Source: an uncultured Acidimicrobiales bacterium
GTDB taxonomy: Bacteria > Actinomycetota > Acidimicrobiia > Acidimicrobiales > SZUA-35
NCBI GenBank assembly: GCA_937925335.1
Contig: CALEWY010000009.1
Span: forward strand, 1-64,000
Reading direction: 5' to 3'
DNA: 64,000 bases
Below are positions 1 to 64,000 of this stretch, piece after piece. The stretch's first letter is position 1. Each line of letters begins with the position of its first letter. The notes beneath the pieces are model-generated. The model had not been told where the DNA came from. It did no database searches and saw only the letters and a program-made list of their open reading frames with translations. A program made the position numbers and the translations under genes.

Positions 1-667
1 CGATCACGACGCGCACGACGACCACGGCGGGCACTACTCGAGCCTCGGCCTTTCCAACATGAAGTTGGCGATGTGGCTGTTCCTCGGGTCGGAGTGTCTC
101 CTGTTCGGAGCGCTCATCTCGTCCTACCTGCTGCTCAAGGCTCGGTTCATCACCGAACTCGTCGCTGGTAACCCGGTCGTCGTCGAAGGCATCGACAACC
201 CGATCCTCGTCGAGGAGATGATCGCCGAGGCCTCGGTCGAGCCGATCTTCGACATCCCTTTCACCTCTTTCAGCTCGTTTGTGCTGCTGATGAGCTCGCT
301 CGCCATGGTGCTCGCCCACAAGGCGGTCTCTGAAGCTGACTACAAGAACACGAAGCTCTGGCTTGCGACTACCGCGATCCTCGGCTCGATCTTCATCGGC
401 GGCCAGATCTACGAGTTCACCGCCTTCTACAACGAGGGTCTCACCTTCAACGGCAGCCTGTTCGGATCAGCGTTCTACACACTCACCGGCTTCCATGGTG
501 TGCACGTCACGGGCGGCATCATCATGTTGATGTCGCTGCTGTTCTTGTCCGTCCGAGGCAAGCTTCAACAAGACCGGGCCGAAACCGTTGAGCTCGTTGG
601 GCTCTACTGGCACTTCGTCGACATCGTGTGGGTGCTCATCTTCACGATCGTTTACCTGATTCCTTAA
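1..667 (+). CDS. ctaE: Cytochrome c oxidase subunit III (5' partial)
   Basis: The reading frame is open from base 2, so the gene starts upstream of the window; the ATG at 59 is internal. The visible 221 residues begin with a His/Asp-rich stretch (HDAHDDHGGHY), then membrane helices typical of subunit III of heme-copper oxidases, including a C-terminal half with FHGVHVTGG and a final YWHFVDIVWVLIF segment, which are family hallmarks. Subunit III is a non-catalytic integral membrane subunit that stabilises the oxidase. An insert of about 30 residues (near 150-240 nt) between the early helices is rich in Val/Glu. It is followed 11 bases later by subunit IV and then ctaG, so this is the tail of an oxidase operon. 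Confidence 0.93.
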   Translation, partial: DHDAHDDHGGHYSSLGLSNMKLAMWLFLGSECLLFGALISSYLLLKARFITELVAGNPVVVEGIDNPILVEEMIAEASVEPIFDIPFTSFSSFVLLMSSLAMVLAHKAVSEADYKNTKLWLATTAILGSIFIGGQIYEFTAFYNEGLTFNGSLFGSAFYTLTGFHGVHVTGGIIMLMSLLFLSVRGKLQQDRAETVELVGLYWHFVDIVWVLIFTIVYLIP

Positions 668-678
668 GGCACTGCGCA

Positions 679-1026
679 ATGGCTGATACCACCATCGATC
701 ACGCGACCGACGTCGACGACCACGCTCACGACGCGCACGGTCATCCGACCGAAAAGTCCTACTGGATCATCTTCTTCGGCTTGGCCGTCCTGACCGCTCT
801 CGAGGTTGCTTGGTCCTACCTCGGTCTTTCGGGGCCGGCGCTCGTCGTCCCGTTGATCGTCATGATGGTGATCAAGTTCTTGATCGTGGCCGGTGCGTTC
901 ATGCACCTCTACTACGACTTGCAGATCATCAACGGCCGGCTCTTCACCTGGGCGTTCGCTGCCGCGATCATCCTGGCGATCCTGGTCTACTTCATCGTCT
1001 TCGCCAGTTTCGACACGGTCTTCTAG
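679..1026 (+). CDS. Cytochrome c oxidase subunit IV-like protein
   Basis: A 115-residue protein with a His/Asp-rich N-terminus (HATDVDDHAHDAHGH) followed by three hydrophobic helices. This size and pattern match the small caa3-type subunit IV / CtaF-like family (COX4-pro or cyt_c_ox_IV), a membrane subunit of the terminal oxidase with no catalytic residues. ATG at 679 is chosen because the upstream in-frame extension to 628 lies inside the subunit III gene. The His-rich leader resembles that at the visible start of the preceding subunit III. Family assignment is good; the exact subunit name is less sure. Confidence 0.85.
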   Translation: MADTTIDHATDVDDHAHDAHGHPTEKSYWIIFFGLAVLTALEVAWSYLGLSGPALVVPLIVMMVIKFLIVAGAFMHLYYDLQIINGRLFTWAFAAAIILAILVYFIVFASFDTVF

Positions 1027-1031
1027 GCGTT

Positions 1032-1976
1032 GTGCTCAGTCTGGCGGTGATGTTCGGACAGGCCACCGTCCCGTGGACGGCGCATCCTGAAGTGTGGATG
1101 CTCGTCGCAGGTGCCCTCGCCCTTGGTTGGTTCGCCGCCAAGGTGGTGCAACCGAAGGCCATCGCCGCAGGGTTTGAAGGGATCACGAGGCGTCAGCGTC
1201 TGTGGTTCGGGGCCGGCGTTCTTGGAATTTGGGGTGCGTCGGACTGGCCAGTCCACGACATCGCCGAAGACCATCTCTACTCGGTACACATGGCGCAGCA
1301 TCTTCTGCTGTCGATGCTGATCCCGGCCTGTTTCGTCTTGGCCACACCACGGTGGCTCTTCGAACTGTTGGTGCCAGACGGGTCGCGGATCCACGCCGTT
1401 GTCCGTCGACTCTCTCGCCCGATCGTTGCCGGCATCGTGTTCAACGCACTGACCATGTGGCTGCACTGGTCGAAGGTTGTGCAGTGGTCGGCCGATTCCG
1501 GAGCCGTGCACTTCGCGTTCCACCTCATGGTCTTCACATCAGGCCTGTTGATGTGGATGCCCGTGATCGGCCCGATCAGCGAATGGCGCCTGCCCCCGAT
1601 CGGCCAGTGCATCTACCTGTTCTCGATGTCGCTCATCCCGACCGTTCCCGGTGGCTGGCTGGTGTTCGCCGAGGGTGTGGTCTATCGCCACTACGACACG
1701 GTCGATCGTCTTTGGGGCATCGATGTCTTGACCGATCAGCAAGCGGCTGGCGCAATCATGAAACTCGTCGGCGGGTTCTTCTTGTGGGCCGTGATCGTCA
1801 CCATCTTCGCCAAGTGGGCGCAGCGCGAGGGTGAAGCTGATCGTGTCGCCCGCCAGGCTCGCCACGCTGAGGCTCGCCGTGTGGCCGCAGCTGCGACTAC
1901 AGCCGACGTTGATCTGACCTTCGAAGAGGTCAACGACGTCTTCTCGTCGAGCCCGGCCCCGGTCGAAAAGATCTGA
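1032..1976 (+). CDS. ctaG: CtaG-family cytochrome oxidase assembly protein
   Basis: A multi-helix membrane protein of about 314 residues. It carries the HMAQHLLLSMLIPACF segment and the later LHWSKVVQ, HLMVFTSGLLMW and YLFSMSLIPTVPGGW segments characteristic of the caa3_CtaG family, which is linked to assembly of the oxidase copper centre. The C-terminus is a charged Ala/Arg-rich cytoplasmic-looking tail. The frame is open back to 810, but that part overlaps the subunit IV gene in another frame. GTG at 1032, six bases after the subunit IV stop, is the likeliest start, with ATG at 1050 an alternative; neither has a clear ribosome binding site, so translational coupling is likely. Confidence 0.85.
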   Translation: MLSLAVMFGQATVPWTAHPEVWMLVAGALALGWFAAKVVQPKAIAAGFEGITRRQRLWFGAGVLGIWGASDWPVHDIAEDHLYSVHMAQHLLLSMLIPACFVLATPRWLFELLVPDGSRIHAVVRRLSRPIVAGIVFNALTMWLHWSKVVQWSADSGAVHFAFHLMVFTSGLLMWMPVIGPISEWRLPPIGQCIYLFSMSLIPTVPGGWLVFAEGVVYRHYDTVDRLWGIDVLTDQQAAGAIMKLVGGFFLWAVIVTIFAKWAQREGEADRVARQARHAEARRVAAAATTADVDLTFEEVNDVFSSSPAPVEKI

Positions 1977-2024
1977 CACCTCTCGGATGAAACTGGGCGA
2001 TCCGGCATCGCTGGACATCTCTCG

Positions 2025-3071
2025 ATGGAACTGAACGACCCGAGTTGGCTCGAATCGGTTTTCGAACGCCGTCTCCTGGCCGATGGCCGACGAACGCTCG
2101 CTGCCGACGCCGCCGATGCTGAAGCAGCCGCCGCGGTCGCAACGTGCGAAGCCATCGGCGTGCAGGTGCTGGACGAACTCGAACGAGTTCGCGCCAGAGC
2201 AGCGAACGCTGGCTTCTTGTTCCAGCTCGAGGCCGCTCAAGACGGTGGCGATCAGATCCACGCTCTGCGTGCTCATGTGGCCGACTTTGATCAGGCTCTC
2301 GCCCTTGCCGAAGCGCTCGGTCGAGACGGCTACCGACGATGGGAGCCGTGGACCGGCGGCGCACGCGAGAGTTTCCGTCGAATGAGTTCGGTGCTCACGG
2401 TTGCTCGGACCGATGAGCGGACCTACGTCGTCAACATCGGATGGGACTCGGTCTCGAAGCTCGGTCGGATGCCGGGTGTGCTGCGACCAAACGAAGCTGA
2501 TTGGTCGTTCGTCAAGCTTCCAAAGCCACTGTGGTTCCTCTACTTCCTCGTGCGCCCGATGCGGTTGATCGGGGAGAAGCTCGGTGTGTTCTCCAAGGGC
2601 GCCGGCCACCTTGGCCCGTTCCTGGCAACACCAGAATCGCTGCTCGACCCGCTGTTCGACTTCGCCGAGGTGGGCGTCGACGATGTGGTCGTCGACCTTG
2701 GTTGTGGTGATGGACGCCTCGTGATTGAAGCCGCTCGGCGACGTGGTTGCCGAGGACGCGGTATCGAAACCGATGCCGAACTCGTCGAGCGCGCTCGGAG
2801 CGCGGCTGCAGAGGCTGGCCTCTCCGACCGGGTTGAAATCGTCGAGGGTGACGCTGCCTCGATCGGCATCGGCGACGCCACCGTCGTCTTCGTGTTCTTG
2901 CCAGCGGATGTCGCCGGCTCGTTGATCCCTGAGATCGTCGCCGGCCTCACGCCAGGCGTGCGCGTGGTCGCACACGAGCAACATCGCATTCACTCCGCGA
3001 TCGCACCAAGCCGATCAACGGTGCTCGTCGGTGACGGCGCGGTGACCGTTGCCCATCGCTGGTCGAGCTGA
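2025..3071 (+). CDS. Class I SAM-dependent methyltransferase with long N-terminal domain
   Basis: A 348-residue protein in two parts. Residues about 215-348 form a Rossmann methyltransferase domain with motif I VVDLGCGDGRLVIEAA, an acidic residue after the next strand (GRGIETD) and a DA loop (VEGDAASI), so it should bind S-adenosylmethionine. The N-terminal ~190 residues are unassigned and include a short hydrophobic stretch (LWFLYFLVRPMRLIG) that may sit on the membrane. The catalytic part resembles the FAM173/ATPSCKMT-like lysine methyltransferases that precede their domain with a membrane-proximal helix, but the substrate cannot be told. It converges on the ABC exporter genes with a 3-base gap. 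Confidence 0.75.
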   Translation: MELNDPSWLESVFERRLLADGRRTLAADAADAEAAAAVATCEAIGVQVLDELERVRARAANAGFLFQLEAAQDGGDQIHALRAHVADFDQALALAEALGRDGYRRWEPWTGGARESFRRMSSVLTVARTDERTYVVNIGWDSVSKLGRMPGVLRPNEADWSFVKLPKPLWFLYFLVRPMRLIGEKLGVFSKGAGHLGPFLATPESLLDPLFDFAEVGVDDVVVDLGCGDGRLVIEAARRRGCRGRGIETDAELVERARSAAAEAGLSDRVEIVEGDAASIGIGDATVVFVFLPADVAGSLIPEIVAGLTPGVRVVAHEQHRIHSAIAPSRSTVLVGDGAVTVAHRWSS

Positions 3072-3074
3072 GTT

Positions 3075-3809
3075 TTATGCCTTCGCTGGTGTATGCCAGC
3101 GGAACATACGGGCGCCGATGAGCGGGGCGGCGATCGCCCACACGATCAGGCTGCCCCACGCCCAGCTGGGTCCCGAACCGCCATTGAGCGTCGCTCGGCT
3201 CAGTTCGGCGAGAGCGGTCGATGGCAGGAGGCGAACGATCGATTGCAGCCAACCCGGAAACTCGTTGAGCGTGAACACGATGCCGCTCAGCAGCAACAAG
3301 ACCACGTAGAGAGCGTTGGCGGCCGCGAGCGCCGCAAGACCGTCGACAACTCCAGTGATGACAAACGCGAGGCCGATGAATGCGGCAAGGCCGAGAACCA
3401 TCACGGCGGCGAACGCTGGTGAGGGAGCCGGTCGCCAACCAAGGGCGACGGCGACACCGGCCAGCACGATGAACTGGCCGGCGAACAGCACGACGCTTGT
3501 GATTCCTTTGGCCGCAAGGAACTCGCCGACGCGCAACGGTGTCACCGCCAGTCGTTTGATGGCTCCAAAGCTCAGGTCGAACCCCAAGCTGATCGCGAGA
3601 CGAACAAACGACGACGACATCAACGCCAAGGCGATGATGCTGGGTGCGAGGTAGTCGACGGGCTCGTCTCCTCCGGTCGGGAGGATGTCCACGAGCGAGA
3701 AGAACACCAGAAACAGGATCGGGAGAGCGATCGTGAGAAGGAGTTGTTCGCCGTCTCTCAGCGCAACCTTTAGGTCCGTGCGGGCCAAGACGGCGATTCG
3801 ATTTTTCAC
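3075..3809 (-). CDS. ABC-2 type transporter permease
   Basis: A 244-residue integral membrane protein with about six hydrophobic helices (for example LLLTIALPILFLVFFSLV and ALYVVLLLLSGIVFTL). This matches ABC-2 exporter permeases such as drug or polysaccharide exporters. The GTG start overlaps the stop of the ATPase gene (GTGA), giving tight translational coupling, so the two proteins should form one exporter. The C-terminal WHTPAKA tail is short. The substrate is not deducible; daunorubicin-type (DrrB-like) exporters are the nearest named group. Confidence 0.88.
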   Translation of the reverse strand: MKNRIAVLARTDLKVALRDGEQLLLTIALPILFLVFFSLVDILPTGGDEPVDYLAPSIIALALMSSSFVRLAISLGFDLSFGAIKRLAVTPLRVGEFLAAKGITSVVLFAGQFIVLAGVAVALGWRPAPSPAFAAVMVLGLAAFIGLAFVITGVVDGLAALAAANALYVVLLLLSGIVFTLNEFPGWLQSIVRLLPSTALAELSRATLNGGSGPSWAWGSLIVWAIAAPLIGARMFRWHTPAKA

Positions 3810-4762
3810 GATGACGTCCCATCGGTCAGTTCATCGCCGTGCTTGTCCGTGTGCGGTGCACGAGCTCCGGATTCGAGTCCAAGCATCAGCTCCTCGAGTG
3901 ACCGTCGGCCAGCTTCCATGGTGGATGCAACCTCTCCCTGCTCGGCTAACCACGAGGTGATGGCGGCCATTCGTGCGGGTGTTGGTTCGGCGTCGACCTG
4001 ATAGTGGCCAGCCGATTGCTCGGTCACGTCGGCGTCCAGAAGAGCGCTCAGATCCTTCGCGTCGAGCGCGGCGGCAGCGGCGAATCGGATGTGGGGCTGG
4101 CCACCCGTCAGCTCGGCGACGGACCCCGAAACGACGACTCGGCCATGATCGAGAACAACCGCTCGATCCGCCACTCGTTCGACGTCGGCATAATTGTGGG
4201 TGGTGATCAGCACTGCGGTTCCAGCATCAGCGCGTGCCCGAATGACGTCGAGGACTCGCTCTCGGCCCTGTGCGTCGAGAGCCGCTGTCGGTTCGTCGAG
4301 AAGAAGAACGTCGGACCCGCCGGAAAGAGCGAGGGCAAGGTTCAGTCGCTGTTGTTCACCACCGGACATGCCTCGCCAGCGACGGGTCCGGACGCTGTCG
4401 AGCCCACACAGATCGATGAGCGAGTCGGGCGATGTTGATGACTGGTGGAGTCCAACGAACAGCTCGATCGCTTCGATGACGGTGAGACCCATTGGGAGCC
4501 CACCCTCTTGGGGCATGACCCCCCATCGATCGGCGAGTGCGGTCCGGTCGGTGAGCGGATTGAGCCCGAGCACGGTGACATCGCCGGAGGTCGGCACCCG
4601 GTAACCCTCGATCGATTCGATCGTTGTGGTCTTGCCAGCTCCGTTCGGTCCGAGCAGCCCAACGATCTCGCCGGCGCCCACATGAAACGTGATCTCGTCG
4701 AGGATCGTCCGGCCGGCGGCGGCGAAGCGCAACGAGCGGACATCGATCGCGGGCGTGGTCAC
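3806..4762 (-). CDS. ABC transporter ATP-binding protein
   Basis: A 318-residue ATPase with Walker A GPNGAGKTTT, signature MSGGEQQRLNLALAL, Walker B DVLLLDEPTAALD and an H-loop His (TTHNYADV), all intact. A C-terminal domain of about 100 residues follows, as in DrrA-type exporter ATPases. The frame is open up to 5005, but the first 81 codons lie over pdxH on the opposite strand and have no ATPase similarity. The start is taken as GTG 4762, which is immediately preceded by a TACCCT box six bases upstream. It powers the permease encoded next. Confidence 0.92.
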   Translation of the reverse strand: MTTPAIDVRSLRFAAAGRTILDEITFHVGAGEIVGLLGPNGAGKTTTIESIEGYRVPTSGDVTVLGLNPLTDRTALADRWGVMPQEGGLPMGLTVIEAIELFVGLHQSSTSPDSLIDLCGLDSVRTRRWRGMSGGEQQRLNLALALSGGSDVLLLDEPTAALDAQGRERVLDVIRARADAGTAVLITTHNYADVERVADRAVVLDHGRVVVSGSVAELTGGQPHIRFAAAAALDAKDLSALLDADVTEQSAGHYQVDAEPTPARMAAITSWLAEQGEVASTMEAGRRSLEELMLGLESGARAPHTDKHGDELTDGTSS

Positions 4763-4768
4763 AGGGCG

Positions 4769-4774
4769 AGGGTA
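4769..4774 (-). promoter_or_regulatory. Leaderless-type -10 box (TACCCT) before ABC ATPase
   Basis: On the minus strand TACCCT is followed by six bases (CGCCCT) and then the GTG start at 4762. This is the spacing expected when transcription starts at the start codon itself. The same box occurs before dut, rsiG-like and rex in this window. Confidence 0.5.
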
Positions 4775-4870
4775 GTCAGCACTGCCGGATGTGCCCTCTC
4801 CGAACGCCGACCGTTGCCAGCGATGCTTTTTCGGGGTGGGCTCGGCGGATGGCTCTGCGAGACTGACGAG

Positions 4871-5533
4871 GTGACGAACGCCGACGACCTTGCCCGGATG
4901 CGACTCGACTATTCCGAACGTGGCCTCGATGAAGCCGACGCCTCCGCCGACGCAATGGAACAGTTCGACGCCTGGCTCGCAGAGTCGGTGGCGGCGAACA
5001 TCCACGAACCCAATGCGATGGTGGTGTCCACCGTCGATTCAGCGGGCACTCCCTGGGGCCGTCACGTCTTGTTGAAAGGGTTGTCGAACGACGCTGATGG
5101 ACACCGAGGCCTCGAGTTCTACACGAACTATCTCAGCTCGAAGGGTCAACACATCGAAGACAATCCGAACGTGTCGCTGACGTTTCCCTGGATTCAACTC
5201 GAACGACAGGTGTGCATCACCGGCGTTGCCGTGCGTCTCACCGGCGATGAGTCGGATGCGTATTTCAACGTGCGGCCGAGAGGTTCACAAATCGGTGCGT
5301 GGACGTCCGAGCAGAGCACAGAGATCGCCGACCGGTCCGTGCTGGACGCTCGCCAAGCCGAGTTCGAACGACGATTCCCGGATGAGGTGCCGCGGCCACC
5401 TCACTGGGGTGGCTATCGAGTGACCCCAGCGGTCGTTGAGTTTTGGCAAGGCCGATCGAGCCGCTTGCACGATCGACTTCGCTACGAGCGGAGCCTCACT
5501 GGAGGCTGGACCCGGCGTCGCCTCTCACCCTGA
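4871..5533 (+). CDS. pdxH: Pyridoxamine 5'-phosphate oxidase
   Basis: A 220-residue flavoenzyme that oxidises pyridoxamine- or pyridoxine-5'-phosphate to pyridoxal 5'-phosphate, the cofactor used for instance by HemL encoded later. Family hallmarks are HVLLKG near the start, the FYTNYLSSKG loop, WIQLERQV, SEQS, and the C-terminal FWQGRSSRLHDRLRYER...RRLSP signature that binds substrate and FMN. The GTG at 4871 is chosen because upstream sequence is antisense to the ABC ATPase promoter region. The bases just before it (GAGACT plus six) may be a weak leaderless -10. Confidence 0.95.
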   Translation: MTNADDLARMRLDYSERGLDEADASADAMEQFDAWLAESVAANIHEPNAMVVSTVDSAGTPWGRHVLLKGLSNDADGHRGLEFYTNYLSSKGQHIEDNPNVSLTFPWIQLERQVCITGVAVRLTGDESDAYFNVRPRGSQIGAWTSEQSTEIADRSVLDARQAEFERRFPDEVPRPPHWGGYRVTPAVVEFWQGRSSRLHDRLRYERSLTGGWTRRRLSP

Positions 5534-5696
5534 CTGGGGTAAGTAGATAACGTTCGCATCGACAGTGTCCGTTCGAACCGCGGCCGCCGCCGCTCCGACA
5601 ACCGTGATCCAGTCGATGATCTTCGACGACTCTGGTCCTGAGTGGGTCCTTCGATTTCTTCAACAAGCACCGGTCAGCTGACCCAAAGGAACCGTC

Positions 5697-6089
5697 ATGC
5701 CAAGCGATCAGACCATCATTCTCGCCCCGAGGCTCATCGTCTCGAATGGTGATGAAGCACTCGACTTTTACGGGCGGGCGTTCGAGACCGAGCCGTACGA
5801 CCAGATGTATGTCGATGGCACGCTCGTCAACGCGCACGTTCGGTTCGGCGAGACCGAGCTCGGCGTGACACAAGAGGACGGCGGGATGAATCGGTCGCCC
5901 ACCGCGTTGGGTGGCTCACCGGTTGCGATCAGCTTGACCGTCCCTGACGTCGACGCCACAGCTGCTCGATTCGTCGAGGCCGGGGGAGAGGTCATCATCC
6001 CGGTCGAGGACCGACCCTACGGCCGGCGCGACGGCCGTCTCGCCGACCCGTTCGGTCACATCTGGATCGTCGGCCAGCCACTGACATGA
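5697..6089 (+). CDS. VOC-family (glyoxalase/PhnB-like) protein
   Basis: A 130-residue single-module protein with the beta-alpha-beta-beta-beta pattern of the vicinal oxygen chelate superfamily: start APRLIVSNGDEALDFYGRAF and end RRDGRLADPFGHIWIVGQ. The DPFGH ending is typical of the PhnB/YdcE-like subgroup, whose reactions are mostly unknown. An AAGGA ribosome binding site precedes ATG at 5697, so this is a leadered start. Monocistronic, flanked by a 163-base upstream gap in which no other feature was recognised. Confidence 0.85.
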   Translation: MPSDQTIILAPRLIVSNGDEALDFYGRAFETEPYDQMYVDGTLVNAHVRFGETELGVTQEDGGMNRSPTALGGSPVAISLTVPDVDATAARFVEAGGEVIIPVEDRPYGRRDGRLADPFGHIWIVGQPLT

Positions 6090-6134
6090 TCCGATCGCAC
6101 GCCGCCGGTCGCGGCCGACACATAAGGCGTGCTC

Positions 6135-7067
6135 TCAGTCGATAAATGACTCGCCGACAAGTGCGATGTGTTCAAGGTCGCTGAGGTCGAGCACCTGGAG
6201 ATAGAGCCGGTCGACGCCGACATCGGCGAGGGCGCCGAGCTTGTCTCGAACCTCTTCGACGGTCCCGGCAACGCCGTTCTCTCGCATCTCGTCAGCCTCA
6301 CGACCGATGGCTGCCGCCCGTCGATCAACCTCGGCGTCGTTCTCACCCACGCAGAGCACCTGAGCAGCCGACCACGTCATCGTTGAAGGGTCACGGTCGA
6401 TCGCTTCGCAGGCCCGAGCGACGTTCTCCATGATCGGCGGGATATCTGCGGGAGGCCCGAACGGAAGGTTGAAGTCTTCGGCGAAACGAGCGGCAAGAGC
6501 TGGCGTGCGCTTCTTCCCACGACCACCGATGACGATGGGTGGGTGCGGCTGCTGGGTCGGCTTCGGAAGCGCTGGTGAGTCGACGAAGGAGTGGAAGTCA
6601 CCCTCGTGGTTGAACGTCTCACCCTCGGGCGTGGTCCACAGACCAACGATCTGCTCGACCGCCTCTTCGAGACGGCTCATTCGGTCGCCAAGGCCAGGGA
6701 ACGGCAAGCCATATGCCGTGTGCTCTTGCTCGTACCAACCAGCCCCGATGCCAAGCTCGACTCGACCGCCGCTCATCTGATCGACCTGGGCGACACTGAT
6801 TGCGAGCGGACCTGGTTGATAGAACGTGATCGGGCTCACGAGGGTGCCGAGCCGGATCTTCGTGGTGTCTCGAGCGAGCCCAGCGAGCGTCACCCACGCG
6901 TGGGTCGGTCCGGGCATGCCATCAACATCGCCCATCTTCAAATAGTGGTCTGAGCGGAAGAAGGCGTCGAAGCCGGCCGCTTCAGAGGCGAGTGCGACGG
7001 CCAAGAGATCGTCGTAGCTTGCGCCTTGTTGTGGTTCGGTGAAGGTTCGGAGCTGCACCTTCGGCAC
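6135..7067 (-). CDS. LLM-class (F420-type) oxidoreductase
   Basis: A 310-residue TIM-barrel flavin/F420-dependent oxidoreductase of the luciferase-like monooxygenase family. Recognisable segments are SEAAGFDAFFRSDHY, IRLGTLVSPITFYQPGPLA, QVDQMSGGRVELGIGAGWYEQEH and the GGRGKKRTPALAARFAEDFN block. In actinobacteria this subgroup commonly uses coenzyme F420, but cofactor and substrate are inference. The open frame reaches 7514, yet the extension is antisense-like and overlaps the next minus-strand gene. GTG 7067 gives the expected start PKVQLRTFTEP. Confidence 0.88.
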   Translation of the reverse strand: MPKVQLRTFTEPQQGASYDDLLAVALASEAAGFDAFFRSDHYLKMGDVDGMPGPTHAWVTLAGLARDTTKIRLGTLVSPITFYQPGPLAISVAQVDQMSGGRVELGIGAGWYEQEHTAYGLPFPGLGDRMSRLEEAVEQIVGLWTTPEGETFNHEGDFHSFVDSPALPKPTQQPHPPIVIGGRGKKRTPALAARFAEDFNLPFGPPADIPPIMENVARACEAIDRDPSTMTWSAAQVLCVGENDAEVDRRAAAIGREADEMRENGVAGTVEEVRDKLGALADVGVDRLYLQVLDLSDLEHIALVGESFID

Positions 7068-7096
7068 CGTACTTGACCGGCCAGCCCTCGATGCAG

Positions 7097-7804
7097 CTAG
7101 GCGTGAGAGGCTGCAACGGGCGGTCGTGGTGATGCTGGGGGAGTCGCCGGGTCGAGCGACCAGGTCGAGGCGGCCGTTGCCAAACCTTCGATGAGTCGCT
7201 CGATGTGTGGGAACCGATCGATCGACGGGTCGTGACCCGGCCAATGCAGCGCCATTGGTGTGAGGCCTCGTACTCTGGGAGGAAGTTCGATCTGCACGCC
7301 GCCACCTCTCGCAAGGTTGCAGGGGTTCTTCGAGTGTTGACCTCGCAAACCCTTCGGGATCTGTTCGACATCCTCGACCACTCGATATTGCGGGAGCGTC
7401 CGGCGAACGTGCCAGCTCACATGGTGGGCGAGTTCGCGGTTTTGGCCACCGACGAGCAAATCGGTCCATCGGCCGCGCAGGCCGTAACCGTGGATCGCGA
7501 TGACCATGTCGCAATGATCGAGGAACGCCTGGAGCTTTTCCGACTCGGCTGGGTCGACCTTGGTCGACGGGATGTGCTGGCGCATGCCCTTTGGTTGGAG
7601 CACCCCGTAGAAGCTCGAACCGGAGCGCTCGGCAGCCTCACGGGCGATCTGATCGGTGAACCGTTCGAGGTTGCCCCCGTGAAAGGCGCAGAAGCCGAGC
7701 TTGGATCGGCGATCGAGCGTCTCCACAACGCCGGGCCGGGCGAGGAGATCGCCAAATGACACCGGTTCGTGGGAGACCTCTTGCCAGAACCAGCCGTTCT
7801 TCAC
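7097..7804 (-). CDS. Poly-gamma-glutamate hydrolase-like protein
   Basis: A 235-residue protein resembling the PF05908 (gamma-PGA hydrolase / phage-related replication protein, DUF867) zinc-peptidase family. Supporting motifs are FCAFHGGNLERFTD, VIAIHGYG, the LLVGGQNRELA segment and the C-terminal NLARGGGVQIELPPRVRG block; the His and Glu residues in them fit metal binding. GTG 7804 is chosen because codons farther upstream have no valid start outside the ccdA gene. Family members include phage enzymes, but there are no phage genes nearby. Substrate is unproven: poly-gamma-glutamate or cell-wall peptide. Confidence 0.7.
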   Translation of the reverse strand: MKNGWFWQEVSHEPVSFGDLLARPGVVETLDRRSKLGFCAFHGGNLERFTDQIAREAAERSGSSFYGVLQPKGMRQHIPSTKVDPAESEKLQAFLDHCDMVIAIHGYGLRGRWTDLLVGGQNRELAHHVSWHVRRTLPQYRVVEDVEQIPKGLRGQHSKNPCNLARGGGVQIELPPRVRGLTPMALHWPGHDPSIDRFPHIERLIEGLATAASTWSLDPATPPASPRPPVAASHA

Positions 7805-7850
7805 CTTGGAGAGGGTGACAGCACGACGTGTCTGGAGTCCAACTCGGCGG

Positions 7851-8813
7851 TCAGACCTTGGCCGGCTCGGATGTGCCGTCGACCGATGTGTCGCCGGCGG
7901 CATCAGCGACCGGCGCTGCCGGCCGGCGTCGGCTGACGAACCCGGCGACGATGAGGCCGGCGTTGAGTCCAAAGAAGGCCCAGCCCAGCAGACCGGTTCG
8001 GCTGATGGTGAAACCGAAGAGTGAGGCGTCCTTGCTGAACCAGTTGGAGACGGAGGACTGGAAGGTTGACGCTTCGAGCATGAAGTCGTTCAACCACGGG
8101 GTGACTGAGTCACCGTGGAACAACTGATACTCCCAGATGCCGTAGGCCAGCATGTAGGGGCCAACGAGCAGCAGCAGCAGGGCCGAGATGATGTTGATCT
8201 TCGGGAGGATCGAGCGGAACTTGTTGACGAGGCTGCGCTTGCCGAAGGCGAGGGCGATGGTCAACACGGTTGCGAGGAGACCCATGCCGAGGCCGTAGGA
8301 GATGAAGCCGCCGAACCGGGTGAGGAATGGGGTTCCTCCGCCGCCACCCGCTGAGCTCGAAGTGCCGACCGCCGCCAGGAAGAGGCCGATGGTGCACGAC
8401 AGCGACGCGAGTGCGTACGAAACTCCGAACAAGAACATGGACCCATAGGAGGTGTCGTCCGTTCCCTTTTCGAGCTTGGGAATCTTGATGACGAGCTGGA
8501 AGCCCCGAAGCATCGCGATGCCGAGGATGACGAGGCCGATGCCCAATGCGATGTTGAAGAACGGAAGCCACTCCACGATCGTCTCTTGGAGACCGGTGAA
8601 CGCAAGGCCGAGGAGGCCGAACACGGTGAGGAAACCGAGCGTCATCGCCAGCCCAACTCCCTGGGCGCGGTTGAGTCCGACGATGCGGCGCGTTTCGCCA
8701 TCGTTCTGGTTCAAGAAGAAGCCCAGATACGCGGGCAACAGGGCGAAGCCGCACGGGTTGATCAGCGCCACCATGCCAACGGCGAAGGCGAACGGATTAA
8801 ACAGGTCTCCCAT
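7851..8813 (-). CDS. CcdA-family cytochrome c biogenesis / thiol-disulfide transporter
   Basis: A 320-residue membrane protein with about seven helices. The two redox cysteines of the CcdA/DsbD family sit in their usual contexts: INPCGFALLPAYLGFF in the first helix and LASLSCTIGLFLAA later. Such proteins pass electrons across the membrane to extracytoplasmic thioredoxin-like partners that keep apocytochrome c haem-binding cysteines reduced. The C-terminal half adds two further helices and a soluble tail. It lies nine bases downstream of the TlpA-like gene on the same strand, its obvious partner. Confidence 0.9.
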   Translation of the reverse strand: MGDLFNPFAFAVGMVALINPCGFALLPAYLGFFLNQNDGETRRIVGLNRAQGVGLAMTLGFLTVFGLLGLAFTGLQETIVEWLPFFNIALGIGLVILGIAMLRGFQLVIKIPKLEKGTDDTSYGSMFLFGVSYALASLSCTIGLFLAAVGTSSSAGGGGGTPFLTRFGGFISYGLGMGLLATVLTIALAFGKRSLVNKFRSILPKINIISALLLLLVGPYMLAYGIWEYQLFHGDSVTPWLNDFMLEASTFQSSVSNWFSKDASLFGFTISRTGLLGWAFFGLNAGLIVAGFVSRRRPAAPVADAAGDTSVDGTSEPAKV

Positions 8814-8822
8814 GATCTTCCT

Positions 8823-9437
8823 CTAGCTCAGGTGCTCGTCGATGAGTTGATTCAACAGCGAATCGTTGAGGATCCCGCTGTGAACGTGTGCAACCTCACC
8901 GTCGGCGGTGATGAATGCGGTTGTCGGCATGGCGAGCCCGCCGATGATTTCGTAGGTCCCGGAGCTGTTGCCTTCGTAGACCGTTTCGAATGTGACGCCA
9001 ACGTCGGAGATCAGCCCCGTCCAAGCATCGGTGGTGTTGTCCTTGCTGATGCCAATGAAGGTCACTTCACTTGCTCGCTCTTGTGAGACGGCTTCGAAGT
9101 CAGGCAACTCGGCCCGGCATGGCGGGCACCAGGCGGCGAAGTAGTTGACGACCAACGGTTCGCCTCGGTGGGATTCGAGTGTGGTCGTGGCGCCTTCGGC
9201 GGTTCCGAACTCGAAGGCGAAGAGTTCTTCGTTTGCCGCCGAAGCAGTCGACGGATCGCTCGCGCCGCCCCCGCTCACGACGGCGACGATGCCAACGATG
9301 GCGACGAACGCAAGCCCAACCGCCATCCAGATGCTGAAGCCGCCCTGCGTTTCCGGGCTGGGCTGCTCATCGGTGTTGGGGTGGTCGCCCGGGTTGGGCT
9401 CGTCGGAATCGATGATCCCGAGGTCGTCTGTGGACAT
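8823..9437 (-). CDS. Membrane-anchored TlpA/ResA-like thioredoxin
   Basis: A 204-residue protein with a Pro/Asp-rich cytoplasmic leader, one transmembrane helix (about 36-56) and an extracytoplasmic thioredoxin fold. It carries the WCPPC active site in NYFAAWCPPCRAELPDF and the cis-Pro loop AMPTTAFI. Architecture and neighbour (CcdA-like protein 10 bases downstream) suggest a reductant for c-type apocytochromes or other secreted thiol proteins. This fits the cytochrome c proteins encoded at 42338-48667. Confidence 0.9.
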   Translation of the reverse strand: MSTDDLGIIDSDEPNPGDHPNTDEQPSPETQGGFSIWMAVGLAFVAIVGIVAVVSGGGASDPSTASAANEELFAFEFGTAEGATTTLESHRGEPLVVNYFAAWCPPCRAELPDFEAVSQERASEVTFIGISKDNTTDAWTGLISDVGVTFETVYEGNSSGTYEIIGGLAMPTTAFITADGEVAHVHSGILNDSLLNQLIDEHLS

Positions 9438-9707
9438 GGAGCTACCAACCTCATCAATCCGGGGGACATTCCCGTGACCGACATCTTGGCAGTGAACAAG
9501 TGGTGAACAGAGTCAGAGCACAAGTGGTGAACGCAATGGGAGCCTGCGTGGCGAACGCAATAGGAGCCCTAAAACCTCAGCTGGCACCACCTCTGGCGGG
9601 AGAGGTGGTGCCAGCGGCCTTGAACCACAAGCGGTCCGTCTGTCGCTCCGACTCGATGCGATCTCAGTCGCGTTGCTCGAACTGTTGAGATCAGTCGTCG
9701 TCGGAGA
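9438..9707. other. Intergenic region with short direct repeats and a hairpin
   Basis: No convincing gene. ACAAGTGGTGAAC occurs twice (near 9495 and 9520), and GAACGCAAT(G/A)GGAGCC occurs twice with a 24-base period near 9533-9567. A strong hairpin at 9580-9615 lies on the whiB side. The repeats could be binding sites in the tlpA promoter or a small duplication scar. Confidence 0.4.
9580..9615 (-). terminator. Rho-independent terminator downstream of whiB
   Basis: A perfect 15-bp inverted repeat (GCTGGCACCACCTCT on the left arm) with a six-base loop. Read on the minus strand it is followed within five bases by GGTTTTAG. It lies 93 bases after the whiB stop on that strand. Confidence 0.75.
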
Positions 9708-10343
9708 TCAGGCGATCAGCTTCTGGAGGTGCTCAGGCACGGGGATGTCAGGAATCTGATCCTCGGGCCGTGGGTTCTTTGGCGGCCGACCCCGACGACG
9801 CTTCCGCGCCAGGATCTTGCCGTTCAGGAACAACTGGCCACCCCAAACACCCCAGGGCTCGCCGCGAGTGATGGCACCTTCGAGGCACGGAGCGATCGCC
9901 GGGCACTCAGCGCAGACACGCTTGGCTGCGGCGATGTCCTGCAACTCCTCGGAGAAGAAGAGCTCACCCGCGTTTGGCACCTCGCGACATGCGGCGGCAG
10001 TCCACCACGTCTCGGCGGTCGGCATCGGGAGCCCGAAGTCGGTGGTTGCGAACTCAGGGCTTCCAACCGCTGTTTCTTCAACCGCTGTTTCTTCAACTGC
10101 GATGGTTCCGAGGTTCGTCGTGTTGAGTGCCACCGGCGTACCGATCTGCTCGGTGGCGGTGAGACTCGGTGGCTTTGGATCAATCGTGATGGTCATGGTG
10201 CTGGTCCCCTCGGGCAAGTCGGTCAAACGGGTTGGAGTTGTGCTGGTTGGATTTGTGCTGGCTGGATTCGTGCTGGCTGGATTTGGGTGCGGTGTGGCCT
10301 GTTCTGCGGCGGAAGAACTTGCGGGAGCGTCGGTGATGGTCAT
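9708..10343 (-). CDS. WhiB-family iron-sulfur transcription factor
   Basis: The C-terminal ~100 residues have the WhiB signature: Cys in WWTAAACREV, then CAEC and CLEGA (four cysteines for a [4Fe-4S] cluster), the GEPWGVWGG turn and a basic RKRRRGRPPK tail resembling an AT-hook. WhiB proteins bind the principal sigma factor and sense redox or NO. The ATG at 10343 gives 211 residues; a second ATG near 10195 gives about 162 and has GAGGGG upstream. Both begin with MTIT and share similar upstream bases, suggesting a local duplication. Between them lie four 15-bp tandem repeats. Most WhiB proteins are 80-130 residues, so this N-terminus is unusually long. Gene subclass not assigned. Confidence 0.85.
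   Translation of the reverse strand: MTITDAPASSSAAEQATPHPNPASTNPASTNPTSTTPTRLTDLPEGTSTMTITIDPKPPSLTATEQIGTPVALNTTNLGTIAVEETAVEETAVGSPEFATTDFGLPMPTAETWWTAAACREVPNAGELFFSEELQDIAAAKRVCAECPAIAPCLEGAITRGEPWGVWGGQLFLNGKILARKRRRGRPPKNPRPEDQIPDIPVPEHLQKLIA
10230..10289 (-). repeat. Four 15-bp tandem repeats inside whiB N-terminus
   Basis: Units at 10230, 10245, 10260 and 10275 resemble GGYTGGATTYGTGCT. They are in frame and encode NPAST-like pentapeptides in the variable N-terminal part of the WhiB protein. A second pair of 15-bp units (VEETA pentapeptide) lies near 10069-10098. Confidence 0.8.
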
Positions 10344-10398
10344 GTGGCTGGTGCCTTGCGAGAGATTTCGATCAAGAGAAAGCGGCCCGGAAAAGCAA

Positions 10399-10432
10399 AG
10401 AACCGCTGGGAGCTTGTGCTCCCAGCGGTTCT
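10399..10432 (-). terminator. Perfect 15-bp hairpin between the small gene and whiB
   Basis: Arms AGAACCGCTGGGAGC and its exact complement flank a TTGT loop (plus strand). On the minus strand the following bases are TTGCTTTTCC, a weak T-tract. It lies 31 bases after the 88-residue ORF and 56 bases before the first whiB ATG, so it may end the first gene or attenuate whiB. Confidence 0.6.
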
Positions 10433-10462
10433 GAGTCCGTTTCCTTTGATCGTGTGAGGATC

Positions 10463-10729
10463 TCAGGTAGGTCTCTCCCGCTGGGAGTGGTCCTTCTTCG
10501 CCATGGTCGGGTAACCCGCAAACCACTTGGCAGAGAAGGACGACACGTGGTCATTCGTGGTGAACGAGCCGACACAGGTGTCGCCGAGAATGGCGGTTCC
10601 CTGGTGGACGGCTGGAATGACGACGAGTTCGTTACGTCGAGCACGCGTGCTCACACCGAGTGGACGCAGCGCAGTGGCAACGGTCAGTTCGGCGTGGTTT
10701 TGTGCTTTTGCCAGATTGGAAATCATCAC
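10463..10729 (-). CDS. Small hypothetical protein upstream of whiB
   Basis: An 88-residue ORF with no recognised domain. The GTG start is preceded by AAAGGA at a spacing of seven bases, a good ribosome binding site, which is the main support. It lies on the same strand as whiB with the perfect hairpin between them. Composition is unremarkable, mildly basic at the C-terminus (AKKDHSQRERPT), with one Cys and no membrane helix. The codon bias is weaker than in neighbouring genes, so it may be fast-evolving or spurious. Confidence 0.45.
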   Translation of the reverse strand: MMISNLAKAQNHAELTVATALRPLGVSTRARRNELVVIPAVHQGTAILGDTCVGSFTTNDHVSSFSAKWFAGYPTMAKKDHSQRERPT

Positions 10730-10953
10730 TGCGGGGTCCTTTCTCTTTGGTGGAGTTCGGTGAAGCGAAGCTCGGGTCGAATTGGTCTCGCGCCAGCCAC
10801 GGGGGTCGGTGCGCTTGTCTGAGAGAACTACGACTTTGGAGAGGTGTCAACCGAATTAAACGCTGTGTCATCAATCAGTGACATGAGTGAGCGCCGTCCA
10901 ACGTGGTGTGGGGTCGACCCCAATCGCCCGTTTGCCCGCTTGACTAGCGGCCT

Positions 10954-11751
10954 ATGGACGTTCCGTTCGAGATGGTGAGTCAGCGAAACGAAGGACGAGA
11001 TTTTTCTGCTGAACGGAAGGTCCGGCTCGGTGACGTCTCGCCGGCAGGGCGCCTTCGACTCGATGCGCTGAACCGCTATACCCAGGATGTGTCGAACGAT
11101 GACACAACCGACGCGCAGCTCAGTGAAGCCACCGCATGGGTCGTACGGCGCACGTGTGTCGATGTGCATCAGCACGCTGAGCTCGGTGAACATCTCCGGC
11201 TCACGACGTTTTGTGGAGCTCTTGGCCGGCGCTGGGCTGATCGTCGGATCACGGTCATCGGTTCCGCTGGTGCCCGCTACGAAGTGGCGACCCTATGGAT
11301 ACATCTCGATCCGAGCTCCGGCCGTCCGCTTGGGCTGACCGAAGAATTCCTATCGCTCTATGGCGAGGCCGCAGGAGACCGCACCATCAGCGCCAAGCTG
11401 ATGCTCCCGAAGTTTGATCCAGACGTTGGTGAGCGTCGCAACTGGCCGAGCCGGGCGGTCGACTTCGACCCCCAACAACACATGAACAACGCCGCCTATT
11501 GGGCGGTGTTTGAACAGCTCCTCGCTGAAGGCGCCTGCCCCGATCAGTTCCGAGCAACGGTGGAGTACGGCGCCGGGATTGCGCTGGACTCGCACGTCGA
11601 TCTGTCGGTCGAGCGCGATGGCGAGGTCACCAGAGTGTGGTGGCTCGCCGGTTCTGCCGGTGACGGGGCTCCGACCGAGAATGCTGGGAGCGAGAAGGCT
11701 GCGAGTTACGAGGTTGCGGCGTCAGGCTCGGTGGAACCGCTGCCCGCCTGA
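10954..11751 (+). CDS. Acyl-ACP thioesterase-like protein
   Basis: A 265-residue protein with two hotdog-fold halves as in the acyl-ACP thioesterase family (PF01643). The first half contains AWVVRRTCVDV and TTFCGALGRRWADRR; the second contains the catalytic-type block RAVDFDPQQHMNNAAYWAVFEQLL. Such enzymes release fatty acids from acyl carrier protein. The Ala/Gly/Ser-rich tail is dispensable-looking and its last 46 bases overlap the convergent orn gene. ATG 10954 follows a short gap with no clear ribosome binding site. Confidence 0.82.
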   Translation: MDVPFEMVSQRNEGRDFSAERKVRLGDVSPAGRLRLDALNRYTQDVSNDDTTDAQLSEATAWVVRRTCVDVHQHAELGEHLRLTTFCGALGRRWADRRITVIGSAGARYEVATLWIHLDPSSGRPLGLTEEFLSLYGEAAGDRTISAKLMLPKFDPDVGERRNWPSRAVDFDPQQHMNNAAYWAVFEQLLAEGACPDQFRATVEYGAGIALDSHVDLSVERDGEVTRVWWLAGSAGDGAPTENAGSEKAASYEVAASGSVEPLPA

Positions 11752-12317
11752 TCGGGTGTGCCCCCGGCTGAGATCTCGGCTTCGGTCTGCGCTCGGAAGA
11801 CCGACTCCCGATAGTGACGAAGCTCGAAGATGCTCTCACGAATGTCGTCGAGCGCTCGATGGCTCGCGGCCTTGCGAGGCCCGGAGTTGACCGATTCGGG
11901 GTACCAGCGTTTGGTGAGCTCCTTAATCGTCGAGACGTCGATCGAGCGGTAGTGCAGGTAGTTCTCGATGTCGGGAAGGTACGCGTCGAGGAATCGTCGA
12001 TCCATGCCGATCGAGTTTCCGCACAGCGGCGTCGATCGAGGCTCAAGGTGTTCCTTGATGAACGCCAGCGTCTGTTCGCCGGCTTCCTCGAGGGTGATGG
12101 TGGAGGCCTTGATCTGTTCGAGGAGGCCTGACTTGGTATGCATCTCGACCACGACGTCGTCCATCAATGCGAGTTCTTCGTCGGTCGCATGGATGATGAG
12201 TTCGGGCCCCTCGGCCACGATCTCGAGCTCGTCGTTGGTGATCAGCGTGGCGATCTCAACGATCACGTGCTTGGACGGGTCGAGCCCGGTCATTTCGAGG
12301 TCCATCCATGCGAGCAT
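11706..12317 (-). CDS. orn: Oligoribonuclease
   Basis: A 203-residue DEDDh 3'-5' exonuclease that degrades 2-5-nt RNAs, including pGpG from c-di-GMP breakdown. Motifs: Exo I WMDLEMTGLD, Exo II CGNSIGMDRRFLD and Exo III SHRALDDIRESI with the catalytic His. The C-terminal ~20 residues (Gly/Ser/Thr-rich) extend beyond the usual 180 residues and overlap the convergent thioesterase gene by 46 bases. The start is preceded at six bases by TAGCCT, a leaderless-type -10. Confidence 0.95.
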   Translation of the reverse strand: MLAWMDLEMTGLDPSKHVIVEIATLITNDELEIVAEGPELIIHATDEELALMDDVVVEMHTKSGLLEQIKASTITLEEAGEQTLAFIKEHLEPRSTPLCGNSIGMDRRFLDAYLPDIENYLHYRSIDVSTIKELTKRWYPESVNSGPRKAASHRALDDIRESIFELRHYRESVFRAQTEAEISAGGTPDQAGSGSTEPDAATS

Positions 12318-12323
12318 CTTCTG

Positions 12324-12329
12324 AGGCTA
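12324..12329 (-). promoter_or_regulatory. Leaderless-type -10 box (TAGCCT) before orn
   Basis: On the minus strand TAGCCT, six bases (CAGAAG), then the ATG at 12317. It sits back to back with the dut box at 12345-12350, so the 40-base orn-dut gap holds two divergent promoters. Confidence 0.5.
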
Positions 12330-12344
12330 GTGCTCTCATGTCAC

Positions 12345-12350
12345 TACCCT
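12345..12350 (+). promoter_or_regulatory. Leaderless-type -10 box (TACCCT) before dut
   Basis: TACCCT is followed by GCCAACG (seven bases) and the ATG at 12358. TACCCTGCC is shared exactly with the rsiG-like and rex starts. Confidence 0.5.
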
Positions 12351-12357
12351 GCCAACG

Positions 12358-12822
12358 ATGGCAGATCCCGCTCATCCAGCGCCCGTCCTCACCGTGCCGA
12401 TGGTGGCGCTCGATCCCGATCTGGATCCGCCCCAACGGATGCGGGGCGGTGATGCGGCGGCAGATCTTCCGTCGCGAATCGATCTGACGATCGAAGCTGG
12501 CCAGCGGGCACTCGTTCCGACGGGGTTTGCCGTGGCGATTCCGCTCGACGCCTGCGGGCTCGTGCTACCGCGGTCGGGTCTCGCGCTCAAACAAGGCGTC
12601 ACCGTGTTGAACGCGCCGGGTCTCATCGACTCGGGCTACCGAGGTGAGATCAATGTGATTCTCCTCAACTCGTCGACCGAATCCGTTGCGATCGAACGAG
12701 GCCAACGCATCGCCCAACTGCTGGTGATGCCGGTCCCACCATCCACGTTCGAGATGGTCGACGAACTCCCGCCAGCACCGGACGATCGCGGTGCCTCAGG
12801 GTTTGGTTCGAGCGGGAAGTGA
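12358..12822 (+). CDS. dut: dUTP diphosphatase
   Basis: A 154-residue trimeric-type dUTPase that hydrolyses dUTP to dUMP. The conserved motifs are present: a motif-1-like region after RMRGGDAAADLPS (where AGYDL is usual, so motif 1 is diverged), motif 2 PRSGLALKQGV, motif 3 GLIDSGYRGEINV with the catalytic Asp and the uracil-stacking Tyr, motif 4 ERGQRIAQLLV, and motif 5 DRGASGFGSSG at the C-terminus. Divergent from orn. Confidence 0.95.
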   Translation: MADPAHPAPVLTVPMVALDPDLDPPQRMRGGDAAADLPSRIDLTIEAGQRALVPTGFAVAIPLDACGLVLPRSGLALKQGVTVLNAPGLIDSGYRGEINVILLNSSTESVAIERGQRIAQLLVMPVPPSTFEMVDELPPAPDDRGASGFGSSGK

Positions 12823-12886
12823 TCGCCCGGCCACCCGGTCGCTGATCTGGGCCGCAGTATTGAGCCGCTGTTCGCGAGCGCTGTCG

Positions 12887-13249
12887 TCAGCCGATCTTGA
12901 GCGAGATCTGGGTTGAGCTGACGCTCACGTTTGCGACCAGCTCGGAGAGTTTGCCGGCGAGCGCTGCAGCGTCGACCGGTTCACCGGAGTCGCTGGCGAC
13001 ACCTGCGGCATCTGGATTCTCCAGATGGATGTCGAGCTCATCGTCGGTCCACTTCGCTTCGACGGTGACCTCGCCCGGTCCGCCGAGAGCGGCGATCGCG
13101 CTGCTCACGGCGAGGCGAAGGTTCTCAACCTGGCTGACATCGAAGCCGAGCCGCAACGCAAGACCAGCCATGGCGACGCGGCCGACGGGAGCAAAACGCG
13201 CGGTGGCGGGAAACGCCACACGCATTTGGTCGTCGGGAGAAGGTGCCAC
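12887..13249 (-). CDS. RsbW-like anti-sigma / ATPase-fold protein
   Basis: A 120-residue protein with the pattern of the HATPase_c serine-kinase anti-sigma family: VGRVAMAGLALRLGFDVSQVENLRLAVSSAIAAL corresponds to the helix carrying the N-box, where the usual ENxxxHA is replaced by ENLRLAVSSA. The later G-box glycines are weak, so kinase activity is doubtful. The GTG start is 7 bases downstream of the DNA ligase stop on the same strand, suggesting an operon. A role in sigma-factor regulation is inference. Confidence 0.6.
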   Translation of the reverse strand: MAPSPDDQMRVAFPATARFAPVGRVAMAGLALRLGFDVSQVENLRLAVSSAIAALGGPGEVTVEAKWTDDELDIHLENPDAAGVASDSGEPVDAAALAGKLSELVANVSVSSTQISLKIG

Positions 13250-13256
13250 GGCTCAA

Positions 13257-14240
13257 CTATCCCATGTCGCCGGTTGTCACGAATGGTTCACGCTGCACAT
13301 CGGACGGATCTCGGTCGACGCGGACACCACAAAACGTCGGATGCCAAAGCTGTGCGCCCTCTTCCCAGAGTCCGAACTCCACTTCGACAACCATCGTTGG
13401 TGTAACCCACGTTGGCACCTTGTCGATGTCAGGTTCGGCGAGAAAAGGGCAAACGTCGCTCGTTTCAAGTTCGGCGAGCAGTTGGGTGCGAAGTGAATCT
13501 CGAAGACCGGAGCCAACTGCACCGGCCCAGATGAGCTTGCCGTCGTCGCGATCGGGGTCGTGAACACCAACCATGAGACTGCCGAGTGAGCCGGTGAGCC
13601 CACCGCCGCCGGGGAGCCATCCGCCAACCACGAACTCTTGGCGAAGTCGAACCTTGATCTTGACCCAGTTCGGGTGTCGTTCACCCGGGCGATAGGTGGA
13701 GTCGAGCCGTTTACACACAATCCCTTCGAGCGACCGCTCTTTGGCGAGATCCAGTAGCTCGTTCGGATCACCGATCGAGTACGGCGGGACTCGCCAGTTC
13801 GGGCCGTCTTCCAGCGAATCGCTGAGCAGGCGCCTGCGATCTTGAAACGGAATGGCGAACAGGTCTTGGCCCTGCAAGACCAACAGATCGAATGCCACGA
13901 AAAACACCGGGTAGGTGTTGACGAGATGGTTCGTTGGGTTGGTGACGTGGATCCGGTTCTGCAGGCGTTGGAAGCTCGGTCGGCCCTCGTCGAACACAAC
14001 ACATTCCCCGTCGAGCACGACCGTGCCGTGATGTTCGGGGTCGAACGCATCCGCGATCGCATGCAGTTCTGGGAAGTTGCTGGTGACGTTGCGCCCAGAC
14101 CCCGAGCTCAATCGCACCTCGCCATCGGCGATCGTGATCTGGAGGCGCATGCCGTCCCATTTGAGTTCGGTCGCCCAGCCGTCGTCGAAGGGAGGGCGTG
14201 TTGCCCCGAGCGCCTTCATGGGTTGGACGAAATTCCGCAT
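13257..14240 (-). CDS. ATP-dependent DNA ligase (LigD/LigC type)
   Basis: A 327-residue ligase with nucleotidyltransferase motif I ELKWDGMR (the Lys is adenylated), motif III VFFVAFDLLVLQG, motif IV LEGIVCKR and motif V WVKIKVRLRQEFVVGGW, followed by an OB-fold domain. There is no polymerase or phosphoesterase domain, so it resembles the stand-alone LigC/LigD-ligase enzymes used in NHEJ-like or backup repair. A GGGG element lies six bases before the ATG. It is divergent from the desaturase gene across a 20-bp palindrome. Confidence 0.92.
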   Translation of the reverse strand: MRNFVQPMKALGATRPPFDDGWATELKWDGMRLQITIADGEVRLSSGSGRNVTSNFPELHAIADAFDPEHHGTVVLDGECVVFDEGRPSFQRLQNRIHVTNPTNHLVNTYPVFFVAFDLLVLQGQDLFAIPFQDRRRLLSDSLEDGPNWRVPPYSIGDPNELLDLAKERSLEGIVCKRLDSTYRPGERHPNWVKIKVRLRQEFVVGGWLPGGGGLTGSLGSLMVGVHDPDRDDGKLIWAGAVGSGLRDSLRTQLLAELETSDVCPFLAEPDIDKVPTWVTPTMVVEVEFGLWEEGAQLWHPTFCGVRVDRDPSDVQREPFVTTGDMG

Positions 14241-14283
14241 GTTTCCCCAGTGTGCCGAGTTTTTCGTCGCCGATGACCGCTTC

Positions 14284-14303
14284 CCTACCTACCGGTAGGT
14301 AGG
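14284..14303. promoter_or_regulatory. Perfect 20-bp palindrome, candidate TetR-type operator
   Basis: CCTACCTACCGGTAGGTAGG reads identically on both strands and lies in the divergent ligase/desaturase gap. It overlaps the TAGGCT -10 box of the desaturase gene, an ideal position for repression. ACC-GGT-centred palindromes are typical of TetR-family operators, and fatty-acid desaturase genes are often TetR-controlled. No TetR gene lies nearby. Confidence 0.75.
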
Positions 14304-14305
14304 CT
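14300..14305 (+). promoter_or_regulatory. Leaderless-type -10 box (TAGGCT) before desaturase
   Basis: TAGGCT, then GTCGGA (six bases), then the ATG at 14312. Its first four bases lie inside the palindromic operator candidate. Confidence 0.5.
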
Positions 14306-14311
14306 GTCGGA

Positions 14312-15253
14312 ATGGTGATTGATTCCGACGTCTCCTTTCTTGCCGATCTCGAGTCCGAAGCCGAGGTGCTGCTCGAACGCCACCTCGAATCCACCAAGGA
14401 ATGGCATCCCCACACCTTGGTGCCGTGGAGTCGCGGCCGTGACTTCGAGGATGACTACGAATGGTCGCCGGAAGAGTCGAACGTGCCTGCCGAGGTTCGG
14501 AGTGCGCTCTTCGTCAACTTGTTGACCGAAGACAACCTTCCGTACTACTTCCGCGACATCGAGCGGATGTTCGGTGCCGACGGTCCGTGGGGCGAATGGG
14601 TTCGCCGTTGGACGGCCGAAGAGGGCCGCCATGCGACGGTGATCCGCGACTACCTCACCGTGACCCGGTCGATCGATCCCGTTGCGCTCGAACGTGGCCG
14701 GATGGCGCAGATGAGTGGTGGCGAGGTGCCTGAACCGCCGACCGCCGCCGACGGCATGTGTTACGTCGCGCTGCAAGAACTGGCGACGCGCGTCTCACAC
14801 CGAAACACGGGCAAGGCAATCGAGCCATACGACCGCGTTGGCTACGACATCATGCGTCGTGTGGCGATCGACGAGAACCATCACTTCTTGTTCTACCGAG
14901 ACATCGCGAAGGCCGGCTTCGACCGTGACCCGTCGCAGATGGTGCAAGCGCTCGAACGTCAGGTCACCGGCTTTGCGATGCCCGGCACCGGCATTCCCGA
15001 CTTTGCGGCGCACTCCAAAGAGATCGCAAACGCCGGGATCTACGACTTCATCAACCACTACGAGTCGATCCTTGAGCCCGTCGTGCTCGGCTATTGGGGA
15101 CTCGCCGAACTCGAGGGCCTGAATGGCGAAGGTGAAGCCGCCCGAGAGCGCCTGATGACCTTCATCACGAAGACCGGTCGAGTCGCTGCTCGAATGAAGG
15201 ATCGCCGAGCCGCCAAGCTCGCAGCCGAGGCAGAACTGGTCGCATCGAGCTGA
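14312..15253 (+). CDS. Acyl-ACP desaturase (soluble diiron)
   Basis: A 313-residue soluble desaturase of the ferritin-like plant/mycobacterial DesA family that introduces a double bond into acyl-ACP. Diiron ligands are visible in TEDNLPYYFRD (Glu), EEGRHATVIRDY (ExxH), the LQELATRVSH helix (Glu) and DENHHFLFYRD (ExxH). Length and order of helices fit the family. The ATG at 14312 lies nine bases after the palindrome, consistent with leaderless transcription repressed by an operator-bound protein. Mycobacterial DesA proteins act on mycolic precursors; here ordinary membrane lipid is more likely. Confidence 0.92.
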   Translation: MVIDSDVSFLADLESEAEVLLERHLESTKEWHPHTLVPWSRGRDFEDDYEWSPEESNVPAEVRSALFVNLLTEDNLPYYFRDIERMFGADGPWGEWVRRWTAEEGRHATVIRDYLTVTRSIDPVALERGRMAQMSGGEVPEPPTAADGMCYVALQELATRVSHRNTGKAIEPYDRVGYDIMRRVAIDENHHFLFYRDIAKAGFDRDPSQMVQALERQVTGFAMPGTGIPDFAAHSKEIANAGIYDFINHYESILEPVVLGYWGLAELEGLNGEGEAARERLMTFITKTGRVAARMKDRRAAKLAAEAELVASS

Positions 15254-15298
15254 GCTCGGGGGTGTGCAAGCCTCACTCAGCACGGGATGAGGCTCCCC

Positions 15299-15304
15299 TA
15301 TGGT
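15299..15304 (+). promoter_or_regulatory. Leaderless-type -10 box (TATGGT)
   Basis: TATGGT, six bases (TCCGGC), then the ATG at 15311. This box decides the start of the coiled-coil gene in favour of 15311 over the in-frame upstream ATG at 15287. Confidence 0.45.
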
Positions 15305-15310
15305 TCCGGC

Positions 15311-15850
15311 ATGGTCGCAGAACAAGGGCTGAGGCTCGTCGCGCTTCGAGAACAGGTTGGCGCCCTCGGCGCAGCGGTTCCGGCGCGTGCCGAACTCGAG
15401 CGGCTCGTCTCCGTCGCCGAGGGTGAACTCGATCGGCTTCGCGACCACTGGCTCGAGGCACGAGCGCTTCTCGCCGAGCTCGACCCACGAGGAATCGAGG
15501 CGCAGGCAAAGGCGCTGCGCCGAGCCCGCGATCGAGCGCTGACACCAGCCCAGCGTTCGGCCATCGATGCCGAACTCAGCCCTGTCACCGCTCGCTACGA
15601 AGCGGTCCATGCGGTGTGGGACGGGCTCGAGCAACTCGAGATCGACGCGGCGGTTGTGATCGCTGAGCTCGAAGGCTTGATCATCGAAGCGGTCACGGCA
15701 GCGAGAGCACCGAAACCGGGCCTCGATCGATCGCTTGGCACGGCAGCACAGGCAGTGCGTGATCGCCTTGCAGCCATCGAAGATGCGAGGGCCGAACTCG
15801 GCCTTCCAGCCGGCGTACCGAGCGGGCCACCGCGCGAGAGGATCCAGTAA
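15311..15850 (+). CDS. Hypothetical alpha-helical (coiled-coil) protein
   Basis: A 179-residue protein with no recognised domain, almost entirely helical by composition. It is rich in Ala, Glu, Leu and Arg with heptad-like runs (LVALREQV, AELERLVSVAEGELDRL, AAVVIAELEGLIIEA), so a coiled coil is likely. No signal peptide or membrane segment. The stop overlaps the start of the zinc-ribbon gene (TAATG), so the two are co-translated and probably work together. Confidence 0.65.
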   Translation: MVAEQGLRLVALREQVGALGAAVPARAELERLVSVAEGELDRLRDHWLEARALLAELDPRGIEAQAKALRRARDRALTPAQRSAIDAELSPVTARYEAVHAVWDGLEQLEIDAAVVIAELEGLIIEAVTAARAPKPGLDRSLGTAAQAVRDRLAAIEDARAELGLPAGVPSGPPRERIQ

Positions 15851-16248
15851 TGCGCTGTCCAATGTGTGAGAACGAAACCCTCACACCCGTCGTCCGTCAC
15901 GGGGTCGAACTCGACTTCTGTCCGCGCTGTAAGGGAGTCTGGCTCGACCGCGGTGAGCTGGAGACCTTGCTCGACGTCGCCGATGGAATCGGCTCCACCT
16001 ACACGCCGGCTGGCCCCGCTCCGGCTGCCTCGGCACCACCGCCACCACAACCGCAACGATCAGACCGAGACCGTGATCGCGATGATGACGATCGCGAAAG
16101 GGACCGGACGAAGGATCGCGATCGCGACAGAGATCGCGACAGAGGCCACGATCGAGACCGGGATCGCGATCGGGATCGGTCGCGTCGGAGGAAGAAGCGC
16201 AAGAACAAATTCTCCGACCTTCTCGACGACGTGTTTGACTTCGACTGA
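15850..16248 (+). CDS. TFIIB-type zinc-ribbon protein with Arg/Asp-rich tail
   Basis: A 132-residue protein. Residues 1-45 form a zf-TFIIB zinc ribbon: CPMC near the start, FCPRCKGVWLDRGELE later, giving CxxC pairs for one zinc ion. The middle is Pro/Ala-rich. Residues about 70-115 are an extreme low-complexity tract of alternating Arg and Asp (RDRDRD), encoded by repeated GATCGC-type hexamers, then a basic RRRKKRKNK segment and an acidic DLLDDVFDFD end. The mixed-charge tract could drive phase separation or nucleic-acid association; function unknown. Confidence 0.8.
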   Translation: MRCPMCENETLTPVVRHGVELDFCPRCKGVWLDRGELETLLDVADGIGSTYTPAGPAPAASAPPPPQPQRSDRDRDRDDDDRERDRTKDRDRDRDRDRGHDRDRDRDRDRSRRRKKRKNKFSDLLDDVFDFD

Positions 16249-16274
16249 CGGCATCCAAGCGGGGGAGCGCAGCC

Positions 16275-16991
16275 ATGACCGATGACGAAGGCGAGACACC
16301 ACTCGACGGGCTCGGCCTGCTGGCGATGCAAACCGTCAGTGTCAAAGCGGGTGCCACGGACGGGCTCGATCATCTCGAGCTCTACACGAGCCGCGGGCTG
16401 CTCACGATCTTGTGGCATGGCCGTCCGGAAGCGGAGCACGTCGTGGTGTGTGTCGGCGGCGCCATGGGCGGCTTGCTCGGCCCGGACGGTGGCCTCTACC
16501 AGCGCCTCGGTGACCGCTTGGGAGCGCACGGCATCGGGGTGATGCGAGTCGACTACCGCTCACCGAACGACCTGCCGATGTGTGTGCACGACACGTTGTG
16601 CGCCATGGAACTCGCGGCCCGTCATGGCGCTCGCGAGTTTGTTCCGATCGGGCACTCGTTCGGCGGAGCGGTCGCGATCCAGGCGGCGGCTCACCTCGAT
16701 GTGGAGTCGGTTCCGGGCGTTGTCACCTTTGCGACACAATCCGCTGGCTGTGAGATGGCCGAGCGCCTGGCCGATCGAGATCTGCTCTTTGTGCACGGAA
16801 CGAACGACTCGATCCTGCCGCATCAATCGAGTGAGATGGTTCGCATGCTCGCTGGAGCGGGCGACCTCTGGCTGATCCCCGAGGCTGATCACTTGCTGGC
16901 CCCGGCGGGCGACGAGATTCTTGAACGAATGCTCGTGCATCTCCCCTCGGTCTTTAGTTCGCCTGAGGAACCAGTCGAACCTCGTACATGA
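16275..16991 (+). CDS. Alpha/beta-hydrolase
   Basis: A 238-residue protein with the nucleophile elbow GHSFGG (catalytic Ser), an oxyanion-type CVGGAMGG strand, a DRDLLFVHGTND acid turn and a His in EADHLL, giving a complete Ser-Asp-His triad. It resembles the small dienelactone hydrolase/prolyl-oligopeptidase-like esterases; substrate unknown. GGGGGAG precedes the ATG at a good distance. Its last 38 bases overlap the convergent cyclotransferase-like gene. Confidence 0.82.
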   Translation: MTDDEGETPLDGLGLLAMQTVSVKAGATDGLDHLELYTSRGLLTILWHGRPEAEHVVVCVGGAMGGLLGPDGGLYQRLGDRLGAHGIGVMRVDYRSPNDLPMCVHDTLCAMELAARHGAREFVPIGHSFGGAVAIQAAAHLDVESVPGVVTFATQSAGCEMAERLADRDLLFVHGTNDSILPHQSSEMVRMLAGAGDLWLIPEADHLLAPAGDEILERMLVHLPSVFSSPEEPVEPRT

Positions 16992-18024
16992 CGTCCCACC
17001 ACTTGCCAGTCAAGAAGTAGTGGCCGGTCGCCTCATCGAAGGCGATGCCGTTGAGTACGTAGTTGAAGTCGTCGGCGGGAGCGTTCGAGGGACGGAGGGA
17101 GGCAGCGTCGATCGTTGCGTCAACCGCTCCCGATGTGGGGTTGATGACCACAATCGTGTCGAGCCCATAGACGTTGGCCAAGACTTGATCGCCGACACAT
17201 TCGAGTTCGTTCAGTCGGGTCACCGGTTGGCCCGCAGCGTCAACCACCGTGACCGTGCTGGTGGCGTCGAAGGTGGCCGGATCTCGGAGGGTCAACGTCG
17301 ACGACCCGTCCGACATGGCGAGCTGAGTTCCATCGAAGCACAGCCCCCAACCCTCACCCGCGTAGTTGTCCCGGCCGGTCTCGATGAGCGTGTCCGGGGC
17401 TGCGCTGAGGACCACGCCGGCCTTCCACGTGAGCTGACGGATCTCGCCATCGACGACCGTGACACCCTCGCCGAACAGTTCGTCTGGCAGATCGACTATC
17501 TCGAGAACATCGCCGGTGACTGGATCGATCCATCGACGGTCGGACTCGCCGTACAACCCGGTGGTTTCGAGCAGGCGGTCGCCGTCGAACTCGAGGCCTT
17601 GTGTGTAGGCATTGGCGTCGTGTGGCCGAGTCGAAACGATCTCAACGGTGTAGGCACCGTTCAACCGCTCGATCGCGACGTCAGGCGTGGCATCGGTCGT
17701 GTTGGATTCGTCCGTCGTTTGCGGGTCCCCAGTGGCGGATTCGTCAGTCGACAGATCATCAGCCGGAGTCGCCTGCGCAGCTTGGTCGGCTGGTGTCGTT
17801 TCCGGACTGGCGTCTGCAGTTTCCGGACTGGTGTCTGCCGGGTCTGGGGTCTCTGCCGTGTCCGGGATCTCGGCGCTTGATCCGACGTCCGGCGGTGTTG
17901 GCTCAGCGAGGTCGGAGGAGCAGCTCGCGATGAACAGCGTCGCTGCGGAGAGAACGATCAGCAGCGGGGTGCGCAACCCCCGCCGGGTGTTAGCTCTCGA
18001 CGAAGTCAACTTCGTAGAGAACAT
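16954..18024 (-). CDS. Glutaminyl-peptide cyclotransferase-like lipoprotein (copy 2)
   Basis: About 356 residues: an N-terminal hydrophobic segment with a lipobox-like IASC, a long Thr/Asp/Pro/Ala-rich linker, then a beta-propeller of the bacterial/plant glutamine cyclotransferase family (PF05096). Family motifs are STRPHDANAYTQGLEF, LLETTGLYGESDRR, QLTWKAGV, YAGEGWGLC, LNELECVGDQVLANVYG and FLTGKWWDVMYEV. The enzyme converts N-terminal Gln to pyroglutamate. The ATG at 18024 overlaps the preceding paralogue by 35 bases; TTG 18009 is an alternative start. Confidence 0.83.
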   Translation of the reverse strand: MFSTKLTSSRANTRRGLRTPLLIVLSAATLFIASCSSDLAEPTPPDVGSSAEIPDTAETPDPADTSPETADASPETTPADQAAQATPADDLSTDESATGDPQTTDESNTTDATPDVAIERLNGAYTVEIVSTRPHDANAYTQGLEFDGDRLLETTGLYGESDRRWIDPVTGDVLEIVDLPDELFGEGVTVVDGEIRQLTWKAGVVLSAAPDTLIETGRDNYAGEGWGLCFDGTQLAMSDGSSTLTLRDPATFDATSTVTVVDAAGQPVTRLNELECVGDQVLANVYGLDTIVVINPTSGAVDATIDAASLRPSNAPADDFNYVLNGIAFDEATGHYFLTGKWWDVMYEVRLVPQAN

Positions 18025-19126
18025 CCCAGCGCTTCCCGGTGATGAAGAAGGTCTCGTCGACCGGGTTGTAGGCAATGCCGTTGAGGACGTTCTCTTCATC
18101 GGTGATTCCCGTCGGCACGAGTGAGCTGGCATCAACGACCGCAACCACATCACCCGTCGAGGGGTCGATCTGGACGATGTCGTTGGTCAACCACACGTTC
18201 GCCCAGACGAAACCTCCGACGCAGGCCAGTTCGTTGAGCCGCTCGACAGGTTCGCCGGCTCGGGTGACCGAAACGGTACCGACTGCGGCGAAGCTCATGG
18301 GGTCGCGCAGGGTCAGGGTGGATGTGCCATCGCTCATCACGAGTTGTTCGCCCTGATCACAGAGGCCCCAGCCCTCGCCTTCGTAGGTGAACCGATCGAA
18401 CTCTTGCAGTGTGATCGGATCGGCGAGGATGGCGATGCCCTCTTTCCACGTCAACTGAATGACCGTGCCTTCACCAACGAGGGCAAGACCGCCTCCGAAG
18501 AGATCATCGGTGAGCGGCAGGCTGGACGAGATCACACCGTTGGTGAGACCAACTCGTCGCCGGCTCGACTCGCCGTAGAGCCCGGTGCTCTCAAAGAGCA
18601 CACCGTCGAGATACTCGAGTCCTTGCGTGAAGGCGGTGGGATCGTGCGGGAACGTGTTGACGATTTGGGGGACAAGCGTCGGGATCGTGGGACCGGCGGG
18701 ATCATCGGTATCACCGTCAGCGCCACCACCGGCGCTGACGTCGCCGTCCGAGTCAGAGCCGGAATCGCCGCCGGCTGCTTCGGTGGTTGAGCCGTCGCCG
18801 GAATCACCGTCGTTCGATCCACTGCCGCCTGAGCCACTGCCCTCTGAGTCACCGTCGTTCGAGTCACTGCCGTTCGAGTCACTGCCGTTCGAGTCACCGT
18901 TGGAGTCGCCGCCGTTGGAATCACCACCGTCTGAGTCACCGCTTGAGCCCGTGTCACCATCGGCTCCGTCGACGCCGGAAGTGACGAGCTCGCTCCCGGA
19001 TCCGCCCGCGACGTAGTCACTGGCTTGGCCACACGCGGCCAACACCGTGCAGAGCGCGATCGCGATTGCCGTCCGCCCCAGCCGATCGACTCGCCGGTGG
19101 GTTCGGGCGACGGGGGAGGAGATCAT
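17990..19126 (-). CDS. Glutaminyl-peptide cyclotransferase-like lipoprotein (copy 1)
   Basis: A 378-residue paralogue of the next gene with a clear lipoprotein signal (TVLAAC), a linker of about 110 residues made almost only of Gly, Asp, Ser and Asn, and the same beta-propeller: NTFPHDPTAFTQGLEYLDG, FESTGLYGESSRRR, IQLTWKEGIA, YEGEGWGLCDQGEQLVMSDG and FITGKRWDVLYEVDF. The linker is encoded partly by 15-bp tandem repeats. It should act outside the membrane. The tandem arrangement and reading-frame overlap show a local duplication followed by divergence of the linkers. Confidence 0.85.
   Translation of the reverse strand: MISSPVARTHRRVDRLGRTAIAIALCTVLAACGQASDYVAGGSGSELVTSGVDGADGDTGSSGDSDGGDSNGGDSNGDSNGSDSNGSDSNDGDSEGSGSGGSGSNDGDSGDGSTTEAAGGDSGSDSDGDVSAGGGADGDTDDPAGPTIPTLVPQIVNTFPHDPTAFTQGLEYLDGVLFESTGLYGESSRRRVGLTNGVISSSLPLTDDLFGGGLALVGEGTVIQLTWKEGIAILADPITLQEFDRFTYEGEGWGLCDQGEQLVMSDGTSTLTLRDPMSFAAVGTVSVTRAGEPVERLNELACVGGFVWANVWLTNDIVQIDPSTGDVVAVVDASSLVPTGITDEENVLNGIAYNPVDETFFITGKRWDVLYEVDFVES
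18842..18901 (-). repeat. Four 15-bp tandem repeats in the cyclotransferase linker
   Basis: Units beginning at 18842, 18857, 18872 and 18887 are variants of GTTCGAGTCACTGCC (two are identical). In frame they encode Asp-Ser-Asn-Gly-Ser-type pentapeptides of the extracytoplasmic linker. The wider low-complexity tract spans about 18780-18965. Confidence 0.85.
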
Positions 19127-19539
19127 CCTCCGAGCAACCGTGCCTTGGCTGCTCGGCTTCGCTCCAAGAGGGCTGCTGGAATGAGCGAGGCAACGCCGCC
19201 ACCGGCATCGCCAGCATCTGCGGCGGGTGCTGCGGCGTCGGTTTCGATCGCTGACTCAGCCGCCTTTGCCGCTTCGACCCGTTCGTCTTCGCGGGTCTGC
19301 CAAGCGTTGAGCTGTTGGGGTCGAACGAGATCGCTGTGGCTGACGTGGCCGAGCAGCGAACCGTCGTCGAACTTCACCCAGTAACGAACCCAGGGAGTGC
19401 CGCCGTTGTAGTCGCTCAGGCCATTAACCAGCCGAACGTTGCCGACCTTGCCCTGGCCAGCGCCACGGATGTCACGAACGGTCAGGACTTCCTCGCCCTT
19501 GCGGAACGGGGTGTCGAGGTCCTTGGTCTTTTTTGGCAC
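19123..19539 (-). CDS. Small hypothetical protein with IPxxLLxRSxxAK C-terminus
   Basis: A 138-residue protein. Residues 1-75 look like a small beta-rich domain (KGEEVLTVRDIRGAGQGKVGNVRLV, WVRYWVKFDDGSLLGHVSHSDLV); the middle is Ala/Asp-rich. The C-terminus IPAALLERSRAAKARLLGG matches motifs at the N-termini of two bc-complex proteins in this window. GTG 19539 is chosen over the ATG at 19584 because MPKKTKDLDTPFRKGEEV is a more natural start. The stop overlaps the cyclotransferase start by 4 bases. No function can be named. Confidence 0.7.
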   Translation of the reverse strand: MPKKTKDLDTPFRKGEEVLTVRDIRGAGQGKVGNVRLVNGLSDYNGGTPWVRYWVKFDDGSLLGHVSHSDLVRPQQLNAWQTREDERVEAAKAAESAIETDAAAPAADAGDAGGGVASLIPAALLERSRAAKARLLGG

Positions 19540-19650
19540 CAGTACTCCCGGGAATCGGAGCGAATGTGTCGAAATGTCGATCATTCCGAATCGGTCGCTC
19601 CCCAGACAGTAATGCGGAATGACGAGAATTCGGAGTTGAGCGATTGCGCG

Positions 19651-19725
19651 TGCCCCCGGTGGGATTCGAACCCACGACCAATGGATTAAAAGTCCACTGC
19701 GCTAACCAGGCTGCGCCACAGGGGC
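19651..19725 (-). tRNA. tRNA-Lys (anticodon TTT)
   Basis: On the minus strand the gene begins GCCCCTG and ends CGGGGGC plus discriminator A, forming a 7-bp acceptor stem with one T-G pair. D-loop, a five-base anticodon stem with loop CTTTTAA (anticodon TTT), and a T-arm with GGTTCGAAT are all present. Length 75 nt. CCA is not encoded. Confidence 0.96.
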
Positions 19726-19884
19726 CTGGAGAGGCTACTGCGGTCTCGTCGTCATGCCTTGTCCAATTCGGATCCGGTGATGCCAACAGCACGCGCCGCC
19801 GGGCCCTGCCGATCGAAGGCTCGCCGCGCTGGCTTCTTCGGCGTGTGCGCCCGTTCGTGGTCCCCCTCGTGCCACCATGACCAG

Positions 19885-21018
19885 GTGCTGGGTCCAAGAT
19901 GTGGTGCCGACAGGCCCCAAACGTCGCATCAAGCCGCCTCCCTTTGGGTTTTCCTGGCAGCGGTTGCCGGGTTTGCAGCGGCATGTGCCCCGATTGGCGA
20001 CCCCGATCTCGGCGCCGGTACCGGAACGGAAACGACCGTCGTCGCTGACGCCGACGCCGAGAACGACGGTGCATCACCCGAAGAAAGCGTTGAGCTCGAC
20101 GATGGTGTGGTTGCGGATCAGGCGCCGCTGCAAGTCTTTTCGCCGCCCCGCCCCCAGGGGTATGTGCCCTCCTTGCTTGTGATCGCCCAGGAGGACATTT
20201 CGATCCTCGACTCCTCTGAAACTGGCTTCGGTGAACAGGTCGATCTTGACGTTGGGCTTGGCGGAGCCGCCGTCACCGTCGTCGACGACTTCTTCGGAGG
20301 TCTCGTCGTTCAGCAAGTGGCCGACGATGAAACGCCCGCTGTTGTGTGGCTCCGAGCCGATGGCAGCGCGGCTACCCCCATCGCAACCGGCGGCGAGCGA
20401 CTGCTCGACGTTGGTTTCATCGATTCCACGATCCAGGCACACGCGCTGATCGAGTCGACGCCCCAGCTCGTTGAACGTGTTCCGCTTGGCGAGGGTGAAC
20501 GCGCCGTGCTGGTACAGCTCGATGAGAGCCAAACGATCATCGATCTGTCGGCGAGTGAAGGGCTGTTCGCAATTTCAGTCGCTGATTCAAACTGCGGCGC
20601 GCTGATCTTTGTCGACTCAAGTGGGACAGACGTGCCCGTCGGCGGCCCTGGGACACCGCCCTGTGCAGTAGGGCGACGACCGGCCTATGGCGCGATTGCA
20701 CTCAGTCCTGATGCAACGCGGATCGCCTACACCACGCGCACCTACCGCAGCGACGGTGTCGTCGCCACGACCGATCTCATCGTGCAAGAACTCGGAACCG
20801 ATGTCGTCTTGTTCGACCGAATGATCGGGGGAGCGGGTGAGAACGTCGACGACTTGTCGTTTGATGGTCTACGCCTCGTGTTCACTCGCCAGCAAGCCGA
20901 ACTGACCCAGGTTGTGGAACTGACGACGGACGCCGAAGGAGAAGAACGGCTGGTTGCGGTTTCCGCCGAACCGAGCAGCGTGGTCTTCGCTCGTCAGCCG
21001 ATCACACTGGCCCGGTAA
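19885..21018 (+). CDS. Lipoprotein with beta-propeller-like repeats
   Basis: About 377 residues from GTG 19885. A signal peptide with lipobox FAAACAP is followed by an acidic Thr/Asp/Glu linker and a beta-rich domain. The segment YGAIALSPDATRIAYTTRTYRSDG resembles a TolB/PD40 (WD40-like) repeat, and DDLSFDGLRLVFTRQQ a second, suggesting a six-bladed propeller. No catalytic motif. The reading frame extends to 19759, but that part covers the tRNA flank and lacks a signal peptide. Confidence 0.6.
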   Translation: MLGPRCGADRPQTSHQAASLWVFLAAVAGFAAACAPIGDPDLGAGTGTETTVVADADAENDGASPEESVELDDGVVADQAPLQVFSPPRPQGYVPSLLVIAQEDISILDSSETGFGEQVDLDVGLGGAAVTVVDDFFGGLVVQQVADDETPAVVWLRADGSAATPIATGGERLLDVGFIDSTIQAHALIESTPQLVERVPLGEGERAVLVQLDESQTIIDLSASEGLFAISVADSNCGALIFVDSSGTDVPVGGPGTPPCAVGRRPAYGAIALSPDATRIAYTTRTYRSDGVVATTDLIVQELGTDVVLFDRMIGGAGENVDDLSFDGLRLVFTRQQAELTQVVELTTDAEGEERLVAVSAEPSSVVFARQPITLAR

Positions 21019-21021
21019 GGT
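21016..21021 (+). promoter_or_regulatory. Leaderless-type -10 box (TAAGGT)
   Basis: TAAGGT starts with the stop codon of the preceding lipoprotein and is followed by seven bases and the GTG at 21029. Confidence 0.35.
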
Positions 21022-21028
21022 TCGGCCC

Positions 21029-21334
21029 GTGAGTTTCTTTGATCAACCGAGCGCCGACCAATCCAGCGCCGACCAGACGAGTGCTGACCAAACCAGTGCT
21101 GACCAAACCAATGGATCAGCACCGGATGCCGGCCAATCCGAACCGGCCGAGCTGGTGACCGAGAGCCCGGCGATGGGTCAGGTGCCTGCGTTTGAAGTTC
21201 CGGAGGTCGTGCGGCTCGCAACGATGGACGATCTCGACTCGTTGTCGGCCGATCTCGATTCGATCGATCTCACGCTGGCTGAACTTGATCAGCCCGCACG
21301 ACCTGAAGCATCGGTCGCCGCCCCGAATCGCTAG
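21029..21334 (+). CDS. Small acidic protein with SADQT pentapeptide repeats
   Basis: A 101-residue protein of unknown function. Residues 8-27 are four tandem copies of Ser-Ala-Asp-Gln-(Ser/Thr); the C-terminal half is acidic and helical (VPEVVRLATMDDLDSLSADLDSIDLTLAELD). No membrane helix or signal peptide. It starts 10 bases after the lipoprotein stop and could be co-transcribed, but a -10-like box is also present. The GTG start is inferred from the box and the frame. Confidence 0.55.
   Translation: MSFFDQPSADQSSADQTSADQTSADQTNGSAPDAGQSEPAELVTESPAMGQVPAFEVPEVVRLATMDDLDSLSADLDSIDLTLAELDQPARPEASVAAPNR
21050..21109 (+). repeat. Four 15-bp tandem repeats
   Basis: Units at 21050, 21065, 21080 and 21095 (AGYGCYGACCARWCS); the last two are identical. 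They encode the SADQT pentapeptides and could expand or contract by slippage without breaking the frame. Confidence 0.85.
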
Positions 21335-21379
21335 GCACCAGCGTCGCCAGCCGCATGCGTCGGCCAAGCAGATGAGTCG

Positions 21380-21964
21380 CTAGGCAGAACAGTCTTGGTC
21401 GCCAGCTTTGGCGATGAGAAAGCCGCGAGCCCGTTCGGCGAGTTCGTAGCGAGCGACGATCGACCAGAACCGGTCGTTGTGATGCAGCTCGTCGAGATGG
21501 GCAAGCTCGTGCACGATCACGTAGTCGATCACCCACTGTGGAAACTCAGCGAGACGATCCGACAGCCTCACCGTGCCGTGGTCGGGTGTGCATGAGCCCC
21601 AGCGCTGGCGTTGATTGCTGACCCATTCGATGGACCGTGGGGTTTGCAGGTCGTAGCGGGCGGCGAGCTCGCGGGCCCGAGGCTCGAGGTCGATTGCGGC
21701 GCGCCGAGCGCTTCGTTCGAACTTGTCGACGAAGTGGGCGACGAGTTCGTCTTCTTCGGCCTTGGTGCAGCGGCCGGGAATTCGGATGACCAACGTGCCG
21801 TTGCTCATCCTGGCCTCCGCGGTCTTTTTGCGCTTGGCGCTCCTGATCACTTCGACAGGAAGAGCGGCGGTCGAGACGCTCGGCTCGGGAGCGGCTGCGT
21901 CAACCAATCCGCTGGGGGATGGGTGCTCGGACCGGTGTTTGTCAGACGCGTGTGTTTCAGACAT
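21380..21964 (-). CDS. YgjP/WLM-type metal-dependent hydrolase
   Basis: A 194-residue protein of the DUF45/YgjP family. The zinc site is HELAHLDELHHNDRFW (HExxH plus a third His), preceded by RQRWGSCTPDHGTVRLS, a family hallmark. YgjP proteins have been linked to metallopeptidase or UTP-diphosphatase activity, so the reaction is uncertain. ATG 21964 is used, eight bases after the phosphatase stop; the N-terminal ~40 residues are Ser/His-rich and unconserved-looking. Confidence 0.85.
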   Translation of the reverse strand: MSETHASDKHRSEHPSPSGLVDAAAPEPSVSTAALPVEVIRSAKRKKTAEARMSNGTLVIRIPGRCTKAEEDELVAHFVDKFERSARRAAIDLEPRARELAARYDLQTPRSIEWVSNQRQRWGSCTPDHGTVRLSDRLAEFPQWVIDYVIVHELAHLDELHHNDRFWSIVARYELAERARGFLIAKAGDQDCSA

Positions 21965-21971
21965 GTGATCG

Positions 21972-22595
21972 TCAGACGCGGTGCTGGTGCTGTCCGCCGG
22001 TGATCTCGTCATCGTCGAGAAGTTGCAACGCCTCACCAACGTGCCACTCGAAGTCGCCTGGTCCGGTGCCCGAAAGGATCCGACCGGACAGGTTCGGGAC
22101 CCGGCCTGAGGTCACGCCGAGTCTGCCCTCCATGGTGTGGATCACTCCTCCGTGGCACACGACGAGCACGGTCGTTCCTGGGTTGGTCAGCACGATGGCT
22201 CGCAACGCAGCGTCCGCCCGCTCGAAGAGGTGATCATCGTCTTCGTACCCCTCGGGTCGTTTGCCCTCGTCGAGCCATCCGGGGTGTTGTGCCTCGATCT
22301 CGCGGGTCGTGAGGCCTGACCACGGGCCCGCGTCTCGTTCCATCAAACCGTCGAGGGTGATGATGGGTCCGACCCCGATCGAGTCAGAGATGATTCGGGC
22401 GGTGGTGAGCGCTCGATCTTGTGGGGAGGCCACGACGAGGTCGACCGTGCCGATTCGTCGTGCCGCCGCGAAGGCTTGGTCGCGGCCCAAATCGCTCAGT
22501 GGCGGGTCGGCTTGTCCTTGCCAGCGACCTTCTGCGTTCCAGGTCGACTGGCCATGGCGAGCCAAGAGAAGCTGCGTTGTCGCCGTGGAGCCCAT
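21972..22595 (-). CDS. Histidine phosphatase family protein
   Basis: A 207-residue phosphoglycerate-mutase-like phosphatase with the catalytic LLLARHGQSTWNAEGRWQG motif (phospho-His), SPQDRALTTARI, a catalytic Glu in LMERDAGPWSG and the second His in VVCHGGVIH. Cofactor-independent phosphatases of this type hydrolyse diverse phosphoesters; the specific substrate is not known. TATCGT lies six bases before its ATG, suggesting leaderless transcription. Confidence 0.9.
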   Translation of the reverse strand: MGSTATTQLLLARHGQSTWNAEGRWQGQADPPLSDLGRDQAFAAARRIGTVDLVVASPQDRALTTARIISDSIGVGPIITLDGLMERDAGPWSGLTTREIEAQHPGWLDEGKRPEGYEDDDHLFERADAALRAIVLTNPGTTVLVVCHGGVIHTMEGRLGVTSGRVPNLSGRILSGTGPGDFEWHVGEALQLLDDDEITGGQHQHRV

Positions 22596-22601
22596 TCAAC
22601 G

Positions 22602-22607
22602 ACGATA
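22602..22607 (-). promoter_or_regulatory. Leaderless-type -10 box (TATCGT) before the phosphatase
   Basis: On the minus strand TATCGT is followed by CGTTGA and the ATG at 22595. Confidence 0.4.
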
Positions 22608-22627
22608 CGACGCCCGATACGGATCTG

Positions 22628-22888
22628 ATGACCCATGTGGCAAACTGCTGCGTGGCCGTTTTGCGTCTGTTTGCTCAAGCTCGTGAAATCGCTGGGACCG
22701 GCAAGGCCGATGTCGCCGGCAACACTGTCGACGAGGTGCTTGCGGCAGCGATCGAAACCTATGGCGAGCCGTTCTCGGTGATCGTCGCCGGGTCGAAGGT
22801 GTGGCTCAACGGTGAGCCAGCGTCCGGTGATGAGACGGTTGGCGGTAACGATGAAGTGGCGGTGTTACCGCCGGTTTCGGGCGGATGA
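22628..22888 (+). CDS. moaD: MoaD/ThiS-like sulfur carrier protein
   Basis: An 86-residue ubiquitin-fold sulfur carrier: VAVLRLFAQAREIAGTGKADV at the start and a GG C-terminus (LPPVSGG), where a thiocarboxylate is formed. The NDEVAVLPPVSGG ending is typical of MoaD, the small subunit of molybdopterin synthase. GTG 22652 is an equally plausible start. No other molybdopterin gene is present in the window. Its stop overlaps the next start by four bases (ATGA). Confidence 0.85.
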   Translation: MTHVANCCVAVLRLFAQAREIAGTGKADVAGNTVDEVLAAAIETYGEPFSVIVAGSKVWLNGEPASGDETVGGNDEVAVLPPVSGG

Positions 22889-23763
22889 CTCCGCCGAGCG
22901 CTTCGGCATCGTCCGCCGGAGCCAATCCTGTTGGCCGTTTGCGAGCGAAACGCACGGCTGACCTCAACCGACGTTCTCGCGAACGCGAGGCCAGATGGCG
23001 CAACCAGCGCTACTCGGTTCCCTATCCCACCGACGGACCAAAGATCTCACTGGGTGTGCTGTGGGCGGTCGCCGCCGTTGCCGCTGCGCTGCGCTTTTGG
23101 CCGGCGCTTCTCGCGCTCGCCGGTGCCGTTGCGGTGCTTGGTGCGTTGCAAACCGGTCATGCTTGGGCCAGGCACACCACCTCTGATCGACGGATGACCG
23201 CACTGCTTGCTGGAGTCACCGTCGCCGGGTCAGCGGCGGGCACGCTCGGGCTCGGAATCACCGTGGTCTTGTCGGTGCTCGCGGCAATGGGGTTTGCGGC
23301 GTTCGGTGTGACACATCGGGCTCGCAGTGCTGAGGAGCGGCGTTCCGCCATCTTCCAACTCGCCGACGTCACGATCCGTTCGGCGATTCCCATCGGGATT
23401 GCGGCAGGGTCGTTGGTTGCGTTGGCATCGGTCGATGCCGGGGCAGCGCTCACCCTGATCGTCTTTGTCAGTGCCTATGAGGCGGGCGACTTCTTGATCG
23501 GCACGGGTTCGGCCAATGCCGTCGAGGGGCCGGTCGCCGGTGTGGTCAGCCTGGCCGTCGTTGCCTTCGGGTTCTTTCTCTTCTACCCGGGCCCACTCGG
23601 TGGTGAGACGTTCCCTCTGTTCGCGATCCTTACCGCCCTTTGTGCACCGGTCGGCCAAATCGCGGCCTCGGCGATCCTTCCGCGTGGTGACGCGTGGGCC
23701 CCGGCGTTGCGTCGGCTCGACAGCTATCTCCTCGCAGCGCCACTCTTCGTCCTTCTGCTCTGA
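22885..23763 (+). CDS. CdsA-like integral membrane protein
   Basis: A 292-residue protein with a basic cytoplasmic leader and about eight helices. The C-terminal part has the layout of phosphatidate cytidylyltransferases: YEAGDFLIGTGSANAVEGPVAG, a helix pair, then ILPRGDAWAPALRRLDSYLLAAPLF, resembling the CdsA signature S-x-K-R-x2-K-D...G-x-L-D-R-x-D, but most of the metal-binding Asp and Lys residues are missing. It may be a diverged CdsA relative without that activity. Translationally coupled to moaD. Confidence 0.55.
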   Translation: MTPPSASASSAGANPVGRLRAKRTADLNRRSREREARWRNQRYSVPYPTDGPKISLGVLWAVAAVAAALRFWPALLALAGAVAVLGALQTGHAWARHTTSDRRMTALLAGVTVAGSAAGTLGLGITVVLSVLAAMGFAAFGVTHRARSAEERRSAIFQLADVTIRSAIPIGIAAGSLVALASVDAGAALTLIVFVSAYEAGDFLIGTGSANAVEGPVAGVVSLAVVAFGFFLFYPGPLGGETFPLFAILTALCAPVGQIAASAILPRGDAWAPALRRLDSYLLAAPLFVLLL

Positions 23764-23884
23764 TTACTCTGACCTCTACTCCGACCACGTTGGGTTGAAC
23801 AGCAGTCGTTGATGGGTCCTGCCCTTCACATCGCTGTTCATGCAGGTCAGAAGGTTGTCCCCTCGGCTCGCGGTCGATGGGCGG

Positions 23885-23890
23885 TACCCT
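23885..23890 (+). promoter_or_regulatory. Leaderless-type -10 box (TACCCT) before rsiG-like gene
   Basis: TACCCT, six bases (GCCAGA), then GTG 23897. The same TACCCTGCC string precedes dut and rex. Confidence 0.5.
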
Positions 23891-23896
23891 GCCAGA

Positions 23897-24445
23897 GTGA
23901 TTCACGAGCTCGAACGTCTTCTCGATCCGTCGGTTTTGACCGGCCTGACCTCACGACCGATCGACCAGTTGCGTCGCGTTCGGGTCGACTGCACGCAGGT
24001 TGAGGGCGACATCTCCCTCGTCCGTCGGGTGGCCCAAGGTCGTCTCGACATCGTGGGCCATGAGACTCGCCGTCGTGCTGGTGATGAAACCGCCGAGGCC
24101 GACGTGCCCGGCCTGTTGTTCGATCTTCCCGGCCTGATGACCGATGCCCCGGCTGCCAGCGGTGGAAGTGTGCCGGGTGCTCGTGCGGTGCAGATCGGCG
24201 AGCCCGGCCCCGTCGCCGCAGCGCTGGTGGAGCAACTCGACGCGATGGCTTCGCCGAGCGACCTCGGTGGCGTCGATCAGATGACCGATGAGCAGCTCCG
24301 CGAGCTGTTCGAACGCATTCGCGCGTTCGAGGTCGAGCTGTCATCGATTCGGCGACAACTGCACGAACGAATCGATGCCATCCAAGGCGAGATTGGGCGT
24401 CGCTACCGCGACGGCGAAGCATCGGTCGATTCGATTCTGGGCTGA
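23897..24445 (+). CDS. rsiG: RsiG-like c-di-GMP-responsive anti-sigma protein
   Basis: A 182-residue protein carrying the RsiG signature E-x3-S-x2-R-x3-Q-x3-D exactly once, at E36-S40-R43-Q47-D51, and a second copy at E145-S149-R152-H156-D160 in which His replaces Gln. In Streptomyces, RsiG uses two copies of this motif on antiparallel helices to bind a c-di-GMP dimer and then holds the sigma factor WhiG inactive. The helical ends (residues 1-55 and 130-175) and a flexible Gly/Pro-rich middle fit that fold. GTG 23897 is supported by the TACCCT box. The partner sigma gene is not in the window. Function here is inferred from the motif. Confidence 0.75.
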   Translation: MIHELERLLDPSVLTGLTSRPIDQLRRVRVDCTQVEGDISLVRRVAQGRLDIVGHETRRRAGDETAEADVPGLLFDLPGLMTDAPAASGGSVPGARAVQIGEPGPVAAALVEQLDAMASPSDLGGVDQMTDEQLRELFERIRAFEVELSSIRRQLHERIDAIQGEIGRRYRDGEASVDSILG

Positions 24446-24467
24446 TTGCCAGCCACGATCTTCTCCT

Positions 24468-24944
24468 ATGGCCTCACGTTCCTCCCAAGCTCGCGGTTCG
24501 GGCTCAGATGCGTCCGACTCTGACGCGGGTGCAAATGCGGGTCCCAGTGATGGCGCAAAGCTCGGCGAGTTCATCAAAGAGCAGCGTCGCCTTGCCGAGC
24601 TTTCTGTTCGCCGGCTCGCCGAACTCGCTGGGGTGTCCAATCCGTACCTGAGCCAGATCGAACGCGGGTTGCGCCGGCCGTCGGCCGAGATTCTTCAGCA
24701 GATCGCCAAAGCGCTCGAGATCAGCGCGGAGACCCTGTACGTTCAGGCGGGCATCCTCGATGCCGAGCGCTCACCGGCTCCGTCCGATCTCGAAACGGCC
24801 ATCCGTCGAGCGACGGAGCTGACCGAGGAGCAACGCGCAGCACTACTCGGTGTGTACCGAAGTTTCCTTCCGGCTCGGGCTGCGTCAGCTGCCGCTGACT
24901 CAGCCGATGTCGAAGGTGAGTTGGAAGATCCCGGCGACGCGTGA
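24468..24944 (+). CDS. XRE-family helix-turn-helix regulator
   Basis: A 158-residue protein. After a Ser/Gly/Asp-rich leader, residues about 30-90 form a Cro/C1-type HTH: LGEFIKEQRRLAELSVRRLAEL, AGVSNPYLSQIERGLRRPSAE, ILQQIAKALEISAETLYVQAG. A helical C-terminal extension with LTEEQRAALLGVYRSFL follows. It resembles small actinobacterial regulators of the ClgR/XRE type, but the target is unknown. It starts 23 bases after the rsiG-like stop and overlaps mshA by four bases, so the three may form one operon. Confidence 0.85.
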   Translation: MASRSSQARGSGSDASDSDAGANAGPSDGAKLGEFIKEQRRLAELSVRRLAELAGVSNPYLSQIERGLRRPSAEILQQIAKALEISAETLYVQAGILDAERSPAPSDLETAIRRATELTEEQRAALLGVYRSFLPARAASAAADSADVEGELEDPGDA

Positions 24945-26221
24945 TGTTGAAGACTCACGTGAGCGGATCAAGCACCAAAGAGCTGCAGCGAGTTGCTGTG
25001 TTGTCGCTCCATACCTCACCGTTGGCCCAGCCGGGGACCGGCGATGGCGGCGGCATGAACGTGTATGTGCGCGAGCTCGTGTCGGCGCTCGCGCAAACCG
25101 GAGTGCAGTGCCGGGTCTACGTCCGGCGATGGCGCGCTGATCTTCCGGATCTCGTCGAGGTCGAGCCAGGTTTCGAAGTTGCGCACGTCACGGCCGGGGC
25201 ATTCGACGCATCCAAAGAGGAGCTCGAACCCCTCGTCTCAGACTTCGCCGACGCCGTTGCGGCCGACCTTGAGACGTTCAACGCCGACGTCATCCACGCC
25301 AACTACTGGCTGTCCGGTGTTGCCGGGCAGATCCTGAAGCGCCGGCTCGGTCTGCCGCTCGTCACCACCTTCCATACGCTCGCTCGGGTGAAAGCGATCA
25401 GTGGCGACCCCGAACCCGAGCGTCGTGCTCGGGCCGAAGCTGAAGTGATGGCGTGCGCCGATGCGGTGCTCGCCAACTGCACCCCCGAAGCAGAACAGCT
25501 CGACCAGTTCTACGACGCCGACCCAGAACGCATCGAGATCGTTCCGCCCGGTGTTGATCACGCCTTCTTCTCACCGGGCAACCAGGCCGGGGCTCGTTGG
25601 GCGCTCGATACTGACGATCGGCCGCTGTTGTTGTTCGTCGGTCGGATCCAACCCCTGAAGGGTGTGGATGTTGCCGTCGAGGCACTCGCCAAACTCGAAC
25701 GAACCGATGCCCGCCTCTGGATCGTCGGTGGTGCGAGTGGCGCAGGCGGTTCGACCGAGGTCGACCGGGTCCGGTCGCTGATCAGCGACAACGGTCTCAA
25801 CGATCGAGTTCGCTTCATCCCTCCACAACCACATCATCTGCTGTCGACCTTCTATCGAGCGGCCGATGTCTGCTTGGTCCCCAGCCGTTCAGAGTCCTTC
25901 GGCCTGGTCGCACTCGAAGCAGCGGCATGTGGCGTGCCAGTGGTGGCATCCGCAGTTGGTGGGTTACTCACCCTGGTCGAGCACGGCCATACTGGCTACC
26001 TCGTGGAGAGTCGCGACCCCGATGAGTACGCGGCATGGGTCGACACGATCCTGGCCGACCCGGTGTTGGCCCGGCGCCTCTCGGTGTCGAGTGCCGCTCG
26101 CGCTCGCACCTATACCTGGAGCACCTCGGCACACCGGCTTCGCCATCTCTACTCCGACCTGTCAACCCAAGCTCCGGTGCCATGTGAGGCGCCGCGAGCT
26201 CGTGTTGCGTCAGAGTTCTAA
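24941..26221 (+). CDS. mshA: D-inositol-3-phosphate glycosyltransferase (mycothiol)
   Basis: A 426-residue GT4 glycosyltransferase. RVAVLSLHTSPLAQPG and GDGGGMNVYVREL are the hallmark N-terminus of MshA, which joins N-acetylglucosamine to inositol-3-phosphate in the first committed step of mycothiol synthesis. The UDP-sugar site is seen in LLFVGRIQPLKGVDV and the ESFGLVALEAAACGVPVVAS (E-x7-E) motif. The following YbjN-domain gene repeats the mycobacterial mshA neighbourhood. The GTG start overlaps the XRE stop (GTGA); ATG 24944 is the alternative. Confidence 0.94.
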   Translation: MMLKTHVSGSSTKELQRVAVLSLHTSPLAQPGTGDGGGMNVYVRELVSALAQTGVQCRVYVRRWRADLPDLVEVEPGFEVAHVTAGAFDASKEELEPLVSDFADAVAADLETFNADVIHANYWLSGVAGQILKRRLGLPLVTTFHTLARVKAISGDPEPERRARAEAEVMACADAVLANCTPEAEQLDQFYDADPERIEIVPPGVDHAFFSPGNQAGARWALDTDDRPLLLFVGRIQPLKGVDVAVEALAKLERTDARLWIVGGASGAGGSTEVDRVRSLISDNGLNDRVRFIPPQPHHLLSTFYRAADVCLVPSRSESFGLVALEAAACGVPVVASAVGGLLTLVEHGHTGYLVESRDPDEYAAWVDTILADPVLARRLSVSSAARARTYTWSTSAHRLRHLYSDLSTQAPVPCEAPRARVASEF

Positions 26222-26295
26222 CCGTGCGGCTTCATGGAGCGTTTCGAGCGTTGCAGTTCTCGGGGATGACGATCGAACGGATGGGGTTCTAACCA

Positions 26296-26772
26296 ATGGG
26301 CGCCCGCCTACCTGTCGAGCTCGACGAGCTCGACGCAGCGTTGACCCGCTGGTTCTCATCGCAGCTCGAAACGAATCCGATCGTGGCCGCCGTCGATCGC
26401 GACCCGACGGCTCCCCGGCAGTGGTTCGTCCGCGTGACCGGCGAGGCGAAGGATGTTTTCAGCATTCGATTCCATCTCCGGCAACGAACGCTCGCGTACG
26501 AGACCTACGTGATGCCGGCACCAGAGGAAAACCACGAGCAGTTCTACGCGCATCTTCTTGGTCGGAACCTCGGTTTGTACGGCGCAAGTTTTGCGATCGG
26601 TGAAGAGAACGCGATCTTTCTGCAGGGGCAAATCGACAATCGGGTGATCGACGATTGGGTCGAGCACGGCGATGAGGAAGAACTCGATCGTGTACTTGGG
26701 TCGATGTACATCTGGGTCGAGCAGTTCTTCCAGCCAGCAATTCGTATCGGCTTCGCCTCCAAATTCGCATAA
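26296..26772 (+). CDS. YbjN-domain protein (mshA neighbour)
   Basis: A 158-residue protein with the YbjN/type III secretion chaperone-like fold: QWFVRVTGEAKDVFSIRFHLRQRTLAYETYVMP and ENHEQFYAHLLGRNLGLYGASFAIGEENAIFL are typical of the actinobacterial homologue encoded next to mshA. No catalytic residues; its role is unknown and a link to mycothiol is only by synteny. Followed by a 160-base, comparatively AT-rich gap before proC. Confidence 0.82.
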   Translation: MGARLPVELDELDAALTRWFSSQLETNPIVAAVDRDPTAPRQWFVRVTGEAKDVFSIRFHLRQRTLAYETYVMPAPEENHEQFYAHLLGRNLGLYGASFAIGEENAIFLQGQIDNRVIDDWVEHGDEEELDRVLGSMYIWVEQFFQPAIRIGFASKFA

Positions 26773-26920
26773 CTACGTTTAATTACGTTGAAATACTTGC
26801 AAATCAGTTCGCTGTTGTCTACATTCATGGATACGGCGGGTTGGTCGGCGCCGTCGTGTAGAGGTTGGGGAAGCTCTACATGGCTGCCGGCCAACCCTCC
26901 CTCCTCTCAGCTCTCGCTGT

Positions 26921-26926
26921 TAGGTT
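26921..26926 (+). promoter_or_regulatory. Leaderless-type -10 box (TAGGTT) before proC
   Basis: TAGGTT, six bases (GACGCC), then GTG 26933. Upstream, TGTAGAG (26857) and CTCTACA (26874) form a 7-bp inverted repeat of unknown role. Confidence 0.45.
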
Positions 26927-26932
26927 GACGCC

Positions 26933-27718
26933 GTGAATCCACTGCAGATCATCGGCGGCGGGAAGATGGGCGAGGCGCTCGGAGCCGGGATGGTTGATTC
27001 GGGCTGGATCAACGCTGGTGATCTGACGATCGTCGAGATCGGTGAGGACCGCCGTACTCAACTCCAGCAACGATTCCCGGACTCAGCGATCGTCGATCGT
27101 GCTCGCGCCAACGTCGACACGATGTTGGCGGTCAAGCCGCATTTCGTCGTCGACGTCGCGGCCGCTCTCGAGGTGCCGACTCGGATCGTGTCGATTGCGG
27201 CTGGCATCACCACCGCCGCGATCGAAGAGGTCGTCCCCGACCGCACTCCGGTTCTTCGAGTGATGCCAAACACGCCAGCTCTCGTCGGACTTGGGGCATC
27301 CGGAATCGCCCCTGGTTCGGCTGCCACCGACGATGATGTTCGGTGGGCGTCAGACATGTTGCGTGCGGTTGGAACGGTCGTCACCGTGACCGAGTCCCAA
27401 CTCGACGCCGTCACCGGCCTTTCGGGCTCAGGCCCTGCGTATTACTTCATGATTGCCGAAGCGATGGTCGACGGCGCCGTCGCGGCAGGCCTGTCTCGTG
27501 ACGATGCGACCGAGTTGGCGTTCGCCACGATGGCCGGTGCGGCGGCCATGTTGGCAAAGGGCGACCGCTCACCGAGCGAGCTACGCGATGACGTCACGAC
27601 ACCAAACGGCACGACGGCGGCAGGTCTCGCCGTGCTCGAACGCAACGGCGTCGGGCAAGCCGTCATCGACGCCATCGCGGCGGCGACCGCTCGAAGTAAG
27701 GAGCTCGGCGCATCATGA
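26933..27718 (+). CDS. proC: Pyrroline-5-carboxylate reductase
   Basis: A 261-residue NAD(P)H-dependent enzyme for the last step of proline synthesis. The Rossmann start LQIIGGGKMGEALGAGM, the VKPHFV turn, VLRVMPNTPALVGLGASG, and the C-terminal LDAVTGLSGSGPAYYFMIAEAMVDGAVAAGL and TPNGTTAAGL signatures are all present. Its stop overlaps the SAM hydrolase start (ATGA). Confidence 0.96.
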   Translation: MNPLQIIGGGKMGEALGAGMVDSGWINAGDLTIVEIGEDRRTQLQQRFPDSAIVDRARANVDTMLAVKPHFVVDVAAALEVPTRIVSIAAGITTAAIEEVVPDRTPVLRVMPNTPALVGLGASGIAPGSAATDDDVRWASDMLRAVGTVVTVTESQLDAVTGLSGSGPAYYFMIAEAMVDGAVAAGLSRDDATELAFATMAGAAAMLAKGDRSPSELRDDVTTPNGTTAAGLAVLERNGVGQAVIDAIAAATARSKELGAS

Positions 27719-28611
27719 CCCGGTTCAACACGATCTCGTTTCTGAGCGATCTCGGTCGGGTCGATGAGTCGGTCGGTGTGCTCCGATCGGTGATCCGATC
27801 GCTCGCCCCCGATGTTGCCGTGATCGACATCACGCACGACATCGAACCCCACGACGTCCGCGCCGCTGGTCTCACGCTGGCTCGTTCGGTGCAGTACCTC
27901 GCCCCTGGTGTCGTGCTTGGTGTGGTCGACCCGAGCCCCGGCCCAAATCGCAAGCCTGTTGCGATCGAAGTTGGCGACGGAGCGGCGTACTTGGTTGGCC
28001 CTGACAACGGGTTGTTCGCACCGGCGGTATCGCTTGTCGGAGGAGCGACGGCTGCGGTCGTGCTCGACGTTGCCGAGTATCAACTCGAGTCACCGTCGGC
28101 AAGCTTCGCCGGACGTGATGTGTTCGCGCCGGTCGCCGCCCACCTCTGCAATGGCGTCGAGTTGAACGAGCTCGGCTCGCCGATCGACCCGGCTCTCTTG
28201 ATGCCCGGGATGATGGCGGTAAGCCAGGCAAACGATGATGGGTCGATCGCCGCTGAAGTGCTGTGGATCGACCGATTTGGCCAGGCCCAGCTCAACGTCG
28301 ACCCGTCCGAGCTTGCCTCCTGGCCGGAATTCATCGAGATCGAAGGCGGCCGAGTTGGCCGCACCGCTGAGCGAGTCGACCGGCCGAGTGATCTCGGCAC
28401 CGGCAGTGTCGGCCTTGTTGTCGACGCCTACGGCCTTCTGGCCCTCACGGCCGATCGTGCCTCGGCCGCGTTCGACCTTTCACTCTCGGAGGGAGACGCC
28501 GTGACACTTCGACCAGCCGAAGGACCCGGACGCGTCGCGTCACCCGTTGTCCTGCAAGCCAAACCATCGCGTCAGAACCCTGGCCTCGAGACGGAGAACC
28601 GCGACGTATGA
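27715..28611 (+). CDS. SAM hydrolase / SAM hydroxide adenosyltransferase (DUF62)
   Basis: A 298-residue protein of the chlorinase/fluorinase/DUF62 family. Motifs are ISFLSDLGRVDESVGVLRSVI, IDITHDIEPHDVRAAGLTLARSV, the VVDPSPGP turn, LVGPDNGLFAPA and SFAGRDVFAPVAAHL. Members with the conserved Asp-Arg-His set hydrolyse S-adenosylmethionine to adenosine and methionine rather than halogenating it. The biological purpose is unclear. It lies in a coupled chain proC - SAM hydrolase - 29-residue protein. Confidence 0.9.
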   Translation: MTRFNTISFLSDLGRVDESVGVLRSVIRSLAPDVAVIDITHDIEPHDVRAAGLTLARSVQYLAPGVVLGVVDPSPGPNRKPVAIEVGDGAAYLVGPDNGLFAPAVSLVGGATAAVVLDVAEYQLESPSASFAGRDVFAPVAAHLCNGVELNELGSPIDPALLMPGMMAVSQANDDGSIAAEVLWIDRFGQAQLNVDPSELASWPEFIEIEGGRVGRTAERVDRPSDLGTGSVGLVVDAYGLLALTADRASAAFDLSLSEGDAVTLRPAEGPGRVASPVVLQAKPSRQNPGLETENRDV

Positions 28612-28697
28612 GACCCGCCACCGTGATCACGATGTCCGTGTTGCTCTTGTTGATTCTGGGCGCAGCCGTTCTGCAGCTGTTTGTACTCGCTCGCTGA
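28608..28697 (+). CDS. 29-residue single-helix membrane protein
   Basis: ATG at 28608 overlaps the SAM hydrolase stop (ATGA). The 29 codons encode a short basic start (MRPATVITM) and a continuous hydrophobic helix (SVLLLLILGAAVLQLFVLA) ending in Arg, a textbook single transmembrane segment. No function is known; coupling and composition support translation. It converges on the CAP gene 15 bases away. Confidence 0.55.
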   Translation: MRPATVITMSVLLLLILGAAVLQLFVLAR

Positions 28698-28712
28698 GGA
28701 GCAAGCTGGGCG

Positions 28713-29609
28713 CTAGGAATCGGCCAGGAGCTCGAAGAGTTGGGCCGCGCTCGCCTCGTTGAGGTCGACGCTCGTTCCTGCCACGGCAAGCGCTGGCGGG
28801 GCTGATCGAGGGATCTCTTTGGACTCCGTCGTTGGTTCCCCAGCAGCGGCCGTCTCGTCAGAATCGGTGGTTGTCGCCGTTGAGTCACCGGTTGCTGAGT
28901 CACCGCTTGCGCTTGAATCAGTGGAGGCCAACTCGGCGGGTGCATCGTCAGAGCTCGCCGCCACGTCCGGATTTTCTCCCGAGCCGGAATCACCTTCGGC
29001 GGCGTTGTCGATGTCCATGAAGCGGTGGGTCGTCCACATCCGGCCTTCGTCGTCGTACACGACGCCAACGCCAACGACTTCGAATGTCGGGTCGATCAGG
29101 TTGGCGTAGTGGTCCGGGCTTGCGACGAACGCATCGAAGAGGTCTTCGATCCTGTCGATCGGCCCAACGCCGACGTTCTCGCCGAGCTTGAGCCAGGTGG
29201 TGGTGACGCCCACCGAGAGATCTCCAGCATGAGACAGCTCTCCGTTCGTTCGGAGTTGGTCGGCCCAAACGCGAGACTCTCGAGTGAGTTCGGCGTTGAT
29301 CGTGAGCGTTGGCAGCCCTTCATCGACCCGGAGTTCGTTGATGAGTGCGACGAAGAGCGCTTCGTCTGACAACTCTGCTGCCGCCGCCGGTTGTGCCGGC
29401 TCGGTCAGGTTGGTGATCGACGTGAGCGAGAGCGCCAACAAGACGGCGAGGAAGAACACCACGAATGGGCGAGATTCGCTGTCGCCGAGAAGTGGGCGGC
29501 TCACGAACCGTCCAAATCGGTGTGAGCGCGGGATCGACAGGGTGTCGACCACATTGGCCGGGAGGCCGCCTTTTGATTCGTTCCGTCCCCGGATCGTCTC
29601 TTCCTGCAC
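28713..29609 (-). CDS. CAP (SCP/PR1) domain protein
   Basis: A 298-residue protein: basic cytoplasmic leader (about 1-47), one membrane helix (FVVFFLAVLLALSLTSI), then an extracytoplasmic CAP domain (FVALINELRVDEGLPTLTINAEL, WADQLRTNGELSHAGDLS, GENVGVG, FVASPDHYANLIDPTFEVVGVGVVYDDEGRMWTTHRF) with the conserved His and Glu residues. A Ser/Thr/Ala/Asp-rich stalk and an Ala-rich helical end (EASAAQLFELLADS) follow. Bacterial CAP proteins bind ligands or act as peptidase-like secreted factors. The GTG start is uncertain. Confidence 0.82.
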   Translation of the reverse strand: MQEETIRGRNESKGGLPANVVDTLSIPRSHRFGRFVSRPLLGDSESRPFVVFFLAVLLALSLTSITNLTEPAQPAAAAELSDEALFVALINELRVDEGLPTLTINAELTRESRVWADQLRTNGELSHAGDLSVGVTTTWLKLGENVGVGPIDRIEDLFDAFVASPDHYANLIDPTFEVVGVGVVYDDEGRMWTTHRFMDIDNAAEGDSGSGENPDVAASSDDAPAELASTDSSASGDSATGDSTATTTDSDETAAAGEPTTESKEIPRSAPPALAVAGTSVDLNEASAAQLFELLADS

Positions 29610-29899
29610 GAATTGAGAGATCGTCGGGAACGGACCCCAACTTTAGGATGCAAAAACGGCCGAAATCCGGAGCTTCCACTCTGCTGGAGCGGGATCGGCC
29701 CGTGGTCAGCGGGGTATCGCCCGGCGAAGGCGGCTCGAGAAAGCGAGACAAAGGCCAAAAGGCCCATCCCGAGGCCGGGCGAGGTGACGACGCGTCATGA
29801 CGGTTGTTGCCGGTCGCTTTCGTGGTTTGCACCGAATCGACGACAGAACGATTGACCCAGCGGGGTGCGATTCGGCGACCGCTGTGGTGAACTGCGACC
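29610..29899. other. Intergenic region with a minus-strand terminator-like hairpin
   Basis: No gene supported; short ORFs here overlap one another and lack ribosome binding sites. It serves as the promoter region of the CAP gene (minus) and the acyl-CoA synthetase (plus), whose GTG is preceded by TGAACT plus six bases. A hairpin with a T-tract lies at 29652-29700. Confidence 0.5.
29652..29700 (-). terminator. Terminator-like hairpin in the CAP gene leader
   Basis: On the minus strand, arms GGCCGA...TCGGCC, extended by an inner GATCC/GGAT pairing with a small bulge, are followed by GTTTTTG. It ends 43 bases before the CAP start on the same strand, so it may act as an attenuator or end a short leader RNA. 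Confidence 0.4.
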
Positions 29900-31441
29900 G
29901 TGAACTTGGCACGCACGTTCGTCTCTCCACCTCTCGATCGCACCGCAGTGATCGCGTCCGGTCGATCGACCAGCTACGGCGAGCTCGGCGAACGCGTGGA
30001 CCGGTGGCGAACCGGTATGGCGGCTGCTGGAGTATCGGTCGGAGATCGGGTTGCCCTACTCGCGGGAAACAGCGAGATCTTCGTCATTGCGTACCTCGCA
30101 TGCCTCGCTGAGGGATTTGTTGTCGTCCCGCTCAACCCGGATTCGCCACCGGCGGAACTCATGCGCGAGATCGACGTCACGGGTCCGGTCGCCATCATCG
30201 TTGGAGAACGTGGACGTCACGCTTGGCTGAGCTGCATCGACAGTGAGTCAGCCGATGGTGCGGTCGCCCCCGATGATTCCGTGTTGGTGGCGATCAACCA
30301 TCAGTTCATCGCGTCGGGCCGCTTCATCGAAGCACTCGACTCGATCGATCTCGGTGCCGATGGTGCAGGAGCTCGACCGATCGTTGACGTCCCAGCCGAT
30401 CATCCTGCGGCCTTACTCTTTACCTCCGGCACCGCCGGTGAACCGCGAGCAGCGATCTTGACGCATGGCAACATGGCATCGAGCCTGGCGTCGATCGGGG
30501 CGGTGCAGCCGGGCCTTGCTTCTGAAGATCACGTGGCGTTGGCAATCATTCCGCTGTTCCACGTCTTTGGACTGAACGTGATCGTCAATCTCGGTTTGCG
30601 AGTCGGTTCAACCCTCGTCCTCGACGATTTCACGAATCCTGCCGCCACCGCCGAACTCGTTCGGGAACATCAGGTCACCATCATGGTCGGGCCACCGACG
30701 TTGTGGGCCCTCCTCGCCAACGACGAACGGGTCACGGCGGCCGATCTCGCATCGGTGCAGCTTGCGGTCTCTGGCGCAGCCAAGCTCGACCCAACGATCG
30801 CTGTGACCTTGGCCGATCGCCTGCAGGTCAGCGTGCGTGAGGGATACGGACTCACCGAGACCTGTGGAGTGGTGAGCACGGCCATGGGGACCGACGCACC
30901 CACGGGTTCGGTCGGCATGGTGTTTCCAGGGATCGAGGTTCGTCTGGTCGACCAAGACGGCGACGACGTGTTGATTGGAGACACGGGCGAGGTGCTCGTT
31001 CGTGGTGACGTCGTGTCACCCGGCTACTGGAACGACCCCGAAGCGACGGCCCGCACTCGAAATGCCGATGGTTGGCTGTTGACCGGAGACGCCGCACTCG
31101 TCGACGAGAACGGTTACATCGCGATCGTCGATCGGCTGAAAGACCTCATCATCGTGTCGGGGTTCAACGTGCACCCCGCCGAGGTCGAGTCGGTGCTCCG
31201 GTCCGATCCGAGCGTTGACATCGTTGGTGTGGTTGGCGAGGTCGATGCAGCCACGGGTGAACGACCGGTTGCATACGTGGTTGCTGCGGATGGGACGAAC
31301 CCTGATCCGGAGGCTCTGCGCGAGCTCTGCGCATCGCAGTTGGCTCGCTACAAGGTTCCGTCTCGGATCGAGGTGGTCGATGCGATCGAAACCACCGCCG
31401 TCGGCAAGGTTCGGCGACGAGATCTCGGCCGACCAAGCTGA
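29900..31441 (+). CDS. AMP-dependent acyl-CoA synthetase/ligase
   Basis: A 513-residue ANL-superfamily enzyme that adenylates a carboxylic acid and transfers it to CoA. Motifs: P-loop LLFTSGTAGEPRAAILTHGN, VREGYGLTETCGVVS, the LLTGDAALVDENGYIAIVDRLKD hinge with the Asp-Arg pair, and the C-terminal catalytic Lys in ETTAVGKVRRRDL. It resembles long-chain or aromatic acid CoA ligases; substrate not determined. It is 46 bases upstream of rex on the same strand, with the rex promoter in the gap. Confidence 0.9.
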   Translation: MNLARTFVSPPLDRTAVIASGRSTSYGELGERVDRWRTGMAAAGVSVGDRVALLAGNSEIFVIAYLACLAEGFVVVPLNPDSPPAELMREIDVTGPVAIIVGERGRHAWLSCIDSESADGAVAPDDSVLVAINHQFIASGRFIEALDSIDLGADGAGARPIVDVPADHPAALLFTSGTAGEPRAAILTHGNMASSLASIGAVQPGLASEDHVALAIIPLFHVFGLNVIVNLGLRVGSTLVLDDFTNPAATAELVREHQVTIMVGPPTLWALLANDERVTAADLASVQLAVSGAAKLDPTIAVTLADRLQVSVREGYGLTETCGVVSTAMGTDAPTGSVGMVFPGIEVRLVDQDGDDVLIGDTGEVLVRGDVVSPGYWNDPEATARTRNADGWLLTGDAALVDENGYIAIVDRLKDLIIVSGFNVHPAEVESVLRSDPSVDIVGVVGEVDAATGERPVAYVVAADGTNPDPEALRELCASQLARYKVPSRIEVVDAIETTAVGKVRRRDLGRPS

Positions 31442-31451
31442 GATCGTGCAT

Positions 31452-31480
31452 TTGTGAATTTGCCGTCAGGTCCGTACCCT
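31452..31480 (+). promoter_or_regulatory. rex promoter with a Rex half-site
   Basis: TTGTGA at 31452 (a plausible -35) and TACCCT at 31475 are separated by exactly 17 bases, and GTG 31488 follows after seven bases. TTGTGAA (31452-31458) is a perfect half of the Rex operator (TTGTGAA...TTCACAA); the other half is degenerate. Rex binding here would block the -35 box, fitting autoregulation. Confidence 0.5.
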
Positions 31481-31487
31481 GCCGCCG

Positions 31488-32150
31488 GTGAACGTGTCCG
31501 ACGCGACGGTGGCTCGACTGCCGGTTTTCCTCCAGTACCTGGTCGAACTGGCTGGTGATGGCGAATCGTCGGTGTCGTCTGACCGGCTGGCTGAACTCTC
31601 GGGTGTGAACCCCGCAACCGTTCGTCGAGACCTGGCGGGAATCGGAATCACCGGCACTCGCGGCGTTGGCTACGACGTGAAATATCTGGTCCATGAGATC
31701 AGCGTCATCCTTGGGCTGAATCAGGAGTGGCCGGTCGTCATCGTGGGTGTTGGCAACCTCGGCCGAGCGCTTGCGAACTACGACGGTCTGACCGAACGGG
31801 GATTCCCGGTTCACGCACTCGTCGACGTGGATCCCGATTTGATCGATTCAAAGATCGCCAACGTTGTGGTCGAGCACGTTCGCCATCTGCCCGAGATCGT
31901 CGCTCGAGAATCCATCGCCGTCGGCGTTCTTGCGACACCGTCGACCTCCGCTCAAGAGGCAGCCGACGTGTTGATCGCTAGTGGTGTGACCTCGCTGTTG
32001 AACTTCACGCCGGAGCAAATCTCGGTGCCCGACACGGTGCAGGTTCGAGGTGTCGACCTAGCGACCGAGCTGCAGATTCTCAGCTTCTACCAGCAGCGAA
32101 GCACCGCTGCTCGGGCCGGCACTGGCCTCCCGTTGGGTGACGATTCGTGA
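31488..32150 (+). CDS. rex: Redox-sensing transcriptional repressor Rex
   Basis: A 220-residue NADH-sensing repressor. The winged-helix part has LPVFLQYLVELAGDGESSVSSDRLAELSGVNPATVRRDLAGIG; then a Rossmann domain with VVIVGVGNLGRALANY (NAD-binding GxGxxG), DVDPDLID and the family block GVLATPSTSAQEAADVLIASGV and LLNFTP. Rex releases its operators when NADH/NAD+ rises, derepressing respiratory genes. It lies upstream of hemACD as in other actinobacteria. Confidence 0.95.
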   Translation: MNVSDATVARLPVFLQYLVELAGDGESSVSSDRLAELSGVNPATVRRDLAGIGITGTRGVGYDVKYLVHEISVILGLNQEWPVVIVGVGNLGRALANYDGLTERGFPVHALVDVDPDLIDSKIANVVVEHVRHLPEIVARESIAVGVLATPSTSAQEAADVLIASGVTSLLNFTPEQISVPDTVQVRGVDLATELQILSFYQQRSTAARAGTGLPLGDDS

Positions 32151-32317
32151 TCGTTCCAGACGTGACGGATTCAACGCTCGCCTGGCTGGCAGAAACGCAT
32201 GATTTCACGAGAGACTTGGGACGTTTCCTGGCCCCGCGCCGGTTGACACTGCAGACCCCCTTCGACTGCGCATCGGACGGCTCCAATGGCGGAGCTGTTG
32301 GAGCCCCTCTCTCATGA
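32147..32317 (+). CDS. 56-codon ORF linking rex and hemA
   Basis: A frame that starts at GTG overlapping the rex stop (GTGA) and ends in TGA overlapping the hemA ATG (ATGA). It fills the rex-hemA gap completely and would couple translation of all three. The predicted 56-residue peptide (MIVPDVTDSTLAWLAETHDF...) has no recognised domain, no membrane helix and only one Cys. It may be a leader whose translation passes ribosomes to hemA, or chance. Confidence 0.35.
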   Translation: MIVPDVTDSTLAWLAETHDFTRDLGRFLAPRRLTLQTPFDCASDGSNGGAVGAPLS

Positions 32318-33573
32318 TCCTCATCGCTCTTGGCCTCAATCACCGGTCCGCTCCACTTGATGTCCTCGAACGGATGTCGATGTCGGCCGATCTGGTGCCA
32401 AAGGCACTTGCTGAGCTCACCGCTGGCGATCACGTCAATGAAGCGGTATTAATCTCGACCTGCAATCGGATCGAGGTTTACGCCCACGTCGAGCGGTTCC
32501 ACGACGGCTTCGAGCAGATTCGTGATGCTCTCAGCGTCGTCACCGGCGTCGACAATGCCGATTTTGCTGACCACCTCTACGTGCACTCCCACGACGAAGC
32601 CGTCTGCCACTTGTTCTCGGTCTCGTCAGGACTTGATTCAGCAGTGCTCGGCGAGCACGAGATTCTCGGACAGGTCCGCACAGCTTGGGAGACCGCTCGC
32701 ATCGAAGGCGCAGCGTCGGTTCTGCTCGAGCCGCTCTTCGACCACGCCATCAAATGCGGAAAGCGCGTTCGGACCGACACGGCCATTGGCCGTCGGACTG
32801 CATCGATCTCTCATGCCGCGGTCAGCTTGGTCGCCGAGCGCGTCGGGACACTCGACGCCAAGCGTGTGCTGCTCGTTGGAGCCGGTGAGGTTGGAGCCGG
32901 TGTTGCAAACGCCCTTGGGCGTACGTCCGACATCGATCTCATCGTCACGAACCGAACTGCGTCAAAGGCCGATGATCTGGCCGCCAGTCTCGGTGGCCGA
33001 ACCGTGCCGTTCGGACACTTCGAATCCCAGCTCGCCGACGTCGACATTGTGATTTCAGCCACCGGCGCACCGGGCGTTGTCATCTCCGCCGAATCGGTTC
33101 AAGCAGCGATGGAGCATCGTTCCGATCGCCTTCTCATTCTCGACCTGGCCGTCCCGCGAGACGTCGACGCCGCCGTGCTCGGCTACTCCAACGTCGGGCT
33201 TTTAGTCCTCAGCGATCTCCAAGCGTTCGCTAACCGCGGCCTCGAAGAGCGCCAACGTGAAGCGGTTGCTGCCCGTCGATTGGTCGATCTCGAGATCGAG
33301 CGATTCCGCGACACGAACTCGGCTCGCGAGATTTCGCCGCTGCTCGGTTCGATGTACCGATGGGCCGACGCCGTACGCATCGACGAAATCGAGCGCCATG
33401 CCACGAAGCTGAGCTCGCTCGATCCAGAGAGTCGTGAAGCCGTTGAGGCCTTGACGAAGGCCCTCGTTTCGAAGCTTCTCCACGAGCCGTCGAGTCACCT
33501 CCGAGACGCAGCCGGTTCGGCTCGCGGAGAGCGTCTCGCCGATGCGCTTCGTGAACTTTTTGACCTCACGTGA
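32314..33573 (+). CDS. hemA: Glutamyl-tRNA reductase
   Basis: A 419-residue enzyme of the C5 heme pathway that reduces Glu-tRNA(Glu) to glutamate-1-semialdehyde with NADPH. Seen: GLNHRSAPLDVLER, the catalytic Cys in LISTCNRIEVYAH, SGLDSAVLGEHEILGQVRTAW, GRRTASISHAAV, the nucleotide fold LLVGAGEVGAGV, and the C-terminal dimerisation region with LHEPSSHLR. Its product is the substrate of HemL, encoded at 38510. GTGA overlap with hemC. Confidence 0.97.
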   Translation: MILIALGLNHRSAPLDVLERMSMSADLVPKALAELTAGDHVNEAVLISTCNRIEVYAHVERFHDGFEQIRDALSVVTGVDNADFADHLYVHSHDEAVCHLFSVSSGLDSAVLGEHEILGQVRTAWETARIEGAASVLLEPLFDHAIKCGKRVRTDTAIGRRTASISHAAVSLVAERVGTLDAKRVLLVGAGEVGAGVANALGRTSDIDLIVTNRTASKADDLAASLGGRTVPFGHFESQLADVDIVISATGAPGVVISAESVQAAMEHRSDRLLILDLAVPRDVDAAVLGYSNVGLLVLSDLQAFANRGLEERQREAVAARRLVDLEIERFRDTNSAREISPLLGSMYRWADAVRIDEIERHATKLSSLDPESREAVEALTKALVSKLLHEPSSHLRDAAGSARGERLADALRELFDLT

Positions 33574-34454
33574 TTCGGATTGCAACGCGCAACAGCCCAT
33601 TGGCGCTGTGGCAGGCGGAGATGGTTGCTGATCGGCTCCGAGAAGCCGAGCCAGGACGCGAGGTCCAACTCATCTCGATGGCGACGTTCGCCGACAAGCG
33701 TCTCGACCTGCCCATCAGTGATCTCGGTGGCAAAGGCGCGTTCAGTAAAGAGGTCCAGAACCTCGTGCTCGCCGGAGAAGCAGACCTTGCTGTGCACTCG
33801 GCGAAGGATCTCCAGGCCATCACCCCCGAGAGCCTCACGATTGCGGCAGTTCCAGAGCGAGGCGATCCTCGCGACGCACTCATCGGGGCGACGCTCGCCG
33901 AGCTGATCGAGCGAGGCAGTGAGGCCGTGGTGGCCACCGGCTCGAACCGTCGCCGGGTCCAGCTGGCATTGCTTGCAACGTCGGCTCGTTTCGAGGGACT
34001 GCGAGGCAACATCGCGACCCGACTCGCAAAGGCTGAAGGTTTCGACGCCGTCGTCATGGCGAATGCCGCCTTGGATCGCTTGGATCTTTCGCTCGACGTC
34101 GTTGAGGTTCTCGAGCCGGAGGTGATGATCCCTCAGGTCGGCCAGGGGACACTTGCGATCGAATGCCGGGTTGACGACGAAGCGACGATTGCTGCGCTCG
34201 CGCCGTTCGACCACGCGCCAAGCCGCCGGGTGCTCGATGCCGAGCGAGCGTTCTTGATTGAACTCGGCGGCGACTGCGATCTACCGGCAGGTGCGTTTGC
34301 GGCGCTCGACGCTGACGGTGTTGCGATGACACTTCGAGCGGTGCTCGCCTCGGGCGACGAAACCGTGGTGCGAACGGTGACCTCCCACGGCACCGACGGC
34401 CAGGCGCTTGGCAGCGCTGCAGCGACCGAGCTACGAGAGGCCGTCTCGCAGTGA
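33570..34454 (+). CDS. hemC: Porphobilinogen deaminase (hydroxymethylbilane synthase)
   Basis: A 294-residue enzyme that joins four porphobilinogens into hydroxymethylbilane. RIATRNSPLALWQAE, DLGGKGAFSKEVQNLVL, DLAVHSAKDL, PERGDPRDALIG, GSNRRRVQLAL and the cofactor-anchoring Cys in LGGDCDLPAGAFA are present. GTG start overlapping hemA; its stop overlaps hemD in the same way. Confidence 0.97.
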   Translation: MIRIATRNSPLALWQAEMVADRLREAEPGREVQLISMATFADKRLDLPISDLGGKGAFSKEVQNLVLAGEADLAVHSAKDLQAITPESLTIAAVPERGDPRDALIGATLAELIERGSEAVVATGSNRRRVQLALLATSARFEGLRGNIATRLAKAEGFDAVVMANAALDRLDLSLDVVEVLEPEVMIPQVGQGTLAIECRVDDEATIAALAPFDHAPSRRVLDAERAFLIELGGDCDLPAGAFAALDADGVAMTLRAVLASGDETVVRTVTSHGTDGQALGSAAATELREAVSQ

Positions 34455-35185
34455 CACGCCGAGTCACCGTTTGTCGGGCGACTCGTCAAGCTGCTCCGTT
34501 GATCGCGGCGCTCGAAAGCCTCGGTGTGTCGGTGGTGCAACTGCCGCTGCTCGAGATCGTGAAACCACCCGATGGGGGAGCGGCACTCGTCGATGCGATC
34601 GACGGTCTCGCTGACTACACGTGGGTGGCCTTTACCTCAGCGAACGCCGTGTCGACCGTGATGGATGCGCTCGCCGACCGTCCATGGCCCGCCCATGTTC
34701 GCTGCGCGGTGGTCGGCAACGCAACAGGCCGTGCGGTCAGCGATCGTGGCCTGTCGGTTGATGTGGTCGCCGACCCCTCGACCGCGGCTCACCTCGCCCG
34801 ACAGATGCCGGTTGACGAAACGGACCGTGTTCTCGCCCCCCTTGCGACCCTGGCGTCCGACGATTTGGTCGATGGCCTCACCGATCGTGGCGTTTCAGCG
34901 CTGCGGGTCGACGCCTATGCAACAACGGCACCGATTCACTCCGCCGACGCGATCGATCGAGCGCTCGCCAGTGATCTCGTGTTGTTGACCGCCCCGTCTG
35001 TCGTGAACCGCCTTGTCGAACTCGCCGACGGTCGATCGGTTCCTGCTGGCATTTGCATCGGACCCCGAACCAACGAGCGCGCTCAGGAGTTCGCACTCGC
35101 GGTCGAAGCCGTGGCCGACCCACACGATGACGACGGATTGCTCGCCGCGGTGGCGTCGGTTCTTTCCGAGTCGCCGCCTTTGTGA
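34451..35185 (+). CDS. hemD: Uroporphyrinogen-III synthase
   Basis: A 244-residue protein with the loosely conserved HemD fold: VQLPLLEIVKPPDGG, YTWVAFTSANAVSTVMDAL (family-typical FTSxNAV), AVVGNATGRAV, VLAPLATLASDDLVDGL and LVLLTAPSVVNRL. It cyclises hydroxymethylbilane with ring-D inversion. Stand-alone rather than fused to CobA. Coupled to hemC by a four-base overlap. Confidence 0.9.
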   Translation: MTRRVTVCRATRQAAPLIAALESLGVSVVQLPLLEIVKPPDGGAALVDAIDGLADYTWVAFTSANAVSTVMDALADRPWPAHVRCAVVGNATGRAVSDRGLSVDVVADPSTAAHLARQMPVDETDRVLAPLATLASDDLVDGLTDRGVSALRVDAYATTAPIHSADAIDRALASDLVLLTAPSVVNRLVELADGRSVPAGICIGPRTNERAQEFALAVEAVADPHDDDGLLAAVASVLSESPPL

Positions 35186-35254
35186 GTTGATTCCTGAGCC
35201 CCTCGGGGCCTCGTCGGCGTCGCGCCGATTGGCGAGCCGATGATCACCCACCGA

Positions 35255-35260
35255 TAGCCT
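35255..35260 (+). promoter_or_regulatory. Leaderless-type -10 box (TAGCCT) before hemB
   Basis: TAGCCT, six bases (TTCGTT), then the ATG at 35267. It indicates that hemB and the following genes have their own promoter apart from rex-hemACD. Confidence 0.5.
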
Positions 35261-35266
35261 TTCGTT

Positions 35267-36250
35267 ATGACGTTCCCCGATCGACGCCTTCGTCGTCTCC
35301 GCCGTACTCCGGCTATTCGACGGATGGTTGCCGAGACCACGCTCACGCCCAACGACTTCATTCTTCCGCTCTTCGTGCGAGAGGGAATCGATGCGCCCGT
35401 TCCGATCGAATCGTTGCCAGGAGTCTCGCAACACACGCTGCCCTCGTTGAGTGGTGAGGTCGCAAAGGCGATCGATCTCGGCGTTCCTGCCGTCATCTTG
35501 TTCGGCATCCCGACGACGAAGGATGCCGAAGGCTCCGAGTCCTGGAACCCTGATGGCATCGTCCAGGTGGCGCTGCGAGATCTCCGCGATCGCTTCGGCG
35601 ACGAGATCGTGCTGATGGCCGATCTCTGCGTCGACGAATACACCTCACATGGGCACTGCGGCATCGTGAACGATCGAGGAGAGGTCGACAACGACGCGAC
35701 GCTCGAGTTGTATCAACGCGCGGCCGTCGCCCAGGTGACGGCGGGTGCTGATGTGGTTGCTCCATCCGGAATGATGGACGGCCAAGTTGCAGCGATCCGA
35801 TCGAGCCTCGATTCGGCTGGTTTCCCAGAACAGGCGATCTTGGCGTACGCCGCCAAGTACGCGAGCTCGATGTACGGCCCATTCCGAGACGCCGTCGACG
35901 TCACGATCGCCGACGGAGGCGATCGCAAGGGATACCAGCAGGACTATCGCAACGCCCGAGAGGCTCTCGCTGAGGTCCATCTCGATCTCGATGAGGGAGC
36001 TGACATGGTGATGGTGAAGCCAGCGCTTCCCTACCTGGACATCCTGCGCCAGGTGCGAGACACCGTCGACGTTCCCGTGGCCGCCTATCACGTCAGCGGT
36101 GAGTACGCGATGCTGAAGGCGGCCGCCGCCAATGGCTGGCTCGATGGTGACGCCGCAACCATCGAGGTGCTCACATCGATCAAACGAGCAGGAGCCGACA
36201 TGATCTTGACCTACCTCGCCATCGAAGCCAGCGAACTCCTCGCAGGGTGA
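35267..36250 (+). CDS. hemB: Delta-aminolevulinic acid dehydratase
   Basis: A 327-residue enzyme that condenses two ALA to porphobilinogen. Starts RRLRRTPAIRRMVAETTL; catalytic Lys residues lie in AYAAKYASSMYGPFRDA and DMVMVKPALPYLD. The metal loop reads DLCVDEYTSHGHCG: two of the three zinc cysteines are kept and the middle one is Asp, a mixed type between the all-Cys zinc form and the Asp/Ala magnesium form. DRKGYQQDYRNAREAL fits the allosteric Mg site. Confidence 0.96.
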   Translation: MTFPDRRLRRLRRTPAIRRMVAETTLTPNDFILPLFVREGIDAPVPIESLPGVSQHTLPSLSGEVAKAIDLGVPAVILFGIPTTKDAEGSESWNPDGIVQVALRDLRDRFGDEIVLMADLCVDEYTSHGHCGIVNDRGEVDNDATLELYQRAAVAQVTAGADVVAPSGMMDGQVAAIRSSLDSAGFPEQAILAYAAKYASSMYGPFRDAVDVTIADGGDRKGYQQDYRNAREALAEVHLDLDEGADMVMVKPALPYLDILRQVRDTVDVPVAAYHVSGEYAMLKAAAANGWLDGDAATIEVLTSIKRAGADMILTYLAIEASELLAG

Positions 36251-36801
36251 ACGCTCCCCCGACACCGGCTGACTCGGCGGTGCACTCGCCATCCGGGGCG
36301 CTCCCATCGCAGTCCTACCCGACCGCCCTGCCGCCGGCGGCTCTGAAGGTCATGCGGTTCGGCTGGCTGGTTGGGGCGGCGCTCATCTTCTTGATCGTCG
36401 CTGCTGGCGATATCGCGTTGCGCATGGCGACCGTCGACGGCCCGTCGACGCCGCCGATCCTTCCGGCGCTGATCCTGGGCGCCATCCCGGCTGGGTTCGG
36501 TTGGTGGTGGGCATCGAAGATCTATGCCGCCTGGACGATCGACGTTGACGACGAACGGATTCGTGTCGACCACGGAGTCATCAATCGACAGTCGGCGTTT
36601 GTTCCTCGGACCCGGATCCAGCACGTCTCGACCGAACAGGGCCCGATTCAGCGCGTCTTCGACCTCACGTCGTTGACCTTGCACACCGCCGGTGCTCGGA
36701 CGCCAAACATCGACATTCCACACCTCGAACTTGCCACCGCTGAGCTGCTTCGCCAGGAGCTTGTTGGCGACTCGGCACCGACGAGTCCAATCCGTGGCTG
36801 A
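36247..36801 (+). CDS. PH-domain (YdbS/DUF304-like) membrane protein
   Basis: A 184-residue protein with a Pro/Ser-rich leader, two membrane helices (about 37-57 and 70-95) and a bacterial PH domain: WTIDVDDERIRVDHGVINRQSAFVPRTRIQHVSTEQGPIQRVFDLTSLTLHTAG. This is the YdbS-like half of a conserved two-gene unit; the YdbT-like partner follows. Role unknown, membrane-associated. GTG 36247 overlaps the hemB stop. Confidence 0.82.
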   Translation: MNAPPTPADSAVHSPSGALPSQSYPTALPPAALKVMRFGWLVGAALIFLIVAAGDIALRMATVDGPSTPPILPALILGAIPAGFGWWWASKIYAAWTIDVDDERIRVDHGVINRQSAFVPRTRIQHVSTEQGPIQRVFDLTSLTLHTAGARTPNIDIPHLELATAELLRQELVGDSAPTSPIRG

Positions 36802-38455
36802 CCTCGGCGAGTCGGCGGGTCAGACCAACCCGTTGGTGACACCCCACGAGCCGATTGCTGAACCACAGAGTTCTGAGTCACAGAGTTCTGAACCACTGAG
36901 TTCTGAACCACACTGGAACCGGTTGCATCCGGTCACCGTGATCCGCGAGTTGTTGTCGCTGGTTTGGAACTTCGTGATTGCGATCGTTGCATCTCGAGGC
37001 TTCGGCGGCTTTGGGGACTTCTCTGGGCCAAATGTGATGGGCCAGTCGATCGGGTTCGAGGACATTCTTGCGGTCGTCTTCCTCGGCTTCGGTGTCATCC
37101 GGTATCTGGCGACCAGCTACGCAATCACCGCCGACGCGGTCATCTTCCGTCGTGGCGTGTTCGTGAGATCGCGCACGGTGCTGCCCCGAGACCGAATACA
37201 AAACGTTGCGATCGGAGCAGATCTGGTCGGGCGTCTGTTCGGGATGCAAACGCTCACCGTTTCCTCGGCCGGCAGCGAAGGTGAGATCGAACTCGCCGTC
37301 GTTTCGAAGGATGTCGCTCGCGACCTCAGCGCGGAGCTGACCCGCGACACCTCGGCTTCTGGCGTCGGCTCACGGGCGACGCTTGACCGCCCCGGTGGTT
37401 CCACCGTCAACGGTGTCCCATCGACCGGTGTTTCGGCCGCCGGCGAATCGATCGGTGATTCGGACACGCTCGATGGAGCGTTCCCGGCTCCCGTCGGATC
37501 TCCCTCTCGACGCGAGTTCCCGGGCGATCGTCTGACCGAGTGGTACACCCTCGCCACACCCGAGTTCGTGCGGTACGGACTCACGTCGAACGCCGTCGGT
37601 GCCGCGTTCGTCTTTCTCGTGGTCGCTGCGGTCGCGTTTCTCCAGTTCGACAACCCGTTGCTCTTGTTTGGTGGCTTCGGTCTGATCGCGCCGGTCATCA
37701 TCGTCCTCGACATCTTCGGGTTCGTTGCGTCGACGGACGATGAACGCATCCGGGTGCAGCACGGGATGTTCTCAACGAGAGAAAAGTGGGCGCGTCTCGA
37801 ACGGATCCAGCTCGGTGATGTCCGGCGCCCATGGCTTCGGCACCGGCTTGGCTTTGAAACCTTGGCGGTCGCAACCGCCGATGTCACCGAATCATCGAAC
37901 GGCCAATTCGACCTGTGTGCGCCGATGATCCCGGTCCAGTCGTGGCGATCGCGATTCGTTTCGCTCGGCTTACAGACCGAGCTCGACGAGGACGCATTGA
38001 TCGACGTGAGTCGGGTGACGGTGAGGCGTCGGACGATCCGCAACTCGGTGGCTCCCGTGCTCGGCCTTGTCGTGCTCGGCCTGGTGTGGCGCCCGGCCGG
38101 TGTGCTCGTGCCGATGATGATCATGATGGCGATCCCCATGGTGATCATGACGATGTGGATGTTGGCGAAGCGGTCATTCCGAGTCGATGGGTGGGCGCTT
38201 GGCCACGACCACCTTCTCGTGCGACGAGGCTGCTTCGACGAACGGCTTCTGCTGGTTCGCCTCGAAAAGGTGCAGTCGGTTGGTGTTGATGCATCGTTCT
38301 TTCAGCGTCGCCTTGGCCTGGCTTCGGTACGAGTCGACACGGCAAACGTTGGCGTGAGCACCACGATCCCCGATCTCGAGCGAGACGAGGCTGAACGCCT
38401 GGCGTTCGCTCTCGTCATCGCCGCAAATACAACGGTGCTTCCCGACGGCGTCTGA
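36794..38455 (+). CDS. Multi-PH-domain (YdbT-like) membrane protein
   Basis: About 553 residues from GTG 36794, which overlaps the previous stop. Three bacterial PH (bPH_2) domains are separated by helix pairs: VIFRRGVFVRSRTVLPRDRIQNV, IRVQHGMFSTREKWARLERIQLGDV and LLVRRGCFDERLLLVRLEKVQSVGV mark them, each with the R-x-x-R-I/V-Q-x-V core. The N-terminus has short repeats of Glu/Ser/Pro (SSESQSSEPLSSEP). Such proteins pair with YdbS; function is unknown. Its position between hemB and hemL is conserved-looking but unexplained. Confidence 0.83.
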   Translation: MADLGESAGQTNPLVTPHEPIAEPQSSESQSSEPLSSEPHWNRLHPVTVIRELLSLVWNFVIAIVASRGFGGFGDFSGPNVMGQSIGFEDILAVVFLGFGVIRYLATSYAITADAVIFRRGVFVRSRTVLPRDRIQNVAIGADLVGRLFGMQTLTVSSAGSEGEIELAVVSKDVARDLSAELTRDTSASGVGSRATLDRPGGSTVNGVPSTGVSAAGESIGDSDTLDGAFPAPVGSPSRREFPGDRLTEWYTLATPEFVRYGLTSNAVGAAFVFLVVAAVAFLQFDNPLLLFGGFGLIAPVIIVLDIFGFVASTDDERIRVQHGMFSTREKWARLERIQLGDVRRPWLRHRLGFETLAVATADVTESSNGQFDLCAPMIPVQSWRSRFVSLGLQTELDEDALIDVSRVTVRRRTIRNSVAPVLGLVVLGLVWRPAGVLVPMMIMMAIPMVIMTMWMLAKRSFRVDGWALGHDHLLVRRGCFDERLLLVRLEKVQSVGVDASFFQRRLGLASVRVDTANVGVSTTIPDLERDEAERLAFALVIAANTTVLPDGV

Positions 38456-38509
38456 TCAGAGCCGGGTCCCGAGCGAGGGAGCCTGGCGGGTGGCTGGCAG
38501 AATCACCTG

Positions 38510-39769
38510 GTGACCAACGCTGAGCTTTTCGATCGAGCCAAAGCCGTCCTGCCCGGAGGCGTGAATTCGCCCGTGCGAGCCTTTCTGTCGGTTGGTGGCA
38601 CGCCCTACTTTGTGGAACGGGCGAGCGGCTCGAAGGTGTGGGACAGCGAGGGCAATGAGTACCTCGACTTCGTGCAGAGTTATGGCGCATCGATCCTCGG
38701 CCATGCCGATCCGGTCGCCGTCGCCGCTGTGCAACAAGCTGCGCTCGAAGGCACAACGTTTGGAGCCCCGACCCGCAAAGAAGTCGAACTCGCTGAGCTC
38801 GTGTGTTCGTGGGTACCCGGCCTCGAAATGGTTCGGATGACGTCGTCTGGAACCGAAGCCGCGATGTCGGCCATTCGTCTTGCACGAGGCGCAACCGGCC
38901 GAGACAAGGTCGTGAAGTTTGCCGGTTGCTACCACGGTCATACCGACTCGCTGCTGGCCGCCGGTGGCTCCGGGGTGGCGAACCAAGGCCTCGTCGGGTC
39001 TGTCGGTGTTCCGGAAGCGGCGGTGGCCGACACCGTTGTTGTGCCCTACAACGTCGTCCCCACGCTCGATGAAGACACTGCCGTGCTTGCGATCGAGCCG
39101 GTGGCGGCAAACATGGGTGTCGTTCAACCAGAACCGGGTTTCCTCGAGGCGTGCCGAGCAGAGTGCGACCGCGTTGGTGCGTTGTTGTTGTTCGACGAGG
39201 TGATCACCGGTTTCCGCCTTGGGCGCGGAGGAGCGACGAGTTGGAGTGGTGTTCAGCCCGATGTCTGGGCGTTCGGCAAAGTGATCGGTGGCGGCCTGCC
39301 CGTCGGCATGTTCGGCGGCTCACGCGAAGTGATGGGACACGTTGCTCCGCTCGGGCCCGTCTACCAAGGCGGAACCCTTTCGGGGAATCCGCTCGCGACT
39401 GCGGCCGGCCTCGCCGTGCTCGGTCAGCTCGATGATGATCGCTACGAGGAACTGACGGCGACCGCGACAACGCTCGCCACTGGGCTTCGTAACGCAATGG
39501 AGTCTGCTGGTGTTGCGGTTCAGGTCCCGCAGGTCGGCCCGCTGGTCGGGATCTTCTTCACCGATGAGGCTGTCCGGAACTACGACGACGCAAAAGCCGC
39601 CGCCGATACGGGCATCTATCCACGATTCTTCCATGGCATGTTGGAGCGCGGCATCGCCCTCGCGCCGGGGGCCTATGAGGCCATCTTCCCGAGCTTGAGC
39701 CACAGCGCCGAGGACATCGCCCGAGCGGTCGATGCTGCGGCCGAAGTCGGCGCAACACTCGCCGAGTAG
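38510..39769 (+). CDS. hemL: Glutamate-1-semialdehyde 2,1-aminomutase
   Basis: A 419-residue PLP enzyme that converts glutamate-1-semialdehyde to ALA. FDRAKAVLPGGVNSPVRAF at the start, SSGTEAAMSAIRLARGATGRDKVVKFAGCYHGH, LLFDEVITGFRLG and the PLP Lys in WAFGKVIGGGLPVG are diagnostic. The GTG start has CAGAAT plus six bases in front, a plausible leaderless promoter. Completes the C5 branch with hemA. Confidence 0.97.
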   Translation: MTNAELFDRAKAVLPGGVNSPVRAFLSVGGTPYFVERASGSKVWDSEGNEYLDFVQSYGASILGHADPVAVAAVQQAALEGTTFGAPTRKEVELAELVCSWVPGLEMVRMTSSGTEAAMSAIRLARGATGRDKVVKFAGCYHGHTDSLLAAGGSGVANQGLVGSVGVPEAAVADTVVVPYNVVPTLDEDTAVLAIEPVAANMGVVQPEPGFLEACRAECDRVGALLLFDEVITGFRLGRGGATSWSGVQPDVWAFGKVIGGGLPVGMFGGSREVMGHVAPLGPVYQGGTLSGNPLATAAGLAVLGQLDDDRYEELTATATTLATGLRNAMESAGVAVQVPQVGPLVGIFFTDEAVRNYDDAKAAADTGIYPRFFHGMLERGIALAPGAYEAIFPSLSHSAEDIARAVDAAAEVGATLAE

Positions 39770-39784
39770 CCGAAACGACCCTGC

Positions 39785-39951
39785 TAGCAGGGTGCTGAAG
39801 AATGCCGTCGAGTGTCAGGGCGTCGAGGCGCCGGTCACGCAAGGAGAGATGTTCGCCTACTCCCTTGCCGGAATCGGCGGAAAGACCGACGCAGCGTGGT
39901 CGGATGAATCGGCGTTCTGGCGCCGACATGCGCTTTTCTCAAACCCTGCTA
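39785..39951. mobile_element. Possible MITE (167 bp) with terminal inverted repeats
   Basis: The left end TAGCAGGGTGCTGAAGAATG and the right end, read on the minus strand, TAGCAGGGTTTGAGAAAAGC, are inverted repeats: nine identical bases, then about 8 of 11 matching with one gap. No transposase lies inside. The right end supplies the TAG stop of the metalloprotease-like gene. The left end is part of a perfect 16-bp palindrome (39778-39793). Confidence 0.4.
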
Positions 39952-42333
39952 CGGGAGTGTTCCGGTGGTGAGGATGAACTCGGGGCTGTTCGAGAAGGCA
40001 AACATCACCGCACCGCGACTGGTTCCCGAGGCGAGTTGAGCTCGCCAGAACTCGAAACCGGCATCGTCGGCTCGACGGCCAAGAACGTTGTCGTACACGA
40101 CGTCGATGAACTCGTCATCTGAAAGTGAGCCGTAGGTCGTCACGAACTCGGTCGACCCAGCGAACCCGTCGGCGATCGATGTGAGCGACGTGCCTGCGGC
40201 GAGTTCCCCCGACCAGAAGGCGACACCGCCGGCTTCGGGCGGACGTTGGAGGAAGGCCCAATAGAAACGAGCGATCGCTCCCGACGTCGTCGACGCCGGC
40301 ACGGTGTTTGTTCGGACGACGAACTCGGGGGTCTCGGAGAATCGGATCATGAGCTCACCCCGGCTGGTTCCGGTCGCGAGTTGGTTGATCCAGAAGGCAC
40401 GACCGTCGGCGTCAGCGGGTCGTCCGAGAACGGAGTCGTAGACGGCGTCGACAAAGAGACCGTCGTCGGGCTCGCCAACGAGAGCTTGAAACTCGGGGCT
40501 CGTCGCGAACTGATTGGCGATGGCCTCGATGGACTCGCCTCGCGCTCGACGGCCGAGCCAAAACGCCATGCCAGCCGCATCGGGTTCACGTCCGAAGAAG
40601 GCGAAGTAGAGGCGACCGACCTGACCGTCGAGTTCCATCGGCCGAATCGCAGAGGTGGACACGCCGATCACCGTTGAGATGGCTGGGTCGCTGACCTCAC
40701 CATTGGATTCGGCGCGAACTCGATACTGGTAGGTGCCTGGGGCGAGGCCATCATCGGTCAGCAGGGTGTTCGTCGAACGACCGATCTCGGACCACGCACC
40801 ACCGATCGAACGTCGGTCGATGATGTAGAGCGGATCTTGTGCTCGTGCCTCGCCAGGGGCTCGCCACCCAATGGTCCGCGATGTGCCGATGCCCGTGACG
40901 ACCACCGTGCTTGGTCGATCGCTGGCGGTCGTGATTGCGGAGGCGGACCGACCGCTTGCCGCGTTTGCGGTCACCTCGATTTGGATCGGTGCGCCGTTCG
41001 GCACGCCGATCACCGTTGCGGTGTCCGCGTTCCACGGAACGGTCACCGATGATTCGACCGGTTGACTTCCGTCCAGGGTTCGGACGACGACCGTGTGTGA
41101 TTCGGGCGGTAGTCCGACCCTGCCGAGGCCGTTACTGAGGCTGACGGTGACCGTTCCGTCAGACCCTGCAACGTCGGTGATGCGGGGTTGCGTTGGTGTC
41201 GCATCGACCGGCCAGCCGAGCTGGGCCATGACGCCGAGTGTTGCTGCGTCGATCGTGCGGTTGAGCTCGCCATCACCAAAGGCGGGGGTCATCAGTCCGC
41301 CGGGAGTTGTTGGGTCAGGAGACTCGTCGAAGTGAGAGAAGCTCACCTGATTGATGAAGCTCGATGGGGCGAAAAGCTCAGCGGTTCGACCGCCGCCGAT
41401 CTCGATGAACAGATCACCGCTCGTGAGCGCTTCGGTGACCCGTCCCGACCCAACGACGGGTTGGTCGTCATATCGAGCGAGCAGGTCATAGATCACCGGG
41501 TCGGCGTTGAGGAGACCGTTGCGTCCGGATCCGGTGAACCCAAGGCCGTGGCCGATCTCATGGACGACGACGGTGAAGAGGTCCACTTGTCGAGCAGGGA
41601 CGGCTGTTGTCGGCCCGGGTTCGATGAACCAACCGGTCGAGGAATCGGCCAAGTTCGACGCGAGCGTGATCGTGATCTCGCTTCGGTTCAGATCGAGGTC
41701 GGTCTCGAGGATCGTGTTGGCGAGAGCGATCGGATAGAAGGCGCTCGTGGGAAGCCGCGGGTTGCGATGGAACGAGGTCGGTGCGGCGAGGCCCAGGACG
41801 TTCGGCGGGAGGATTCGCCAGTCGAACTCGATCTCGACCGGTCCGCTCGGCCGAGTGGCGAGCACGGCATCCCACTCAGCGGCGGCGGCATCGACCACGG
41901 CGCGAACATCCGCTGGTGGTTCGGTGAGGTAGACGACGTTGAGGCCACCGATACCAGCTCGCGCCGCGTTGTCTGGCACCGGACTCGGGGGGCCGGTGCT
42001 GTTGAGCGCAGCGAGTTCGGCGCGTTGGGTCGCCTGTTCTCGTTCGACGATGGCGAGTTGTGCGAGGAGCGCAGCGTCACGAGGATCGGGGATCGAACCG
42101 TCGATGGTCTCGATGACCGGTTCACCCGGGCGTTCCTCCGCATCGAAGGTCTCTTCGACTGGATCGTTGAGAAGACTGCTCGCCGGTGATGCTGCCGTCG
42201 ATGGCTCGAGTTGAGCCTGGCGCGGGTTGCCGGGCGCGGCGATGAACGATGAGACCAGAAGTGATGAGGCTGCGCTGAGGGCGACGATCAGCCCCGCCCG
42301 AGATCGTTGATGGCGAGATCTGGCCGACGTCAC
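39949..42333 (-). CDS. Secreted metalloprotease-like protein with Fn3 and DUF4214 repeats
   Basis: About 794 residues. After a signal segment (GLIVALSAASSLLVSSFIAAP) and an Ala/Glu-rich stretch comes a metzincin-like domain with HEIGHGLGFTGSG at about 258 and SFSHFDESPDPTTPGGLMTP later, which may give the third ligand. Then Ig/Fn3-like regions, and at the C-terminus DUF4214 modules: four GR-x-PD-x2-G-x2-FW units such as FGREPDAAGMAFW, LGRPADADGRAFW and LGRRADDAGFEFW. GTG 42333, five bases after the cytochrome c stop, is preferred; the preceding CAGGCTGACGCC resembles the proC leader. Confidence 0.78.
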   Translation of the reverse strand: MTSARSRHQRSRAGLIVALSAASSLLVSSFIAAPGNPRQAQLEPSTAASPASSLLNDPVEETFDAEERPGEPVIETIDGSIPDPRDAALLAQLAIVEREQATQRAELAALNSTGPPSPVPDNAARAGIGGLNVVYLTEPPADVRAVVDAAAAEWDAVLATRPSGPVEIEFDWRILPPNVLGLAAPTSFHRNPRLPTSAFYPIALANTILETDLDLNRSEITITLASNLADSSTGWFIEPGPTTAVPARQVDLFTVVVHEIGHGLGFTGSGRNGLLNADPVIYDLLARYDDQPVVGSGRVTEALTSGDLFIEIGGGRTAELFAPSSFINQVSFSHFDESPDPTTPGGLMTPAFGDGELNRTIDAATLGVMAQLGWPVDATPTQPRITDVAGSDGTVTVSLSNGLGRVGLPPESHTVVVRTLDGSQPVESSVTVPWNADTATVIGVPNGAPIQIEVTANAASGRSASAITTASDRPSTVVVTGIGTSRTIGWRAPGEARAQDPLYIIDRRSIGGAWSEIGRSTNTLLTDDGLAPGTYQYRVRAESNGEVSDPAISTVIGVSTSAIRPMELDGQVGRLYFAFFGREPDAAGMAFWLGRRARGESIEAIANQFATSPEFQALVGEPDDGLFVDAVYDSVLGRPADADGRAFWINQLATGTSRGELMIRFSETPEFVVRTNTVPASTTSGAIARFYWAFLQRPPEAGGVAFWSGELAAGTSLTSIADGFAGSTEFVTTYGSLSDDEFIDVVYDNVLGRRADDAGFEFWRAQLASGTSRGAVMFAFSNSPEFILTTGTLP

Positions 42334-42337
42334 GGCG

Positions 42338-43186
42338 TCAGCCTGCTGCGACCTCTTCGCCCTCGGCGTGCGGGCCGGGGCAAGGATGATCTTCATCGGG
42401 ACTTCCCACGCCCGTTGCGCCAGGTGTGATGTCCGGGTGCGCACAGTCGAGGAGTAGTTCGAGATCGATCTCGATCTCTTCGCCCTCTTCCTCGCGCTCC
42501 CTCAGGTGTTCCATCCACTCTTGGTACGCCTCAGACGAGGTGTCCTCGCCGGAGAGAACGGCACGCTCGTGGAAGACCACGAGTTCGAGTTCGAGCAATG
42601 TCAGGTCGGGGAAGGCTGGCATGTTGTTGCCGGATGCGCCGGCGATGCGGATGCCTCCCGGACGCTCAGCGCCGTAACCCTGGTCGGCGATTGCCGCCGA
42701 GCCTCGAGCGATGTGCACCATCTGATCGACTGGATCGGGGAACGTGGCCCAGACCGAACCGTCGCTGAGCTGATAGCCAACGCCGCCTCCGCCGCCAGCT
42801 CCGTGGCAGCCAGCACAACCGGCCTCGCCGTAGACGGCTTCGGCCCCGGTGAAGAGCGGATCTTCAACCTCGGGCTGTTGCATGGTTCCCGCAAAGGCAA
42901 TGGCCCAGATCGGCAGCGCTCCGACGAGTGGCAGCACCCACGCAGGGATGCGGCGACGGGCCTTGGCGGCCTCGATGTAGTGCGCTTCGGGAGGAGCTTC
43001 CGGTGCCGGCTTGTCCGCAGGGATCGCGGCTGCGGCTGCGGCGACGGCTGGTGGGCCTGCGGCCACGGGAGCTGCGCCAGCGTCGGTAGCCGGGGTCACG
43101 GCGGTGGAGTCGCTCGCGGCACCTTCGTCGCCCTTGCCCTTTGCGGCACGGCTTCGCTTCAGAAGGTGTTCGGGGATTTCGGTCAC
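42338..43186 (-). CDS. Membrane-anchored monoheme cytochrome c
   Basis: A 282-residue protein: N-terminal IPEHLLKRSRAAKGK motif, Ala/Pro-rich linker, basic stop plus one helix (about 82-101), then an extracytoplasmic class I cytochrome c domain with CAGCHG (C124, C127, H128) and a candidate axial Met in NNMPAFPDL. A Glu-rich helix and a tail with two further Cys (LLDCAHPD, DEDHPCPG) end it. It is divergent from the bc operon and shares its N-terminal motif with subunit IV, so it probably docks onto the same complex. Confidence 0.85.
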   Translation of the reverse strand: MTEIPEHLLKRSRAAKGKGDEGAASDSTAVTPATDAGAAPVAAGPPAVAAAAAAIPADKPAPEAPPEAHYIEAAKARRRIPAWVLPLVGALPIWAIAFAGTMQQPEVEDPLFTGAEAVYGEAGCAGCHGAGGGGGVGYQLSDGSVWATFPDPVDQMVHIARGSAAIADQGYGAERPGGIRIAGASGNNMPAFPDLTLLELELVVFHERAVLSGEDTSSEAYQEWMEHLREREEEGEEIEIDLELLLDCAHPDITPGATGVGSPDEDHPCPGPHAEGEEVAAG

Positions 43187-43419
43187 GGGAGATCAAGTCC
43201 TCAGGATCAGACGCGGCGACCCGACAGGGCACGGCCAAGCTTGTCAATCGGCCCAAACTGTACGCCCCTGAGCTGCGAACGACCATTCTTGTGCCATCAA
43301 AAGTTGCCGAAACATCCCGGAGACACGTGCGGAGGCACGTGACATGACACGAATTCAGTCCGCGGCGGTCGTACAAATGGTGGCGAGAACCCGAAGAACG
43401 CGCGGGGGACATGAGAAAA

Positions 43420-43506
43420 GCCCACCCCAGGATGTGGGCGATTGCATGGTCGCCGTGCTACAACGGCCCGTTGTCGAACTTCTTTGTTCGGGATGTCCCG
43501 GTTTTT
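43420..43506 (+). ncRNA. Candidate structured RNA: consecutive hairpins ending in T-tract
   Basis: In order: GCCCAC/GTGGGC (43420-43439), ACAACG/CGTTGT (43460-43474), CGAAC/GTTCG (43475-43490) and CGGG/CCCG (43489-43500) followed by GTTTTTG. On the minus strand the first hairpin is followed by TTTTCT, so it could also stop minus transcripts. No known RNA family recognised. Confidence 0.3.
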
Positions 43507-43590
43507 GTGATGCGCGCAAGCACTCCCCATGGGGTGAAGTGTTGCAATCGCGCTGCCGGGTTTGCCGAGCTATGGACTTCAACAGGTAGA

Positions 43591-43608
43591 TTGTGCAAAC
43601 GTTCACAA
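43591..43608. promoter_or_regulatory. Candidate Rex operator upstream of bc-complex operon
   Basis: TTGTGCAAACGTTCACAA matches 15 of 18 positions of the actinobacterial Rex operator form TTGTGAACGCGTTCACAA, with both outer arms TTGTG and CACAA perfect. It lies 68 bases before the operon's first GTG. rex is encoded in this window at 31488. Confidence 0.7.
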
Positions 43609-43675
43609 AGTCGCCTCACCGCCCGTGGAGCGATCGTTCAGTTCCCCCGAACTGGGCAACCATCAGGAGTCCCCC

Positions 43676-44113
43676 GTGGCCGCACTCATCGTGTCGATCA
43701 TCTTCTCGCTCATCATGGCAGCCGGCATCTCTCGTTATGCGGCGCGCCGCCCCGAGAATCACCAGATGTCATGGGGTGAAGCGTCCGTCTTCTCGACCTA
43801 CGTCTTCATGCTCTTGTTCATCGTGTTCGGCATCGTTCCTCACCAGTGGTTGACCGTCGCTGAGAACGAGTGGAGCTTCCGAGCCGACGTGTTGTTCGAC
43901 GCCTGGGGCTTGATCACGCCGAAGAGCGCCGGCGGATGGTTCCCCTTCGACATCACACTCCGAGCCGTCTCCGACTCGGTCGCCGCGATCATCTACATCG
44001 TGTACTTGGGCGCAATGACCGCCATGTGGAAGACCTGGCAGGAGCCGAAGAAGTCCGACAGTACCGAGGTGGTCACCTCCACCTACGGTCGCCCACTCGT
44101 GAAGCGAGGCTGA
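43676..44113 (+). CDS. Membrane protein of the bc-complex operon, unknown family
   Basis: A 145-residue protein with three predicted helices: residues 2-20 (AALIVSIIFSLIMAAGISR), about 38-55 (FSTYVFMLLFIVFGIVPHQW) and about 100-122 (DSVAAIIYIVYLGAMTAM). A short charged tail follows. GTG 43676 is supported by AGGAG seven bases upstream. It is the first gene of the operon and ends five bases before the ferredoxin gene. No recognised family; probably an accessory subunit of the quinol-oxidising complex. Confidence 0.75.
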   Translation: MAALIVSIIFSLIMAAGISRYAARRPENHQMSWGEASVFSTYVFMLLFIVFGIVPHQWLTVAENEWSFRADVLFDAWGLITPKSAGGWFPFDITLRAVSDSVAAIIYIVYLGAMTAMWKTWQEPKKSDSTEVVTSTYGRPLVKRG

Positions 44114-44118
44114 TCTGC

Positions 44119-44535
44119 ATGGTCACGACCGACGCCAATCCGCCTCTTCCGGAATTCCGAGACGACTACGTTCTCGTCGAGGTCGACGCCGACTATCTCG
44201 CGAAGGCTGTGAAGCCCAAGCAGTTCATCCACATCGACCAGGCCGAGTGCATTGCCTGTGAAGGCTGTGTCGATATTTGCCCGTGGAAGTGCATTCATAT
44301 GCAGCCCACCGAGGCGATCTCAGAGAGCTTTGGAATCGCCAAACCCGGCGACGATCCATCCGATGCATTCATCTTCACGATCGACGACGACGTGTGCACC
44401 CGTTGTGCACTCTGCGTCGACCGGTGCCCCACCGGCGTGATCATCCTTGGCAAGGTTGCTGACCCCGCAGCGACCGGCGACCACCACCAGCGGACCGACT
44501 CCCATGGCTACGGCTATGGGATGCGGCTCGCCTGA
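44119..44535 (+). CDS. Two-cluster [4Fe-4S] ferredoxin-like protein in bc operon
   Basis: A 138-residue soluble protein with two complete cluster motifs: C44-IA-C47-EG-C50-VDI-C54-P and C93-TR-C96-AL-C99-VDR-C103-P. The 38-residue gap between them is longer than in bacterial ferredoxins and resembles NuoI. A His/Gly-rich tail follows (GDHHQRTDSHGYGYG). No membrane anchor. Its place between operon membrane proteins suggests a cytoplasmic-side electron carrier or subunit of the complex; standard bc1 and b6f complexes have no such subunit. Confidence 0.88.
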   Translation: MVTTDANPPLPEFRDDYVLVEVDADYLAKAVKPKQFIHIDQAECIACEGCVDICPWKCIHMQPTEAISESFGIAKPGDDPSDAFIFTIDDDVCTRCALCVDRCPTGVIILGKVADPAATGDHHQRTDSHGYGYGMRLA

Positions 44536-44556
44536 CCCGCGTACACAGGAACTTCC

Positions 44557-45348
44557 ATGGCAAAGTCAATCCAAGACAAGCCGACGTTGGCCGAAAAGGC
44601 TGCTGAAACGCTCGGCAATGTGGTCGACAACACCCAGAGCTCACAGGCGTGGAACTCGATCTTCCGCCCCGGTTCGGTTTTCCGTAAGGGCTACACCGAT
44701 AGCCCACGTAACCGCTCCTACGTGATCATGAACTCGGTGCTCTACCACCTCCATCCGGTGAAGGTGAAGCGTCACGCCGTGAAGGTCAGCTACACGCTGT
44801 GCCTCGGCGGACTGAGCTTCTTCTTGTTCATCATCTTGACCGTGACCGGCATCTTCTTGATGTTCTTCTACCGGCCAACCGCCGCTGCTGCCTGGGACGA
44901 CATCTACACCTTGCAAACGTCGGTGACCTTCGGCCTCCTGGTCCGCAACATGCATCGATGGGGAGCGCACCTCATGGTGCTCTCGGTCTTCTTGCACATG
45001 GCCCGAGTCTTCTATCACGGCGCCTACAAGGCGCCTCGAGAGTTCAACTGGGTCATCGGAACAATCCTGTTGCAGATGACCCTCCTGCTCTCCTTCACCG
45101 GCTACTTGTTGCCATGGGATCAGCTCGCACTCTGGGCTGTGACCGTGGGTACCAACATGATGGGTTACACCCCCGTGTTTGGTGAGCAGGTCCGCTTCGT
45201 TCTGCTCGGCGGCAAGGTCATTGGTACCGACACGCTTCTGCGTTGGTACGTCTTGCACGTCTTGATGCTTCCCTTCGTGACCGTCATCTTCATGGCGATT
45301 CACTTCTGGCGAGTTCGCAAGGATGGCGGAATTTCCGGCCCGCTTTAG
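44557..45348 (+). CDS. Cytochrome b6-like protein (N-terminal half of cytochrome b)
   Basis: A 263-residue protein with a ~70-residue leader and four membrane helices. The four heme b ligands are visible: two His in MHRWGAHLMVLSVFLHMARVFYHG and two in WYVLHVLMLPFVTVIFMAIHFWR, with the TGYLLPWDQLALWA Qo-site segment between. The length and the separate next gene for subunit IV show a split, b6f-type cytochrome b rather than the fused bc1 form usual in actinobacteria (QcrB). Confidence 0.93.
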   Translation: MAKSIQDKPTLAEKAAETLGNVVDNTQSSQAWNSIFRPGSVFRKGYTDSPRNRSYVIMNSVLYHLHPVKVKRHAVKVSYTLCLGGLSFFLFIILTVTGIFLMFFYRPTAAAAWDDIYTLQTSVTFGLLVRNMHRWGAHLMVLSVFLHMARVFYHGAYKAPREFNWVIGTILLQMTLLLSFTGYLLPWDQLALWAVTVGTNMMGYTPVFGEQVRFVLLGGKVIGTDTLLRWYVLHVLMLPFVTVIFMAIHFWRVRKDGGISGPL

Positions 45349-45396
45349 GCCCGGATCCCCATACTTGTAGTGCGCCCTCCGATATCGTCCGACCGT

Positions 45397-45410
45397 TCGG
45401 TTTCGACCGA
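45397..45410 (+). other. UUCG-type hairpin in the cytochrome b - subunit IV gap
   Basis: TCGGT-TTCG-ACCGA: a 5-bp stem closed by a TTCG tetraloop in the 82-base intercistronic gap, possibly an mRNA processing or stability element. Confidence 0.4.
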
Positions 45411-45430
45411 CATTCCGCCCGAGGAACTCC

Positions 45431-46210
45431 ATGACTGAGATCCCAGAACACCTCCGCAAGCGTGCCGAAGAGGCTCGCAAGAAAGCCGAGTCCAGCGCCG
45501 ACGCTGCTGCACCCGCGGCCAGCGGTGGAGACGCCGCGTCCGGTTCGTCGGGTGAAGGCTCGAAGATTCCAGCGCATCTGCTGGAGCGTTCGAAGTCAGC
45601 GAAGCAGAAAGAGGCTGCAGGCACTGCGGTCGCTCCTGCTGGTGGAGGCGGGGTCGGCACTGCCGTCGCTGCGGCCACCGCCGTTGCCGACATGCCGGTG
45701 ATGACCGGTCCGGCTGGGCACACCCAGCGCTTGTTGACCGTCGTCAAGTCCGGGTCGATTCAAGACATCAAGATGAAGCCGCAGGACAAGGTGCACACCT
45801 GGCCTCACCTCATCGTTGTCGAGTTTGGCGCTGCGCTGTTCTGCACCGCCTTCCTCACCTTCTTCTCGATCTTCGTGAACGCCCCGCTCCTCGAGTTGGC
45901 CAACGTGAACGCAACACCGAACCCGTCGAAGGCCCCCTGGTACTTCCTCGGACTGCAAGAACTACTCACCATGTTCCACCCGATGGTCGCTGGTGTGACC
46001 ATCCCCGGTATCGGCTTGATCATCTTGACGATGGCTCCCTATATCGACAAGAACCCCAGCAACAAGCCTGAGGATCGCAAGCTTGCCGTCATGCTCTTCA
46101 CCGCCTTCATGATGTTCTGGGCAGTGCTGACCTTGATCGGTTCGTTCTTCCGAGGCCCCGGCTTCAACTTTGTCTTCCCATGGGCCGACGGCCTGTTCTT
46201 CGAGCTCTGA
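45431..46210 (+). CDS. Cytochrome b subunit IV (PetD-like, C-terminal half)
   Basis: A 259-residue protein. The last ~150 residues have three helices and the family block PNPSKAPWYFLGLQELLTMF (Qo-site PxW), then MVAGVTIPGIGLIILTMAPYID. The ~95-residue N-terminal extension is unusual: IPEHLRKRAEEARKK at residues 4-18, an Ala/Gly/Ser-rich linker, and a second copy IPAHLLERSKSAKQK at about 45-59. Completes the split cytochrome b with the preceding gene. Confidence 0.92.
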   Translation: MTEIPEHLRKRAEEARKKAESSADAAAPAASGGDAASGSSGEGSKIPAHLLERSKSAKQKEAAGTAVAPAGGGGVGTAVAAATAVADMPVMTGPAGHTQRLLTVVKSGSIQDIKMKPQDKVHTWPHLIVVEFGAALFCTAFLTFFSIFVNAPLLELANVNATPNPSKAPWYFLGLQELLTMFHPMVAGVTIPGIGLIILTMAPYIDKNPSNKPEDRKLAVMLFTAFMMFWAVLTLIGSFFRGPGFNFVFPWADGLFFEL

Positions 46211-46226
46211 GGAGAGGTAACCCCCA

Positions 46227-47141
46227 ATGACCATCGCCCTCATCATCGGAATTGTGGCCCTCGCTCTCGTGGCACTTGTTGCCACTGGAGCATCGCTTCG
46301 CCGACGTGACACCGAGAGTGCAATCGGCCAGCTTGCTGGCGAAACCGTCAAGCGTGATCGCGGCTCTGCTGACATCACCGACGACGCAGCTGTGTCGCTC
46401 GACACGAACGTCTCCACCACCTCGACCGAGTTGGTCGCTGCTGGTGCGTCTGGCCGTCAGGTCGAGCGCCTTGCCAGCGATACCCGATCAGGCGCCCTCG
46501 TCGCCTCCGGACCAAGCACCCCGGTCGCCTACGTCCCGCCAGACCCCGAGACCCTCGGTGTCGCCCGCCGTCAGTTCCTCAACCGTGGCATCGTGTCGAT
46601 GTTCGGCCTTGGTCTGTCTGGCTTCGGCGTCGCCTGCATCGCCTTCTTGTGGCCACAGGGTTCAAGTGGTTTCGGCTCGGCCATCAACGTTGGCCGGATC
46701 GCCGACATCGAGGCAGCCATCAAGGCTGGCGGCGGATTCTTCTACGTGCCTGAGGGCCGTATGTGGGTCACCGAATACCCATCGAACGCCGTCGAAAAGG
46801 CCGTTGGTAGCTACGGCTTCTACCCCCAGGTCGAGCAGGGCCTCAACGCTGGTGTGACCGCGCTGTTCCAGACCTGTCCGCACCTCGGCTGCCGTGTTCC
46901 CGAGTGCGCCACCTCGCAGTGGTTCGAGTGCCCATGTCACGGTTCGCAATACAACCGAGTCGGTGAGAAGAAGGGTGGCCCTGCTCCGCGAGGTATGGAC
47001 CGCTTCCCGATGGAAGTCAACGCGGCTGACGAGCTCATCGTCAACACCGGCGTGATCATCCAGGGACCTCCAATCGGCGTCAACACCACCGGTCAAGAGG
47101 CCGAGGGTCCGAACTGCATCGGAAGCGCTGAGGGTCACTGA
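46227..47141 (+). CDS. Rieske iron-sulfur protein
   Basis: A 304-residue protein with an N-terminal membrane helix, a charged middle, then RRQFLNRG before a second helix (Tat-like), and a Rieske domain whose [2Fe-2S] ligands lie in TCPHLGCRV and CPCHGSQY. It accepts electrons from quinol at the Qo site. Extra N-terminal helices also occur in actinobacterial QcrA. GAGAGG precedes the ATG. Its stop overlaps the next start (TGATG). Confidence 0.93.
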   Translation: MTIALIIGIVALALVALVATGASLRRRDTESAIGQLAGETVKRDRGSADITDDAAVSLDTNVSTTSTELVAAGASGRQVERLASDTRSGALVASGPSTPVAYVPPDPETLGVARRQFLNRGIVSMFGLGLSGFGVACIAFLWPQGSSGFGSAINVGRIADIEAAIKAGGGFFYVPEGRMWVTEYPSNAVEKAVGSYGFYPQVEQGLNAGVTALFQTCPHLGCRVPECATSQWFECPCHGSQYNRVGEKKGGPAPRGMDRFPMEVNAADELIVNTGVIIQGPPIGVNTTGQEAEGPNCIGSAEGH

Positions 47142-48667
47142 TGATCGCAATGGCAATTCTTGCGGCGAACTTCCGCGCCATCGGACTCACGGTGGCTGTC
47201 ATCGTGCTGCTCGGCATGGTGGTGTTGTTCGTCCGCAACGTGTTCGAGGCTCGGTCAGAGCTCGGCTCTGAAATCGAGCTCGCTCCGAACAAGAAGCAGT
47301 ACTTCGACGACTCCGAACTCGAGGGCATCAAGCTCGACCGTTCGCTGACGTTTGCCCTCGTGGTGTTGACGCTCACGTCGATCGCGCTGCCGTTCTACTG
47401 GCTCGCTGAACCAGGCCGTCAAGAGGGCGCCGTCGACGCCTATCAGCTCAACTTCGAATCGCGTGGTGAAGGCCTCTACACCGAGGGTGCGCAGTGTGTG
47501 AACTGTCACTCAGCGAACGGCGTTGGTGGTGTCGCTGCCTACGTGCTGCAAGACGCCGACGGTCAGTTCATTGCGAACGCGTCGTGGGTTGCACCAGCAC
47601 TCAACAACATCTTCCATCGTTACAACGAAGAAGAGGTCACCTACATCCTCAACTTCGGTCGTCCCGGTTCGCCGATGGCGGCGTGGGGAACGCCCGGTGG
47701 TGGACCGCTGACGAGCCAGCAGGTTCAGAACACCATCGAGTACATCCAGACCTTCCAGGTGCAGTCGCTCAACCCGATCGAGATCAACGAGTCGGCTGAT
47801 CCCGAAACCGCCCAGATGGACGCCGACGAAGTCTCTGCGGAGATTCGTGAAGAGGTGGAGCGTTCGCTCGCCGCTGGCGAGTTCGACACGCTCGGTGAGG
47901 CCGTCTTCAACCTCGGCTATTTCTCAGGCTTCCAGGCTGGCTCGCTGAGCTGCGCCCGCTGCCACACCGCTGGCTGGTCACTCGGCCCGGCCGTTCCGTG
48001 GCTGCCCGATACCGATCCTCTCGCTGACGGCGTCGCCGGCTGCGGTGGTGGTAACCCATCGGGTATTGGCTTCAGCCTCTGCGGTGGAATCCACGATCGC
48101 TTCCCCGACGATTCATGGAAGCTCCCCGATGGAACATGGGCCCCGCAGGGTGGACTGTCTGACGGTGATGGATTCTTCTACCTGTCGATGGCCGGCGACG
48201 AGATTCGTCTCGACGACAAGGGTCTTCCGATCAATGACGAGGGCGTGCCCTACGAGGTGCTCACCGACGAAGCAAACTACGGCAACCTCGCCGAGTGCTC
48301 TGCGTACTCAGGCTTGTGGGAGCCAGACGGTGTTGCTCCTGACGCCTACCCGTATGCCCTCGGACAGGCACTGATTGCCGACGGATCCGTCGATGGTTTC
48401 GAGAACCCGGAGCCGATCGACCTTGAGTCGCTGAACGACGGCGACCTCGAACTGGCCGATGGCCGAGTTGGCTTTGAGTGCGAGATCATCGAGATGCCAG
48501 AACGAACCAGCTACTCACAGTTCAACTTCATCTACAACGGTGCGAACGCCGGTAGCGGTTACGGTCGAGGCGGCCAGAGCGCCGCCGGTATGATGCCGGG
48601 CTTCGGCGCACTCCTCCCCGAGGACTACGTGCAGGCCGTGGTTGATTACGAACGGAGTCTCGGATGA
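47141..48667 (+). CDS. Diheme cytochrome c of the bc complex
   Basis: A 508-residue protein with two membrane helices near the N-terminus (about 8-28 and 66-88) and an extracytoplasmic part carrying two heme c motifs: CVNCH at about 119 and CARCH at about 271. Between them is a cytochrome c fold (ILNFGRPGSPMAAW with a candidate axial Met). The C-terminal third has extra Cys residues (GCGGGNPSG, SLCGG, ECSAY, ECEI) that may form disulfides. It is larger than diheme QcrC and would relay electrons to the oxidase. Confidence 0.88.
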   Translation: MIAMAILAANFRAIGLTVAVIVLLGMVVLFVRNVFEARSELGSEIELAPNKKQYFDDSELEGIKLDRSLTFALVVLTLTSIALPFYWLAEPGRQEGAVDAYQLNFESRGEGLYTEGAQCVNCHSANGVGGVAAYVLQDADGQFIANASWVAPALNNIFHRYNEEEVTYILNFGRPGSPMAAWGTPGGGPLTSQQVQNTIEYIQTFQVQSLNPIEINESADPETAQMDADEVSAEIREEVERSLAAGEFDTLGEAVFNLGYFSGFQAGSLSCARCHTAGWSLGPAVPWLPDTDPLADGVAGCGGGNPSGIGFSLCGGIHDRFPDDSWKLPDGTWAPQGGLSDGDGFFYLSMAGDEIRLDDKGLPINDEGVPYEVLTDEANYGNLAECSAYSGLWEPDGVAPDAYPYALGQALIADGSVDGFENPEPIDLESLNDGDLELADGRVGFECEIIEMPERTSYSQFNFIYNGANAGSGYGRGGQSAAGMMPGFGALLPEDYVQAVVDYERSLG

Positions 48668-49644
48668 TGGCATTGCTGGCAAACATGTCGTCCGCCAACC
48701 TGGCGTTCATCGACGGCATCGGATTTGATCCGTTCTTCCGTGGCCTGCTGTCCGTCTTGGTCGGCGTGGTCGTGATGATCGGCGGCACCTACCTCTTGGT
48801 CGCCACCAACTCCGGCTTTCGAACCGGTGCTCTCATTTCCGGCGCTGCGTTGTTTGGCTGGAACTTCTTGATGGGAGTCATCTGGACGATCTACGCCATT
48901 GGCTGGATTGGCCAGGCCGAATCGTGGGCGCTCGTTGAGCTGAACGACGGAGAACTGGCGTTTGCCGAGACCGAGTCGGTCGCTGAGCTTGGCCTTGCGC
49001 TCGAGTCTGTCGACATTGAGACCGAGGGTGTCACCTCGAGCGACCCCGATATCGCTCAAGGCGAGGCTGTTGTCTTTGCGACCGACAACATCGGCCGCTT
49101 TGCTGACTGGCGCTACCTCGCCAGCTCGAACCCTCGACGTGGTGAAGCGGTGGCCTCGGCCGACGTCTTCTTGACCGAGGGTCTGTACGAAGCCACCTCC
49201 GACTACGTCGTGCTCTCCTACGGAGCGTTTAACATCGGCGGCAAGCCGCTGCTCGATCCCGAGATCTCCGCTGATGATCCCAACAAGAGCGCCTGGGTTG
49301 AGAGCTTCACGGACCTCCCCGCTCGAGCTTTGCACAAGCTCGACACCACCTTCATTCACTTCTGGCACCCCCAGGAGCTCATGGTCATCCAGGTGCAGGG
49401 TTCGCTCGACCAGCCGACCCTTCCCGGTCAGCCGCCTCCCATCCCAACCGCTGACCCCGACAAGTCGGTCGTTTCGGTCGTGATGGAACGAGATCGTGGC
49501 GGTCCTCTGCCCGCACTCTTCGGTGGAACCCGCGTCACTCCAGCTCTGTTTGCAATCTTCAACGGCATCTTGTTCGCCATCTTCTCGTGGGTGCTCCACA
49601 CCCGTGATAAGCGTGAAGCGGCGATTCGTGCCGCTGCGGCGTAG
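48664..49644 (+). CDS. Membrane protein at end of bc operon, unknown family
   Basis: A 326-residue protein with helices at about 24-46 and 54-80, a soluble domain of some 210 residues, and a final helix at about 297-315 before a short basic end (TRDKREAAIR). The soluble part has no Cys and no heme motif but a His-rich turn (FIHFWHPQELMVIQVQG). ATGA overlap with the diheme cytochrome gene indicates co-translation. Not recognised; probably an accessory subunit of the complex facing the outside. Confidence 0.75.
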   Translation: MMALLANMSSANLAFIDGIGFDPFFRGLLSVLVGVVVMIGGTYLLVATNSGFRTGALISGAALFGWNFLMGVIWTIYAIGWIGQAESWALVELNDGELAFAETESVAELGLALESVDIETEGVTSSDPDIAQGEAVVFATDNIGRFADWRYLASSNPRRGEAVASADVFLTEGLYEATSDYVVLSYGAFNIGGKPLLDPEISADDPNKSAWVESFTDLPARALHKLDTTFIHFWHPQELMVIQVQGSLDQPTLPGQPPPIPTADPDKSVVSVVMERDRGGPLPALFGGTRVTPALFAIFNGILFAIFSWVLHTRDKREAAIRAAAA

Positions 49645-49649
49645 CGCTC

Positions 49650-49671
49650 GGCGCGTTTCTACGCGCCTTTT
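49650..49671 (+). terminator. Rho-independent terminator between bc operon and nuoA
   Basis: GGCGCGT-TTCT-ACGCGCC forms a perfect 7-bp stem with a TTCT loop, followed by TTTT. It sits six bases after the last bc-operon stop. GAAAGG just behind it serves as the nuoA ribosome binding site, so read-through may also feed nuo. Confidence 0.75.
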
Positions 49672-49683
49672 GAAAGGCATGTG

Positions 49684-50220
49684 ATGGCTCAGTACTTGCC
49701 GATCCTGGCTCTGCTGATTCTGGGTGCGCTGTTCGCAGCACTCAGTTTCATCGGCTCGGGTCTGTTGGCTCCTCGACGCCCAACCGAGGAAAAGCTTGCG
49801 CCGTACGAGTGCGGCATCGTGCCTGGGCGCGAACCACCGGAACGTTTTCCGGTGCGCTTCTACCTGGTTGCGATGCTCTTCATCGTGTTCGATATCGAGA
49901 TCGTGTTCTTGTACCCGTGGGCCATGGTCCACGGCGAGGTTGGCCTTTTTGGGCTCGTCGCAATCCTGATTTTCTCGGCGCTCGTCTTCGAGTCGTTCGT
50001 GTACCTCATCTCGAAGGGCGCCCTCGATTGGGGGCCGCTCCAGGTGAACCGTCGTCAGCAGGTTGCGCCTGGTATGCGTGATGAGTCCCGGACATCGAGC
50101 TCCACAGTTCGTAAGGTTGGACTCGAAGGCCGTTACGTCGAGGCTGAAAGAGTCGGAGCGGAAACGGTTTCAGCTTCCGCCAACGATCACGCCGAAGAAT
50201 CCCTCGAGGGAGTGTCCTGA
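49684..50220 (+). CDS. nuoA: NADH-quinone oxidoreductase subunit A
   Basis: A 178-residue membrane subunit. The core (first ~118 residues) has three helices and the family block [43 protein letters not shown]. The C-terminal ~60 residues are a hydrophilic extension ([23 protein letters not shown]) absent from most NuoA proteins of about 120 residues. ATG 49684 after GAAAGG; its stop overlaps nuoB (TGATG). Confidence 0.95.
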
Positions 50221-50807
50221 TGGGTCTCATCGAAGATGTGAAGGCAGACGGACTGGGCGGGCTCGAGCACAACTTTGTGACCGGCCAAGTCGAGACACTT
50301 GTCAATTGGTCTCGTGCGCGTTCGAGCTGGCCAGCGACGTTTGGCCTTGCCTGTTGTGCCATCGAGATGATGGCCACGGGTGGCTCGCACTACGACATCG
50401 CTCGTTTGGGCATGGAAGTTTTCCGGGCGTCACCTCGCCAAGCAGACGTCATGATCGTCGCCGGGCGTGTGAGCCAGAAGATGGCCCCCGTTTTGCGTCA
50501 GATCTACGACCAGATGATGGAACCCAAGTGGGTCATCTCGATGGGCGTGTGTGCGTCGAGCGGTGGCATGTTCAACAACTACGCCATCGTGCAGGGAGTC
50601 GATCAGGTCGTTCCCGTCGACGTCTACGCACCCGGCTGTCCTCCCGGCCCCGAGACCCTGCTGCATGCGATCCACACGCTGCACGCCCAGATCGAAAGCG
50701 GCGAGCTCATGCGTCGTCGCGAAGCGACCGGTGCGGGCGCCGGCATCGTGATCGAGCAGCGCGACGGCCAAGGCGAGTCGCAGCTGGTCACCCTCGGGCG
50801 GCGCTGA
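50220..50807 (+). CDS. nuoB: NADH-quinone oxidoreductase subunit B
   Basis: A 195-residue peripheral-arm subunit carrying cluster N2, the last iron-sulfur centre before quinone. Ligands lie in [11 protein letters not shown] (tandem Cys), MGVCASSGG and [10 protein letters not shown]. The C-terminus is extended by about 25 residues compared with typical NuoB. Confidence 0.97.
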
Positions 50808-50810
50808 TCC

Positions 50811-51350
50811 ATGGCTGACTCTCCCGAGAACGAAGGCGCCGAAGAGGGCGCCGTCGAGGAGCCAGCTGCTGTTCCGACCGCGATCGCCTATGGCTGTCCG
50901 CTCACGCTCAGCACCGATGACCAACGAGTTCTGCATCCGAGCCGCGAGCAGTGGTTGCTCGTTGCGTCCGCGATTCTCGCCGACGGCTTCCGGATGTGCA
51001 TCGACGTCACCGCCGTCGACTACCTGACCAACCCCCGCCGCCCGGCACTTGCCGACGGCGTTGCGCCCGAGCGCTTCGAAGTGGTTGCAAGCTTCATGAA
51101 CCATGCTCGCCGCGAGCGAATCCGTGCCCGGATTCAGGTACCGGAGGGTGATCCCACGGTCCCATCGCTGACGACGCTCTATCCCGGCGCCGACTATCTC
51201 GAGCGCGAGGTCTACGACATGTTTGGTGTCGTGTTCGAGGGCCACCCCGACCCGTCGCGCATCTTGATGCCGGAGAATTGGGAAGGTCACCCGCTTCGTA
51301 AGGACTACGCCACTGGGGCAATCCCGGTCCAGTTCAAGGAAACCAACTGA
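50811..51350 (+). CDS. nuoC: NADH-quinone oxidoreductase subunit C
   Basis: A 179-residue 30-kDa-type subunit. The hallmark YPGADYLEREVYDMFGVVFEGHPDPSRILMPENWEGHPLRKDY is present, cited here only as its key blocks EREVYDMFG and HPLRKDY. An acidic Glu-rich leader precedes the domain. TGATG overlap with nuoD. Confidence 0.96.
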   Translation: MADSPENEGAEEGAVEEPAAVPTAIAYGCPLTLSTDDQRVLHPSREQWLLVASAILADGFRMCIDVTAVDYLTNPRRPALADGVAPERFEVVASFMNHARRERIRARIQVPEGDPTVPSLTTLYPGADYLEREVYDMFGVVFEGHPDPSRILMPENWEGHPLRKDYATGAIPVQFKETN

Positions 51351-52720
51351 TGGCGATTACCGACGCACCTCCATCCTCTGACACTGGCGATACCCCGGTT
51401 GATCCGGCCGTGCTCGCTGCTGCATCGTTGCCCTCTGACGCAGCGACCGAGATCCACGAAGGACAGCTCGGCCTTTTGCCGCGCCTCGGCTCGGTCATGC
51501 GTATGTCCGAAGTGCAGATGGCCGAAGCGTCTGATCAACCCCTCGATGGCGAGAACGATCAGACGATGCTCATGAACATGGGCCCGTCACATCCGAGCAC
51601 CCATGGCGTGTTGCGCCTCATGCTCGAACTCGATGGCGAAACCGTCATTCGTTCAAAGCCTGTTGTGGGCTACCTCCACACGGGTATGGAGAAGACGGCA
51701 GAGAACCTCACCTACTTGCAGGGCCCGACCAACGTCACCCGCATGGACTACGCCGCGCCGCTCTTCAACGAGCTGGTCTTTTCGCTGGCGACCGAGAAAC
51801 TGCTCGACATCGAAGTGCCCGAGCGAGCGACCTGGATTCGCATGCTCATGAGCGAGATGAACCGCATCTCCTCGCACCTGCTCTTCATGGCAACGAACGG
51901 CATGGACCTCGGTGCGGTCTCGATGATGATCTACGGATGGCGTGAGCGCGAACAGGTGCTCCGCTTCTTCGAAGAAGTCACCGGACTGCGGATGAACCAC
52001 AACTACATCCGCCCAGGTGGTGTTGCCGCCGACCTGCCAGACGGTTGGCGTGATTCAGTCATGCATCTGCTCGACATGTTGCCTCCTCGCCTGGAGGAGT
52101 ACGACATCTTGATGACCGGCCAGCCCATCTGGCGCGAACGTCTGCAGGGTGTGAGCCAGATGAATGCCGATGAGGCCATTGCGCTTTCATGCACCGGCCC
52201 CGTTCTGCGCTCGGCCGGTGTCCCTTGGGACCTGCGCCGCGATGAGCCCTACCTCGCATACGACGAGGTCGAGTTCGATGTTGTCGTCGGTACCTACGGC
52301 GACGCGTTCGATCGTTATGCGATTCGTCTGAACGAGATTCGCGAGTCGATGCGGATCATCCACCAGATTCTCGACAAGATGCCAAAGGGTGACTACCGCG
52401 TCGGCGACGCCAAGGTGACCCCACCACCGCGAGCTCGCATCGACGAGTCGATGGAAGCACTGATTCACCACTTCAAGATCTTCACCGAGGGCTTCAAGGT
52501 GCCCGAGGGTGAGGTCTATGTGGCCGTTGAGTCACCCCGTGGTGAGCTGGGTTGCTACATGGTGAGTGACGGCGGCCCCAAGCCCTACCGCATGCACATC
52601 CGCGGACCGAGCTTCATCAACTTGCAGACGCTGCCGCACATGATGGCCGACGGCCTCATCGCTGACGGTGTGGTGTCGATCTCGAGTGTCGATCCGATCA
52701 TGGGCGAGGTTGACCGCTAA
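51350..52720 (+). CDS. nuoD: NADH-quinone oxidoreductase subunit D
   Basis: A 456-residue 49-kDa-type subunit forming the quinone pocket with NuoB. GPSHPSTHGVLRLMLELDGE, GYLHTGMEKTAE and the C-terminal SSVDPIMGEVDR ending are diagnostic. An N-terminal extension of about 70 residues (Asp/Ala-rich, then LPRLGSVMRMSEVQ) precedes the core. Confidence 0.97.
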   Translation: MAITDAPPSSDTGDTPVDPAVLAAASLPSDAATEIHEGQLGLLPRLGSVMRMSEVQMAEASDQPLDGENDQTMLMNMGPSHPSTHGVLRLMLELDGETVIRSKPVVGYLHTGMEKTAENLTYLQGPTNVTRMDYAAPLFNELVFSLATEKLLDIEVPERATWIRMLMSEMNRISSHLLFMATNGMDLGAVSMMIYGWREREQVLRFFEEVTGLRMNHNYIRPGGVAADLPDGWRDSVMHLLDMLPPRLEEYDILMTGQPIWRERLQGVSQMNADEAIALSCTGPVLRSAGVPWDLRRDEPYLAYDEVEFDVVVGTYGDAFDRYAIRLNEIRESMRIIHQILDKMPKGDYRVGDAKVTPPPRARIDESMEALIHHFKIFTEGFKVPEGEVYVAVESPRGELGCYMVSDGGPKPYRMHIRGPSFINLQTLPHMMADGLIADGVVSISSVDPIMGEVDR

Positions 52721-52746
52721 TGCCGCTCGCTTCGCTCGCTAACCGA

Positions 52747-52766
52747 GTTTCGCCTAGCGGCGAAAC
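52747..52766 (+). other. Intercistronic hairpin between nuoD and nuoE
   Basis: GTTTCGCC-TAGC-GGCGAAAC is a perfect 8-bp inverted repeat in a 67-base gap, the only sizeable gap within nuoA-G. It is preceded by a direct repeat GCTCGCTTCGCTCGC near 52725. No T-tract follows, so it may be an mRNA processing or stability element. Confidence 0.55.
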
Positions 52767-52787
52767 GTCGACGCTGGAAGGCTGCTG

Positions 52788-53414
52788 ATGCCGCGTCTCA
52801 ATGCGAATAACGAAATGTTGGCGCGCGAGATCATCGCTCGGTATCCGGTGCGGAAGTCTGCGCTGATCCCGCTGCTTCACCTTGCGCAAGAACAAGATGG
52901 GTACGTGGCCGAAGATGCCATGGCCCACATCGCAGAGCTGGTCGAGGTCACCCCGGCCGAAGTGCTTGGCACCTGCTCCTTCTACGAGATGTTCAAACTG
53001 CATCCGGTTGGCCACTACGTGATCAACGTATGCGGCACGCTGTCGTGCCAGTTGCTCGGCGCAGACGAACTGATCCATCACGCAGAGGACCGACTCGGCA
53101 TCAAAGTCGGCGCCACCACCGAAGATGGTCGTTTCACGCTCGAGAAGGCCGAGTGCCAGGCGGCGTGCACCGAAGCCCCGTGCCTGCAGGTCAACTACCG
53201 TCATGAATATCGCGTCACCACCGACGACTTCGATGCGATGATCGACCGTTTGAACAACGCTGATCAAAAAGACCCGGCAGCGATTCCCCCACACGGAACG
53301 CTGTCAACCGTTCGTCAGCAGATCCCGAGTGGACGCGCCGTCGGCGCGGTGGCGCCGGAACTGGTGACGGGCCCGCCCGTGTGGATGCCGACCGAAAGCG
53401 CTGAGGAAAGCTGA
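52788..53414 (+). CDS. nuoE: NADH-quinone oxidoreductase subunit E
   Basis: A 208-residue 24-kDa-type subunit with a thioredoxin-like [2Fe-2S] domain: ligands in VCGTLSCQLLGA and ECQAACTEAPCLQVN. The last ~45 residues (IPSGRAVGAVAPELVTGPPVW) are an extension. The stop overlaps nuoF (TGATG). Confidence 0.95.
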   Translation: MPRLNANNEMLAREIIARYPVRKSALIPLLHLAQEQDGYVAEDAMAHIAELVEVTPAEVLGTCSFYEMFKLHPVGHYVINVCGTLSCQLLGADELIHHAEDRLGIKVGATTEDGRFTLEKAECQAACTEAPCLQVNYRHEYRVTTDDFDAMIDRLNNADQKDPAAIPPHGTLSTVRQQIPSGRAVGAVAPELVTGPPVWMPTESAEES

Positions 53415-54856
53415 TGAGCTCGACCGGTATTGAAATCGAACGAGCTGCGGGCTTCGTCAAGAACGAGACGCCGCAGATCGTCACCTCGCGTTTTGACGTC
53501 GAGGACAGCCACACGCTCGTGGGCTACCTCGCGACCGGCGGTTATGAGGGCATCCGCAAGGCCCTGACGCAGACCCCTGCTGAGGTGCACGGTGAAATCC
53601 GTGACGCCACGGTGCTTGGTCGCGGTGGTGCTGGCTTCCCCGCCGGCGTCAAGTGGGGCTTCATGCCACCCGACGTCTTTCCTCGCTACCTCGTGGTCAA
53701 CGGTGACGAATCCGAGCCGGGTACCTACAAAGATCGTCTCCTCATGGAGCTTGATCCGCATCAGCTGATCGAAGGCTGTCTGATCGCGTCCTACGCCGTC
53801 GGTCTCAGCCAGTGCTTCTTGTATGTCCGCGGCGAGATGGCGTTGGCTCAAGAGCGCATCGCAACGGCGCTTAACGAGGCCTACGCAGCTGGCTACGTGG
53901 GCCGCAACATCCTTGGAACCGACTTCAGCCTCGACATCATCTTGCACTGGGGCGCTGGTGCCTACGTCGTTGGCGAAGAGACCGCCCTGATCGAAAGCCT
54001 CGAAGGCAACCGCGGCATGCCGCGCCTCAAGCCTCCGTACTTCCCGGCGGCGATCGGGCTCTACGGCAAACCAACCATCGTCAATAACGTCGAGACCCTC
54101 GCCAACCTGCCGTGGATCGCCAACAACGGCGCCGAGGAGTACCGCAAGATCGGTACCGAAACGTCGCCCGGCACCCGCATGGTTGCGGTGTCTGGACACG
54201 TCAAGCGTCCCGGCGTCTACGAGATCATCAACGGCACCACCACCTTCCGCCAGCTCCTCTTTGACGAGGAGTACTGCGGCGGCATGCTTGAGGGTCGGAC
54301 GCTGAAAGCATTCGTTCCCGGTGGCGGTTCAGCTCCCTGGTTCCTGCCCGACCAACTCGATCTGCCGTTCGAAGCGAGCGAGGTCGGCCCGGCCGGATCG
54401 ATGCTTGGTTCAGGCGCCATCATGGTGATGGACGACACCACCGACATTCCAAAGGCTGCTCACAGCCTCACACGGTTCTACGCCCACGAGTCGTGCGGCA
54501 AGTGTGTGCCATGTCGCGAAGGCGGCACGTGGCTCGAGCGAATTCTCGGCCGCATCATCGATGGCCACGGCACGACTCGGGACCTGGCGATGCTCCTCGA
54601 GGTTGGCGAGACGATTTGTCCCGGCGATTTCCCTCATGCCTCATCGGAGCGTCTCGGGCTCGACGCGCAGCGCTTCCCCTATCAGATGACCACGATTTGT
54701 TTCGTTGGTCCGTCGGCGTTCGCACCGATTCACTCGGCCCTCACGCTCTTCCCAGAAGAGTTCGCCGAGCGCGTGCGCGATGTCACCGATGAAGAACTGG
54801 CAGCGAGTGCCGTTGGCGCCGTTCCCGTCGAACTCAAGGGAGTGGCCGCTCAGTGA
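53414..54856 (+). CDS. nuoF: NADH-quinone oxidoreductase subunit F
   Basis: A 480-residue flavoprotein where NADH is oxidised. FMN/NADH site GRGGAGFPAGVKWGFMP and NGDESEPGTYKDR; SLBB-like middle (VSGHVKRPGVYE); [4Fe-4S] cluster ligands in ESCGKCVPCREGG plus a distal Cys in GETICPGD. Overlaps nuoG. Confidence 0.97.
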   Translation: MSSTGIEIERAAGFVKNETPQIVTSRFDVEDSHTLVGYLATGGYEGIRKALTQTPAEVHGEIRDATVLGRGGAGFPAGVKWGFMPPDVFPRYLVVNGDESEPGTYKDRLLMELDPHQLIEGCLIASYAVGLSQCFLYVRGEMALAQERIATALNEAYAAGYVGRNILGTDFSLDIILHWGAGAYVVGEETALIESLEGNRGMPRLKPPYFPAAIGLYGKPTIVNNVETLANLPWIANNGAEEYRKIGTETSPGTRMVAVSGHVKRPGVYEIINGTTTFRQLLFDEEYCGGMLEGRTLKAFVPGGGSAPWFLPDQLDLPFEASEVGPAGSMLGSGAIMVMDDTTDIPKAAHSLTRFYAHESCGKCVPCREGGTWLERILGRIIDGHGTTRDLAMLLEVGETICPGDFPHASSERLGLDAQRFPYQMTTICFVGPSAFAPIHSALTLFPEEFAERVRDVTDEELAASAVGAVPVELKGVAAQ

Positions 54857-57246
54857 GCGACGTCATCACGATCACCATCAACGGTCAGTCCGTCGAGTGT
54901 CAGCCAGGTGAGCTGCTGATCGATGCGGCCGAGCGAACCGGGACCTACATCCCCCGGTTCTGCTACCACCCCCGAATGAAGCCCGTCGGCATGTGCCGTA
55001 TGTGCCTCGTCGACGTCGATACCGGCCGAGGCCCTGGCCTCCAGCCTTCGTGCATGCTGACCGTCTCCCCAGGGATGACCGTCGACACCGAAAGCGAGCG
55101 CACCCAGCGCGCCCAAGAAGGCATTCTCGAGCTGTTACTCGTGAACCACCCCCTCGATTGCCCGGTCTGTGACAAGGGTGGCGAGTGCCCCTTGCAGGAT
55201 CAGACCGTTGCGTACGGACCTGGAGAGAGCCGCTTCATCGAAGAGAAGCGTCACTACGAAAAGCCGATTCCGATCAGCGACCTCGTCTACCTCGATCGCG
55301 AGCGCTGCATCCTGTGTGATCGTTGCACGCGCTTTGCATCCGACGTCGCTGGCGATCCGCTGATCCACTTCATCGATCGCGGCAACGAGACTCAGGTCAA
55401 CACGTTCCCTGACGAGCCCTTCTCGTCGTACTTCAGCGGCAACACCGTGCAGATCTGTCCGGTCGGTGCGCTCACTGCTGAGCCCTACCGATTCAAGGCT
55501 CGCCCGTGGGACCTCGCTGAAGTTGAGAGCACCTCAACGGTCGACACCACCGGAGCACGAGTTGTTGTGCAGTCCTCGCGCGATGCCGTCGTCCGTGTTC
55601 TTGGCGTCGACTCCGACGCCGTGAACTGGTCGTGGCTCAGCGACAAGGATCGCTTTGCCTACGAATCGGGAACGTCCGAGGACCGACTCGTCGATCCACT
55701 CGTCCGCAACGAAGCTGGCGAGTTCGGGATCGCCCGCTGGACTGACGCATCGTCGTTCGCAGCCGAGGCGCTGTCGATCGATCCATCACGAATCGGTGTC
55801 ATCGGTGGCGCTCGGCTGCCGATCGAAGGACAGTTCGCCTGGCGTCGTCTGCTCGATGCTGCCGGTATCGCGAACGTCGATGCTCAGTTGAATGACGGCC
55901 TCGATGCCGACGTGGTTCAGGGCCTGCCCCGGGCAACGATCGCTGAAGCAGCTGCGCCCGGTGGCGTGGTTGTGCTGCTCAGCGCTGACCCGAAAGAAGA
56001 GCTGCCAACGCTCTATCTTCGCCTGCGTCATGCTGCGGTGGAAGACGGTGCCTCGATCATCGAGATCACACCCCGCTCCACTGGCCTCTCGCGCTATGCG
56101 ACCGCCTCACTCCACCCTCTTCCCGGCTCGGTTGCCGAAGTCGCAACGGCTCTCGCCGATTCGAACACCGGGGCTGATGTCGGTGGCGTCGCCGCGGCGT
56201 CGCTGGCAAAAGCCGCCGAACTTCTCTCCTCGGGCCGTCCGGTCACGATCGTGCTCGGCCGCCCGAACTTGGCAGAGGATGCATCGTTCGTCACCGCCGC
56301 CGCCAGCGCGCTGGCGCGCATGGTCCCGGACGCCAAGTTCTTGCCGGCGCTTCGTCGTGGCAACGTGCACGGAGCGATCGAACTCGGTCTCACCCCGACC
56401 TCGGGTCTTGAAACCGAAGAGATGCTGCAGGCATGCGCCAACGATGAGATCGAGACGCTTGTTCTTCTCGGCTCAGATCCGCTCTCGGACTTCCCCAACC
56501 GGGCACTCGTCGATGCCGCGTTCGATCACGTCGAAAACGTCATCGCAATCGACACGTTCCTCAACCCTTCATCGAGCAGAGCAGACGTTGTTCTCCCCGC
56601 CGCTGGCTTTGGTGAAGTCGACGGCAGTTTCTTGAACCTCGAGCGACGCCTCAGCCCACTTCGGGCGAAGGTGACCGCTCCGGGACAAGCCCGCGCCGAC
56701 TGGATGATCGCCGCCGAACTCGGCGCAACGCTCGGTCACGATCTCGGCTTCGGGACACTTGACGAGCTGCGCAGTGAGCTGTCGAACTCGGTCGCGTCCT
56801 TCGCGGGCATCGATTGGGCGAACCTCGACGCAGCGGGTGATGGACCAATCCTGCCCGCACTTGAAGGCGCCGGTGTTGCACTGAGTGATATTGGCTCGGC
56901 ATCAACCGTCGCCGTCCCGCCTCGCGACGGCTACGGTCTGCGCCTGGTGGTCGATCGCAAACTGTGGGATCTCGGGACGATGGTGCAGCAGTCGGCGTCG
57001 CTGGCTCATTTGGCCGCGCCGGCAGAGCTTTCTTTGTCGACCCACGATTTCGAGTCGCTCGGCGTCGATGATGGCGCATCGGTCACGATCGAATCCGAAG
57101 CGACCAGCGCATCACTCGTGGTGCGTCACGACTCCGGCTTGCCTCGCGGTGCAGCCCGAGTGCCGTACCAACTCCCCGGCTTTGATGCCGGCCGTCTTCT
57201 CTCGGGTGATCACGCGGTGATCGACGTCCGAGTCTCAGCAGGGTGA
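54853..57246 (+). CDS. nuoG: NADH-quinone oxidoreductase subunit G
   Basis: A 797-residue iron-sulfur subunit. A ferredoxin domain ([2Fe-2S]: RFCYHPRM, MCRMCLVD), a His-Cys3 cluster region (CPVCDKGGECPLQD), a [4Fe-4S] site (CILCDRCTRFA with a distal Cys in QICPVGAL) and a molybdopterin-oxidoreductase-like C-terminal fold that here lacks evident cofactor ligands, as usual for NuoG. GTG start inside the nuoF stop region. Confidence 0.96.
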   Translation: MSDVITITINGQSVECQPGELLIDAAERTGTYIPRFCYHPRMKPVGMCRMCLVDVDTGRGPGLQPSCMLTVSPGMTVDTESERTQRAQEGILELLLVNHPLDCPVCDKGGECPLQDQTVAYGPGESRFIEEKRHYEKPIPISDLVYLDRERCILCDRCTRFASDVAGDPLIHFIDRGNETQVNTFPDEPFSSYFSGNTVQICPVGALTAEPYRFKARPWDLAEVESTSTVDTTGARVVVQSSRDAVVRVLGVDSDAVNWSWLSDKDRFAYESGTSEDRLVDPLVRNEAGEFGIARWTDASSFAAEALSIDPSRIGVIGGARLPIEGQFAWRRLLDAAGIANVDAQLNDGLDADVVQGLPRATIAEAAAPGGVVVLLSADPKEELPTLYLRLRHAAVEDGASIIEITPRSTGLSRYATASLHPLPGSVAEVATALADSNTGADVGGVAAASLAKAAELLSSGRPVTIVLGRPNLAEDASFVTAAASALARMVPDAKFLPALRRGNVHGAIELGLTPTSGLETEEMLQACANDEIETLVLLGSDPLSDFPNRALVDAAFDHVENVIAIDTFLNPSSSRADVVLPAAGFGEVDGSFLNLERRLSPLRAKVTAPGQARADWMIAAELGATLGHDLGFGTLDELRSELSNSVASFAGIDWANLDAAGDGPILPALEGAGVALSDIGSASTVAVPPRDGYGLRLVVDRKLWDLGTMVQQSASLAHLAAPAELSLSTHDFESLGVDDGASVTIESEATSASLVVRHDSGLPRGAARVPYQLPGFDAGRLLSGDHAVIDVRVSAG

Positions 57247-57259
57247 TCGGAAGCATCTG

Positions 57260-58582
57260 ATGGGTCATCCGTTCCTCAATGACGGCGTCAACTTCGGCGA
57301 CGTGATCATGGTCATCGTCATGGTGGTGATTTCGTTCACCCTGTGTCTGGTGGCGACCATGTTGATGGTGTGGTTCGAGCGCAAGGTTGTCTCGCGCCTG
57401 CAGAACCGCATCGGCCCGAACGTCGCCGGCCCGTTTGGCCTGCTGCAGACCTTGGCCGACGGCATCAAGCTCTTCTTCAAAGAAGACCTCGTCCCGACCC
57501 GGTCTGACCCGTTCGTCTTCAAACTCGCCCCGTATTTGTCGCTGATCCCAGCATTCCTCACCTTCACGGTTGTTCCGATCGCTGGCTCGTTCGATAACGA
57601 CCCGATCGCGGAGGGCAGTGTCAACGGTTCGAGCACGATCTTCGGTCGCGAGTTCTTGTGGCAGGGCGCCGATCTGCCCGTCGGCATTCTGTTCTTCCTC
57701 GCGATGAGCTCGCTGGGTATCTACGGCATCATGCTCGCCGGCTGGTCATCGGGCTCGAAGTACCCATTGCTTGGCTCGGTCCGAGCGACCGCGCAGGCCA
57801 TCTCCTATGAAGCAGCGCTGGGCCTCTCGCTCGCTGCGGTGATCTTGGTCAGCGGCACCCTCAGCACGAGCGGAATCGTCAACGGCCAGGCCGGCGATCT
57901 CGCTCGCCTCAACATCGTCGCCACCGGGTTCATCCCGTTCATCGTGTTCTTGATCGCCGGAACCGCCGAGCTCAACCGGCCGCCCTTTGACCTCGTCGAG
58001 GCCGAACAAGAACTCGTCGGTGGCTTCCACACCGAGTACTCGTCGATCCGGTTCGCACTGTTCTTTCTTGCCGAGTTCATGAACACGGTCACGATGGGCG
58101 CAATCATCGTCACGCTGTTCTTCGGTGGGCCGGCTCCGCTGTTCGATCTGCCACTCATCGACTTCCCGTCGGCGTGGTACATCGGCTTCATCTTGTTCTT
58201 CGCCAAGCTCTTGGTCTTCTTGTTCATCTTCGTGTGGTTCCGAGCGACGTTGCCTCGCCTCCGCTACGACCAGCTCATGGACTTGGGCTGGAAGGTGCTC
58301 ATCCCGATCTCGCTCGGCTGGCTCATCGTGCTCGGCGCCATTCGCGTCGCTCAAGATGGCAACGTCGGCATCTTCGACAACAGCCCAACTGCAGACACGG
58401 TTGCCGTGTTGCTGATCGCCTTTGTGATCGGTGGCCTCGGTTACGCCCTGCTGCGCAAGGCTGTCGAGAACGCACGAACCGATCGCCTGGCCGAAGCTGG
58501 GCTCACGATGGTCGCCAACCCCGACAGCGACGAGCTGTCCGTGGGATCTGCGACGGCGCATGATGCGCATGGAGGCCACTGA
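57260..58582 (+). CDS. nuoH: NADH-quinone oxidoreductase subunit H
   Basis: A 440-residue membrane subunit linking the quinone site to the proton pumps. NRIGPNVAGPFGLLQTLADGIKLFFKED and ELNRPPFDLVEAEQELVGGFHTEYSS are the family signatures. The C-terminus has a His-rich tail (GSATAHDAHGGH) beyond the last helix. Confidence 0.97.
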   Translation: MGHPFLNDGVNFGDVIMVIVMVVISFTLCLVATMLMVWFERKVVSRLQNRIGPNVAGPFGLLQTLADGIKLFFKEDLVPTRSDPFVFKLAPYLSLIPAFLTFTVVPIAGSFDNDPIAEGSVNGSSTIFGREFLWQGADLPVGILFFLAMSSLGIYGIMLAGWSSGSKYPLLGSVRATAQAISYEAALGLSLAAVILVSGTLSTSGIVNGQAGDLARLNIVATGFIPFIVFLIAGTAELNRPPFDLVEAEQELVGGFHTEYSSIRFALFFLAEFMNTVTMGAIIVTLFFGGPAPLFDLPLIDFPSAWYIGFILFFAKLLVFLFIFVWFRATLPRLRYDQLMDLGWKVLIPISLGWLIVLGAIRVAQDGNVGIFDNSPTADTVAVLLIAFVIGGLGYALLRKAVENARTDRLAEAGLTMVANPDSDELSVGSATAHDAHGGH

Positions 58583-59268
58583 TGGGCTACCTCGAAGGCT
58601 TCGCCGTCACGTTCAAGAAGTGGGGCGAGGGCGTCACCACCAAGGAATACCGGGCCGGCAAGACCGACAAGAACGGCAACATCGACGCTCGCGATCAGAA
58701 GGCTCCGAAGCCTGAGCGAGCCCATGGCCGTCACGTGCTCAACAAGTACGAAGACGGTATGGAGAAGTGCATCGGTTGTGAGTTGTGCGCCGGTGTCTGC
58801 CCCGCAAAGTGCATCTACGTGCGAGGCGCGGAGAACCCGCCAGACGATCCAAAGTCTCCCGGCGAGCGATTCGGCTTCGTCTACGAGATCAACTATCTCC
58901 GCTGCATTCACTGTGATCTGTGCGTCGAGGCCTGCCCGACCGAAGCCATCACCGAAACCAAACTCTTCGAGTTCAGCTTCACGAACCGCAGCGATGCCAT
59001 CTACACCAAGGACGAACTCTTGGTCGACGACGATGGCAAGCCGCAGAATCTCCCGTGGGAAGACTGGCGCCCCGGCGAAGACGAGAACACCTCGGGCTGG
59101 ATGCGAGCCACGGCTCCTGCCGGTCGTGCCGCTTATGAAAACAAAGTCGCGTGGTCAGGCGAGCTTGGCTACGGAGTTCGTGAGCCCGAGAAGGGCCAGG
59201 CCTTCGAGGACACGGTCGATCCTGAGCCAGACACTGCCGATCATGACGATCACGGAGGCCATCACTGA
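58582..59268 (+). CDS. nuoI: NADH-quinone oxidoreductase subunit I
   Basis: A 228-residue subunit with two [4Fe-4S] motifs, CIGCELCAGVCPAKCIYV and CIHCDLCVEACPTEAIT, passing electrons to NuoB. The C-terminal ~60 residues are acidic and end in HDDHGGHH. The cluster domain resembles the ferredoxin of the bc operon upstream (44119). TGATG overlap with nuoJ. Confidence 0.96.
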   Translation: MGYLEGFAVTFKKWGEGVTTKEYRAGKTDKNGNIDARDQKAPKPERAHGRHVLNKYEDGMEKCIGCELCAGVCPAKCIYVRGAENPPDDPKSPGERFGFVYEINYLRCIHCDLCVEACPTEAITETKLFEFSFTNRSDAIYTKDELLVDDDGKPQNLPWEDWRPGEDENTSGWMRATAPAGRAAYENKVAWSGELGYGVREPEKGQAFEDTVDPEPDTADHDDHGGHH

Positions 59269-59858
59269 TGGTTGATCTGATCTCGTTCATCATCAGCGCG
59301 GCGATCGTGCTGGGCGGAGCGCTCGGTGTTGTGCTTTTTGCCAACCCGGTCCACAACGCTCTCTCGCTGATCGCTTCGTTCTTCGGCGTTGCAGTACTGT
59401 TCATCATTCAAGAGGCGCACTTCTTGGCGCTCGTTCAGATCGTTGTCTACGGCGGCGCCATCGTGGTGCTCTTCTTGTTCGTCATCATGTTGCTCGGCGT
59501 CGATCGAATCGAAGCGGTCGAAGAAGAAGCACTCGTTGGCCAGCGCGGCACCGCGCTGCTCGCCGGTGTCTTGCTCTTCGGTGTTCTGCTCGGCGGCCTG
59601 TTCTTCTCCGGGCCTGACGCTGATGTCGCTCCCGAAGCCGGCCGGACCGCCATCACCGGCCGTCAAGCTCAAGTCGTCCCACTGACCGACGAGCAGAACG
59701 TGACCCAGCTCGGACGCGATCTGTTCACTCGAAACATCTTGGCCTTCGAGGCCACCGGCTTGTTGCTCACCATCGCAACCGTCGGAGCGGTTGTGCTCGT
59801 CCGCAACCGTGGTGCTGAAGATCTCGTCGTCGACGAACCAGGGTCGGCAGCAGCATGA
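59268..59858 (+). CDS. nuoJ: NADH-quinone oxidoreductase subunit J
   Basis: A 196-residue membrane subunit with five helices; [54 protein letters not shown] spans helices 2-3 (key block [20 protein letters not shown]). A hydrophilic loop ([13 protein letters not shown]) precedes the last helix. Confidence 0.95.
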
Positions 59859-60160
59859 TCCTCACCGAAACCTGGTACCTCGTCCTCAGCGCTGGGCTGT
59901 TTTCAATCGGCGCGGTCGGGCTTCTCGTCCGCCGGAACCCGCTCGTGATGTTCATGTGTGTCGAGCTCATGCTCAACGCCGTGAACATCAGCTTCGTCGC
60001 GTTCTCGACCGCGCTCCGAGATCTCAGCGGTCAGACCGCCGTGTTCTTCGTCTTGGTGGTTGCTGCGGCCGAAGTTGTCGTTGGTTTGTCGATCGTGGTT
60101 GCGGTGTTACGCCGTCGTCCCACGGCGACCGCTGACGATCTCGTTGAGCTGGGGGGCTGA
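59855..60160 (+). CDS. nuoK: NADH-quinone oxidoreductase subunit K
   Basis: A 101-residue three-helix antiporter-like subunit. The conserved Glu residues of the proton path lie in [18 protein letters not shown] and [21 protein letters not shown] overlap with nuoJ. Confidence 0.96.
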
Positions 60161-60164
60161 ACCA

Positions 60165-62549
60165 ATGCTTGAAGCCACATGGCTGATCCCTGCCCTGCCG
60201 CTCGCAGGCTTTTTCATGCTCGTGTTGATGGGGCGCCGCCTCGGCGAGCCGCTCGCTGGCTGGCTGGCAACCGCAATGATGGGTGGCAGCTTCTTGGCCA
60301 CCCTCGCGGTGTTTGCCGGCCTCGTCGCTGAAGAAGAGGCCGATCGCTTCTTCCTCCAGACGATCTTCACCTGGGTGCCCTCCGGATCCTTCAGTGTCGA
60401 CGTCGGCTTCTTTGCCGACCCACTGTCGATCACGATGTGCCTGTTCATCACGGGTGTTGGCACGCTCATCCACCTCTACTCGATCGGCTACATGCACGGA
60501 GACAAGAACTTCTCCAAGTTCTTCCTCTACCTCAATCTCTTCGCCGCATCGATGCTGGTTCTCGTCCTCGGCGACAACCTCCTCATGACCTTCCTCGGCT
60601 GGGAGGGCGTCGGCGCCTGTTCGTACTTCCTCATCAGTTTCTGGTTCGACGAAGAAGCGAACGCCTCCGCTGGCAAGAAGGCCTTCGTCACCAACCGAAT
60701 CGGCGACTTCGGCTACATGCTCGGCATGTTCTTGATCTTCAATGCGATCGGCTCGATCCGTTACGCCGACATCATCACCGAGACCCAGGCCGGGAACCTC
60801 ACCGCTGGTGTCGCAACCGCTGCGGTGTTGCTCTTCATGCTTGCGGCTGCTGGCAAGTCAGCACAGATCCCGTTGTTCGTGTGGCTTCCGGATGCCATGG
60901 CTGGCCCGACGCCCGTTTCAGCGCTGATTCACGCCGCAACGATGGTGACCTCCGGCGTCTACCTCCTCACCCGCTTGAACCCGGTGCTCGCCGCTGCGGA
61001 TCCGTGGGCCACCGATCTCATCGCCTGGGTCGGCGCCATCACGGCGCTGGTCGCCGCACTTGCCGCACTCGTGCAGACCGACATCAAGAAGGTCTTGGCC
61101 TACTCGACGGTTTCCCAGCTCGGCTACCTCTTCTTGGCGGTTGGTGTCGGCGGCTACGTCCCCGCGATCTTCCACATGATCACGCACGCCTTCTTCAAGG
61201 CGCTGTTGTTCCTCGGATCAGGCTCGGTCATTCACGGGCTGCATGATGAGCAAGACATGCGTCGTATGGGCGGCCTGACCAAGTTGATGCCGATCACGGC
61301 CGGCACGTTCATCATCGGCTGGCTCGCCATCGCTGGTGTCCCACCGTTCTCCGGTTTCTGGTCGAAGGACGAGATCCTCCTCTATGCCTACGACGCCAAC
61401 CCGATCCTCTGGCTCATCGGTCTCGTCACCGCATTGCTGACGGCGTTCTACATGACCCGCCAAGTGATCCTCACGTTCTTCGGGCGTATTCGTTTCTTCG
61501 ATGCGCATACCGACGAGATCACTGCCGCCTTCGCTGGTGGGGTCACCTCGGCCGCCGCTGATATCGAGACTGCGGAAGCGGATCTGGTCAAGGCCAATGA
61601 GGCGGTTGAGAAGGCGAACGCCGACGTCACCAAGCGCACCGAAGCGCTGGCCAAGGCAACGACCGGACTCACCGATGCGACCGCTGCGGTCGCAGCATCC
61701 GACGAGGCCGACGACGGCCACGCCAAGATCGTCAAGGCGTTCGAAAAGGCCGAGAAGGCCGTCCCGAAGGCCGAAGGTGCAATCGAGAAGGCCAACGCTG
61801 GCCTTGTTGACGCTGAAGCCGGTGTCGTTGACGCCGAAGCATCGCTCGTTGCAGCCCGCGAGCGGATTTCGGTCGCAAAGGCTGAGCTCGCCAAGGCACC
61901 GAGCGCCCCGACGCACGTGACCGCACTCACCGAGGCTCCTGACATCGGCGACTTCGCCGATGCGATGCCAGCCTCGTATCGCGAACGCCAGGAGTACCAC
62001 CCGCACGAGTCGCCGTGGACGATGACCCTGCCTCTCGTGGTGCTCGCCGGACTCGCCGCGGTCGGCGGTGGTCTCAACCTTCCGTTCACGAAGGATCTGC
62101 ATTTCCTCGCTCACTGGATCGAGCCGTCACTCTTCTTGAATGAGGCGCATCCGAGCGCGTCGGCGAGCACCAAGGTCGTTCTCGCCGTCATCGCCATCGC
62201 CGTCGGTGTCGTGGCGATTGCCGCCGCCTTCGCGATCTATCTGCGAGGCAAAGCTGATCCAAAGGCGATCGAGAAGCCGGCACTCGCCGCTGCCGTCGCC
62301 TACGACCACGGACTCGCTCGTTTCATGGGCGGACCGGGTCGTGCATCGTTCGATGTGGCTGCCTGGTTCGACAAGACGTTCGTCGACGGAGCGGTCAACG
62401 GTGTTGGCACCGTCGTCACCAGCGTCGGCCGTTCGCTGCGGGCAACGCAGACGGGCTTCGCTCGTCAGTACGCACTCGGTATCACCCTCGGGGTGGCCGC
62501 CGTTGGCATCTATCTCTTGTTCAAGTTCGGGATCGAGGTGTCGTCGTGA
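60165..62549 (+). CDS. nuoL: NADH-quinone oxidoreductase subunit L with coiled-coil insertion
   Basis: A 794-residue proton-pumping subunit (family usually 600-650). Core motifs FLGWEGVGACSYFLISFWF, AAGKSAQIPLFVWLPDAMAGPTPVSALIHAATMV and HAFFKALLFLGSGSVIH are intact. Between the helix ending FFGRIRFFDAHTDE and the conserved HPHESPWTMTLPLVVL segment, residues about 455-595 are an Ala/Lys/Glu/Asp-rich hydrophilic insertion with heptad character and no Cys or Trp. ATG 60165 is chosen; the open frame upstream overlaps nuoK. Confidence 0.96.
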   Translation: MLEATWLIPALPLAGFFMLVLMGRRLGEPLAGWLATAMMGGSFLATLAVFAGLVAEEEADRFFLQTIFTWVPSGSFSVDVGFFADPLSITMCLFITGVGTLIHLYSIGYMHGDKNFSKFFLYLNLFAASMLVLVLGDNLLMTFLGWEGVGACSYFLISFWFDEEANASAGKKAFVTNRIGDFGYMLGMFLIFNAIGSIRYADIITETQAGNLTAGVATAAVLLFMLAAAGKSAQIPLFVWLPDAMAGPTPVSALIHAATMVTSGVYLLTRLNPVLAAADPWATDLIAWVGAITALVAALAALVQTDIKKVLAYSTVSQLGYLFLAVGVGGYVPAIFHMITHAFFKALLFLGSGSVIHGLHDEQDMRRMGGLTKLMPITAGTFIIGWLAIAGVPPFSGFWSKDEILLYAYDANPILWLIGLVTALLTAFYMTRQVILTFFGRIRFFDAHTDEITAAFAGGVTSAAADIETAEADLVKANEAVEKANADVTKRTEALAKATTGLTDATAAVAASDEADDGHAKIVKAFEKAEKAVPKAEGAIEKANAGLVDAEAGVVDAEASLVAARERISVAKAELAKAPSAPTHVTALTEAPDIGDFADAMPASYRERQEYHPHESPWTMTLPLVVLAGLAAVGGGLNLPFTKDLHFLAHWIEPSLFLNEAHPSASASTKVVLAVIAIAVGVVAIAAAFAIYLRGKADPKAIEKPALAAAVAYDHGLARFMGGPGRASFDVAAWFDKTFVDGAVNGVGTVVTSVGRSLRATQTGFARQYALGITLGVAAVGIYLLFKFGIEVSS

Positions 62550-64000
62550 CGCTGCCACTGTTTGCAGCCGAGGCAGGAGTCGAATCGGCCAGCGTGCCGA
62601 TCCTCCCGGCGCTCATCGCCGTTCCACTCTTCACCGCACTTGTCTTGCTGCTCGTTCCAAAGCACCGGGTGGCCGAACTCAAGCTCGTCGCCCTACTCGG
62701 CTCATCGATCACCGCGGCATTGTCGATCTGGATGCTCGGCGCCTTTGATGCTGACGACGGCGGCCTGCAGTTCGTCACCCAGCGCGAATGGTCTGCCGAC
62801 CTCGGACTCAGCTGGTTCCTGGCCGTGGATGGCATTTCGCTGTTCTTGGTTGTTCTCAGCGGCATCTTGTTCCCGATCGCCATCTTGGCGACCGAACCTC
62901 ACCACGATCACAAGCCGTACTACTTCTGGCTGATGCTCTTGATGACCGGCTCGATGGGTGTCTTCATGGCACTCGACCTGCTGCTGTTCTTCCTCTTCTT
63001 CGAGATCGTGCTCGTCCCGATGTACTTCCTCATCGGCGGCTGGGGTCACGGTCGACGCATCTACGCAGCGCTGAAGTTCTTCCTCTACACAATGGCGGGA
63101 TCAGCGTTGATGCTGGTCGGCATCGTGTCGGTTGCGTTCTTGTCGAAGGACGCCACCGGTGGTCTGACCTTCGATGTGATTCGCCTCGCTGAGGCTCAGG
63201 CGTTGAGTGACACCGCACAAACGCTTGTCTTCTTGAGCTTCGCTCTCGCCTTTGCGGTGAAGGTTCCGCTCTTCCCACTCCACACCTGGCTGCCCGATGC
63301 TCACACCGAAGCGCCGACGGCTGGTTCGGTCATCTTGGCTGGTGTCATGCTGAAGCTCGGTACCTACGGCTACCTGCGGTTCGGTATCTATCTCTTCCCG
63401 AACGCCGCTCACGATCTCGCCTGGATCTTCATGACCCTCGGCGTGATCGGCATCGTCTACGGCGCCGCCGTCGCAACGATGCAGCGCGATCTCAAGCGCC
63501 TGGTCGCCTACAGCTCGGTCGCTCACCTCGGGTTCATCGTGCTCGGACTCTTCGTCTTGAACACACAGGGCATTCAGGGTGCGATCCTGCAAATGGTCAG
63601 CCACGGTGTTTCCACCGGTGCGCTGTTCATCATGGTCGGCTGGATTTACGAGCGCCGCCACACCCGTGAGATCTCCGCACTTGGCGGTTTGCAGAAGTCG
63701 GCTCCCGTCTTTGCCGCAGCGTTCACGCTCATCATGTTGTCGAGCATTGGTCTCCCTGGCCTGAACGGTTTCGTTGGCGAGTTCTTGATCCTGCTCGGTG
63801 CCTTCCAGGGTGCTCGGTGGTGGGCGGTCGTTGCGGTATCCGGCGTGATCCTCGCTGCGCTCTACCTGCTGTGGGCCTACCAGCGTGTGTTCCACGGGCC
63901 AGCCGAGGGCGAGAACGCCGAGATGCCCGAGCTTCGGTTCTCCGAAGGCCTCGCCATCTTGCCGCTGCTCTTCCTCATCGTCTTCATGGGTGTGTACCCG
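62546..64000 (+). CDS. nuoM: NADH-quinone oxidoreductase subunit M (3' partial)
   Basis: GTG at 62546 overlaps the nuoL stop (GTGA). The frame stays open to the window end (485 codons). Antiporter-like features: FFEIVLVPMYFLIGGWG, TLVFLSFALAFAVKVPLFPLHTWLPDAHTEAPTAGSVILAGVMLKLG (key block FPLHTWLPDAHTEAPTAGS) and VAYSSVAHLGFIVLGLF. nuoN is expected beyond the window. Confidence 0.95.
   Translation, partial: MTLPLFAAEAGVESASVPILPALIAVPLFTALVLLLVPKHRVAELKLVALLGSSITAALSIWMLGAFDADDGGLQFVTQREWSADLGLSWFLAVDGISLFLVVLSGILFPIAILATEPHHDHKPYYFWLMLLMTGSMGVFMALDLLLFFLFFEIVLVPMYFLIGGWGHGRRIYAALKFFLYTMAGSALMLVGIVSVAFLSKDATGGLTFDVIRLAEAQALSDTAQTLVFLSFALAFAVKVPLFPLHTWLPDAHTEAPTAGSVILAGVMLKLGTYGYLRFGIYLFPNAAHDLAWIFMTLGVIGIVYGAAVATMQRDLKRLVAYSSVAHLGFIVLGLFVLNTQGIQGAILQMVSHGVSTGALFIMVGWIYERRHTREISALGGLQKSAPVFAAAFTLIMLSSIGLPGLNGFVGEFLILLGAFQGARWWAVVAVSGVILAALYLLWAYQRVFHGPAEGENAEMPELRFSEGLAILPLLFLIVFMGVYP

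Follow-up and report, generated by a model that had tools for sequence, protein, structure and literature searches.

RsiG anti-sigma factors are scattered throughout the Actinobacteria (Schumacher et al. 2021, PMC8325347). In Streptomyces venezuelae (structures 6pfj and 6pfv), RsiG carries twin motifs on two antiparallel helices that share 33 per cent identity, and its partner WhiG contacts c-di-GMP through K57, G61, and R62. The RsiG of Rubrobacter radiotolerans (7lq2-7lq4), an organism that does not sporulate, has a single E(X)3S(X)2R(X)3Q(X)3D motif and acts as a homodimer. The output of the switch is sporulation in Streptomyces and type IV pili in Rubrobacter. The same study found twin-motif RsiG in three of four Acidimicrobiales species, and single-motif RsiG along with the switch in non-sporulating unicellular actinobacterial genera. 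It reported conserved motifs, with WhiG genes in RsiG-bearing bacteria. The only exception described was a frequent Gln-to-His change in motif 1, and His is able to make the same stacking contact as Gln (PMC8325347).

Here we describe an rsiG gene in a 64,000-nucleotide window from an uncultured Acidimicrobiales bacterium (contig CALEWY010000009.1), for which the genome assembly is 4.4 Mb and 82 per cent complete. An initial annotation of this DNA had presented the gene as an RsiG found outside Streptomyces, with the implication that this was new. Reports of RsiG from Acidimicrobiales and from unicellular actinobacteria that do not sporulate date from 2021 (PMC8325347), and because the family had by then been reported in related bacteria, the present gene is an ordinary, added member of it. 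Our computations covered the gene, its motifs, the predicted fold, the partner and its kept c-di-GMP contacts, and the co-occurrence of the two proteins. The features of the locus are listed in Table 1.

Table 1. Features of the rsiG locus, with positions numbered from the first letter of the window.
Feature	Position	Strand	Evidence or description
rsiG, twin-motif RsiG-family anti-sigma factor, 182 aa	23897..24445	+	PF22802, phmmer, AF2 model, orthologues
Motif 1, residues 36-51	24002..24049	+	EGDISLVRRVAQGRLD, on predicted helix 22-60
Motif 2, residues 145-160	24329..24376	+	EVELSSIRRQLHERID, His at stacking position, on predicted helix 131-171
XRE-family (HTH_3) regulator, immediately 3' of rsiG	24468..24944	+	Pfam HTH_3, 53.6 bits
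MshA-like GT4 glycosyltransferase, overlaps end of XRE gene; neighbour, outside switch	24941..26221	+	TIGR03449

The identity of the product as a genuine twin-motif RsiG, which the annotation had proposed, is strongly supported. Translation from a GTG start codon to the stop codon meets no internal stops, and the Pfam RsiG profile (PF22802) matches the protein in two stretches at 84.3 bits, far above the cut-off of 27. Among solved structures, S. venezuelae RsiG ranks first by sequence (phmmer, 6pfj_T, E = 1.2e-13, residues 21-181), followed by the Rubrobacter protein. The present RsiG and that of S. venezuelae are similar in length and in their C-terminal tails (RRYRDGEASVDSIL here versus RRYREGEAQVDDLL in S. 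venezuelae), whereas the sequences of their inter-helix loops differ. An open reading frame on the opposite strand (23847-24422) was rejected as a shadow frame, since conservation across the family follows the plus-strand frame.

Both motifs are exactly as first annotated (E36-S40-R43-Q47-D51 and E145-S149-R152-H156-D160), and both fit E(X)3S(X)2R(X)3[Q/H](X)3D, with Gln in the first and His in the second. When the protein was shuffled 100,000 times, one such motif arose in 0.07 per cent of the shuffles and two in none. An alignment of 31 sequences from the class shows no variation at S40, R43, D51, E145, S149, R152, or D160, and conservation of 90 per cent or more at E36. An ungapped comparison of residues 22-62 with residues 131-171 gives 12/41 identical positions (29 per cent), such that the likeness between the motif helices reaches beyond the motif itself (internal duplication).

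An AlphaFold2 model built on the 31-sequence alignment has a mean pLDDT of 87.9, with each motif on its own long helix (residues 22-60 and 131-171, pLDDT above 90). The two helices are antiparallel in the model, as expected of an RsiG, and are predicted to form a coiled coil, in agreement with the crystal structure of RsiG-(c-di-GMP)2-WhiG. In Foldseek, the S. venezuelae RsiG complex takes the top ranks with four of its chains (E = 2.6e-5 to 1.3e-4), and apart from chains of that complex no Foldseek match reached E = 0.001. VIA-align gave Z scores of 13.5 (6pfv_T, over 156 residues) and 13.1 for two RsiG entries and 8.3 for the next match, an unrelated coiled coil about 5 Z units lower, though middling Z scores are frequent for long-helix proteins. 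For this reason, the sequence evidence carries more weight than the fold match.

As the annotation had noted, no sigma gene lies adjacent to rsiG. A profile search of the genome found a FliA/WhiG-family sigma factor on another contig, C63 (G000:C63), at 275 bits. This protein passes the NCBIfam equivalog model for WhiG (354.1 versus a cut-off of 343) and matches the WhiG of 6pfj with E = 1.1e-89. In its LVKYVAGR segment, the equivalents of K57, G61, and R62 are all three kept, as they are in WhiG proteins from 20 further genomes of the class. The genes around this whiG, named by eye from their translations, are comM-like, dprA-like, and peptidase-like genes together with rpsB, tsf, pyrH, and frr. 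The genome also has 35 GGDEF matches. The features whose absence would have spoken against the initial annotation, namely a WhiG-like sigma, GGDEF proteins, and antiparallel motif helices in the predicted fold, are thus all present. A second FliA/WhiG-family sigma is encoded on contig C39 (L056 15514-16440), near the dnaA, dnaN, recF, gyrB, and gyrA genes.

Orthologues of rsiG are present in all 39 genomes of the family and in 184 of the 296 genomes of the class. A genome was scored as having WhiG when it gave a TIGR02479 match at an E of about 1e-74 or lower, a threshold that we placed at a gap in the distribution of scores once that distribution was known. By this measure, 176 of the class genomes have both RsiG and WhiG, 8 have RsiG only, 8 have WhiG only, and 104 have neither (Fisher P of about 1e-59, ignoring shared ancestry). 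Many of the sixteen discordant genomes, though not all, are incomplete drafts. The single protein used as a query returned 18 named loci, with titles that refer to Acidimicrobiales, Acidimicrobiia, and uncultured actinobacteria or actinomycetes. This distribution confirms a wide occurrence of the predicted c-di-GMP-gated WhiG switch among Acidimicrobiia.

The protein is probably a c-di-GMP-binding RsiG, and it is very likely that, once loaded with c-di-GMP, it sequesters the C63 WhiG and releases it when c-di-GMP falls. We infer ligand binding and the sequestration and release of WhiG from the structures solved for Streptomyces and Rubrobacter. At high c-di-GMP, the antiparallel motif helices would clamp a partly intercalated c-di-GMP dimer, with E and S contacting the ribose, R and D reading the guanine, and Q and H stacking on it. 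The loaded RsiG would then bind sigma domains 2 and 4 of WhiG and hold it off RNA polymerase; as c-di-GMP falls, WhiG would be freed and its regulon transcribed. In its c-di-GMP/WhiG logic, this proposal follows Rubrobacter as well as S. venezuelae.

The protein could instead be a relative of RsiG that binds WhiG without needing or binding c-di-GMP, with the second-site His weakening the site. In favor of this reading, His stands where S. venezuelae RsiG has Gln, and the position tolerates change, since other members of the class have Phe there. However, the E, S, R, and D contacts are invariant at both sites save for E36, His is able to stack in the same way (PMC8325347), and the genome has both its GGDEF matches and a WhiG that keeps the c-di-GMP-contacting residues; we consider c-di-GMP independence improbable. 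Slightly less probable again is the C39 sigma as partner instead of the C63 WhiG. At 194.9 bits it is just above the FliA_WhiG cut-off of 189.6, and many genomes of the class contain at least two sigmas of this family. Yet it reads LVKHVVFQ where the C63 protein has LVKYVAGR, leaving it without the glycine and arginine that contact c-di-GMP, it scores far below the WhiG equivalog cut-off (191.8 versus 343), and RsiG is kept also in genomes with a single strong WhiG. Finally, long helices rich in E, R, and D are common and coiled coils yield spurious fold matches, so the motif pair might have arisen by chance in a coiled-coil protein unrelated to RsiG. This is scarcely conceivable given that no shuffle reproduced the pair and RsiG stands clear of all other folds in Z score, and it is refuted already by the RsiG profile match and the near-perfect co-occurrence with WhiG.

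The second site had been described as asymmetric. His156 in motif 2 is real, but it is no peculiarity of this organism. The stacking pair (motif 1/motif 2) is Q/H in 28 of 30 family loci, own locus included, and Q/F in the other two. Among 30 further loci of the class, a non-random sample made up of the highest-scoring profile matches, we found Q/H in 12, Q/F in 7, H/Q in 7, and H/H in 4. With 40 of the 60 surveyed loci, Q/H is the commonest state among the Acidimicrobiia sampled, and because it prevails in this way the asymmetry is ordinary. The present protein agrees with the published Acidimicrobiales RsiGs in order and architecture; in those, Gln-to-His was described for motif 1 only, whereas the His of this protein, like that of most sampled members of the class, sits in motif 2. 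With His and Phe both seen in motif 2, our survey slightly widens the variation known for the stacking position. It is possible that drift has replaced Gln by His or Phe at the guanine-stacking position of motif 2, and this may tune affinity.

Downstream of rsiG lie an XRE regulator and then an MshA-like glycosyltransferase gene, as annotated. Synteny by tblastn places an XRE gene 3' of rsiG in 22 of the 30 family loci and, in 28 of them, an mshA-like gene downstream, though conserved gene order by itself is no proof of a functional link between these genes and the switch. TIGR03449 covers the MshA-like protein over nearly its full length at 394 bits, below the curated cut-off of 462.5; judged by this match, it may be a divergent MshA. 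The XRE protein was also considered as a BldD-type c-di-GMP receptor, and this was tentatively set aside, as inspection by eye showed no BldD-like C-terminal binding motif. In the class sample, all eleven loci with His in motif 1 (L032, L035, L036, L040, L043, L047, and L049-L053) are without XRE and mshA-like neighbors within 1.5 kb, and most loci with Gln in motif 1 have them within that distance. There appear to be two genomic locations of rsiG that track motif type.

In contrast to Streptomyces, the present host is not known to sporulate. Nor was PilM found in its 82 per cent complete draft genome, which sets it apart from Rubrobacter, and nothing matched flagellin above the cut-off there. 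Across the family, RsiG is universal, while flagellin occurs in 15/39 genomes and PilM in 7/39, so, provided that the two markers can be trusted in draft genomes, neither can be the output shared by the family. These results narrow the question of what the switch controls in bacteria not known for Streptomyces-type spores, many of which, by the flagellin and PilM markers, are without flagella and type IV pili.

We also scanned the genome for the WhiG promoter TAAA-N15-GCCGATAA and obtained no exact matches. Allowing up to two mismatches to the flagellar/WhiG consensus gave 60 matches versus 62 in the reversed control, and the scan thus gives no readable regulon. Three sites have one mismatch; one of these abuts a start codon and another is within a region covered by long open reading frames. 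The third, TACA-N15-GCCGATAA on contig C70 (L158 198-224), is 53 nucleotides upstream of a ribosome-hibernation-promoting-factor-like gene, with secA downstream, and is a possible WhiG target or possibly a chance match.
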